From Dysidea avara (taxonomy: Eukaryota; Porifera; Demospongiae; Dictyoceratida; Dysideidae): 64,000 bases of DNA. The DNA lies in NCBI RefSeq assembly GCF_963678975.1, contig NC_089276.1, forward strand, positions 558,001-622,000, given 5' to 3'. The position numbers and the translations under genes were made by a program. The notes beneath the pieces are model-generated. The model made no database searches. It was not told where the DNA came from and was given only the letters and a program-made list of their open reading frames with translations. Below, piece by piece: positions 1 to 64,000 of this stretch (its first letter is position 1; each line of letters opens with the position of its first letter).

Positions 1-150
1 AAAACACTTGGTGCAGTGGTTATACACCAAGTCTCAAGTAAGAGATCAGTGGTTTGATTCCCGCTGCAGGCAATTTATTTTTTCTTTTCATTTTTAGACT
101 ACTTTTAGGAACATGTTTTATGAATCATTTTTACTGCTCTATTAGAGTAT
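1..150 (+). repeat. tRNA-derived SINE (family 2), 5' part possibly cut by window edge
   Basis: Positions 9-70 look like a tRNA head: an A-box-like stretch (TGGTGCAGTGGTTA) and a B-box-like GGTTTGATTCC about 40 bp later, followed by a T-rich stretch. The unit ends in the ACTGCTCTATTAGAGTAT motif at 133-150. The same order (tRNA-like head, T-rich linker, motif) is seen at 694-808 and, inverted, at 51012-51115, which is why I call it a SINE and not a tRNA gene. The head would not fold into a standard acceptor stem that I can see. Confidence 0.5.
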
Positions 151-693
151 TTGAGAGTATATTGATCTTTGATGCCATTTCACAGCTTCTAAAATCTCGA
201 AACTTCTAGCACAAGAAATAGCTGCAACAATATTATACTGTTAGAAATTAAGTATAATATCATTGCAGCCATTTCTTGGCCAATATCACATCTTTATTTA
301 CTTTTTGTAAGATGCACTCTTTTTCACAGCTTGTGTTTGTTACAAGCATTTGGTTTTCACATTATGACTTCTTGAGATGTCTTACTGAATTGTACCTTGC
401 CAGTTTACTTACATGAGTAAGAAAATCAATTAGTTTGCATAAACAGTTAGCCAGTACGCTTGCAGTATTGTCGACTGCTCTATTAGAGTATCTTGATTGT
501 GTGGTTCTTGCGTGTGTTTGGTATATAGCCTATTTTATTAGAATACTTTTGTAGTACTCTCTTTGAGTGCACTTTTTTCTGATACAATGATGTAGAACGT
601 TCTAGAATTTCCACTGACAGATCAATGAAGTTATAAAACTTTACCATTTTCTGGTGTAATAATAAACTAGAATTTGTAGACATTAAATGAGGT
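151..693. other. AT-rich intergenic DNA, one copy of the dispersed motif
   Basis: No gene is visible. A copy of the motif ACTGCTCTATTAGAGTAT lies at 474-491. Open frames here are short and low-complexity. Confidence 0.5.
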
Positions 694-808
694 GAGTAAC
701 TGACAGCAGTGACAGAGTGGTAAGGTATGGAGGTCCCTGGTTTGAACTTTGAACGATTATTTTTTATGCATATTTTTTTACTTCTTGGTGACTGTTCTAT
801 TAGAGTAT
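694..808 (+). repeat. tRNA-derived SINE (family 2)
   Basis: A tRNA-like head (A-box-like TGACAGAGTGGTAAGG, B-box-like GGTTTGAACTT) is followed by a T-rich linker, the phrase ACTTCTTGGTGACTG and the TTCTATTAGAGTAT tail. The inverted copy at 51012-51115 shares head, linker and tail in the same order. Confidence 0.6.
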
Positions 809-1549
809 ATCAATTGCACTTGTTCAAATCATGCTAAGATGGTCAGCTTGTCTGTATACCGATTTTTAAGTTGTAATTTACCCTGCAGGTGTGACCAATA
901 ATCACATTTGCAATTTTAGAAAATTACTCATAACTGTACACCACTTCTACCAATCTGTTCACAAATTGGAAGATAGATAATTGTGCTATAAGTACCATCA
1001 CTACTATTATTAACTCTTGGTACCATGAGTAGGATATCATTGTTATCAACCCAAGGCAACGAGGGTTTGATAACAAAGATATCCTACGAGTGCAAGTGTG
1101 GCTTCTATCCCGCACTTTGAAGCTGTTGACTCACAAACAACATGACAATTGCTGAAATAGAGGTGTTAATTACAGTGATATCATACTTGTTGTAATGTAG
1201 TTATGCTTCTTGCTGTGATTTTGGTGTTTTGCTGTTCTAGGATATACTATATATGGTTTTGTGTTTCCTTTGATCAAACATGTGATACTTACCTACTGGA
1301 GTTTAACTTCTACTCTTGAGGTTTAACTGCCATATACTCCTAGTTACTCTTCAGTGGGATAGAAGATGCTCTTTATACCCTCAAAATTTGAAAAATATCC
1401 AATAAGGTTTGTGTGAGCTATGGCAATTTTTGTAAGTGGTGCAAAAAGAATAAAACGAAGGAAAGTATTGCAAAATTTTGAAGGTGCTATAGTATGTACA
1501 CATTGAGCTGGATCCTCAATAACTCATGGATAATGGAAATATACACGAT

Positions 1550-2313
1550 TAGGCCTGAGCCTATTCTGCTCAAAATTTTACCTATTATTCTTTCCAGAAT
1601 TTCCCAAAAAACTCCTATTATTCTTTTTGTTATTCTTGTATCCAGCCTATTATTCCATAATTATTCTCATTCAGTATATATCTGTGGCTAGTTGCTTAAT
1701 TTTCAAGATGCTACTATAAGTAGTTTTGTCCGAATTATTAATAGCCATATATGAAGCATTCCACCTTACACATCATTTTTCTATCCATAATAGTTACAGC
1801 AGACTTAGAATAGCTATTTACAGTAATAATTCAAATGTATTTAATTATTGGTGTATTATAATAATATGCTGTAACTATTGTGTAGCTACTAAGTAAGGTA
1901 GATAATAATGCTCAAAGACTTGAAGAAGATACACTGGTATAAGATGCACAAGTTTCAGAATTGCAGATAATCATGCAGTTAAATCCCTGATGCTGGCTGC
2001 AGATTGTTAGCGTGAAACGATCTGACTGCTCTATTAGAGTATTTGAGCGTTCTATTAGAGTATATCGATCTATTAGAGACTTTTCAGCTCCTTTCAGCCA
2101 ACACTCCTGTCAGCTTTATATCATTTGTAGTAGCTTAACTCTTTCTTCTAGGTAATCAAGAAGAGACACGCCCCTAATTCCACCAATTATTCCCGTGGTC
2201 ATCCGATTATTCTAAAATTATGCCTGTAACCATTCTATAATTCCGGAATTATTCTCACGAAATTGGTGACCTATTATTCTCAAGATTATGCCGGCATAAT
2301 AGGCGTAGGCCTA
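1550..2313. mobile_element. hAT-like nonautonomous element (764 bp)
   Basis: The termini are inverted: the left end reads TAGGCCTGAGCCTATTCTGC and the right end, reverse-complemented, TAGGCCTACGCCTATTATGC. The element is flanked by TACACGAT (1542-1549) and TACATGAT (2314-2321), an 8-bp target duplication with one difference. The 8-bp duplication and TAG- start fit the hAT superfamily. No transposase is encoded; the interior is AT-rich and includes two tandem copies of the TCTATTAGAGTAT motif (about 2024-2060). Confidence 0.7.
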
Positions 2314-2639
2314 TACATGATCTTGAAATTTGGCTCATTTGTAGTACTGCTTTGACCTGCTAAAGAATATTTCAAAATCTTTTCGTTCAAATGTCTGACA
2401 CAACATTTATGGTCAATCAAAATTCCCACCATACATTTCCCGAGGAAGCCATAAAAGTGCTGTATCCCTTGCAACTCTTTCTTGAACTTGTAATGGAGCC
2501 AAACCACACATGTCTGTTGATGACACTTTTACTGTCACCACTAATCATCTGGTTGGCTGAAATGTTAACTCTCTTAAGAAAAAAAATCCACTTTTCAGTT
2601 TTAGCTGTTTTTCAGGATCCCCAGCTCAACTTGTACATG

Positions 2640-2780
2640 CTATAACTCAAATATAGCTGGACCAATTTTGCTCAAATTTGAAATGGATGATGTACCACCC
2701 CGAGGGATGATTCACAGAAAAATGGGCTATTTCTCTGTGTAGCTGTTAGAATGCATGAAAATTACATTCTCCTATAAAAT
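2640..2780 (+). repeat. Dispersed repeat, related to an inverted copy near 50460-50640
   Basis: Shared phrases such as GCTCAAATTTG and AAAATGGGCTATTTCT occur in the same order and spacing here and, on the other strand, around 50460-50640. The class is not recognised. The related copy lies inside an intron of the SLC35E1-like gene. Confidence 0.45.
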
Positions 2781-3148
2781 ACATACTTGTCTGTTATGTG
2801 CCCAGATGCATTGGCTTCATGGCACACTGTCATGTATCATTATATAGTAACTCCTTAATATTCCAGTGGCTACAAGAATCCTCATAGTCATTGACTTGTG
2901 GTACCTATAGTCTGACAGTTGCTAGGTGATATCTATTTACTAAATTCAAAAACATTTATATGAGCTAGGACTGTGATTTGAAGCACTTTGTGGAAAATTT
3001 TTGTCAGTCACATGGGAACAGTTTAATAAACCAAGTTTTTGTGAGTTTATTTTGTGCCAATATTGCCATAATTATGTTACCACCCACTAAAATAACACTC
3101 TATAGTTACTTTCCACTCATCCTGGTCAGTGAGTTATGTGTTGTGTAG

Positions 3149-10881
<7,733 letters not shown>

Positions 10882-11827
10882 TTGTGTGTATTGTATAATA
10901 ATAAAAAAATAGATTAATGCTATCCAAATGCCACCACAATTTGACTATTGTATTATTAGCCACTGACAGTACAACAATACTGATTTGAATAGCAACGCAA
11001 GTTTTGCTTGCTAAAAGGCTATTTAAACAGTAACAGTATAGCACTATATATGCATCTAAAATTAGTGATCAATCCATTCTCACATTGCAGACTATAAATA
11101 GTGCAACTGTTTGTATGTGTGTTTCTTCAAGGTATACAGACCGTTCATTATAGTTTAATATGGGTGGTCTGATTGGTGGACATTATATTTGGTGAATTGG
11201 TAACAAAATTAAAGCATATTGCATGATGGACTGGTAATTTGGTGATGACTGCTTCTATAGGTCACTTGAGACTATAGGAAAAATATATTAGTGGGATCTT
11301 TTGGCAAACACTAAAATTCTTTGCCACCCTTGGTTCTACAAAGCAAAACCTTTTGTCAGCAAAGCTATAGTACAATGGACATAAATCATAGAATACCAAC
11401 ATGTATGATTCATTACTGTAGCTATATTGTAGGAGGCAAATTGGATGCTGATGCGATTAGGAAGACAGGTGGGGATTCTTGTAGGTAATTATGATACTTT
11501 TATAGCAGATTTTTCAAATTAACTTTCTTCAACCCTCTTATAGGATCATAGGCTACAGGTAAACACCTCATAAATGTAGTGTCGGTTTTTTGTGAGCTGC
11601 TGTGTGTGTGGTGGACAGCATTATAGCCATATAGCATTAAATGGATGTAATTTGAGTCACTTAAACAAGGAGTAGCATTCTACTATAATTGTTGAGAGTA
11701 AGTTCCATCATTATAGTGATGCATCTGTGTACAAATGAGAAAAGGGCATCCTGTGCGGAGACCACAAACTGGACTATGCAGTGTCAGCATTAAAATAAAC
11801 TACTTTTAAACAATAATTAATCCCTCA

Positions 11828-12063
11828 CACTGCTTGAAGGTTCTTAGTTTACTAATTTGTTAAGATGCCTTACTGTAGTTATACTGATAGTAAAGTGTCA
11901 GTAAACTTAAGTATATGGAACATAATTATTTTACTAAGTTTAAACTCTCAGTAAAACATCAGTGAATGCGGGTTTACTGAAAAACTACTAAAATAACAAA
12001 CAATTAACTGTTCCATATACTGGGGATATACCACTGTAGTAAACTAAGATACTTCAAGCAGTG
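11828..12063. mobile_element. CACTA-like (EnSpm) MITE with TCA duplication
   Basis: The termini are CACTGCTTGAAG and, at the right, CTTCAAGCAGTG, each followed inward by a TTAGTTTACTA-like stretch. The flanks are TCA (11825-11827) and TCA (12064-12066), a 3-bp target duplication. CACTR termini with 3-bp duplications are typical of EnSpm/CACTA elements. At 236 bp it is nonautonomous. Confidence 0.75.
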
Positions 12064-12475
12064 TCAACAGGCTTGTGCATGGTCTCTTGTCCCGCCCCAG
12101 CAGTTAATTTTCCCGTAGCATGCCGGGGCCCCCGCTAATCGCCCGCCCTTTTGCATGGCGCTATAGTCTGCTCCATAGCCGGCTAGCCTATAGCTCTTGC
12201 TCCAGATTCTGCATCTAGCCCTCCACTCACCATGCATAGGAATGTAGCAGGAATGTCATCGTCTTCTAAAAAAATGTAATTTTAGTTTTTGAATCAGTAT
12301 CTATAGCTAGAAGTATATAGCTATATAGTGACGAATAGCTAGCTACTGGCTGCACAAACCCTGCGCTGGCTGCGCGGAAGCCGCATGCAGTGCCAGCCTG
12401 CGATTGTGTATATATATACTCTGGGTGTGTCTCGTTAGCTGACACACGTTAATAGCTATAGCTATCTGAATTATA
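12064..12475. promoter_or_regulatory. Upstream region of the ITIH-C gene
   Basis: This includes a GC-rich remnant (about 12095-12200, CCGGGGCCCCCGC) resembling the tail of a decayed MITE, then AT-rich DNA with a TATATATA stretch near 12408. I see no certain core promoter. Confidence 0.35.
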
Positions 12476-14551
12476 ATGTTTGTGATCATGGCACATGTAC
12501 ATGTAGTTTGCCTAGCGTTGTTTGTCATCGCCGCGGGCATTGTTGCAGTTCAACACGGTGAATAGTTTTTAAAAAATAATTTTTTAGTAGCAATACACAC
12601 TAACGAGCTATGTATATGCAGCGTCACTGCTTAGTTATGATTTTGTAGTAATGACTATATGCCGGCATACCGCACTCAGGCATGCATAGTTATAGTTTTA
12701 TGTGTAGTTTAATTTCTTCTAGTTAATGGACAAAACAACTTGCCTACATCTGGCGCTTTTTGTGCTGGTAGTGTGATTGACTCATCTGACTGTGCTGATC
12801 TTAACTTTGCAATACAGCCAGGGTCATATGAGACGTGCTGCAGTGACCTTACATTTGGTGCATTGTTAGCTTCAGAAATACTCGATGTACTAGACTTTGG
12901 TTGCTACACATGTTCCGGTAAGAAAATAGTGGCTATATGCACAATGTTTTGTCACAGTAGTACCTGTATATGCGTGTGTACTCTCTGATATTTGCGACAG
13001 CTGATGCTATCATGCCCATGCAGCGATGCTGTATGTATTTCAGGTGCATGCTATACTGCGGATGATATGTGTACTGCTGGGACTGATGTTATTAATGGCG
13101 GTGTGGAGGAGACTGGTACTGAGCCCAATATTGAAAGGAGATTAAGAATGTTAACAATGGCAGAGTGTTGTTCTTCAACTAATAATGGATTATCATATAG
13201 AGATGGAACTACCTGTAGTATATGTCCAAGTATGTGCGGATATCACACTTATTATGTCATGTTAAAATGCTAATTAAAATATCCTATGTTTTCAGTTTGT
13301 TATGCTACACCTTTGGATTGTGGTGATGATGGTAATTTAGGTAGACTAGATTTTCTGACAGAGAACGATTGTTGTGCAAATGGAGGTGAATCTTTTAGCA
13401 ATGGTATGGAAACTTGTATGGCATGTCCATCAGGTAATATGCTCCAATAATGTCATGTAATAACCAAAATGTTCTACAGTTCCAGTTTGCTATGGTGCTT
13501 CTAATGACTGTGGTATGACTGGTGATCAAACAACTCTTGCCTTCACTACTGAAACCATGTGTTGTAATTATGGAGGAATGTCTTTTGATGCTGATGATGG
13601 CTCCATGTGTGCGACATGTCCAGACATAGGTGCGTTAACTACTAAATGAAGAAGTTTATACCTACAATCATGCATTGTGATAAATCATGCGTGATGACCT
13701 GTTCACTTGTCTCTTTAATCATTGTTTCTTTTTGCCATATCAGGGATGGGGATGGATCCACATTTTTCAGTTCCTCTCCTTGATGGCAAAGACATGTGCT
13801 TCAGCATGCAAGGAGTGGCTTACTTTGCATTCAACCTGATCTCAGATCCCATAATAAATATTAACTCCTACTTTATTCCACCTGAACCAGGGCAGAATTT
13901 CAGTGATGTTGTCACCTTTCTTGGAGACATTGGCATCACGGTACAACCTGAACACTGCATGGGACATTGCAGTGAAGAAAACATTACAAAGATTTCCATA
14001 TCAGCTTCTGACAGGAGTGTAGCAGTTGATGGGAGCAGAACAATTTTGAATAATCGTGACATACGTTTACTGATAGAAGACGGTGTTGCCCGAATCAACC
14101 TTGGTGAAGAACTAGGTAAAGAAGAACGTCCTAATCTTATAGTGGAAGTCAAGCATCCCTCACTGGCCTTTAAAGTCCAGTTTGTTAATGAGCATCTTGA
14201 TTTGATTGTAAAAGACTACAGCGGCATCAGCAGCAATGCTCATGGCATAATGGGCAAGTGCTCCTGTTTGCTGATTCTATGATGTTATCTTATCGTGTTT
14301 GTTTTCTTGTAGGACAATTCTTGCATAGGAAGTGGTCCATCACTGAAGATGGATTTCTCAGAATAGATAGGAAAAAGATTCGCTTTGAAAAGGGCCAACC
14401 ATGGGATTTCATGCACTCTAACAAGGAATGCCTCCATGCTAAGCCATCACAAGGCATACAAGCAGATGGTATCATAGAGGGAGACTACACTGACTACATT
14501 GTCGAGGGACTCCACTCTCCAGAGTTCAAATATAGCAAATTTAAGCTGTGA
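12476..14551 (+). CDS. Secreted Cys-rich protein with ITIH C-terminal domain, paralogue 1 (499 aa)
   Basis: Seven exons join cleanly: 12476-12557, 12723-12917, 13044-13229, 13296-13433, 13480-13629, 13744-14253, 14313-14551 (TGA), 1,500 nt in total. Every intron is phase 1. Exon 1 gives a hydrophobic signal peptide. Exons 2-5 each encode one Cys-rich module with a CC pair followed by a CxxC (for example DCCANGGESFS...CMAC). Exons 6-7 encode a domain starting GMDPHFSVPLLDGKDMCFS and ending EGDYTDYIVEGL. This matches the C-terminal domain of inter-alpha-trypsin inhibitor heavy chains (DPHF..., ...DGVHTDYIV). No VIT or VWA domain is present. Intron 6 has a GC donor (14254, GCAAGT) where the paralogue has GT. 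An extracellular role is inferred from the signal peptide; the function is unknown. Confidence 0.88.
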
Positions 14552-15549
14552 ACTGCAACAATTTTATACTGTATAACAACATGCTTTTAAATATCAACTG
14601 CACATTTTGTATATATATGCTACAATTTGATGATTACATCCATGATACCAACTATAGCTACGTATATTGTGTATAGCTCATTGAAATTACACACAGCATG
14701 AACATTGCATATAATGACTAATGCATGAGCATTAAAAACAAACGTCTTGTTTTAAAATGACACATTTAAGTTGCCCAGATTGACAGTATAGATGGTTCTG
14801 TTGTTTAAACAATAACTAACCCAGCTGAACTTGTTTGATACACATGACAGATCAACAAGCACACATATTCTGTATAACAACAAGTTTCAGCCAGACTCAG
14901 TGTAGCCAAAGGAGGTTGTTGACAGCAGGGAATAATAAGTGGCTAACTCATTATACAATGGGCTGACACTGACTGGTACCAGGTGGCTGATCTCCCATAT
15001 TAGATGGTAGTGCTAGGCACCATCCAATGTGTGGTTAGCCTTACCAGCTTTGTGATTAGTGTATATTGGACACTATAGTAAAGCCAGTAGAAGTAATCAG
15101 TTAAGAAGCTACACACAGTGCTTACCTATGTGTGCAGTATCACTGTGTTTGAGGTGCAAGAATTAGCAGCTGCCATACATTGCCTGAAATATGAATTGTT
15201 TTTTATGCATGTCATTGGTTGATTATATTGCTATAGCTGTATAATATTTAATTGTTTTCATGTGGCAAATTAGCATACAGATTATGACTATCTGAGTGGC
15301 AAACCAGAAAGTCTATGGACTTAATAGGTAAACGACAGTGATCCTCTATTGTTCCAGTCAGCTACACTAGAAAAGTAGTGGAAGTGCTAACATGAACCTA
15401 CAATAGCAATATAATTCTATGTACCGTCATGCATCTCTATAAAGTATGGATAGTGTGAATGCTTGCACAACTGTGAGAAATGTAAAAGGGACAGGGTTCC
15501 ATTTACGTCTGTAAACATCAAAGAAAATCCTTGAAAGAATGAGCTGTGC
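14552..15549. other. Intergenic, no feature recognised
   Basis: AT-rich DNA downstream of the first ITIH-C gene. I see no exon with splice sites and no clear repeat structure. Confidence 0.4.
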
Positions 15550-16095
15550 TGTTGCCATGTCACAACAAGGCTGTTGCCATGGTATTTCAGTTATAAGTAT
15601 ATATTAATGAAACACATCTAGAGCAAGAAATTAATTATTGTGTGACTCGCTGGAATTCTGGCAACAAGACCAGCGTAGTATTTCATATCCAATTCATTGA
15701 CAAGCCAGTAAAGGGAGTGTTTATAATTGAAATGAAGCAGAACATGTAATATACAAGTGTCACTGCTGCTGCTATGGTCATAAATAAACATGAATCAGAT
15801 GAGAGGTGCAAAGATGTCATAAAAATATCATGTCTCATTTTTATGACATCTTTGCACTTCTCATCTGATTCATGTTTACATGACTATAACAGCAGCAGCA
15901 GTGACACTTGTATATTACATGTTCTGCTTCATTTCAATTATAAACACTTTACTGGCTTGTTGATATGAAATACTATGCTGGTCTTGTTGCCAGAATTCCA
16001 GCAAGTCACACATTAATTAATCTCTTGCTCCATTGATAGCTACTTAACTGAAATACCATACACATGTGGACCAACCTTGTTTCAACATGGAAACA
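15550..16095. mobile_element. Foldback (long inverted repeat) element
   Basis: The two arms, about 15580-15828 and 15838-16060, are nearly exact reverse complements with almost no spacer. Examples are GCAAAGATGTCATAAAA facing TTTTTATGACATCTTTGC, and CTGGAATTCTGGCAACAAGA facing TCTTGTTGCCAGAATTCCAG. Similarity continues more weakly outward (GGTATTTCAGTT near 15580). The whole would fold into a hairpin of about 230-270 bp. No protein is encoded. Confidence 0.85.
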
Positions 16096-16482
16096 TGATA
16101 ATATAGAATGTCATCAGCAGCTACATATTAGTACATTTCTTGGTATTGTTAATGTGATCTGTGATGGATATTAATAATATTATTATTGCTTGCCTATAGT
16201 GTGTTCTCTGGTAGATATTTCATGTTACAGCACAAAAGGTGACTGAACTACATTATGAGAGCTATTAATTCAGTGATGTTCCAGATTGTGCCAAGTATAT
16301 AGTGGCTAGAGTGCAAGTCGACTAACTATAGTATGTATAGGAGTCGTATGACAGTTTGTACAACACAAAGAAGTGCTATATAGTTATTAAGTTGGCATTA
16401 CACAGCTAAATAGCATACATATTTGACTGTGTAATATCAACTTCACTAACTATAGCACTTTCAATTGAATGTGCATATACAC

Positions 16483-17092
16483 CATAAGAGTAGACACTGC
16501 TCATATACATCACATAGGAGTAGACACTGCTCATATACATCACATAGGAGTAGACACTGCTCATATACATCACATAGGAGTAGACACTGCTCATATACAT
16601 CACATAGGAGTAGACACTGCTCATATACATCACATAGGAGTAGACACTGCTCATATACATCACATAGGAGTAGACACTGCTCATATACATCACATAGGAG
16701 TAGACACTGCTCATATACATCACATAGGAGTAGACACTATACATCACATAGGAGTAGACACTGCTCATATACATCACATAGGAGTAGACACTGCTCATAT
16801 ACATCACATAGGAGTAGACACTGCTCATATACATCACATAGGAGTAGACACTGCTCATATACATCACATAGGAGTAGACACTGCTCATATACATCACATA
16901 GGAGTAGACACTATACATCACATAGGAGTAGACACTGCTCATATACATCACATAGGAGTAGACACTGCTCATATACATCACATAGGAGTAGACACTGCTC
17001 ATATACATCACATAGGAGTAGACACTGCTCATATACATCACATAGGAGTAGACACTGCTCATATACATCACATAGGAGTAGACACTGCTCTT
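16483..17092. repeat. 30-bp satellite, about 20 copies
   Basis: The unit ATAGGAGTAGACACTGCTCA + TATACATCAC repeats in tandem with almost no divergence. Two units (around 16735 and 16909) carry the same 6-bp deletion (24-bp units), six units apart, which suggests duplication of a multi-unit block. Because 30 is divisible by 3 and lacks stops in three frames, open frames of over 200 codons arise on both strands; I do not call them genes. Confidence 0.95.
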
Positions 17093-18518
17093 ACAGCTGT
17101 ATATGGCTAAAGGTTGGGTGAATGGGGATAATTAACTATCCAAATACCCAAACAATTTTATTAAGAGTATTAGAATTTCCTTTTGTTTGTGAGTCAATGT
17201 AAAATTGTATAGGTGAAGTTCTTACCAGATGGTAAATTATAATTTCACACACCATGCATGATGATCATGTGATATACTGATAACCAGTGTGTATGTGATT
17301 GTTGTAAGTGTGGAATGCAAGCATGGATGCTATGCAGTACATTTTCCTTGTATGCATGTGGCACAAATGGGAGTGTGTGTTATATCAGGCAAATCACTGT
17401 GTATTATGTGCAGTTGGTAATTGTAGTGGCTCATCATGTCATAAACTGCATGGGCTGTACAGTGACTGCTTGTATAGTAGCTGCTTGGCATTCTATTTTG
17501 CATATGTTTGCTTGTATAGCATATATATACTTACTTGTCTGATTGGCATTTATGGTGTGTTATTATGGAGATGATGAGACATATAGTACACCCCCACACT
17601 CACATGCAAGGTTGATAACAATTATGTTAGATCAAATCATAGATTTTATTAAGAGCATGACATGTATTGTGTAACAATTACTGATATAAGTTGCAATTAT
17701 GAGCTGACAAACTAAACTATAATGTATGCCATCCATGTGGATGGCGGTGTACATTGGTGACACATTATATAGTTCAGGGGTGGATCCAGGGATTTGCAAA
17801 GGGGGCGCACTATGAGTAGTAGGTGGGCCTACAAAACAGCTAACTATGGGAGGTGGGCAGATTCCCAGGTATTTTATATGTTTTAGGACCGAAATTACTA
17901 AAGTATGACGACAGTGACATACAAAAGAAATAATTCCTAGTAGGTAGCTATAGCTAAGTGTGCCCATGGGTTGGTGCTGCAAAGATGCATGTAAATGTTC
18001 AATACTCAGCAATAACTGTAAAGGATTCTCAGTTAACTTATATGCGGTGACTGTTCTATTAGAGTATTTGATTGACTGCTCTTAGAACACTATCTTGAAA
18101 GAATTAATTATTTTTTAAGTTGGTCGTGCCGTCTGCCACTGTAACCAGTTGACCATAGCTACTATGAACTAGCTAATTTTATTTTGAGAGAACACGTCAC
18201 AGTACCTATCTCCATGTCACCTATTAAATTTGCATGTATATTTGCTCTGGTTGTGGGTGTAGCTACATGTAGCTATCATGTTGCCCACAGGCCTTTTATG
18301 CAGGCTGTCACCTGCATTATAATATAGTCTAGCTGCTACGTATAGACTGCTACGTACTGACGTAGGTATTAAATTTTTATCTAAAGGAAAGTGTGTAAAC
18401 TGTAAAGCACACTGACTAGCTATCGCATGTAGTCTAAAGTATGCCAGCTTAAGACTTGAGGCAATGAGGGCGTGAGCATGCGACCTTCTCTGCTCTGACA
18501 CGATGGTCGGAGACTGGT
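17093..18518. other. Intergenic, remnants of CAGGGG-type MITE
   Basis: The phrase CAGGGGTGGATCCAGG at 17775 resembles the ends of hAT-like MITEs elsewhere in the window, and the TTCTATTAGAGTAT motif occurs at 18053-18066. No second terminus or target duplication was found. No exon is visible. Confidence 0.4.
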
Positions 18519-20023
18519 GCACCTACCGAGGGGTCCGACACTTACTAAAATAGCGTACGAGATTTCGTACGATCGATATGATTTCTGATTTCGAAGGGCG
18601 ATTTCAAGTGATTTCTGATTTCTAAGTTGATTTCTGATTTCTTCGTGATTTCACGTATGAAATTGATTTCACAGTTGATTTCCGTGATTTCGCGACCGTT
18701 TTCTGTTGAATCAGTCACGTGAGTGTTGATATCCGCGGGTAGCTTGGCGTGTAAAGAAGCTGGGGAAGTTGCCAGAAAGGAGATTTTAGTATCAGTAAGG
18801 GCATTGATAGAGTTGGAGTTCTTGGAGTGGTCAGCCCTCGTGCCAATGGTAAGTGTGAAGATGTTGTGCCTCGCGTTGTGCATGCATTATAGCTACTGTA
18901 ATAGCAATTAATTTCTGTAATTAAGAGAGCGGAGAGGGATACATTGGGAAAATAAATGTCTCGAAATTCAACAAGAGACAAATGAAAAAGGGTTGACCTT
19001 TACAATAGTTTTTAGCTCCAGTAAATGTGTTGAATTTCTTGATTAGTCACTACCCTATTAAAACCTGCTTACAAAGAAGTGCCCTATTGAAGCCTGCATA
19101 CAAAGAAAGCTACTGAAATTATGTGTAGCAGGGAGTCAGAAACGTGACACCAACTTGATCGAAAGCAGACTAGACCAGGATCCATGGCAGCTTGCAGTCT
19201 AGGCAAATGCCAATGGACCCACACAGCTTGGGACCCTGGATTGAAGCAGTACTTAAACATTCTGACTTCTCGTGGCTGGCTACTATGTAGCTACCATCCC
19301 ACTGGGGACTCGCAAAGAAGGTTACTAAAAGCCTATGAAACAGAGAAATATCAGAAACTTGACCTTAACTCTGTTGAATGCAAAATCTCCATGAGCAAAG
19401 GGATAGTCATTTTTGCACTGTCTGTTGAAACATGAAGGGGAGCTAGGTTCGATCAATCAAACAACAAGGCTCTATTTTACAGACCATGCCACTACACTAG
19501 TAGCTAATTTACCCTATAAAGTACCCATGGTTTCTCTACTAATATGAATCAATTGTGTATTCATGTGATCTATGAAGTTTATTAATTTTATTTTCACTGA
19601 TATACCATAGAAGTACCATCGGTAATTTATGGGGGCATTTATCCTTCATTTCATTGTCAATTTATAATGATCCCTATGAAACAAACCTATATAAATGCTT
19701 CATAGGTACAATCACTGTAAATTCATGGCAAAATAAATTACCAGTGGTATATAGACCATATACTATTACAGCAACTACTTGTAGGGACAAAGTATGCATG
19801 CAGAAGGTATACAGTGATTAACTTATTATCTAATTATCATTCTATGGCTTTATAAGTTCTCTGAAAGTTGTGTGATACGGTACCTTATTGTGAGCCATAA
19901 ATCCACTCAATGCAAAATTGTTTGATGACATGTTGACATGCAGTTTCTTCTTAAGTAATGCCTTAATGACTAACTACATTTTTAATTTCCATTTATTAAT
20001 ACGGTTCTTTGAAGTAAAGAGCT

Positions 20024-20924
20024 ATGGATGATAATTCAAGTGAATGTAACACCGAATTTAACACTGAAGAGCTAGTAGTGGTATCGAAAGAAGAAGAAGC
20101 TCATCTTGCATTGAAGGAGTTGCCCGATTATGTTGCTGATAGTTTTATGACTACTGGATATGACACATTGCATGCAAGTAATTTCCAGAATGGATACTAG
20201 TAGAAACCCTGGAAATGCCTTGGAGGAAGTTGGACAATACATTTCAACAGAATTCATTGAAGACCCTCGCTTTCGACGTGGTGTTACACACCATGGTACT
20301 TCAAGTTTTTGCCAGGTCACCGACAAAGGATTATTGATTTTGTGGACAAAGTTAGAAAGAGCCTAGATCAAGAGGAAAAGGCTAAGCGGTTAAGTCTCAA
20401 ACGGTCGGTGAGTAATGAATCTTCTTTAAACAGAAGAAGACTAAACTCAGTATGAATTTGATGGATAGTAGTACAAAACCTGATGATCTCCTAACTGAGG
20501 CCAAAGCAGTGGCAGTGGTACAGCAGCAGATTTGCAAGTGGCAAAAAAATGATAAAAATCCTCATCATTCAATAAAAAAGGATTTAAAAGAAAATAAAGA
20601 TTTTGAGGTCAAATCTGAGGCTTTGGAAGGTAGTACTAGTTCCGGTCATCAATTCTGTGCGTATATTTACTGCAAGCTATGTAAAAAAATCATACGTTTG
20701 GATGGAAGTGTAATTTTATCCAATTACAGTCAACATGTTCCAGAATGTACTGAAAAAACAAATTGATGTCCAGAGATAGTAAATTACAGTACATAACTTT
20801 TTTCCACCAAAGGCTATCACTAAAGCTAATTCTACACAAACAAAAGCGACAAGTAGTAGTCCTTTATCCAGTATCCTCCTAGATCAACAATGAATACCAT
20901 AAGTCAAATAAATACAGATAATAT

Positions 20925-20955
<31 letters not shown>

Positions 20956-21880
20956 TTAATGCTTTACAGCACAAGTGCTGAAGGCCTGTATCAAACTAAT
21001 AACATCAGAAGAGTTCTCTTTTAATTCAAGCACCCTTTTAACCATCCAAAATATTTTCTGGGATGAAGTAAAGGATACATGTACTAACAGTAGAAACAAT
21101 CCAATACTTGTTAATGATGACAACAGATTGGAGGCTGAAACACAACTCCAGTGGACAAAATGTGGTAGAATTATATTGACTAGCAAAGACAAGCAGTTGC
21201 ATGATACTCAATGGAAGTAAACTAAAGGATAACCACATTAACGCATTTCACAACATAGCAAAGATGCAATTTCGTCTCATTGGAGGGCTTCACAATAGTT
21301 TGTTACTCAATAAAACATTATTGAACTTGGAAGATTATGAGCAATCTTTGCAAATGCTGTTCATTCCTGATAGATCACACTGGGCAGTGTTACAAGTGGG
21401 GAAATGTGATGTTTACCTATGTGACTCAATGTTTACATCACCTAGTGAGGATACTCAAAGAATTATTGCACAACTAGTGCAGTCAAAAGACAAATATTTT
21501 AACATCACAGTTATGAATGTACAAAGGCAGACAAATTCTGTGGATTGCGGTCTTTATGCTACAGCTATGCTTGCCAGTTTGCTGTTAGGGCAAGATCCAA
21601 TGACGATAGTATATAATCAAGGAGAGCTACGCCTACATTTAAGAAAGTCCTAGAAGAAAAAAAGATAACTTTGTTTCCAACAAGAAAAACCCGAAAGTAT
21701 GCCACAAGGATTGCTTGTGTTGAGAAATGTAATGTTTATTGTATATGTAGATTACCAGATAGTGGTGGTGAGGATATGATCTGTTGTGATAACTTGGTTC
21801 CATTCTACATGTTTAAACATTAGTGTTTCTTTAGTTGGTGATAAGTGGTATTGTAATGATTGTGAAACAAAAACTAGAAA
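20024..21880 (+). pseudogene. Decayed transposon protein: zinc finger, Ulp1-like protease, PHD finger
   Basis: Consecutive segments in shifting frames read as one protein. 20024-20166 begins MDDNSSECNTEF. From about 20177 comes ISRMDTSRNPGNALEEVGQY, then FLPGHRQRIIDFV and a basic stretch. 20452-20766 has a CxxC...H...C finger (CKLCKKII...HVPEC). From 20975, with a frameshift near 21200, runs a C48/Ulp1-type protease with His in SHWAVLQV, Asp in CDSMF and Cys in SVDCGLYA. After another shift near 21645 comes a PHD-like YCICRLPDSGGEDMICCD...KWYCNDC, itself frameshifted near 21793. At least four frame breaks mean it is not functional as read. Ulp1 and PHD modules are common accessories of large eukaryotic DNA transposons; the role here is unknown. 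Confidence 0.7.
20920..20990. repeat. (ATTT)n tract plus shared 3'-end-like motif
   Basis: ATTT repeats run into AATGCTTTACAGCACAAGTG, the same junction as at 9226-9275. Two unlinked copies of a simple repeat joined to the same unique sequence suggest the tail of a retroposed family. Here it sits inside the 4.46-kb transposon and interrupts its coding region. Confidence 0.55.
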
Positions 21881-23021
21881 ATGCTGATTATTTATTTTTT
21901 TGTTTTTTTGAAATTGTGTCATTCACATGCACCTGTATCAAGAGTTCATATATACCATATTAACATGTGTAAATATATATTTAGCATGCATGTGTAAATT
22001 ATCTGAATTCAGTACAAGTAGATGTATATATACTTATTATATGAGTAGCTATGTCACAAGTAATCTGGTAATAAGCAGCTATCAGTCTCTTTGATGTTAT
22101 ACAGCTGGGTGGGCCGCTTCTCCAGTTGACACCAGGTCCCCATTTAACAGCTGGGTAGAATGGAGCAACATGCACACACATAGTATATACACAAGAACAA
22201 TGAGGTGAGATTAAATGGAGTAGCCAGTTCAGTGGCTACATATACAGAGCTAGCTATGAATTTCTCAAAGTAACTAAATCACATGAGTTGAGGTTGTATG
22301 AAAGCTATAAGGGAAAAAATATTGCATGTAGCTCAGTATACTTCCAGCATAATAGTAGCTAACAAGTTGCTGTCAGAACCTCAGTGCTAGTCACTGTAAA
22401 GTGTTAATAATAATAACACCACCCATGTATGCATGGGCTGAATTAGATAGTAACAACCGGGCATGATAATTATATATTATATTATAAGGGTAAAGGTGAC
22501 AGCCACGCCTACCTGCATGGTGTAGTATAGCTGAGATAGTAGTAATTCATGTAGTCAGGATGCATGCAGCAGGTGCAGTAGTTAGCCCTGCACACAAAGA
22601 CTGAATTGCGAGCTGAATCTCGGAAACACTCGTTCATGACCTCATAGCGTCACAACAAAACAAAATTAGCTAGCTATCAGTATAGTATCGAACTGCATGA
22701 GTAGCTACGTCAGATAAACGAGAGTAAGTAGTTTGGATGCCTATTGCGACAGCTACTGTAGCAAAACCATGCTTGAGTAACTCTGAACTTTATTTTCATG
22801 AAGATTTCACGTTAGATTTCGGTGACATGTCGAGATTTCACCGTGATTTCAAGACAATTGTGTGATTTCAGTGATTTCTGATTTCGTTCGGTGATTTCTG
22901 ATTTCGTTCAATGATTTCTGATTTCATGCAGTGATTTCAGTTGATTTCAGCCGTGGGTGTACGTGATTTCAGCATGTGTCGGACCCCTCGGCACCTACAT
23001 CAAAGCGGCGCCCGCCATCAC

Positions 23022-23028
23022 ATATAAA
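23022..23028 (+). promoter_or_regulatory. TATA box of second ITIH-C gene
   Basis: ATATAAA lies 84 bp upstream of the ATG at 23112 and 31 bp downstream of the right end of the 4.46-kb transposon (22990). The position fits a start site near 23050. This is inference from sequence only. Confidence 0.5.
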
Positions 23029-23111
23029 GCTGGAACCAGTCAGTAACGTACAATCAGATGGTAAGAGTGTAGTGTACAGTCGTGGTAGTGTATTTACAGC
23101 TAGGCCAAAAC

Positions 23112-24704
23112 ATGAAACTGTTAGTATTGTTTAGTATTCTAGCTGTAGTTTATGGTAAGTTGAGAGCCTGAGGGCATATTAATAGCTACATAGCTACAAG
23201 GGAGGGAGCTAGCTAGCTAGCATGCCAATTTTAGATGAATAGCTATATTGTCCTGCAAACAGTGACCACTTATGTAAGGGAGTACTTGACTATGTACTTG
23301 TAACATGTTAGCTAGTTACATGGTCTGTTGTAACCACATGGTAACCACATGATAACCACATGATGTACAGGTCAATACAGGATACCAACTGGTGTAGAGG
23401 TTCAGTGTTTTACCACATCATCATGTGATCTTGCTGATGAAGAACCAACAAGGACTGGCATGTTCAATGGAGATCCTGCAGAAATCAACCATTGTTGCTT
23501 TGATGTTGATATTAATGATACTATAACACAAATAGCTGACCCAGCAAATGCATATTTTAGCCTTGCTGGTGGTGAATGTCGCAGGTGTACACGTAAGTCA
23601 CACAATATACATGTAACTACTGCATGACTATACTAATTGGTTGTATCTCTGTTAATTTAGATGAGAGTGTAGTTAATACGATGATATATAGTTGTTTTGA
23701 CAATGTGGCAGCTGGCACATGTGATACACGAAGCAATTTTGATATGACACTTAATGATGTTAACATGTGCTGTGATGGTAATTTTGAAATGATCAACTAC
23801 CAAATATTTGGATCTTCAAGTGACCCTTGTCTGTCTTGTAAGTCCTATACAAGTATACAAGGAGAGCCTTACTAATTAAGTATTGTACTGATTTTGTAGG
23901 TAATGATATTGGTAATGGCTTTGGTGTGGGTAATGACCCTCACTTCTTCCTACCATTGGAAAATGGAGATCACATGTGCTTTAGTATACAGGGAGAACCT
24001 GACTTTGCCTTTAACTTGATCAATGACAAATACATACAGCTTAATGGTCAGTTTGTGCTACCTGCTGAGGAGGAGAGTCACACTATTTCAAATGTTACCA
24101 CTTTTATGGGAAGTCTTGGTCTGTTAGTGACTAGCCCTGATACTGGTGCTACCACAGTTATTGAAGTGTCTGCACTAGATCACAGTGTTCTTGTTGGTAA
24201 CAGCCTAACCATTGTCAAAGAAAAGCCGGTCACTGTAGTTGTTTCCAATACAGTTTCCATCATTGTTGATGCTAATATACAAACCAATAGACTGAAGGAT
24301 GAATCAGCCTGGCTTCACATTAACACTAATGCTGGCTTTGGTATGAAGGTGAGATTTTATAAGAAACACGTGGACTTGTTTTTTACCAAGACCAGTGGAC
24401 TCACCAAAGCAGCTCATGGACTGATTGGTAATTAAGTTGTTAATACTCATCAGTGACACTAATCTATATAATGTGACTTGCAGGTCAATTTCTTACTGTC
24501 GATGTTAAGATTGATGTTGATTACAACATAATGAAGTTGGGTGATCATAAGCCAATTTCAGTACGGAAAGGTGAATCTTGGCCATTCCTTGGAGTATCCG
24601 AGGAATGTTGGTATGGAGTATTTACTGACAACCAAGGAACTGGAATCATTGAGGGTGTCTACACTGACTACATTGTGGAGAATCTTGTCCCACCAAAGAA
24701 ATGA
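23112..24704 (+). CDS. Secreted Cys-rich protein with ITIH C-terminal domain, paralogue 2 (396 aa)
   Basis: Five exons join in frame: 23112-23154, 23371-23592, 23661-23837, 23900-24427, 24484-24704 (TGA), 1,191 nt, all introns phase 1. Exon 1 gives a short signal peptide (MKLLVLFSILAVVYG). Exons 2 and 3 encode two Cys-rich modules with a CC pair and a C-terminal CxxC. The last two exons encode the ITIH-C domain, from GNDPHFFLPLENGDHMCFS to EGVYTDYIVENL. The intron splitting this domain sits at the same Gly codon as in paralogue 1 but uses a GT donor. The gene has two Cys modules where paralogue 1 has four. It is probably secreted; function unknown. A (CA)n tract starts 57 bp after the stop. 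Confidence 0.88.
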
Positions 24705-24759
24705 ACAATGACTCACCATCATACTATGACAATAACATATTAGGTCACATGACACACCG

Positions 24760-24760
<1 letters not shown>

Positions 24761-24838
<78 letters not shown>

Positions 24839-24847
24839 CACACACAC
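24761..24847. repeat. (CA)n microsatellite in 3' flank of ITIH-C paralogue 2
   Basis: An almost pure CA tract of about 87 bp with one CG interruption, probably in the 3' untranslated region. Confidence 0.95.
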
Positions 24848-25409
24848 CGATGTACAACAATGTATGCTTATACATGCTGACTCTAATGTTATTATTTTGT
24901 AATAGCTGATAAAAAATCAAAACATTTTGATGATACGTACAACAATTACTATCAGTTACAACCCCGAGGGAATACATGGCGATCAGACCATAATATGTGC
25001 ACAATGGAATTACTGTAACAACCATAATTTATGCTCATAATTATTTGTATGGAGCAAATCTGGGTGTGCTACAAGATGGAGTTTGTGAAGAATACTCTCT
25101 TTTTAGCTTTTGTTGTTCCTGCATGTGCAAGGTACTTATGTTTGAAAGTTGCACAATTGGGAATACTGAGGGTTGTATACAACAGGACAAATTACTCTTT
25201 GGGCCATGCCAAAGTGTCTGCGAGGTGTCCTGTATGTATACACTGTGCAAATAATGCACATAGCTAATGTGGCCTTGTATAGTACTATATAAGAACAGAG
25301 CCAAGCTCAGGGTTTAGTGAGAAACATGGTCACGTTGCTGAAGTGTTTTACTACACACAAGCTGGCAATTTACACCCCAATATTATAGTTGCATAATATT
25401 ACAGTGCCT

Positions 25410-25570
25410 TGCTGTAATAAGCTGTTCATATATACATGTATAATAATGATACGTGTAGTTGTCTTCTTCTGACACTTCAGCAGCTTTGCTCTTGGATTTC
25501 TTCTCTGATTTATCACTCCTGGTGTGTCACCGTGGTGATGGTGACCTGCTGATATTCCTCATGTTATCCT
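25410..25570 (-). pseudogene. Duplicated fragment of the PRPF38A last exon
   Basis: Positions 25461-25567 match 31561-31665, the terminal exon of PRPF38A, with only scattered differences. The shared stretch covers the SPSPRRHTRSDK...SKSK coding part. Weaker similarity continues to the 3' flank (GTAATAA...ACATGTA) after an apparent deletion of about 60 bp that removes the end of the coding sequence. No other PRPF38A exon is nearby. It looks like a partial segmental copy about 6 kb from its source. Confidence 0.75.
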
Positions 25571-25808
25571 AGTATACCTATCGTATGTAACATACGTAAT
25601 GTATGTAACATATGTCACTAATGTAACATATGTAGCGTACGTAACATACGTAGCGTAGGTAGCATACGTAGCTATGTATGACACAACATGGTATGAATTA
25701 AATGTCACTGATGAATTGAACCCACAACAATTTGTACAAGTGCATGTCTGTCACAGAGAGCATAGCAGTACAGAAGGACATTTGTATTAAGACTATACCA
25801 TAATATTA

Positions 25809-26538
25809 CAGGTTTTTGCAATTGAATTTGTCGCCTTTGCAATTGAATTCGTCCCGTTTGCAATTGAATTCGTCGGTATTGCAATTGAATTCGTCGGTAT
25901 TGCAATTGAATTCGTCCCGTTTGCAATTGAATTCGTCGGTTTTGCAATTGAATTCGTCGCTTTTGCAGTTGAATTAGTCGGTTTTGCAATAGAATTCGTC
26001 GCGTTTGCATTACAATTCGTCATAAACAAAACGGCTCCAAGAAACCAACCCGTTCATTAAGAGATGAACTATTTATGCCTTGGAGAGTTACACTTGAGAC
26101 ACTAGAAGGTAATTGAAGCTGGTAGTACGCGAAGTTGATAGCTGTCTGACAAGTTAATTAGCTTGCTCGCGAGTGACCACACCCATCGCGAATGGCGTAG
26201 TAGAGTTTGGAATGTTGTTGGAGAGGCTGTAGAGGAAGAATTATTGCCTTATAAAGAGTTGTTTACTACTGTTGTACTTGAACAAGTTCTTGTAGCAGCT
26301 GCTACATCATGTTTTCATGTTTGCTCCAGCTGCCATTCTTGTTATGGACGAATTTAACTGCAAAAGCGACGAATTCAATTGCAAAAGCGACGAATTCAAT
26401 TGCAAACGGGACGAATTCAATTGCAAAAGCGACGAATTCAATTGCAAACGGGACGAATTCAATTGCAAACGGGACGAATTCAATTGCAAAAGCGACGAAC
26501 TCAATTGCAAACGGGACGAATTCAATTGCAAAAACCTG
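25809..26538. mobile_element. TA-flanked foldback MITE with 21-bp tandem arms, copy 1
   Basis: The tips are CAGGTTTTTGCAATTGAATT and its inverse, flanked by TA on both sides (25807-25808, 26539-26540), as for Tc1/mariner-type insertion. Each arm is a tandem array of about nine 21-bp units (TTTGCAATTGAATTCGTCSS), in inverted orientation. The 330-bp centre is unique and nearly identical to that of the copy at 38678-39385. Because 21 is divisible by 3, the arms are open in several frames. The centre contains a frame with WRSRVWNVVGEAVEEELL, perhaps captured exon sequence. Confidence 0.85.
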
Positions 26539-26540
26539 TA

Positions 26541-29500
26541 ATGATCAAACCATTAAATGTCATTATGGCATTGCTGCAGCTATTATTGAACTGGACAAAA
26601 CTGAGTCAATGTTTTATGGCATTACCTATAAAATTAAAATTCAACTGCAGGTTGGTGAGTGAGACTTAATTTGAATTCAGTTTTACTTTGTGGAAAGTAC
26701 TAGTGAAATTCCACTGACAATGAACATGTATTGATTAGCTGTTAATCACACTTGACATATATACAGGGAATTACGCCTGATCATAGATACTATCAGAACT
26801 CTATAGCTACTTTATGTGCTAATGTGGTGACATCTTAACCAAAGTGTCTGAATCCTCAAGTGTCCACATTAACTAGTATGGACATATCTTAGTATAGTTG
26901 CAGTATTTCTTAGTGCATAAACTGACTCGTGACAAGATGACTTAGCAATATGTATATGTTTTATGTTAGCCTTCTCAGTAATAAGTATTCTTTGACGTGA
27001 CAAATTCCAGCACACATAAACATCTTCTATAATTATTCAGATATAGGAAATTAATTTAATCCATACACTTGAATATGTGAAGACTGCATGTGCACAGGTG
27101 AGAGCCCATGTACACAGTCTTCACTGCACTGCTTCTATGGTTAGTGGTAAACACCAGACAATATACAGGAGAAAATGCTCTAACAAGAACAATCACAAGC
27201 ACACACAACACTAAAACATTGTGTTATTTTTATAAGTATCTTTTTGTCTGTGTGTGCAGTGTGTGAAAAAGCTCACACATGTACATGAATGTGAAATACA
27301 TAACTCTGTTTTGCATAAACAATAGGATATTATTGCACTATGATGACAACAACCATGCAGGATAGAAAGAAGATGAAATAACTGATAGCAGCGAATTTTT
27401 GTCCATTACACAGCTGTCCTACAGAAAACAGCAGTTTATGCAGAAGGGAAGTTAGTTACATCACAGTACAATATACTGCACTTTGGCTTCCTAATTGTCT
27501 TGGCTTCTCAATAATAAACCATGCATAACACACACATAAATGATCTGCTTTGACTACATAATTATGGTTAATTAGATATCCTGATAGGGAACTTGTATTA
27601 TTCTGTGAATGCTATCCCACCAAGGACCTGTCTGTATTGCAAAAACTATTGAATAAGACATGGAAAAAGAACGTAGCATTTATCATTAATGTGTCATTGG
27701 AGATATAAATGTATTTTATGTTGTTTGAACTTGTGAATTAGACAGAAAGTAATCTCCCACCGTAGTACATTGCGTATGTGTTGTGGTGGGTCACGTGAGT
27801 TTGTATATATATAAGGCCTAAGGTGTAAATACATATCATTCTGGGCTGCTAGGTGCAACAGTGTGAAGGCTACCCGCCCAGTTGGAATCCTTAACAAGAT
27901 TACAGATGATTTGGTGTACTTCTGAATGACTATTCTGACAATTTTGTTTCACATACAGCATGCAGTAGGTAGCAGAGTGGTAAGCACTTGGTTTTTTCCG
28001 AGCAGGACAAGATAAAAAAAACAAAAAAAAACAAAAGCAATTCTGTTCGGTTTTTCCCTTTGGTTTACTTGGGCACAGTGAACTATAAATTAATTGCACT
28101 GTGTGCAGGCCCCCACTCTGCCTAGGCACATACTTACCTGGTTGTAGTTACTATCCACTGTTTTTTGTGTTGTTTGTTTTTTGCATGTGCCATATATGGT
28201 AGCTATTTTGTTTTTTGTAGTAGTAGTTCTGTGTGTGTTGTGTGAGTTTAATTAATGAGTTAGTAGCCGCACCTGCAGCTACACACCAAGGTGGTAGTAC
28301 ATGTTAAGCTAGTGCAGTGTGGGTGGCTTCGGGTACAAGGAGGGAGCTGAACATTACTGCAGGGAATAGCTAATAGTATTAAGATTAAATATGTGGATCT
28401 GTTGGAAATAAATTTCTCAAATTGACTTCATCTTAAACACACAACATATTCAGTCATCATCTCATACTAAAGAGCTATAAAGTGACAACTACTCAGTGAA
28501 GTGGCTGGTCTCTGGTTAGTGAGAAGTGTTGTTGTGGAGATACCTTACCTATAATGACTGGTGCACAGTTATTATAGCTACATGCACTGCATGATGGTGT
28601 ATGTCCTTCAAGTACATGTTGAGCCCATGAGCCATTAACGTTGATTTGTGTGTTTGATTGTCTAAATTAAGACAATGATATTGTGTTAGAAATCTCCATT
28701 AGCTCTACTCATTGGATTAAGACATGACATGTTTGAACTTGATTGTAACAATACTGCCAAGCCAACCAATCTGCTATGAAGGTATACATGCAAGGCTAAG
28801 ATTGATTGTTAATATTGTTTTGTAGAACAACACAAACCTTTTGTGATCACTTTGTAATACTGTATTGAATGACAGTGTAAAGGATGCCCAACTGAACAGA
28901 GCATTGATACCACTGATGGACATGGTTTTGTATTATTCATATTTGAGTTAGGTATAAACTCTATGTGCACAAATCCAAAGATTTGTTTCAGTAAGTGTAG
29001 CTATACATGTTGACTACTGTGTGCTCATGGTTTTAGGCCAGCATTCATTTCTAATCAAGATCTATATAGCTAATATAAGTTATTGTGTTACTTTGTTATG
29101 CTATATATGCACCTTTGTTAATAGCTAATATACCCTTTATTAGCTATCATTTCAACACATCACAAGTTATAAGGTACTGCATTTTGTGGATATAGCCCAT
29201 GCAGTAGTCAGTGACAACATTACTAGGCATCTTACATGGGTCACTCTTGTGATGTTTGGTCATCTGTAAGAGCTGGTTCTTGTAGACTATATTCTCTTAC
29301 CTTTCTAGCAACAATCTGAACATTAACTTTACAATGTTTATTTTGAACAATGTTTCATATAGACACTATAACTATCACATCATACACCTCGAATACGGGC
29401 ATGTGGATACAAGAGTATAGGTTAGGTTTTCACTAACTGGTTACAGCTGGATCCGAGGGAGTACAGTAAAAGACTGTTCTATTAGAGTAGTATGTAGAAG

Positions 29501-31493
29501 TTTATTTGATCAATATCTCTCACAGGACTGTAGTTGTCATGACTGAGATGTTAACGGTATACCACATTCCATGCTGGTCTTTGATTTTATATGTCTGAAA
29601 TCTTATCTTCTCCATGTTAAAGGAGTGTGTAAAATCTATAGGATAGCTCAGTAACTCTTTGGTATTTCACAAATAAAAATTTTGAAATCTTGGTTGTAGT
29701 GTTTAAGACTGTCCGTAAATTTTCTCCTTGCTATATATATCACCTACCATAAGCCTCGTCATCATCATCATTATTATTATTATCTTCCTATAATCTTCTT
29801 ATGCACTCACTCAAGGATACAGTTCTACATTCTCTTCTAGCACTTCACACTGGTGCCATCACAACAACAATAACAACACACTAAAATTACTGACAAACAA
29901 TTAACATGCACACAGTCACACAACCATGTAACAAAATAATAGTATCTATGTACTTTATCTGGCAAAATGTGCTATCCACAATAATGTTACTATCTGAATG
30001 AATCAAATCTTAACATTTGTTATAGAACTACATGCACTCATCAAGCAACATTAATTTTACCATCATGTCAGGATGATGCAATAGAGCCTAATACAGGTAT
30101 GCTAGGATGCTTAAAAAGTTTCTTCAAAAGAGTATGTAAGCAATGTTAACAGTGTATATAGCCTATATATTGTAGTGTAATGATATTAAATTTTGCTTGT
30201 ATACTTCCATGCAGGTGACTTCTATTTTGTGTGTGTCTGTCTATCTGTATCACATGTTCGTATAAAACGAGAACTTAAAGTATAATGTTAGAAGAATAAT
30301 TGTATTATCATTGAGAAATGTTATGGAGAAAAAGTGACAATTATACCCAATTAGAACAGTCAATAGAGCACATGATATTTCGCTAAATAACTGAATAAAT
30401 TTTCTAAGGGCAACTATAACACAAGCAGAGAGTTATCATTTATCTAGAAAGAGAATGTTACTGTATAAGCAAACACAGAGAATGGTGTAGCTAACACAGA
30501 GAATGGTGTAGCTAACACAGAGAATGGTGTAGCTAACACAGAGAATGGTGTAGCTAACACAGAGAATGGTGTAGCTAACACAGAGAATGGTGTAGCTAAC
30601 AGTGATCGTAACAGGCCAACTGAATTCTTAGTGCATGGCATAACAGTTATAGCTAAGCAAAATTAATACTAACTTGTTACATTATATTTGCTGTAGGGGT
30701 GTAGTGTATAGGTCAGGCAACACTGACTGATTCATAGTTTAAGGCACACAAGGATTTTGGGGTGGTGGTTTATGAATTTCAAATGTGCTATACACGTTTC
30801 AAAACTATAACAACTGACTCAGCTCAGGAAATATTACAGCGGTGCTATACAGTATCACAAGTTGTTCCAATTGTCATTTTAGAAAAATTTCACACATGTG
30901 AACACAATAACAACACATGTACACTGAGTCTGGCACTTTCAGCCAGTTGCTGTGTGCGATAGTGTGGTGATTAGTAATTGTTATCAACTAATGTAACAAT
31001 CAAAAACATATATACAACCATAAAAGCAAATAGATAAGCTTGAGCAAAACCAACTAATTACATCCCAATTCCCAACACACTACCACTCATCAATACACAG
31101 AATATCTAGTCATACCTATGCCTTAAAATGTGTTATATAACAAGGATACCAAAGGGACAGAAAGGGTATGTATGGACAAAAATTATGACCCTCACAATCA
31201 CCCTAATTCATATATAAATGTTGTCCTTTTTGATCATGAGCAGTTCGACAACATCATCGCTATTCAGTGGCAAGTCCTCAAATGAAAGCCCAATAATTAC
31301 CATATATGGTGTTTATCATTGACATAGAAATGCGTAAAAGATGTTCATATAGTTAGTCAACATAATTATGTTAAAAGGAATGTCAACCCCTCATTTCTAT
31401 ACACAGTGACACTCCACTCATTCTCCAGTTAACTAGTTAGTAAGGATGTAGTGATATCATGTTGTAATAAACTGTGTGTACATGTAATGAGTA
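26541..31493. other. Long intergenic stretch between convergent genes
   Basis: I see no exon pair with consistent splice sites. It holds one dispersed motif copy (about 29472-29490), a tRNA-like half-head near 27970 (GTAGCAGAGTGGTAAGCACT) without a good B box, and the 21-bp tandem array at 30472-30602. Otherwise it is AT-rich. Confidence 0.45.
30472..30602. repeat. 21-bp tandem repeat, 6 copies
   Basis: The unit AACACAGAGAATGGTGTAGC+T repeats about six times with no visible divergence. Confidence 0.95.
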
Positions 31494-34400
31494 CTAGTCT
31501 GTTCTTAGTGGTTTAATACCAAGTGATTTACGCAGAGCATTAGCTTGTTTGATTTCTTCATCTTCTTCTGATACTTTAGCAGTTTTACTCTTGGATTTCT
31601 TCTCTGGTTTATCACTCCTGGTGTGTCGCCGTGGTGATGGTGACCTGTCAGTATCCCTCACATCATGTGACCTACAGAACATAATATAGTCATATCATAA
31701 CAATCAAGTCAGAAGAACACTGGGGATGCCGGGATAGCCCAGTAAAATAAGAGAGGAAGTCCACCTTCTTCTACCTCAGACAATTTAAGCCATAAGCTTA
31801 GAACTATTTAGTATTTATTCTATTTACATTGAGTTTTCAATGGATAAAGGGGCTACTGACTGAGAGGACAGAAGTGATGTTCTTGTACACCAGTTTAGAC
31901 CACAATAACAATAGTAACAATTTACCTTCGAGAGTGTCTATCCCTGTGACCAGATGGTGATGGTGATCGCCTGCGTCGGTGATGAATTGGTGAACGGCTA
32001 TAGAGAACAAACAATGATTTCATAAACAGCTAGTGAATGAACAGTACAAGTGAATATGAATTATGTGCTACTATTAATACTCCAATACACTTGTTGCTAC
32101 ACACAGGACACATCACAGTAACAACAACAACACAGCAATGATACGATGTATTTGGTGTAAGGCATTCTGGCCACCTTCTAATAGTACCTTTTTCTTCTTC
32201 TCTGAGGAGAAGGAGATCTTCTTCTTGATCTCGGAGAGGGACTACGTCTTGTGGGGAAGAAGACTACATTACTATCATGGCAGGATGAAGGACTAACCTG
32301 TGACGTGAAGGTGATGGCGAGCGACTCCTTCTTCGACGGTGTGAGCGACGGTAGTCAGGGGAGCTCTGTGACCATGACAACAAGATATGTAGTTAGGAGT
32401 ATATGATATAACCAGTAACATTGACCTTATTAATCAGGTGACCTTAATACACAGTGACCTTATTAATCAGGTGACCTTAATACACAGTGACCTTATTAAT
32501 CAGGTGACCTTAATACACAGTGACCTTATTAATCAGGTGACCTTAATACACAGTGACCTTATTAATCAGGTGACCTTAATACACAGTGACCTTATTAATC
32601 AGGTGACCTTAATACACATTAACTTTACCGGCTCCAAGTGTACAATGAGGAACCGGATAGTTCTGTATGGATTACCGTGGAATGGGAGAATGGGAACTGT
32701 GTGCTGTAGGCTTGGAGTTCTCCGTCACAGGATCACGGGAAACTCACGTGACTGCTGCTGTGATGCAATGGATGTTCTACGTAGCACCGCCTAGGCACAT
32801 GCAAGCAAGGCGACTGCATGGATGAGCATCCGTTGACTTCCTTCCTTGGAGGCCGTGGGGGGCGACCTACCCCCTACCCCTGCTAGCGGATCCCTCTCCA
32901 GACAGAGCCTACAACACAGCCCATTGTCACACTAATGCTATCGCAAGCCTCATGACTCGGCTTGCCAGTTAGTGGAGGTACGAAAGAGTTTAAAAAAGGG
33001 AGGGATCAGGGAGGGACAAAGAAGCAAGCTGCTATCGCGACGAAATGTCTTAAAAAAGCGGGTAGATTATCCCGCTTGCCCCCAATAACCGCTCTTTCGT
33101 CACGTGCGCGGAATTTGAATATGATGGAGGAAGGGGGCGTCCGCGTGGTGTGTGTCGCCTCAAGTTAACACCATTTAACCTGCGGTTAAATTCGTATTAA
33201 CTTTACCGGCTCCAAGTGTACAATGAGGAACCGGATAGTTCTGTATGGATTACCGTGGAATGGGAGAATGGGAACTGTGTGCTGTAGGCTTGGAGTTCTC
33301 CGTCACAGGATCACGGGAAACTCACGTGACTGCTGCTGTGACGCAATGGATGCTCTACGTAGCACCGCCTAGGCACATGCAAGCAAGGCGACTGCATGGA
33401 TGAGCATCCGTTGACTTCCTTCCTTGGAGGCCGTGGGGGGCGACCTACCCACTCAAAGCTAGACTGTAGAAGATAACAGGCTAGCAGTTCACCACGGCCT
33501 TCTGGCTACAGCACACTGGGGCCGCATTCACCCATTCAAACGATCGTGTGGCAGCATGATCGTATTTCGTGCGGAAATTATATTCCACCTAACTAGTAAA
33601 TTAATTAAATAGACCACACACACACACCTTAATAATAAACTGAACATCCCAATAATATCCGTCAATATACTGCTACGGACAGCTTGAGAGAGCCGAGGAC
33701 ACTGCTGCCAGTCGATGGGGATCCATCCTGATATAAAGCTTGTACGAAGAGCTCTTCCATCTGCCCAGGGTCTGAATAGTTGAGTCTTCTATGCCTGCCA
33801 TAGCTGCTGTGGTGGCCGCTCCAATACGGAAGCTATGGCCAGCAAAGTCACGAGCCGGAAGATTAGCTGAAGTCAAAGCCTGGTGGGTTGCAGCGACAAA
33901 AGCCGTCTGGGATAGTGGAGTACCATCCTGCCATTGAAATAGAGCGCCTGGAACACCCCCCCGTTTCTGTAGATAACTCATGAGGGCACTAATGGGGCAG
34001 AGGTCATCCCCTGTCTTCCCTATAAATACTTTGACGCCCACCCTTTCCTGATCTGTCTTGGATTGCTTGATCAGGAGTGAAATGATTGCTGGGGAAACAG
34101 GATTATCGACTGCCACATCTGAGAGGGAGAGATCAGCACTGGGATCGAATTTGGCTGTATCCATAACTGTGACCTCACCTGAGCGGCAGAAAGAAAAGAA
34201 AGTCACCACAGCTGCCGCCCATAACATTACTGAATTGAAAGTAGGCTAATCAGTGATCCAGAATGGTTTAATCCTCCTTAAGATCATGGGAGTAATGGGT
34301 AAGCGAGATTGTTGAGGATAACCATCCCTGCCCCTCTCAACTTTAATTCCTCTGATGACCTGCTGTAATCGTGGCATCAGACCAATCTTGGGATCGGGGA

Positions 34401-37400
34401 GGCCACGGGAGATTTGCAGCTGACGAACCCCTGCCAGGTATGTGCGGATTGAGGCCTCCGCTAGACCCTGTTGACCCAAGCATGCCACAAAGTAACACAG
34501 TGTGGTTTCTGAGGTTGGCAGGGGTATGATCGAGAAACTGGCACAAAAACCCAAGTAGCGGCGCTCAGCTGATTGATAAGTTTTGTGAGTAGATGGAGCC
34601 AGTCCAGCCATATAATATTTCTGTACTGCTGCGTCAAGTTGGGAAACCAGCGTCAAGGATCCTAAGGTGAGAGGAGAGCATCTCATGATAGTATATTCAT
34701 ACAAATAGCTATGGGAATATACATAGGAACGAATAACAGAACACAAACACAGTTCAATATATTTGTACAGATATACACAGAGTCGTAACATAGAATTACT
34801 ACTGAATAAGTCTGAAGTCAGTATATCTAGAGTCGTTGTAGTCCTTTACTTGTCTCCTGTAAAGGTTTATCGTCAGATGTAACTGTCACAAATAGTTGAG
34901 CCCACGAGGGGGAAATCCAGGTAATGTTCTGGGATATGAGCTCCACCAATGGACGTGATATGGAGGCTGGAGAGGGTGATGCGTGAGGAATCATAGCAAA
35001 GAACTGGTCCAGACGGTTACGCGAGATGGCATCCGCCTGAGAATTGAGCCGGCCAGGAATATGGATAGCTGAGAACCAGAAATCATGCCGAGCAGCAAAG
35101 AATACCAATAGGCGAATTAAGTGCATCATATGGATGTCCTTAGATGTGGTAGAGTTCAGTACTGACACCACTGCCTCATTATCTACCACGAATTGAATCA
35201 TCTTACCTGACCAAGAGGCGCCAAAGGTAGCAGCCACAAGCACCACAGGTATAAGCTCCTTGACAGCGATGTTCAAGTGATATAGACGGGGTGACCACTT
35301 TAGCTGTAGCCATAGACGGTCTTGGACTGCTCCGCAACCCCAAGAGCCAGAAGCGTCCGTGTAGATTGAGATGTCAACCCTTGTCAAGCCCAGGTCCCAC
35401 AGGAGGGACACACCGTTCCACTGTTCGGCAAAGAGCAGCCACCAAGTGATATCCGCTATGGCCGAGTTGTTGAGACGTACAAGATGATCAGGGCGGCTGC
35501 CCACCCCTTGAAGGGTGTATAATCTTCTTACGAAGGGCCTTCCCGGGCGGACCACTTTGGACGCGAACTGTAGTAGACCGGTTAACTGCTCTAACGCATG
35601 TTTGGTTACTGAACGATGGTAAGCATAGCGACGCAAGTAAACGAGTAACTCTGTTAGTTTAGCTCTGGGGAGGCGGAGTTGGAAAGCTTCCGTATCTACC
35701 TCTATTCCAAGGAAGGTCAGGCAGTGGGAAGGGCCTTCCAACTTGGATGGTTCGACCGGGACGCCGAGAGAATCAAACAGGGATAGTAGCGAACGTTTCT
35801 GTAGCTCTGCTGAGGGCTGAGACTGTGCCACGAAAATGAAATCGTCGAGGTAATGAAGGCCCCGGGATACTCCCTGGCGCCTAAGCATCCACTGTATGGC
35901 GTCCGTAATAGCTGTGAAGATCTTGGGAGCTGAACGTAGGCCGAAGGGAAGCATTCGGTCGATAAACACAGTACCTTGCCATTGGACACCCAGAAGGTAC
36001 TGGTCTTCTGGGTGGACTGGTACCATACGATAAGCCTCTTTGATGTCGGCTTTTACTAGGAACGAGCCCCTGCCCGTGGCTACAATCAGGGCTGCCAAGT
36101 GGTCCACGGAGGCGTAAGACAAAGAGGATCTTTCTTTGCTGATACCCTCGTTAACGCTGAAATTCATTGGGGAGGATAGGTCCACAATAAGTCTCCACCT
36201 ACCCGGCTTATGTTTCTTGGGAATTAGGCCAATGGGACTAATGTGGATTCCCCTCGGGAAAAACCCTTTAGGGCACCGCCACATTCGGTGCAGCTGCACC
36301 TCACGTGCTAGGTAATCCGATACCAGTGATGGCCTTAGAATGTGTAGATTCTGGCCCGAGTATTGAAGTGGATAGGAGCGACAGAATCCAATACGGAATC
36401 CGTCGTGAATACCCGACAGGATATAATTTACAAATTGGCGATCGGGGTGATTGGCAAGCTGTGCTGCCCAGGTTGTCCATCTAAGGGAGGTATCAATCTC
36501 CATAGAAATGATGGCGTTGGGAGTGGGTGAGTGACCACACTGGCTGTCTAAGGCCAACAAGTCATCATAATACTTGTATCTTCCATTCAGCACCATCCCT
36601 CCAGTGAACAGGGTGAGCTCCGGATCTATGGAGGGGGGAAACAGTGAATTACACACCAAGCGGTGGAGAGTTGTTTCCCCCCAACCATGTTATATAGTTG
36701 CCAGTGACAACCAGAGAGTGGCATGCAAGGAGACACAATGAACTATGCAGTTGAACAAGTGGTCATATTTGAGACTGTATAACCTGACATGATGTAAGTA
36801 GCTACGTTAGTTTTGTATATGTAAATGTATACATGTATAATAAGGCAATAGGAGCCCAGCTCCATCAGCAATACAATAAGATAAAATACATAAATGAGTC
36901 CAGCTCAGTATATGCCATTGCTACATGATAAGTGTCAACCACAGGTGGGGAGGACCATCCTCACTTTTTGCCCCACGATCGTTTCATGGTGCAGGCAATT
37001 CTTGGGTGAGGTCCCCCGCACTCTGAGCAGGCGTGCAAATATCGGCAGCGTGGGCGCTGACAGTTGCCAGTGTTCCATTTGAAGCAGATGGGGGTGGTGC
37101 CAGCAAATATATCTGGTGGTCCGAACGAGGCTGGGGGGGTGGGTCGGGGCAAACATCTGCCGTAGATCGAAAGGTTAAGTTCACCCCAGACAGTAATGCC
37201 TTTGGCGGCTGCCCACTCCCTGAACTCCCAGTCGTAGACGAGCCAATGACGGCCGCCCAGGTCTTGAGCTAATTGTAGTACCACATGAAGGTGGGCTGCA
37301 AGGCCTGCTGCCTCTGCCTTTGATGTCGTCGGAGCTGACAAAAGGACTGCCATCAGCCGGGCATATGCCTGCAACCATGTAGCAAGATCCGTAATGGTGG

Positions 37401-40400
37401 AAGGGGACTTCCTCGGAGATTTGGCCTGAGTAACAATGTGGCCCTCCACCATTGACGATGAGCCCTCACTGGAGTCAGCCCCTCCAATTAGCTGGGCTAA
37501 GTCTATAAACTCCCAGCGTCTAATTTTCTCAATGAGACGAGTGGACACTGGAGGAATACCCTCAGCCACAACCAGGGAGGGGCCTCTACTGAGTTGGGGA
37601 GGGTCCGGTACACTGCTTACAGGGGGAAGTGGTGCTCCCCGTGCCCCCAGCAACGGGTCAACCGGAAGAAGTGGTCCAGCGCTGCGGCCACCTGACAGAA
37701 ACAATTAAGATAATGGCAGTCCATTAGCAGTGTGGCAGTGCGCTGCACTGGGCAACCAAATCAAATTACACAATGAAAGTAACCGGATACTGGCCGTTTT
37801 GGCCCCCCCTTTTGCTACCACCAGTAACTGGAGAGCAGCCGCCTACTAGCGACTGCCGACAGGGTAGAGCAGCCAGGTAGAGTGCGCTGCACTACTCAGG
37901 GATTGGTGCGCTGCACCGCTACGAACATTCAACAGAGCAAATATAAAGGAAAACAACAACAGCCATGACCAATAACAGATAACTACCTGAAGGCGAGGAT
38001 GGGACTTGTACCCCTGCCGGAGTAGCAGCGGAGGACAGGGGGTTCCTCGACGAAGGTCCCGGCTGTTGTAGAATTCCGGCAACGGCCGTGGCGATGTTTG
38101 AAAGGTCGTTCGGGGTAAGTCTCAAACGAAGCGTGGATGAAGTGGGTGGCGGTAGCCCAGGCATGGACACTGGGATAGCCGGTGGGGGCGGAGGAAGTCC
38201 TGGAACTATTGGCACTGACGCCGGAACTACTGGAGCAGGAATGGCGGGAGCCATTGGAACGGAGACAACTGGTTGCACGAGAACTGGAGCCGTTGTAGAG
38301 GACTGTGTCAACACTACAGCCGGAGGGGCCGGCGGCACACCAGAGCCAGACGCTGACGACGAATTCATCTCACTTTGAACGTAGAACAAAGAAGCAAGCT
38401 GCTATCGCGACGAAATGTCTTTAAAAAGCGGGTAGATTATCCCGCTTGCCCCCAATAACCGCTCTTTCGTCACGTGCGCGGAATTTGAATATGATGGAGG
38501 AAGGGGGCGTCCGCGTGGTGTGTGTCGCCTCAAGTTAACACCATTTAACCTGCGGTTAAATTCGTAGTGACCTTATTAATCAGGTGACCTTAATACACAG
38601 TGACCTTATTAATCAGGTGACCTTAATACACAGTGACCTTATTAATCAGGTGACCTTAATACACAGTGACCTTATTACAGGTTTTTGCAATTGAATTCGT
38701 CGCCTTTGCAATTGAATTCGTCCCGTTTGCAATTGAATTCGTCCCGTTTGCAATTGAATTCGTCGGTTTTGCAATTGAATTTGTCGCTTTTGCAGTTGAA
38801 TTAGTCGGTTTTGCAATAGAATTCGTCGCGTTTGCATTACAATTCGTCATAAATAAAACGGCTCCAAGAAACCAACCCGTTCATTAAGAGATGAACTATT
38901 TATGCCTTGGAGAGTTACACTTGAGACACTAGAAGGTAATTGAAGCTGGTAGTACGCGAAGTTGATAGCTGTCTACAAGTTAATTAGCTTGCTCGCGAGT
39001 GACCACACCCATCGCGAATGGCGTAGTAGAGTTTGGAATGTTGTTGGAGAGGCTGTAGAGGAAGAATTATTGCCTTATAAAGAGTTGTTTACTACTGTTG
39101 TACTTGAACAAGTTCTTGTAGCAGCTGCTACATCATGTTTTCATGTTTGCTCCAGCTGCCATTCTTGTTATGGACGAATTTAACTGCAAAAGTGACGAAT
39201 TCAATTGCAAAAGCGACAAATTCAATTGCAAACGGGACGAATTCAATTGCAAAAGCGACGAATTCAATTGCAAACGGGACGAATTCAATTGCAAACGGGA
39301 CGAATTCAATTGCAAAAGCGACGAACTCAATTGCAAACGGGACGAATTCAATTGCAAAGTCGCCGAATTCAATTGCAAAAACCTGTAATCAGGTGACCTT
39401 AATACACAGTGACCTTATTAATCAGGTGACCTTATTAATCAGGTGACCTTATTAATCAGGCGACCTTATTAATCAGGTGACCTTATTAATCAGGTGGCTA
39501 CATTAGACAGGTCACTAATGACACATTTACAGTTGGCTGGTTTATGACCTTGCTTTAATAGAACAGCCATTCCAAGCAATGCAAAAAATCCTTATAAAAA
39601 CCTTAGAACACTAAGTAAGCCAACGACTTATACTGAGCAGTAGTTGTCCTAACTTAACAATACAATAAAATTAATACTCAATGTAATTCCTACAAGTATA
39701 AGGAAAAATATAAGAATATTAAAGTTTCTTAAAATAAAAAGTATAGGGAAACAAGGGAGGTCACCTATACCTGAAGATATACTAGTGAACATTAATCCCT
39801 AATTCAGTCTTGGTCTAGGGTATAGACTGCATTAGGGATTAAATGTTCACTAGTATATCTTATGTGTAGGCGACCTCCCTTGTTTCCCTACTTTTTATTT
39901 CTATGATCCTAAAAATTCTTAATTTTTCCTTATACTTGTTTGTTTACTTTTTTGTAACATTATTATGACTGGTGAACCCACACATACCACATTAGAATGG
40001 AAAGCTACAGGCTTATTGCTTTTGCCTGAACGTGTACCCCGAATATCAAATACTGAAACAGTGAAGTGGCCATTACGCTTTGTTTTTAGCTATGTTCAGC
40101 CTGTTACACGTGTTCAGCCTGTTACACATGTTCAGCCTGTTACACGTGTTCAGTCTGTTACACGTGTTCAGCCTGTTACACATGTTCAACCTGTTACACA
40201 TGTTCAGCCTGTTACACAGTGTTGCAAACGAAGAAACACTAGGAGAAGGACCTCTGCAATCAATCAGTCACAATGGAAAATTTAGATGATACCCATCAAA
40301 CATAGGGAAGTAATCACGTAGCAATAACACGAATCAACACCTCACTGTCAGCAAAGATGAATGGGACACAAAGGAGAACACTGGTAAGTCCATGAAGCAT

Positions 40401-43400
40401 GCATTGTACTATACGTTGCGGTATGCCAAAAGGCACCAGTCGGGGTTGAAGCAACATTGAACAGGAAGAAATCAATCCCATAGCCTTAGCTGTTATCAAG
40501 TTACACTTGTCTGAAGGCATCAGTCAGTCAGTCAGTCAGGCAGTCAGTCAGGCAGTCAGTCAGGCAGTCAGTCAGGCAGTCAGTCAGGCAGTCAGTCAGG
40601 CAGCAGAAAATTCCACTAAATAAAATAAAAAAATTAAATTTCAATTATTTGGAGGTAATACAGATCATACTGAAGGAACTTTTGGGCTTGGTTATACCTA
40701 ACCAATACTGCCAAGACACCATGAAGGTATTATGAGGCTGGTTTTAGGGTGATAGTTTTGGCCACAAAAGCCCAAATCTTCATGATCAGTAGACTATTGT
40801 ACTGTATGATAATGACTACTCATAAAGTATAATTTATTGCTACAACTGCACAGAAAGTCACAAAATTTTTTTTGTAATAAAACTTAGCATCCCTTCTTCC
40901 TTGGACCTGCCCCTGTAATTAGACATTAATAATTTGTCAATGAAATCATGCATGAAATGTTAAAGGAGCCATGTCTTCATGAAATGTTAAAGGAGCCATG
41001 TCTTCATGAAATGTTAAAGGAGCCATGTCTTCATGTAAATTTGCCAGGTAGGTGTTTCTACAGAAATTTTGCAAGAAAAATATCCTGTTCATGAAACATA
41101 ATAATGTTTCGCACATAAGAATTATGAGTATTCTATATATTCACTAAGAACTCTGTGTGAATCAGCAACGTATTTCATGAAGAAATATCTAGTAGTACGT
41201 GCTAATAGAACCATCACACTCTTCAGATTCCTGATAGCATGATTTTGGCATTGAACAAATGAAGCTTGCCAGCTTGTCAATTGAACAAAACTGAAGACAG
41301 GGGCGGTGGAGCTGGCCAAAGAGTCAACTTTGACAGTGAAATTTACACAATGGAGTAGGAAGCATACAACAGATATGAATGGTACGAGAGATGAGAGAGA
41401 GTATTTTAGACTATTTCACTATGTTTTTGCAAATAAATTAAGAAGTCATACTTACAACTTTTAAGGAAATGTAAAAGTGACTGTTCTATTAGAGTAGTTC
41501 ACTGCTCCATTAGAGTGTTTTGGTCTTTTCTTACAAACATTGTCTCATAAAAGTGGGGGGGGGGGGGGGGGGGGGATGACCCCCATTTCCACTGCCTATG
41601 ACTGAAGATGAAGCTTGCCAACCATTCTAGACCATTACAAGTATAGTAAACTGTAAAATGCTGACAGCTATGTAGAGTACCTTTAACAGTGTAGATACCA
41701 GTTCTATACATGTGTATTATTACACAAAATGGAACATAAGTTACAGTGTCAACCATTTTATGTCCAACTACAATAGGGTTTCTCCCATTGCCATATATGG
41801 TATTGTCATACCTGATTATCATCTTCGTCACTCTCTTCCTCATCTTCATCATCTTCGACATCCGAGAGGTCATCGTCAAGTGCACTCACCCTCGGATCTA
41901 TCTCTCCAGTCTCTTCTAACACCTCTCGTTTCTACCATACAACAACAACAACAAACAGTAAACAACACACAGTGTGTTAGGCTGCTACAGTAACTGGATG
42001 TCTTAACAAATGAGTATTAAACTCATTAGAGTTTAATACACAATTTACAGTCAGTCATGATATGCAACTAGTTGAAGTGTAGTGGCTGGACAGCTCATAG
42101 TGATAGTACTGGTAGACTGTTTCCATTGTAACTTGCCATCGTACAGCAAATGAATATGTGACCGGATAAGACAAAACAAGGCTTCCACACATCTAATGCT
42201 TTGACTTTAAACAACTGTAACTTTACCACTTGGTACGCTATTGGCCTACAATTTTCACTTTTCTTCAATGGCATTCTAAAATAGCAGGTCAAAATTTAAA
42301 CTGATGGCATACTCCTATACCGAGTTATGGTCCTTCAAAATCATACATCTTAATGTGTGTGGAAGTCTGGTTTTGTGAAATCCGTTCACATATACAAATT
42401 AATGATAAATTTACGGCTTGGATTTCACAAATATCCAATTATTTGCAGCAACAAGCACAAACACTCCAATAAAACATGCACTAAATGGACAACAGCTTTT
42501 TGACATCTCCATATACCATATTAGGTATAATGCATATCATGGCCTGGGGCTAACCTGTATACGTGGTAGAATGACATCACATGATCGTTCATCTCTCAAT
42601 AGCTCATCGATGTACTCATCAACATGAATCACCTCCATAACTGTGATGTGATAAAGATGGGATGTGATAAAGATGGGATGTGATAAAGACGGGATGTGAT
42701 AAAGATGGGATGTGATAAAGATGGGATATGGTAAAGATGGGATGTGATAAAGATGGGATGTGATAAAGATGGGATAGAATTGATAACAAATGCTATTATG
42801 TTAAAAGGTGGAACTTGTCTACACCAGTCACCTAGGGATCAAAATTTCTTGACACTTATAATTTTTTCACTCCAGCTGGCCTTGACCTTGCTATACAGAT
42901 GGTCCCTAAGACAGGCATCGCTGTAACTGTTAGAATATCATCAACCAAAACAAATTAAACTTTACTCATACGGTATTCCATGCAAGAGGGATAACTAATT
43001 ACCCTAATGTCATCATTATTGTTTCTTTTTAGGTAGCCACACCAAATTTTAATTTTTTGATTACACATCACGTAAATGCACTATTTCATGATAGAAGAAG
43101 GTACAGAGTGTCAAGGTAAATGTATTAGCTGTACATATCAACAGAAAGGTAACTATAGTTCCTCCACTCTTGTTCAACAGGGTGGATAATGTACCTTACA
43201 AGATTAAAATACTCTAATAGAGCGGTCAGTGTATAAATAATCAACAATCACCTCCTTCCTACACCAGTTATTGCTGTACTAGGTGATGGAATATACTAAT
43301 GATGGCCTAACAGAACATATGCTTGGCTGAGAAATCCCATTTGTGACTGAATTTGACAAAACACAGCTGCGACGCACAAAGTTTCGTTAGGAGATATGGC

Positions 43401-46400
43401 GATTTTAAGTAAACATTGTGTAATAATTTCCCAGTGCCTACAGCTATGCAAACAAAATTTGCATCAATTATTCATCTGTTTACTAGCTATCACTGAGTGG
43501 GTGTATGGATTTCTGATAACCAAAATTTTCCCTGTTTTGGGCAGCTTTTTTTGAGCGGGTAATAATATCACAGGTGGTAGTAATAGAGGCGGAGGGTGGT
43601 GGGTGGGCTTAATATAGGAGTATAAAATGGAGCAAGAAGACGACGAATGGAATCCAGAGGCCAAGTTTGGGCCCTCCATGGCCCTCAAATCACTCCAAAT
43701 TGACTGAGAACACTATTGGCGAGCTCTCTGTGTGAAGTCCCAGCTCACTACATACTATTACCACAAAGCCATTTAATGGCGCCAATCTTCCACTCGTGGC
43801 TTTGACAGGGTCGGAAGAAAGCTGCTACAGAAACCAGACTTGTCAGTGCTGAAGGAAATACAGTGTGGAATATGATAGTGCATTAGACCAGCAATCCATT
43901 TCTGGTGAAAACGTAAGTTTGATTTTGTGTGTGTGGAAGCTGGGTTATATGAAATCCGGTCACATTTTATCAAGAAGTTATCTTACCGTATTGGATGGCA
44001 GTCATAACAAAGCTGTAAGTGTTGGAACTGTGTGCTTTGGAGCATTTCATTTACTAGGACGAGTGTACTGGCCCATAACATATGATACAACTTCACTATA
44101 GAGGAGGGTACAGTTTAAGCACTGCTAAAATGAATCATGCAAAACACCAATTTTCTGGAATTAACTAAACATGTACAGCACCTGAATGCCACACACAAAA
44201 TAGTGTTTCAACGATTTGTTTTGTCTATGGGCACTTTCACACAAGGAAAAGTACATTAGTTTAATCCTTACACAATCTAAATGTCAAATGATCCCGGCTA
44301 TCCCCACCATTTGATAATTTTGTATGAGCCTTATCCACAATGACGTTTTATGACACCACGAGAATAAAATGGCCGTGATAGTTGGGGGACTGTTATATAA
44401 GTGCCTATGGAGAAAAAATTTTAATTGCTCATATTTTAGCCAGGAAAGAAGACATTGAGTTCTAAACAACAGGTACAGTCAAGTTTTATATAAGACATTA
44501 CGATAAACGAGTTTAGTCACGTTTCAAATTTTTTTCTAAATAGTGTACATTTACAATAACTTTTCTTACTTTATAACCATACCTGTCGGTTAATGGTCGA
44601 CCTAGCTGAAATATGAGCGATCGAAAATTTATCTCCATAGGTGCCTGTATAGCAGTCCCCCAACTATCGCGGCCATCTTTATTCTCGTGATGTCATAAAA
44701 TGTCATTGTGGATAGGGCTCATTGCAAATATTGAGGCTCACATGATATTCCACACAAAATTACGCAAAGAACACGTACTTCCATCACTCTTCATTCTCTT
44801 AACTTTCCTGTAGTCATTGTAGAGTGGCTCCAAGTAGTTGTAACAATCCAGAGAGTTTCCTGTCAATCGCATGTAGAATGCCCCTAGCAACCGCACATAC
44901 CTGCACAACAACAGAAACACAATGAACACATTGACTAACACACATTGTATGCTATGTAGTGTTGGGCATTTAGTGTCATATTACTTATTTACTCGTTGAT
45001 ATGTAACGCGATACAGTTACATATTACTTTGCTGTAAAGTAACTAGTATTGTATTAAATTACATAATTTTTCAGCAACAGGAATTAGTTGCTATGGCTAG
45101 AGCAACACCTGCTACTACACAACATAACTACATGTAGTACACTTATTTGCCTAACTACTGATTAAAGTAACATTGCTATGAAATCATAACGCGTCATACA
45201 TTACTGTAATATTATTACCTTTATAGTATAGTATAGTGACCAGTCTCAGTGGAGGATCCAGAGGGGGCACATGCAACTATGAAGCTATAAATAAGGATCT
45301 TTATATACTTTATAATATATACATTTGGTAAAGGACAGCCATGGACACTGCTTGCAAGAAAAGATCGAGATACTCTAATAGAACAGTCAGGATCTAGATA
45401 CTCTGATAGAGCAGTCACAGTATTTAGAGAAGCAGTGTAGAAAGCTACTTAGCTACGTATGTGTAAATAAGGAGATATACTTGGTGGAGAGCAGCTATTG
45501 TCAGCAAGTAGTGACCTTTTTTTTGAATTTTTGGTCTTCAGCTTACAGCTGGCCCGGCCCCCTTTGGCATGCTCCACCGCCCCTGAATGTTATTATAATT
45601 AAAACACAAGACAGAGAAGTAATAAATGTGAGTATGGGATCACATGAACGATATCATGCAACGTCTGTCGTCATCAAAGTGACCAAACAGGCCCATATAA
45701 GCTGAGTCAGTAACATGTGGTGAAATATATAGCTTTGATCTTTGGTAGATAATTCTATTCCATAGTGTAAAAGGCAGAGCAACTGTGTGAATACCACAAG
45801 TGTCTCGGCCGAAGCTGTCAGTTATCAAAAAGTCACAAGGAGATTACATTTCCCACTCCTTCACATTTTTCAGGAGGAAAACTAGTTGGTTTAAATTCTG
45901 GTAGCTGTAGTTCCTCTCCCAACTACACACATAGCATATATTTATTTACCACCAGCACAAAATTACAACCAGACAATAGAGCTGAGCGATACTGCCATTT
46001 TAGTATCACGATCGATACTAAAGCCACTATTCACGATACTGAACAGTTCACGATACTTACAAATATGTCAATCATAGCTGTGTATTCCTGCAGGAAGTCT
46101 TTAAAAGTAGCATCTAACTAGCCACTGTCATCCTTGTTTACAGTAACAGTTTTTGTAACACATGCTTTGAAGTTATGTTATGGTGTTCACACCTCTCTGC
46201 AGGGGTAACCAGGTTATGACTTACAAGGATTCTTGAGGCTAGTACAGCATAACAAATGAATTTTAATGACAATAATGTACAGGCATGGTATCACGATAGT
46301 TAATAACAAAATATCGCGATATATCGCTAAAACGGTAGTATCGCTCAGCCCTACCAGACAACATAGCAGATGTCACTTCTTGGGGTAGACAATTCACAAG

Positions 46401-48149
46401 TTCACAAACACACACAGAATTACTTGTAGTCGGCATTTTTGATAAACTCAACAACGATGTCTTTGGTTGGTTGGATCTGTAGCATCTTTAGTATCAGACA
46501 CAAAAATGGAGTTGGTTTAATGCTCCCTCCATATACACCTCCAATATGGTCCAGCGCCATAGCTTTGTCAACCATTATCTCAGCTAATGATTAAAATACA
46601 ATAACAATATCTAAGCATGCGTATAGCATGGACACCATGGGACAAACCGGATTATCAAGGTGTCCTGATCTTCCAGGTCAGTTTATCCACTAAGGGATAT
46701 TAACTAAGTGTCTCAATTATTACCATTACTGTGAAATATCGCTCAGCGAAGGTTACACACAGATTACAGCAAAATCATAGTAACAGTTGGCATTATTGAT
46801 TATGTAGGTGTCCTCATTCAGTTTTATCTGAAGACATTGCCACAGATAAAGCCTGCAAGTGTGCTCCATGTGTACATACATGTATACAACAAAACTACGT
46901 ATAGTCGGGTACTGTATTCAGGGCTCAACCCAGAATATTAACCTAGAGGGGGCGAAGTAAGTCGCTTCGGATTCTAGGGGGGTCTGGGGGCATGCTCCCC
47001 CAGGAAAATTTTGAAAATTTAGGTGTAAATATACTCAATTTTGGTGAAATTTTACTGTGATGCCATTGAATATTGACCATTGGATTATACAACTTTGGGA
47101 TCCATTAAACCTTTCCATTTCTCAAGGCTTTAGGTATAAACCTAGGGGGGGCAATAGCTAACCCAGAGGGGGCCTGTGCCCCCCCCCACCCCCCCCTAGA
47201 TTAACCCCTGGTATTGGGTGAGATCATAGATATATAGTTTTTAAGAGTGACAAACAAGAGAAATCCCATCGTGCATACCTACTACATTGAGAACACAAGG
47301 AAGTTTTGCCTGCTACATATCTAGGGGTTACCATTGACAACAAACTCACTTGGAATGATCATATTCAAAGAATTATTAATACACAATACACAATAATCAA
47401 TATAAACAAAACTGAAGCCATCCAGAAGAGAGCTGCCAGATTCTGTCTAAATAATTTTTCGAGATACTCCAGTGTTACTAATATGCTGACTATACACTAC
47501 ACTACAACAGAGAAGAGTCAGAGATGTAAAAGATTATTAATGATCACATTGATATCCCTAAAGATTTCTTCATCCCTTATGACCCTCGATTAAGGAATGA
47601 ATATTTTCAACTAATGACAAACATTGATTCATATAAATTTTCCCCCCTCAGTAATTAAGCTTCGGAATCCACTCCCCCCATCTGGTTAATTCTCCCTCCT
47701 TAGATCAGTTTTGTAATAACTTAAGTAATTATATCTGTGTGCCCAGATGTGATGTGGGCGGAGGACAGGAAACTACAATCTCATTTGGAGTGGCCTAAAA
47801 CAAATAAATATGTTTTTCATTGCTCAAATCGGCCATAGTGTGTATGCGTGTATCACGTTCCACAAATGCTCCCATCACCAATGATGTTACCCACCTGGCC
47901 TACTCCGGGAGTTTGTAATAACTCATTGTATTATACTTTTCTGGTCAAATATGTATTCATGCGTTAATTGTTAATAATTTTGTTTATTTGCAGAAAAAAA
48001 CACAAATACGAGACTGTACCGTTCAGAGCAAAGCATTCTTCCTTCCAATATCGCGAGTCATACACACGTGTTCTGATAATCTTCTCCACCAGGTACTGAG
48101 GATTAGTGCCCTTAACGGTACGGGCATATTTCATAGTACGATTCGCCAT
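31494..48149 (-). CDS. PRPF38A: Pre-mRNA-splicing factor 38A (Prp38), nine exons, 331 aa
   Basis: Exons on the minus strand: 48149-48020, 46583-46424, 44900-44779, 42640-42555, 41931-41812, 32365-32298, 32247-32188, 31997-31926, 31671-31494. All junction phases agree and total 996 nt. Exon 1 begins MANRTMKYAR and contains GTNPQYLVEKIIRTR; exon 2 GGVYGGSIKPTPFLCL; exon 3 YMRLTGNSLDCYNYLEPLYN; exon 4 VDEYIDELL; exon 5 REVLEETGEIDPRVSALDDD, then an acidic run. This follows human PRPF38A (312 aa) throughout. Exons 6-9 encode the RS-rich tail, ending ANALRKSLGIKPLRTD. Prp38 enters the spliceosome with the precatalytic B complex. Intron 5 (41811-32366, 9.4 kb) hosts a tandem array, a tyrosine-recombinase retrotransposon and MITEs. 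The gene is divergent from the SLC35E1-like gene. Confidence 0.96.
32419..32618. repeat. 33-bp tandem array, left part (6 units)
   Basis: The unit GTGACCTTATTAATCAGG + TGACCTTAATACACA repeats with no visible divergence. The array stops after ...ATACACA at 32618, where the tyrosine-recombinase element begins, and resumes with GTGACC at 38567. It lies in intron 5 of PRPF38A. Confidence 0.95.
33016..33196 (-). repeat. Split direct repeat B, internal copy, abutting repeat A
   Basis: Matches 38386-38566 almost exactly. It ends ...TTAAATTCGTA, immediately followed by TTAACTTTACC, the start of repeat A. This B/A junction is what a circular intermediate would carry. Confidence 0.9.
33673..34661 (-). 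CDS. Tyrosine recombinase of the retrotransposon, interrupted by one TAG
   Basis: The N-terminal half has a core-binding-like helix region (LAPSTHKTYQSAERRYLGFC). The C-terminal half holds the catalytic residues: Arg in FFSFCRSGE, the HxxR box in HSFRIGAATTAA, and Tyr near GRWKSSSYKLYIR. A single TAG at 34248-34246 separates the halves, and the frame is otherwise continuous across it (ITD, stop, PTFNSVMLW). Upstream, the frame joins the RT-RNase H exon through a likely phase-1 intron (34849-34662; donor GTAAAG, acceptor CTCACCTTAG). The enzyme would integrate a circular DNA intermediate. With the TAG it is truncated unless read through. Confidence 0.85.
34827..36659 (-). CDS. Reverse transcriptase-RNase H of the retrotransposon
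   Basis: An open frame of 610 codons. The RT fingers/palm region includes GLIPKKHKPGRWRLIVDLS, VKADIKEAYRMVPVH and the catalytic YLDDF box. RNase H follows, with IYTDASGSWGCGAV, the Glu in VKELIPVV, the Asp in FVVDNEAV, and HIPGRLNSQADAISR. The first ATG in frame is at 36596; upstream of it lies a strong acceptor-like tract (TTTCCCCCCTCCATAG, ending near 36634), so the true N-terminus may come from a spliced upstream exon, but I found no gag donor of matching phase. Near the 3' end a phase-1 donor at 34850/34849 would skip the stop at 34829 and fuse to the recombinase. Confidence 0.92.
   Translation of the reverse strand: MVCNSLFPPSIDPELTLFTGGMVLNGRYKYYDDLLALDSQCGHSPTPNAIISMEIDTSLRWTTWAAQLANHPDRQFVNYILSGIHDGFRIGFCRSYPLQYSGQNLHILRPSLVSDYLAREVQLHRMWRCPKGFFPRGIHISPIGLIPKKHKPGRWRLIVDLSSPMNFSVNEGISKERSSLSYASVDHLAALIVATGRGSFLVKADIKEAYRMVPVHPEDQYLLGVQWQGTVFIDRMLPFGLRSAPKIFTAITDAIQWMLRRQGVSRGLHYLDDFIFVAQSQPSAELQKRSLLSLFDSLGVPVEPSKLEGPSHCLTFLGIEVDTEAFQLRLPRAKLTELLVYLRRYAYHRSVTKHALEQLTGLLQFASKVVRPGRPFVRRLYTLQGVGSRPDHLVRLNNSAIADITWWLLFAEQWNGVSLLWDLGLTRVDISIYTDASGSWGCGAVQDRLWLQLKWSPRLYHLNIAVKELIPVVLVAATFGASWSGKMIQFVVDNEAVVSVLNSTTSKDIHMMHLIRLLVFFAARHDFWFSAIHIPGRLNSQADAISRNRLDQFFAMIPHASPSPASISRPLVELISQNITWISPSWAQLFVTVTSDDKPLQETSKGLQRL
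36961..38368 (-). CDS. Gag-like protein of the retrotransposon, two exons
   Basis: Exon 1, 38368-37987, starts MNSSSASGSG and is rich in Pro, Ala and Val. A GT-AG intron of 295 bp (37986-37692) joins in phase 1 to exon 2, 37691-36961 (SPSG|GRSAGPLL). The product is 370 aa. It ends with a zinc-binding cluster: CFKWNTGNCQRPRCRYLH (CCCH-like), then CSECGGPHPRIAC (C-x2-C-x3-H-x4-C). Such C-terminal zinc clusters suit an RNA-binding gag. The intron lacks a continuous frame, which supports splicing. Confidence 0.8.
38567..39500. repeat. 33-bp tandem array, right part, split by a MITE
   Basis: The array of 32419-32618 continues at 38567-38677 and again at 39386-39500, where shorter 16-17-bp units (AGGTGACCTTATTAATC) dominate. 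A TA-flanked MITE occupies 38678-39385. Confidence 0.92.
38678..39385. mobile_element. TA-flanked foldback MITE with 21-bp tandem arms, copy 2
   Basis: Same structure as 25809-26538: CAGGTTTTTGCAATTG tips, inverted 21-bp tandem arms and a nearly identical 330-bp centre. It inserted into a TA of the 33-bp array (CCTTATTAATC), so the empty site is known from neighbouring units and only TA is duplicated. The arms differ from copy 1 in unit number and small substitutions. Confidence 0.88.
39730..39905. mobile_element. Hairpin MITE, about 175 bp
   Basis: The arms 39730-39798 and 39836-39905 are inverted copies (AACAAGGGAGGTC facing GACCTCCCTTGTT; ATATACTAGTGAACATTAATCC facing its complement). The outer ATAAAAAGTA...GGAAACAAG resembles the ends of the hairpin at 62572-62750. 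Confidence 0.75.
39955..40790 (-). repeat. Dispersed repeat family A, copy 2 (with 18-bp and TCAG tandem tracts)
   Basis: Collinear with the reverse complement of 7700-8570. It also carries a tandem of about eight 18-bp units (GTTCAGCCTGTTACACRT, 40095-40222) and a CAGTCAGTCAGG tract (40521-40604), so internal short repeats have expanded in this copy. Confidence 0.6.
40950..41036. repeat. 27-bp tandem repeat, 3 copies
   Basis: The unit CATGAAATGTTAAAGGAGCC + ATGTCTT occurs three times without change. Confidence 0.9.
41298..41600. mobile_element. hAT-like MITE with 8-bp target duplication (303 bp)
   Basis: The left tip CAGGGGCGGTGGAGCTGG and the right tip, reverse-complemented, CATAGGCAGTGGAAATGG are related inverted repeats. 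Both flanks are ACTGAAGA (41290-41297 and 41601-41608). The interior includes the TTCTATTAGAGTA motif (41483-41496) and a run of about 24 G. It lies in intron 5 of PRPF38A. Confidence 0.85.
42641..42776. repeat. 16-bp tandem repeat, about 8 copies
   Basis: The unit GATGTGATAAAGATGG runs directly against the acceptor of PRPF38A exon 4 (exon starts 42640 on the minus strand). The complementary strand gives CATCTTTATCACATC, so the polypyrimidine side of this splice site is made of the repeat. Confidence 0.85.
43622..43875 (+). pseudogene. Degraded open frame in PRPF38A intron 3
   Basis: One frame reads MEQEDDEWNPEAKFGPSMAL, then continues through two in-frame stops to RGFDRVGRKLLQKPDLS. A long frame broken only by stops suggests a decayed gene or transposon piece. 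I do not recognise the family. Confidence 0.3.
44318..44730. mobile_element. Foldback MITE in PRPF38A intron 3
   Basis: Arms of about 125 bp (44325-44448 and 44603-44728) are inverted copies: GAGCCTTATCCACAATGACG faces CATTGTGGATAGGGCTC, and TAGTTGGGGGACTG faces CAGTCCCCCAACTA. The spacer is about 155 bp. Confidence 0.8.
45241..45585 (-). mobile_element. hAT-like MITE, relative of 58338-58687, no target duplication
   Basis: Read on the minus strand it starts CAGGGGCGGTGGAGCATGCC and shares with 58338-58687 the order: GAAGACCAAAAA, GGTCAC, TATCTCCTTAT, TTCTACACTGC, CTCTAAA and two ACTGYTCTATYAGAGTAT motifs. The other tip reads CAGTCTCAGTGG. The flanks ATAGTGAC and AATGTTAT do not match, so one edge may be eroded. 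Confidence 0.65.
45977..46353. mobile_element. hAT-like MITE with 8-bp target duplication (377 bp)
   Basis: Tips TAGAGCTGAGCGATACT and, reverse-complemented at the right, TAGGGCTGAGCGATACT. Both flanks are CCAGACAA (45969-45976 and 46354-46361). The interior is rich in CGATACT and ATCGCGATAT palindromes. It lies in intron 2 of PRPF38A, about 70 bp from exon 2. Confidence 0.88.
46919..47210. mobile_element. MITE-like element with CAGGG tips
   Basis: Left CAGGGCTCAACCCAGAATAT and right (reverse complement) CAGGGGTTAATCTAGGGGGG, with G-run blocks inside. GTATT flanks both ends, a possible 5-bp duplication, but an 8-bp one is not seen. Similar G-run blocks occur at 9700-9960. Confidence 0.5.
47290..47700 (+). 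pseudogene. 3' remnant of a non-LTR retrotransposon (LINE) reverse transcriptase
   Basis: The frame PATYLGVTIDNKLTWNDHI is the typical RT C-terminal motif of Jockey/CR1-type LINEs. It is followed by EAIQKRAARFCLNNFSRYSS and then, in another frame, DIPKDFFIPYDPRLR and IKLRNPLPP. Deletion between IINT and EAIQKRAARF plus frameshifts show decay. It lies antisense in intron 1 of PRPF38A. Confidence 0.8.
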
Positions 48150-48302
48150 TTTGGAAAACTCAAACCCACAATGTAAACAATGACCTGTAAACTAAAACCC
48201 ACAATTACTACAAGTACGTCAATAGGAAATATTATGTTTCCTTTGTTTCATGTATTAACACGGAAGAGAGTTAGTAACTAGTATTGTTACCAGTTCATAA
48301 AG
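48150..48302. promoter_or_regulatory. Divergent promoter between PRPF38A and SLC35E1-like gene
   Basis: Only 153 bp separate the two start codons, so both 5' leaders and core promoters must fit here or overlap. No TATA box is evident toward either gene. Confidence 0.7.
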
Positions 48303-51300
48303 ATGGGAGTGTATCGAGATACAATAAAGATCGTTTTATTGTGCGCGATATGGTTCAGTTTTAGTTCAGGGACGAACGTGATCGGAAAGCAGATCCTCAC
48401 CGTGTTCCCTTACCCAACCACGTTGACCATGATACAACTGATGATCATTAACTGTTTCCTAGGACCAACCCTGGCCCTCCTAGGTGTCGAGGAGGCGCCA
48501 TACGTCACCAGAAGACAATTTGTTCGGAGGATTGCTCCACTTGGTATTGGAAAGATTATGGGGTCCGTGTCAGCGTACATCAGTATCCTGAAGATGCCCG
48601 TGTCTTACTCTCATACAGGTGTGTGGTTATTGTAAAGTGTACTGTGTCCACAACGGACAATGGACCTTGGTATAATGTGGACATTGAGTTCTGGTTGTCT
48701 GCACACAATGAGGTACACATGACCCTCAAAGATCTGTCCTTCATAAACAGGTTAAATGTACAGTCTTCTTAAAAATGCCAAGTTATGACAACACTAAGTC
48801 TAGCTACCTAGTGAAACCTTTTCACTTAGACCAGCTGGTTACACTAGTAAGGTCCTCACTGTATTACTACTATTGATATATCCATTTCTGACATTATGTG
48901 ATACATAACACACACTATAACTTAATGTCTTCTCTCTTTCCTTTCCATGTTAATATCAACTGGTGTATGGAGCAGTGAAGGTGAGTGGTAATTGTTTGGT
49001 GTGCTGTATGGGAATGATAAAACCTTTTGTTTGATAATATTAGTGTGTACCGTATGGCAGGAAATTTTGACAGACGAACAAAATGACAAATTCAGTAAAA
49101 ATTTTCAGCTTTTAATTTGTAGTGGCTGATTTGTCAAAGTGTGGTTTCATCACCAGTCCTGTTGTGCAGTAGCTAACTGAATGACATATACACTGTCTCA
49201 TCCAGCCATGTACTTCAGAAATCAGTTCTAGAATCTTGTGTTGTTTGTAGTTCATATTATTTGTAGTTGGAATTGTGTAGAAGTATATGTGTGTGATTTG
49301 TGATGGTGGCCACACCAGGCTAATAAATGTTTACTGATTGAAAGATTGTTACCTTCACAGCTATAAATACACAATTAAACACATTAGCACATTCTCCTTG
49401 TGTGACATTTATATGAACAATAATATATACAGCTCCTGGGTACTACTAATGTAGCAAATATAGAACTGGTAGAGTTGACAAGAGAAGAATAGAGTCATGG
49501 CAGTCAATTGCGTCAAAATATTTTGCTTATGATGTTAAGCAACAACCACATACATGTAGGTAGTCTCTTCAGCAGAAATGAAGGACATACTGTGTTTCAC
49601 GAAACTAAACACATCATACTATCATTTCCATCGAATCATTCATACCATTGTATACGTATTTTTGCTGCCTACTTAGTTGTGTAGAAGATATTACGTATGT
49701 GTTTTTCTTATTACTGCCCACTACAGGCACTCATGCCATTATTTGTAGTACTATTGTCCTATGTCATAATGAGAGAGAAATACCCATGGAAGGTGAGGCT
49801 AGTTAGCATTGTACGTATATATTTGCTTTTGCTGTGTATTGAACTAGCGTAATATTGTACGCATGTATCTGTGTAGAGTGGAGACCGTTTAATTCTCTTG
49901 AGACCATATTAGTGATGTTCTGATTATCAAAGTGTTTTTATTAGTGAGGTGTCCTGATTTCAGGGGTCTAAATGTGTGTACACTAATACAAATGGGACCA
50001 TGGACAAGCGTCCTGATTATCAAGGTGTCCTTATTAGTGAGGTGTCCTGATTTCAGAGATGTGTAGACTACTTTACCAGTTGAGCACTGCAGTTTGTAAC
50101 TGGTGTCATTGGTTGTTGTTATAGGTCTACTTGTCTCTTGTACCCATAGTGGGTGGAGTACTGTTAGCAACAGTTACCGAGTTACAGTTTAATGCTCTTG
50201 GTCTAATAGCAGCATTATTTGCTACCATGTGTTTTGCTCTTCAAAACATTTACTCTAAGAAGGTATAGTGTTGTGTGTTGATGGGTGCATTGTTGTGTGT
50301 GTAGCAAGCTGAAAAATGTGTTTGTCTTTTTGAAATGCTTTCTCAGGTATTATGTATTTGTTTAGAAATACATGCTCATGTGCTCCAAACAATGTTTGTA
50401 TTCTCTAGCATTACAATGTCATGACACACCATGCAGCCAAGAAAAGCCAATGGATTCTGGCACGCGACAGACAAGTACAGGAACCTATTTTCACACCTTC
50501 GTACCTCAGTAACGGCTAAATAGAAATAGCCCATTTTCTCTGTAAAAAAATTCTCATGATGGGACATCTTTTGTTCCAAATTTGAGCTAAACCATTCCAG
50601 TGGTTGAGACACGCGTCTTCAAAGTTCATCTTATTTTCTTGTATTTTTCTTCTAATATTAATTTTATTTTTGCAACACTTACAAACATTGCCATAACTTG
50701 CGCAAGCCTTATTGTATTCTTTTCAAATTTGAAAGGTATAAAGAACATATTATAATATAATATAATGCACTAAGATGTTATCTTCCATTTTGTGAACAGG
50801 TTGGTAGAAGTGGAGCAAAGTTACAAACAATTTTCAAAATTGCAAGTGTGATTTTTTGTCACACCTGCCCAGGGTAAACTACTGACAGAAACAACTTAAG
50901 GATTGGCATGCAGATAGGCTAACCATTGTAACATGGACCTTTTGTGATTTGAAAGTACCGAGAGTATTAGTTAAGGAGATATAAAGCAACAACCAAACAT
51001 GTGAAACAAGAATACTCTAATAGAACAGTCACCAAGAAGTAAAGTAAAAAAATGTGTATGAAAAGAGTTTGAACCAGGGAACTCCACACCTATATGTCCA
51101 AGCCCTTTACTGCATTTTTTCATACTAGCCTACTTTTGGAAGGTTACACCCTTTATCACAGCTTGGTTGTTTTGGAGTGGATTGTTACTGATAACTATAC
51201 TAAAATGTAGTGTCAACTGCACTACCACTACAAACAGCTAAATTGGTCCTTTATATTTCTAGTAAGAATTATAGAAAGATAGGCAGTGGATGATATCAGC

Positions 51301-54300
51301 TTGATGATATCAGCTTGATAATATCAGCTTGATAATATCAGCTTGATAATATCAGCTTGATAATATCAGCTTGATAATATCAGCTTGATGATATCAGCTT
51401 GATAATATCAGCTTGATGATATCAGCTTGATGATATCAGCTTGATAATATCAGCTTGATGATATCAGCTTGATAATATCAGCTTGATGATATCTGCTTGA
51501 TGATATCAGCTTGATGATATCGGCTTGATAATATCAGCTTGATAATATCAGCTTGATAATATTATCAGCTTGATAATATCAGCTTGATAATATCAGCTTG
51601 ATGATATCAGCTTGATGATATCGGCTTGATGATATCAGCTTGATGATATCTGCTTGATGATATCTGCTTGATGATATCAGCTTGATAATATCAGCTTGAT
51701 GATATCGGCTTGATGATATCGGCTTGATGATATCAGCTTGATAATATCAGCTTGATGATATCAGCTTGATGATACAGTATCAATTATCAGAATATCAGCA
51801 AATTTCAAATCAGTGTAACATTACAGTTGATTATACCTAACCACCAGAAAAACAGTTTTATGCACATGCCATTCCATGATGTCTTTTCCAAAAAGATTTC
51901 TTGCTCAGGTAATGGTTACTCTATATATGAAGTTAGACTTGCCCCATTTTGAGATAAGTGCAATCAAAGTTTGTAAATTTTTTTGTCTTTTTGCACACTT
52001 AAAAATGTAATTCTATTTCCTTGAAATTTGGCACCTTTTAGCTAATGTAAGCCTCTGGTCTACATGATATTTCAAGGGATGTGGTTGCCATGCCTTTTTC
52101 ACCATGCTATCATTTTAAATGTAGCCAGACCAGTAATAACATGTGGTAGCCATGTGGTAGCCATGTTCAATTGCTATAAGTGCAGCTAGGTCATGAAGAG
52201 GTATCTAAATTTTTTAATTAATGTGGGTATTGAGGGATGTTGTCGCTGTGGTGATTGCTATAGTGCAGCTAGAACATTTAAGTGGTGTGGTCACTGTGCT
52301 CAATTATTTATAGTTGTAGCTAGAATATTAAACGGCATGCAATCCACAATCATCATGCTGTTGAGCAGCCACAGGTATCTCTACCAGGTGTCTCTTACAG
52401 TAGAGTAAGTACCATACTTTAAACTTTTTGATGTCTGATAATACTCTCCGCAAGAAAGTGTTGACACAGAAAACATATGTGTTTAATATGATTTCATTGC
52501 ATGAAGAAAATGATGACCAACGTGATTGAAGATAAAAGGAAAGGCAAGGTGTGAAGGGCAGACACTCATCAGAACTCCAAAAGGAACATGACAGACGTGA
52601 GTTTGGTGACTATACGACGCAGTGTTGGACAGTGAGAGGAAGAGGCAAAAATTGGGTTTGGTGATTTTTAAAATATTTTTACTTCTGCAATGTATTTCTT
52701 ATTTTTAACATGTTAGTTAGACAAGACTTGCTTTTTTGCTACATATGAGTTTTTAATGGCAGCAGTTTTGGATCCCTACTAGCTAAAGAGCACAGTGGCT
52801 TGATCTGTTGTTTGTTGTTTGGCGAACAGCACACTGCATATACTACTGTGTCTTTGATGATATTAACATGTAACTCTAATGTCTGCATATTTTATTACAT
52901 TGCAATGACATTTTTATTGGTTTGTGAGGCTGTTGGCTTCATGTGATCCATCAACAGGCACTTAAAGAACTTCATCTGCACCACTTGAGATTGCTACTGG
53001 TGATCTGCCAGGTTGCTGGGATTGTGGTCTTCCCTATATGGATGTTCACAGATGCCTGGGAGCTGGTCTCTGCACCTCACAATGTAAGCTACTTGTGTTA
53101 TATGATTGTGGGTTTAGATTATTATTGTGTTACAGTATTTTCAGCACATGTGGTTGTTCCTCATGTTACCACTGAATGGATTGTTCAACTTTGGTCAGAA
53201 TATTGCTGCCTTTACCGTCCTGTCTAATGTGTCTCCTGTCAGCTACTCTGTTGCTACAGTGACCAAACGGGTTGTCATCATAGTGACATCACTACAAGTA
53301 TTACATAATCCAGTAACTTCTTATAATGTGCTAGGGATGGCTATGGCAATCCTAGGTATTGCCTTTTATAACAAGGTGAGCTACTATGTTACTAGTGTTA
53401 GGTATGCTCAGTAATTTAATAGTACATGCTACATTTAAAGCAAGGGGTATATAATCTAACAGATATGTGCATCAGAGGAGGTTGGGCCATATGTTATCCA
53501 TCAAACATATTGTGATCTCATCCTATCAAACTCAACACCTTACAGTGTTAAGCCTTACTCAAATGTTATAATCATTATTACACACTGTGTGTATTATGTC
53601 TGGGTGACAGGTAGCAATAATGGGCACTGGGGTGTTGGGGTCACTGGGGTGTTAGGGTCACTGGGGTGTTGGGGTCACTGGGGTGTTGGGGTCACTGGGG
53701 TGTTGGGGTCACTGGGGCGTTGGGGTCACTGGAGTGTTGGGGTCACAGCCTTATAACATGGCAGTAAGACAAGATGTCGTACACAAGTGTGTTGAGTTGT
53801 ATGTTCAATGGAATATCTAGGGGTGGGCCTAGGTGAGCCTGTGCCCTAGCAAAGAATTTTGATATGTGAGATTGAGATACTCTAATAGAACAGTCAATCC
53901 CTCTAATAAAGCAGCTACTCTATTCAGAGCAGCAATGTAGCGAACTATGCAGAATTTTTTTGTACTTTACCAATGATATAGTGTATGCCACTGTTTATGT
54001 TTTTTCAAAGTTAGTACACAATTTTGGCTTAAGATTCATAGGAATAATACCAATGGTGCCACCACTAACCCCCACCACAGTCATCATTCCATCTTGACAT
54101 GATCTGATCAGTGACAACATCACTGGAGAGGCACACAAGTGACATTTGTCCTCAACATTCTTGACCTTTCACCAAATAACAACACACAATATTCTATACT
54201 TGTACTAGGTACCTCTGCAAGTAGTCTTGCATGGCCAATCCACTTTCTTCCCATCACGATGTGTTTATACCAATTAGAAATTATAAGCGCCTCTGAAATA

Positions 54301-55828
54301 GTGTCTGAAACTGACTGCATTTGTAGGTCATTCGCCTGCTGCACAATGAGCATACTAGTCTATTATGTCGCCTAGCTACAGAAACATTGTGTAACTGCAC
54401 CATGATGTATGAGGTCCGGTTGTCAAGCTCCTGGACTGAAACTTGCTAGCTAGTAATTGTTATTTCCCCGGAATAATCGTTTGCACAATGTTTCTAAACT
54501 TTGGCTAGATGATATGATAGACTAGTACAGCAGGTGAGTGGACTATAAAATTAATGCCATCAACTGCGGACACTTTCAAAAGCGCTTATAATTTCTAATT
54601 GGTACTGTGCAAATTTTTCAAAGTTGAGCAGTGTTGCTAAAAATAAAATCTTTGGGATTTGCAAACACTTCCAAAATGTATTAGACTATATGGAGGTCTA
54701 AATATTTCAAGGGTAAAATTTTCGCTGATAACACCCGAAACCGTGAAATCAGTGAAAATTTCCTCTCCTCGAAATATTTAGGCTATACAGTACCCCATGT
54801 AAACATCATGTGAGACATCGTGATGGGGAAAAAGTGGATTGGCCATGCAAGACTACTTGCAGAGGTACCTAGTACAAGTGTAGAATATTGTGAAGTATAT
54901 AAAATTCCAAAAATGGCTGAATCCTTGTGTATCCCCTGGTCCCAGGTCCTTGGTCCCCGGGTCCACTGTTAATACCTACCCCTTGTGTACACTCTTACAT
55001 CAGTACAAAACTGTCTTTGATCTCCTTATCATCACAAAAAGTGGCCTGCTTAGCAGCAGGGTGTACCCAAGTGCATAAGTTGTTCATGATGGTAACAATA
55101 TACAGCTCTAGGAGCTTTGTTCACTATACTGATACCAGTCCTCTGACCTCTCTCCAGACATAAACTTTAGATTCCCTTTTCTTAATTTGAGCACTAAAAT
55201 TACCTATACCAAACAGGTAGAGCATCAAAGCATTTAACAAACACTCAGAGGAGCCTTGGCTGTAGAGCTTATAGCCTATAGCTAGTTCCTCCACATCATC
55301 TATATCCACACTGCGCAATGTGCAACCGATCCTAGAATTGACAGCCTCCCAAGTTTCACCAGCATTCTTCTATGTAGCAGTAACATTCACAATGTCTACA
55401 CCTTCATTTTTTCATAAGTGGTTCACTATCACCAGGAAAAGTGCATCTTGGATATAACAAAGCATATCCATTCACATTCCGGACATCCTGTCCAAACCGT
55501 TTCCTGTATACCAGCAACTGCCATGCTCAACTTCTTCTACTTATTTTCCAACTTCTTATCAACGTAATGAAGATCTGTGGATGGTAGGTGGTAAAGCTTG
55601 GGGTTAGGTCTGACCCTACAGATATTTTGATTGTCTCTAGCACTCTCCACTAGAGTGCAAATATTCCAAGTCCGAAGTGGCAAATGAGAGCAAAGACTGT
55701 ACCCTGAAAACAAACTCCTAGCCATACTCACGCAAAAACACAAAACACTTAACCTCAAGTTGTAAGCTTGAAGCAAGGAAACCACCTTACAAGTACCTGT
55801 AAGCATTGTATTGTGTGCGTGCGTGTGT

Positions 55829-55863
<35 letters not shown>

Positions 55864-56321
55864 AGGCAGCATAGCCAAGTGGTTAAGACATCTGCCTGGT
55901 GATCAAAAGGTCCCAGGTTCGATTTCCGGTTTTTCCACTTTGAGCAAGAAACTTTACTCGCATTGCTCTAGTCTACCCAGCTGTTAGTGGGGACCTGGTG
56001 GCCTGGTGTCAACTGGGGAAGCAGCCCACCCAGCTGTAACATCAATGGGAACCTGGTATTAACTGGAGAAGCAGATGCCCAACTGTCCTTGTCTTGTTTA
56101 GTGGTGTTGAGGTCGTTGTGGAACTTTGGGTTCCGTGACCTCTCTCCGTGAAATCTGGACAGTCCTGCGGGTTACTAGCCCTGCCCCAGGAGGATTTGCC
56201 TGCACAGGCTCAAGCGCCTGAGTGGTGCACAGGCTCAAGCGCCTGAGTGGTGCACAGGCATCCCAGTGCTGGTTTGCTGGGTGGCAATAGCTGTGCTTCA
56301 TACGGCTGCCATAGGCTCTGC

Positions 56322-56389
<68 letters not shown>

Positions 56390-56827
56390 ACACACACGCA
56401 CATGTGAACACACACACTACACACGCACACACTACACGTAGACATTCACACAACTAATGTATCATTGTATAAGTTAATCCTTCTCCATATCATAACTCAC
56501 TACTGCGAAACCCTTATCAAGTATAGATTGTCATATACACTCTTCCCATCAACAATTAAGTTGATCAATGGAGGTTCTGTACAACAGCAAATATAAAAAT
56601 TATGACAGGTGCCAACCTCCTATGATGATGCAGTATATGATTGTAATTTTTGTTTTGTGTTAAACCAGGCCAAGTATGATAGCAACCTCAAGTCTAAAGT
56701 ATTACCCACTCACATTGATGACTTCACTGACAATGGTAGTCATGACAGCAGAAAACAACACATAATGATTAACTCAAGTGATGTTACTAACAGTAACCAC
56801 AGGAGGATACCAATGAAGATAATATAA
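48303..56827 (+). CDS. SLC35E1: SLC35E1-like transporter (TPT/EamA family), seven exons, 349 aa
   Basis: Exons: 48303-48618, 48976-48980, 49727-49792, 50125-50262, 52958-53083, 53136-53375, 56669-56827 (TAA); 1,050 nt with all phases consistent. The sequence follows human SLC35E1: ALLCALW-like start ([20 protein letters not shown]), [104 protein letters not shown] and AKYD. About ten hydrophobic segments are present. Exon 2 is only TGAAG, needed to complete the Val codon and supply Lys. The family lies in Golgi/ER membranes and its relatives carry nucleotide sugars or sugar phosphates; the substrate here is unknown. The hydrophilic tail is shorter than in the human protein (410 aa). Confidence 0.95.
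51012..51115 (-). repeat. tRNA-derived SINE (family 2), inverted copy
   Basis: On the minus strand a tRNA-like head with B-box-like GGTTCAAACTC is followed by a T-rich linker, TTTACTTCTTGGTGACTG and TTCTATTAGAGTATTCT. It matches 694-808. It lies in intron 4 of the SLC35E1-like gene. Confidence 0.6.
51287..51775. repeat. 14-bp tandem array, about 34 copies
   Basis: The unit GATRATATCAGCTT repeats for about 490 bp with A/G alternation at one site and a few changes (GATATCTGC, GATATCGGC). The order of the A and G variants is not random; runs of each occur. It lies in intron 4 of the SLC35E1-like gene. Confidence 0.95.
53618..53752. repeat. 17-bp G-rich tandem repeat, about 8 copies
   Basis: The unit GGGGTGTTGGGGTCACT repeats in intron 6 of the SLC35E1-like gene. 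Each unit has two G4 runs, giving many possible G-quadruplex registers on the coding strand of the intron. Confidence 0.9.
54190..54893. mobile_element. Spaced inverted repeat, foldback-like
   Basis: Outer arms 54190-54260 and 54818-54893 are reverse complements (AGGTACCTCTGCAAGTAGTC and its inverse; TGGCCAATCCACTTT and its inverse). A second inverted pair, 54270-54297 and 54577-54604 (ACCAATTAGAAATTATAAGC and its inverse), lies inside. No coding sequence is seen. Confidence 0.7.
55861..56387 (+). repeat. tRNA-derived SINE (family 1) with TG tracts on both sides
   Basis: A box TAGCCAAGTGGTTAAGAC (55873-55890) and B box GGTTCGATTTC (55916-55926), then GAGCAAGAAACTTTACTC and a body like that of 3738-4190, with two internal duplications (the ACCCAGCTG...CCTGGT segment and a CAGGCTCAAGCGCCTGAGTG segment). 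A TG tract precedes it and another (56321-56387) follows. It lies in intron 6 of the SLC35E1-like gene. Confidence 0.8.
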
Positions 56828-58337
56828 CATTCACCAGTCTCATCTATCATATTATATTTATTTTTGTATATTGCAACTTACTGTACACTTGTAGTGTATA
56901 CCTAACACAATCAAAATTCAATTGTACTGTGTATTGTAGTGAGATGGCTATTTGATGTTATGCAGGCATATTGCACACATGCAAGTAATTCTGCTCACAA
57001 GTACACATGGTAAATTACAAGACCTACTGAGATGGTGAAATTTACGTAAGTTATTGCTAAATTTGATCCCTCATTGAAGTTTATTTTGCATACAGTAATC
57101 ATTATCCTATGGCTAAGATAGTGTAATGGTTTAGCAACACATGCAGTTCAAGGTGCAGCAACAAAACGTTTAAGTGAGGCTAATAATAAGAAGCTATGCT
57201 TGAACAACATGCAAACATGACATTCTGTAGTTAGGGGAACTCCCCCACAAGAAACTTCTTTTTAATTAGTTACTTTCTGAAATTAAATTTAGGCTGAATT
57301 TTATGTGAAAATGTACTGAACGTTCTTTGTGAATACATGACTGCACAGCTCAGTGGGATACGAAATCCTGAAATTACATAATCCATGACAAGTATGTGGC
57401 CTTGAACATTTATATTGTACTTATTTGTTATATAATATCATATTACATGCTGTGTGGATAGCATTGTTACTATACTGTACTGAATGCTCTACTCCACACT
57501 TCGTTGGTAGGGTTTAAGTCACTCCCATACCCTCCAATCATTACTTTTGTCATCACACACAACTGCTTCTATATGCACAGTTAAAAGTTGATCATTTTTT
57601 TGTGGAGTATACATTTGTCAATTATTTCAGGGGAGTAGTCAGCTAAGATTTTTGAAGGAGGGTTTCCAATAGTAACACTAAGTTACAAGCAGCATGCCTG
57701 CATGCAGGGGCTTGGGAGGGGGGGGGGCATGAATAGCTACTGCAGCTGCATACTGAAGAGATCTTAAAATAATTTTAATGGTCTAAAACTCAACAGCTAC
57801 AGACATGAATTCACAAAAATAATAAGCAATCAATACACGCACAATATTGATTTTTTTTACTACGATCAAGTACGATATGCTTGTAGCTAGCTAGCTACAT
57901 GGACGACTATAACTACAGGATCTAGGTATATTATTCCCACGTAAGCTGCAGACTAATATACCTCAGTTACAAAATAAGAGTAATTGATTTAATTTATAAT
58001 ATAATTAGCTAGACTAAGAGATTATTTGTTTATAAGTCCTACATAATTATATAGTGACGAGAGACATTTTATTTTGTTAAGACATTAGCTCAGTTTAGCA
58101 TGCAGAAAAGTTAGACAAACTGGTAGATCCCAGTCCGGGGTGCTCTAGAATTAAAATCCTATATGAGCGGCAGGAGATAGCAATGCAAGCAGCCTGCTCA
58201 AACAGGGATCCTTGTCACTTCACAAGCATTGGCCACTTGGGCAATTGTGTCTGGTACAAAATGGCTTAAACAACCAATCTTGATGGAAATGAGATTAACA
58301 GATAAGCCAGAAAGCTGGAGGTCATATTGTAACCAAC
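56828..58337. other. Intergenic, no gene recognised
   Basis: AT-rich DNA between the SLC35E1-like gene and GLDC. No exon or well-bounded element was found before the MITE at 58338. Confidence 0.45.
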
Positions 58338-58687
58338 CAGGGCCGCCCAGAGAAATTAAGGGGCCCAGGGCAAAGAGTTAAAGTGGGGCCCTTGACCCAA
58401 GTTGTAAGGTGAAGACCAAAAAAAAAAAAAAAAAAGGTCACAACCTGCTGGCAATGACAATAACTACCCATCACCAACCATATCTCCTTATCTATAAGCT
58501 TCCTACACTGCTCCTCTAAAGAATACTGTGACTGCTCTATTAGAGTATTTAGATCTGACTGCTCTATTAGAGTATATCGATCTTTTAAACAGGTATTCAG
58601 AGGGCCCTTCATGGGGCTCCTGGGGCCCCTTTCAGGCTGGGGCCCGGGGCAAAATGCCCCAGTTGCCCCCCCCTGTGGGCGGCCCTG
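58338..58687. mobile_element. hAT-like MITE with perfect 8-bp target duplication (350 bp)
   Basis: Tips CAGGGCCGCCCAGAG and, reverse-complemented at the right, CAGGGCCGCCCACAG. Both flanks are TAACCAAC (58330-58337 and 58688-58695). Inside are two ACTGCTCTATTAGAGTAT motifs (58530-58547, 58558-58574), an A-run and G/C-rich subterminal blocks. The interior is shared with 45241-45585 although the tips differ. Confidence 0.93.
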
Positions 58688-59203
58688 TAACCAACTATAT
58701 CGATCTTCCTTCCAAGCTCTGGCAACTTGGTTCTAGGAGCGTCTAGGAGGGACTAGCAAGATATCCTGGAAAGTCAGTGTAGAGTTTAAGAATGTCAGGT
58801 AAATGCTGTTGGACGAGAATCTGTAAGACTGAATCATGTCTCCAATACCTGCCTTGATCAAGAGCAGCAGGACATCCAGTCATGATATATGGTTTGTTGT
58901 GGGTTGGGAAGCTTGACAAAGGCACATTTAGGGCTAGGTGTCAATTATTATAGTACAATTGTTAGCTAGTTAAGATTTTTCTCCCTTTTTGATATAATGA
59001 TCAGTGTGATCAGTGTGATCTCTTGCATTATTCATGTCGTATAACAAAATCCACTCCCGGGCAGGCGCGTGTTTAATAAATTACGTACCCAATAGCAACA
59101 GTAGTTCCTAGACCTGGAAAACCGGAAATACAGGTGCTGATAATAAATACCTGTGGGTTTACCTGATTAATTCAGTTAGTCTGTCACGACCGGCTGTGCC
59201 TGA

Positions 59204-59587
59204 ATGGCCTACCTCGGCGCGTTGACGAAGACGCTGAAGCGCGGACTACTACTGTCGCGAATAGACGTCACCAGAGCGATATGCAGCAGCGTCTGGCGAC
59301 CAGCTAGAATAGAAGATGTCCTACCACCACTGGAGTCATTTTCCAGACGACACATTGGACCTAATGAGTCTGAAGTGGCAGACATGTTGGAAACATGTGG
59401 CGTGAATGTACGTAAGTGTAATAGTTCAATTAAAGGTGCCAATACTGCATTGTTTGATGTGGTCAATATACACCAGATCTGTTATGTCTAATATTGTTTC
59501 TTTGACAGTCAATGGAGGAGATGCTATCTGCTACTATTCCTGGCTCCATACGACTAAAAAGAGACTTAATTCTTGATTCACCATTAT
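59204..59587 (+). CDS. GLDC: Glycine dehydrogenase (decarboxylating) P protein, first two exons
   Basis: Exon 1, 59204-59407, begins MAYLGALTKTLKRGLLLSR, a basic stretch suited to mitochondrial import, then LESFSRRHIGPNESEVADML, the conserved start of the mature P protein. Exon 2, 59509-59587, reads SMEEMLSATIPGSIRLKRD and ends in phase 1 at a GTAAGT donor. The P protein is the pyridoxal-phosphate decarboxylase of the mitochondrial glycine cleavage system, normally near 1,000 residues. The remaining exons, including the cofactor lysine, are not in the window; the next intron is at least 4.4 kb long and full of palindromic repeats. Truncation by a rearrangement cannot be excluded. Confidence 0.92.
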
Positions 59588-60033
59588 GTAAGTTATAATA
59601 TAAGGCAACCATCAAATTCTACCTTCATGGAAAATTTATAATGATGTCAAATTAGTGTTATGTGATAGTGTTGAAGGTATGACCTAAGTGTTACCTCATT
59701 GTGGAGTGATCAGAGAGGAGGTTGGTCATGTGCCAATTGCACAACCAAACACAACACCTGGAATTGGTACTAACATTTGCAAGAATAATGGATAACTTAT
59801 AGTGCTTAGGAAAGCCATAGATTTAGCATTATACATGCATCTACAATTCCAGTGTCAAGAAATTGACTCTCCTTAGCTAGTGGGGCAGCAATTACTATAC
59901 TGTATGAGATATTTCCTCCTCTGGATGAGGAGGTTAAGGCATGTGGTGAACCCTTGCGTATATAATTGTATATTGTACACCATTTGGTATTCATGTGAGT
60001 CTCAATTGCAGCACTACCAGTAAATTTTAGTGC

Positions 60034-60141
60034 AGGTAAGCTTCAAGGAGATGTACTTTGTTTTGGGGAATCCCTTGATAAGCACACGGAAGCGTTTTTT
60101 CAATATCAAAACAAAGTACAAAGCCTTTAAGCAAGCTTACG
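60034..60141. repeat. Short hairpin in GLDC intron
   Basis: GTAAGCTTC...TGTACTTTGTTTTG faces CAAAACAAAGTACAAAGCC...GCTTAC with a spacer of about 40 bp. Probably a MITE core. Confidence 0.55.
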
Positions 60142-60844
60142 TGAAGCACTTTCTAAATATTTACTGAGCCCCAGTGAACCCTGCAGTTCGCTGAAGATTG
60201 AGTCTCGTGTGAAATACCAATGTGTAAATAAATAAGCAGAGTGCAATGTATGTCCAACTGATTTGTATGTGTATCCTTTAAAGCACAGTTGTATTTTATT
60301 AGTTTGGTAGTTTAGTAAGGCATTTATTTGTAAGCTGGTTCAGTGCATAAAATGATCTTTTAAATTATATACAACTGTGACATCACTTCAATTAATGACC
60401 ACAGAGGGCCACATTGGCCTACTTGAAAATGTTAATTGTCATGTTTATTCTCTATCTCGTGGTCAAGTGGCAAATATTTCAAAGATAAGGTACTCGCCAG
60501 TCATGTCACATCACCAGTCATGTCACATCATGATTGCTTGTTTGCATGCTCCACAGTTGCTTGAGAAAGAGGTGGCACCATCTGCACTTTTTATCCATTT
60601 TGCAATTACATGTTTGGTTGAGTAGTTAGAACCTAGTAGAAGTTATGGCTGTTTTTATAAAGGTATGATGTTTATTTGCTGTTATAAACTTTGCTCATTT
60701 GAAAGTATATATTTACACTTAGCCCTATATGAACACTTTATCATTTTATACTTACTATATGTAATAGTTATACCACGGGTACAAGTGCTTTACCTGATAT
60801 GTACCACTCTGCGTGGGCAGTTCAAAGGCACCGCCAGTGCCATA

Positions 60845-60990
60845 ATTTGTATATTGCACTGCTGCAGACCGCAGCGAGTGCATTATAACTTATAACGCAC
60901 TGGTTGCGGTTTTGTAGACCACAACGAGTGCATTATAAGTTATAATGCACCGACCGCAGTGCAATATACAGATATTGCACTGGCTGCGGT
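60845..60990. repeat. Palindromic cluster of GAGTGCATTATAAYTTATAA units
   Basis: GCAGCGAGTGCATTATAACT and its inverse AGTTATAATGCACCGACCGC lie around the centre, and GTATATTGCACT with its inverse AGTGCAATATAC at the edges. Confidence 0.65.
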
Positions 60991-61736
60991 TTTGTGCAGC
61001 ATAGCACAAGTGCCGGTGGCGAAGACCACTACGACACCTCACCTAATAGGTGGAAAGACACTTCACAGATCACTCGAATTCTTTTATAGCCCGACATGTA
61101 AAGGTCGATTGTGGGCCATAATGTCACCAATACGTATAATGTTTATAAGCAGCCAATGGCGATCGAAAAAGCCAACGCGGGTGGCAACAACTCTAGTCTA
61201 CATATATATAAACGTACTTATACACCTTACTAGTCTGGTGCCATCTTAGCCCAGATTAAACTGTAGTCCATTTCGACAATGACTCAATAAAACAAATATA
61301 TTCTAAATAATACTAACCTTTACGTTCGATTGTGGGAACCAGTTTTGTCATGCCACCAGATTCGAGTTTAGCCAGTATGAATAGTAAGAATTAGACTAGT
61401 ATCGTTTAGTAGTTAGGTTTTGTTTACTTAAACCGTCTATTTAGCTGCTTTTTTTCGCTCGAGAGAATCACTATGGTGATTAGTCTGGTGCTTAGTCTAT
61501 ATGGCACACTGGCATGCTGAGCACTACATGATGAGAGTCGAACAGCGAATGCAGGTTAGTGATATAACCCATAGCGTACTAGCTTTCAATATCTCAGGTG
61601 GCTGCAGTACTGCAGGGGGAACGTCATCGCAACGTCCGGCTTGGTTACCCACAATCGAAGTTAGAAACCTGGCCTTTATAAGTGTTACAGCTGTCTAGTG
61701 AGACTCTCCCCACCTATTAGGTGAGTGGTACATAAC

Positions 61737-61858
61737 AGTTATACAACGTGCACTCGTGCTCTGCCTGTATAAACGCACTTGCCTTCGGGCCTGACGGCCC
61801 TCAGGCTCGTGCGTTTATATCAGGCAGAGCACTCGTGGCCGTTGTATAACTATATAAT
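61737..61858. repeat. Near-perfect palindrome, about 120 bp
   Basis: GTTATACAACGTGCACTCGT...CTCTGCCTGTATAAACGCAC faces GTGCGTTTATATCAGGCAGAG...CACTCG...GTTGTATAAC, with a centre of about 20 bp (CGGGCCTGACGGCCC). It has no T-run to suggest a terminator. It may be the end or the core of a larger repeat, since TTATACCACGGGTACAAGTG at 60768 is related. Confidence 0.7.
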
Positions 61859-62245
61859 ATACGCACAGCCACCATTTTATGCCACAATAACAAACTCACC
61901 AGTGGGATGTGCCTTTTGGGGTCTGACTAGTGTGTTCCCTCTGTACCTTGTCTTTCCTTTTATCTTCAATCAGGTTGGTTGTCTTCTTCTTCAAGCATCA
62001 AAACCATATCGAGGCGATAATTTTCCATATCAACACTTTCTTTCAGCAGCATATTTAGACGCCAAAGAATTATTTCAGAGCTGGATTTCAGAAGCGCTTC
62101 AGTCCCGGTGCTACTATATAAGGAATACCAGATATCTACAACTTCGTGATTTGGATCCTGTTCGTGATAGGCTCACGACCACACCCATCAAATAAAGATC
62201 TAGGTGGACTAATAGCGATAGAGTATGGAGACCACACCTCTTAAC

Positions 62246-62558
62246 AATCTAGCTATTTACTTAAAAGTAAACAAGATGACCTCACCCCTTATTGGTTTAG
62301 TAGCTGCATACCCCTTGGCTGACTCAAGATACTCTAATACAACAGTCATGTATGATATTCTAACAGAACAGTCACAAGTTACTAGTTTTTTTGTTGTAGC
62401 ACAACTAGCTACAGTGTAACTTGTGACTGTTCTATTAGAATATCATACATCACTGTTGTATCAGAGTATCTTGAGTCAGCCAAGGGGTATGCAGCTAGCT
62501 AGACCAATAAGGGGTGAGGTCATCTTGTTTACTGTTAAGTAAATAGCTAGATTACAGT
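62246..62558. mobile_element. Foldback element with arms of about 135 bp
   Basis: Arms 62246-62385 and 62412-62556 are reverse complements (CAAGATGACCTCACCCCTTA and its inverse; CTTGGCTGACTCAAGATACT and its inverse). Each arm carries one ACTCTAATANAACAGTCA motif and a related ATTCTAA(C/T)AGAACAGTCA copy. The spacer is under 40 bp. Confidence 0.85.
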
Positions 62559-62571
62559 GTATTTCAAATAA

Positions 62572-62750
62572 TTGTCAATTTAAAAATAAAGTAGAGATCT
62601 ATGCAATAAAAAGTAGTAAAACAAGAGATGAATGATGGTATTACAGCATAGCTTGGTGGGAAAGTCCCTACTTTGGCATTACAGTAATCATTCATCTCTT
62701 GTTTCACTACTTTTTATTGCAAAGATCCCTACTTCAGTTTTAAATTGACT
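62572..62750. mobile_element. Hairpin MITE
   Basis: Arms 62572-62638 and 62682-62750 are inverted (CAATAAAAAGTAGTAAAACA faces TGTTTCACTACTTTTTATTG; AAGAGATGAATGAT faces ATCATTCATCTCTT). It abuts the preceding foldback element. Confidence 0.75.
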
Positions 62751-63029
62751 TTTTTTTAAATACTAGTAGTGAAACAGCACCTGTTAGTGGATAACTCAAT
62801 AATCATGAGTAGATGGGGCGTGGCACCGCTAGAAAAGACTCTGAAACATCTGATCCACCATTTCTACTGACTTTGACATCAAGAGTTTGTTAAAAATCCT
62901 TTTACGAACTGGGTAAATAATTGTTTACTGTTTAGATAAGGATTTCACAGAATGTGTGAAGTTGCATCATATGCGATAAGAGTAGCCACAAAGCAAGGTA
63001 TTTCCCATGGTATATGATTAATACCACAG

Positions 63030-64000
63030 TTTCCTGTGTTATACAGTTGTATACCACAGTGTGGTGCTTTTTATCTCCACCACAGGTGTGGTATATACAG
63101 TTGTATACCACAGTGTGGTGCTTTTGATCTCCACCACAGGTGTGGTATATACAGTTGTATACCACAGTGTGGTGCTTTTGATCTCCACCACAGGTATTGT
63201 ATCATACTAGTGGGCTGATGCAACAGCAAGCCACACACAGAAAATGAACACTTGCATGAAAATGTGTTAGGTTACATTTAACATATCAAATAGCAGTTAA
63301 AATGAGGACACCTACATAATCGAGACACTCCCAAGGTAACCCTTAGTACATAAACTGACCTGGAATATGTTGGCAATGTCTCACCAACATATTGGAATAC
63401 ACATATTTTCAAAGTTGAGTGAGTTGTTCTGCGCAACATTGACAGCCACCAGGAAACACACTGCTTGTAGAATGGTATATTAGCTTCTTATTGTTTTACA
63501 GTTATTGGACATTACACGTTACTCCAATCCAACTTGTTTCAGTACTTATTGGGGTACCATTGTCCCTACTCTAAGTATTTTAACAGCTCATAGGCTGCAA
63601 GCTAGGTTGCCATGTCCTAGTTGCCGCATACCATTCTACAAGCAGTGTGTTTCCTGGTGGCTGTCAATGTTGCACAGAACAACTCACTCAACTTTGAAAA
63701 TATGTGTATTCCAATATGTTGGTGAGACATTGCCAACATATTCCAGGTCAGTTTATGTACTAAGGGTTACCTTGGGAGTGTCTCGATTATGTAGGTGTCC
63801 TCATTTTAACTGCTATTTGATATGTTAAATGTAACCTAACACATTTTCATGCAAGTGTTCATTTTCTGTGTGTGGCTTGCTGTTGCATCAGCCCACTAGT
63901 ATGATACACTACCTGTGGTGGAGATCAAAAGCACCACACTGTGGTATACAACTGTATATACCACACCTGTGGTTGAGATCAAAAGCGCCGCGCTGTGGTT
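63030..64000. mobile_element. Giant foldback element with 60-bp tandem ends, cut by window edge
   Basis: Arms 63203-63479 and 63627-63902 (about 276 bp) are almost exact reverse complements around a 147-bp centre. Outside the arms the symmetry continues as tandem 60-bp units (GTTGTATACCACAGTGTGGT...ATCTCCACCACAGG): three at 63042-63195 and at least one and a half, inverted, from 63911 to the window end. The centre contains the CAACTTGTTTCAGTACTT block also seen at 8640 and 10125. No protein is encoded. Confidence 0.88.

Follow-up and report, generated by a model that had tools for sequence, protein, structure and literature searches.

A tyrosine-recombinase (YR) retrotransposon with split direct repeats lies at positions 32619 to 38566 of the 64,000-nucleotide stretch of the Dysidea avara genome that was analysed here (contig NC_089276.1, positions 558,001 to 622,000; called the window in the following), where it is cleanly inserted into an array of 33-bp units. 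It is another representative of the known Ngaro kind, and it very probably entered its target conservatively, with no target base gained or lost, through recombination of a junction of its own ends at GTA/TTAA (the slash marks the point of crossover). Little is known about the way in which YR retrotransposons select and cleave their target sites. As the insertion into a repeated array is clean, the pre-insertion target can still be read, and such an intact-array target in a genome that is rich in relatives allows both the crossover point and the target preference to be measured from sequence alone. The element and its surroundings are composed as follows.

32421..32618, no strand: left part of the array, five exact 33-bp units and one with 1 mismatch
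32619..32872, minus strand: terminal repeat A1, the sense 3' end of the element; begins TTAACTTTACC; 2 differences in 254 bp from A2, at 32764 and 32775
32873..33015, minus strand: unique spacer X from A1 to B1, the 143 bp that remain between the repeats
33016..33196, minus strand: internal repeat B1; together with A2 it forms a joined copy of both element ends, GGTTAAATTCGTA/TTAACTTTACC
33197..33450, minus strand: internal repeat A2, from the repeat comparison
33673..34845, minus strand: YR frame, Phage_integrase match (1e-6, above cut-off), split by an in-frame TAG at 34246-34248
34827..36689, minus strand: reverse transcriptase (RT) and RNase H frame, 620 aa with 0 internal stops, RVT_1 match (5.1e-12, above cut-off)
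36961..37691, minus strand: putative exon 2 of a gag-like ORF, with a C-terminal CCCH finger and a CCHC-like knuckle; CCCH matches below cut-off
37692..37986, minus strand: possible gag intron, phase-1 GT-AG, 295 nt, predicted from sequence
37987..38368, minus strand: putative exon 1 of the gag-like ORF, Ala/Pro/Val-rich
38386..38566, minus strand: terminal repeat B2, the sense 5' end; its plus-strand end is GGTTAAATTCGTA; 1 difference in 181 bp from B1, at 33052 of the latter
38567..38677, no strand: right part of the array, phase kept, begins GTGACC

The sense strand is the minus strand, and the order is B2-ORFs-A2-B1-(143-bp spacer)-A1. The original prediction had described nearly identical repeats A of 254 bp and B of 181 bp in the order B-ORFs-A-B-A, within an element at 32619 to 38566 that splits the array, and it was right about lengths, order and positions, including the borders, as the array stops at 32618 and resumes at 38567. 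The G+C content of the element is 51%, against 38% in the remaining window. Inverted repeats of at least 30 bp were not found between 32619 and 38566, where none of the 14 inverted pairs of the window falls. Inverted repeats were also sought at the B1-A2 junction; the best small palindrome is located inside B and off the crossover, and nothing was concluded from it.

The search of the genome for further copies, which had been suggested together with the original prediction, gave three closely related copies only. Repeat A was found at 17 places (17 of 17 candidates); on C5, C3 and C14 five matches reach an identity of at least 97%. The search with the RT yielded at least 75 matches from the 71 scored of 2,347 first-look candidates; among the matches listed, the closest RTs are those of the C3 copy (93%) and the C14 copy (96-97%, in two abutting pieces), and other RT families follow at 68%, mostly at 52-61%, and at 41-47%. 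The C3 copy has the full structure and is located in non-array DNA, with TATATAA as left and TTAACTTC as right flank and no target duplication. The C14 copy possesses one A and one B, its gag is interrupted by unrelated sequence, and its flanks are AAATCAG and TTAAACG. C13 has a single A start and a single B end, its ORFs are all short, and the internal junction was not found there. C2 carries A, B and A, with no second B end in the 9.5 kb examined. A solo A-spacer-B of 913 bp was found on C11. It lies between two near-identical GATAATCACGTGATATAGRAATTTCGCG stretches (L052:2157-3330), the right one of which is set apart from the element, so that they do not represent a plain target duplication. 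The A-ORFs-B forms on C14 and C13 and the A-X-B form on C11 were considered as products of resolved circles, and this was rejected, because homologous recombination between the repeats yields the same products. Across all ends found, the plus strand of the contigs is favoured (A starts 15 versus 3, B ends 18 versus 4, where an element may contribute both of its ends and a part of the matches is due to chance), which would be odd if contig orientation is arbitrary.

B ends are followed by TTAA more often than expected by chance. The search for B ends gave 22 matches, compared with 1 for the control. After subtraction of 3 internal B1-A2 junctions, the remaining 19 were aligned, and four were dropped, namely L070, L081 and L083, which have no upstream homology to B and may be chance matches, and L082, which shares its flank with L071, leaving 15. 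TTAA directly follows the B end (position +1) in 5 of these 15 distinct right flanks, with a background of 0.011 at the other offsets of the same flanks (p 4e-7), and 14 of 15 have A at position +3 (background 0.34, p 3e-6). An exact TTAA is absent after the other 10 B ends. Before removal of the three doubtful ends the TTAA count was 6/18. Since the idea of a TTAA preference arose after the flanks of the C3 and C14 copies had been seen, the counts were recomputed without both, which gives TTAA in 3/13 (p 5e-4); with the ambiguous L071 also left out, TTAA is found in 2/12 (p 0.011) and A at +3 in 11/12. In the left flanks (n=11) no clear motif was recognized. The TTAA bias at B ends is a new observation of this analysis, which is not meant as a claim that it is unpublished. 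Our literature search, which did not reach most subscription papers, including the original descriptions of Ngaro, gave a general review for a TTAA preference of Ngaro elements, and for empty sites of YR retrotransposons or DIRS elements a paper that apparently concerns non-LTR elements in yeast.

It could be argued that the TTAA next to B ends merely reflects base composition, as the flanks are A+T-rich, or that some of the B ends are internal B1-A2 junctions of other families. L071 and L082, which are B ends on C1 and C15, have almost the same downstream sequence, which may be one and the same host repeat, a duplicated locus or an internal junction. We regard this explanation as unlikely, because the frequency of TTAA at other offsets is only 1%, because the count without L071 is still 4/14 (p 2e-5), and because the remaining flanks differ from each other and from the A start.

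The A end of the element itself starts with TTAA, and of 18 A starts that were found with up to 3 mismatches all 18 have TTAA and 17 have TTAAC, where up to about 7 may be chance matches, as the reversed control gave 7. With at most 1 mismatch 12 A starts are obtained, comprising 3 internal A2 copies and 9 terminal ends. If mismatched target letters were sorted randomly, about one third of the A ends would be expected to be non-TTAA, as estimated from the rate at the B side; none of the 9 terminal A ends is, and the chance of this under random sorting is about 3%. The retention of TTAA at the A ends thus argues against random sorting, which is suggestive but not decisive. Taken together, the TTAA bias at the B ends and the TTAA of the A ends point to a circular junction GTA/TTAAC that recombines, always at the same point, with targets similar to TTAA. 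We tentatively propose, as a reading with less than an even chance, that in this group of Ngaro-type elements the crossover is fixed just before the TTAA of the A end, that the first bases of the targets resemble TTAA with A nearly always at +3, and that it is invariably the B end that receives the letters of the target. If this is true, the right half-site of the target is recognized one-sidedly, and an overlap with mismatches is not sorted randomly.

Such a mechanism would begin with the reverse transcription of the sense RNA. The internal B1-A2 copy would bridge both ends of the element and thereby give rise to a circular DNA with the junction GGTTAAATTCGTA/TTAACTTTACC, and the recombinase of the element would join this junction to a chromosomal site that resembles its right half, at best TTAA and with A at the third position. 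With a crossover at GTA/TTAA, the A end would retain the TTAA of the element, and the bases of the target would follow the B end. The recombination of a junction with a short matching target would leave no duplication, as in the model for DIRS1, in which a 3-bp circular junction recombines with an identical genomic sequence (PMC3266345; this and the other articles are cited from excerpts). That a circle is formed, that the recombinase is responsible and that the steps follow in this order are inferences. Two findings at the window speak against this mechanism: the target in the array before insertion was TAATACACA/GTGACC, and GTGA is a poor match to TTAA, and the frame that encodes the recombinase is interrupted in this copy.

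The C-terminal piece of the recombinase retains R, K, HxxR and Y, which we take to be the catalytic residues of YRs, in alignment with YRs from two related families whose frames are intact. At the codon that is TAG in the window copy, a stop is absent from the C3 and C14 relatives; the C3 copy has stops of its own. Either the stop arose after the insertion, or the recombinase was supplied by another copy. The predicted structure of this piece could not be used (pLDDT 32), and a comparison with Cre gave a match at E 0.22 only. In the RNase H region D445, E478 and D503, which presumably are RNase H positions, are conserved in the alignment; the Pfam search for RNase H gave nothing at E<=1. The two gag-like exons would be spliced to a frame of 370 aa. 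In the five ORFs of the element that were scanned, no methyltransferase (PF05869), DDE integrase or protease was matched at E<=1, and the same library detects PF05869 in L088 and L089. In the whole assembly PF05869 is found 48 times, 43 of these above cut-off.

As an RT is present, the catalytic residues of the recombinase are retained and a methyltransferase is not detected, the element is assigned to the Ngaro type and not to the PAT or DIRS1 type. The original prediction of a Ngaro/PAT-type element thus stands as to the YR retrotransposon and can be narrowed to Ngaro, as the RT is also apart from those of methyltransferase-bearing elements. Its identity is 43-68% to the RTs of four methyltransferase-free families of the genome and 24-26% to three RTs of methyltransferase-bearing elements; in L088 and L089 RT and methyltransferase occur together in the frames, while L090 was read in frame without the methyltransferase. 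An unrooted tree of these 8 in-genome RT sequences (357 columns, without named Ngaro or PAT references) splits the methyltransferase-bearing set from the window RT and the four methyltransferase-free families (UFBoot 100, FastTree support 1.000), which supports, within this set of sequences, a Ngaro type over a PAT or DIRS1 type. With Ngaro elements, which are organized as A1-ORFs-B1A2B2 and are known from zebrafish, sea urchin, fungi and Cafeteria, the element shares the split direct repeats with the internal pair downstream of the YR, the gag-like ORF with a finger, the location of the RT (with its putative RNase H) and the YR on the same strand, the undetected methyltransferase, and the absence of a target duplication, which holds for the C3 copy and, apart from an invisible one of 33 bp, for the window. 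It differs from them in the 143-bp spacer between B1 and A1, and the TTAA-like target preference and the proposed fixed crossover come from measurements in its own group. Solo A-B remnants of Ngaro have been described in Cafeteria (PMC8547959) and are matched by the C11 remnant in the sponge genome. DIRS1-like elements also encode a YR, but DIRS1 possesses a methyltransferase and inverted repeats, and neither inverted terminal repeats nor internal complementary regions were found in the element at a scale of at least 30 bp. It also does not resemble an LTR retrotransposon, as the five ORFs gave no DDE integrase match and the repeats are split rather than LTRs.

Another possibility is a PAT-type element, from the DIRS/PAT branch, in which the methyltransferase was lost. 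PAT elements bear a methyltransferase (PMC4157794), and none was detected here, but split direct repeats are common to PAT and Ngaro, and methyltransferase-free derivatives of PAT exist, as in a nematode case (same excerpt). We consider this very improbable, given the RT identities and the branch that separates the 8 sequences. Further literature that was drawn on is found in PMC3783388 and PMC9210276.

At the insertion site, the last left unit of the array is followed in phase by the first right unit, the 99 bases on the left and the 99 on the right of the element are identical, and among suffix/prefix matches of 1-33 bases across the flanks only the full 33 is present. When up to 2 mismatches are allowed, the 33-bp unit is found 9 times in the assembly (550.8 Mb, 108 contigs), always at this locus, and a reversed-pattern control gave no match. 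The predicted junction, ATACACA followed by the element and GTGACC, is the same as the junction inside intact units, as originally claimed. The further claim that no base was added or removed holds except for a duplication of 33 bp or a multiple, which would be invisible in the array, whereas no other length of 1-33 bp fits. One A is common to the array flank and the element end, so that the crossover can be placed to within one base. It might be objected that the array was formed or homogenized after the insertion, as tandem arrays change by unequal exchange and the units next to the element are identical, in which case the in-phase junction would say nothing about the insertion; however, exchange could hardly restore the phase across a 5.9-kb insert without deleting it, and a duplication is likewise absent at the C3 copy, which is located in non-array DNA, which makes this objection extremely improbable. 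That the insertion duplicated precisely one 33-bp unit of the target, although this would escape notice in the array, is scarcely credible, as the C3 copy has no duplication and YR elements are described as inserting without one (excerpt of PMC3266345).

The insertion was also predicted to be recent. At the time of insertion hardly any difference is expected within the pairs A1/A2 and B1/B2 (excerpt of PMC6681497). The 3 differences in 435 repeat bases show that the insertion is young in relative terms, when the element itself serves as the clock. This part of the prediction is thus kept with qualification, as this clock is not calibrated by a mutation rate, the frame of the recombinase has already been disrupted and no more than three close copies were found.

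Outside the genome, RT relatives were sought in IMG/VR and none was confirmed; a degenerate recombinase motif matched one contig there, which was discarded, as its ORFs are phage-like and unrelated by eye. Rfam and tRNA scans of the window were empty. At 13719-14282 a weak match to the C-terminus of an inter-alpha-trypsin inhibitor heavy chain was obtained (E 0.0019, below cut-off). A second, unrelated inverted-repeat element of 708 bp is inserted in the same array at 38678-39385, with the ends CAGGTTTTTGC, subterminal 21-bp repeats and TA on both sides, and a further copy of this type is found at 25809-26538, also between TA.
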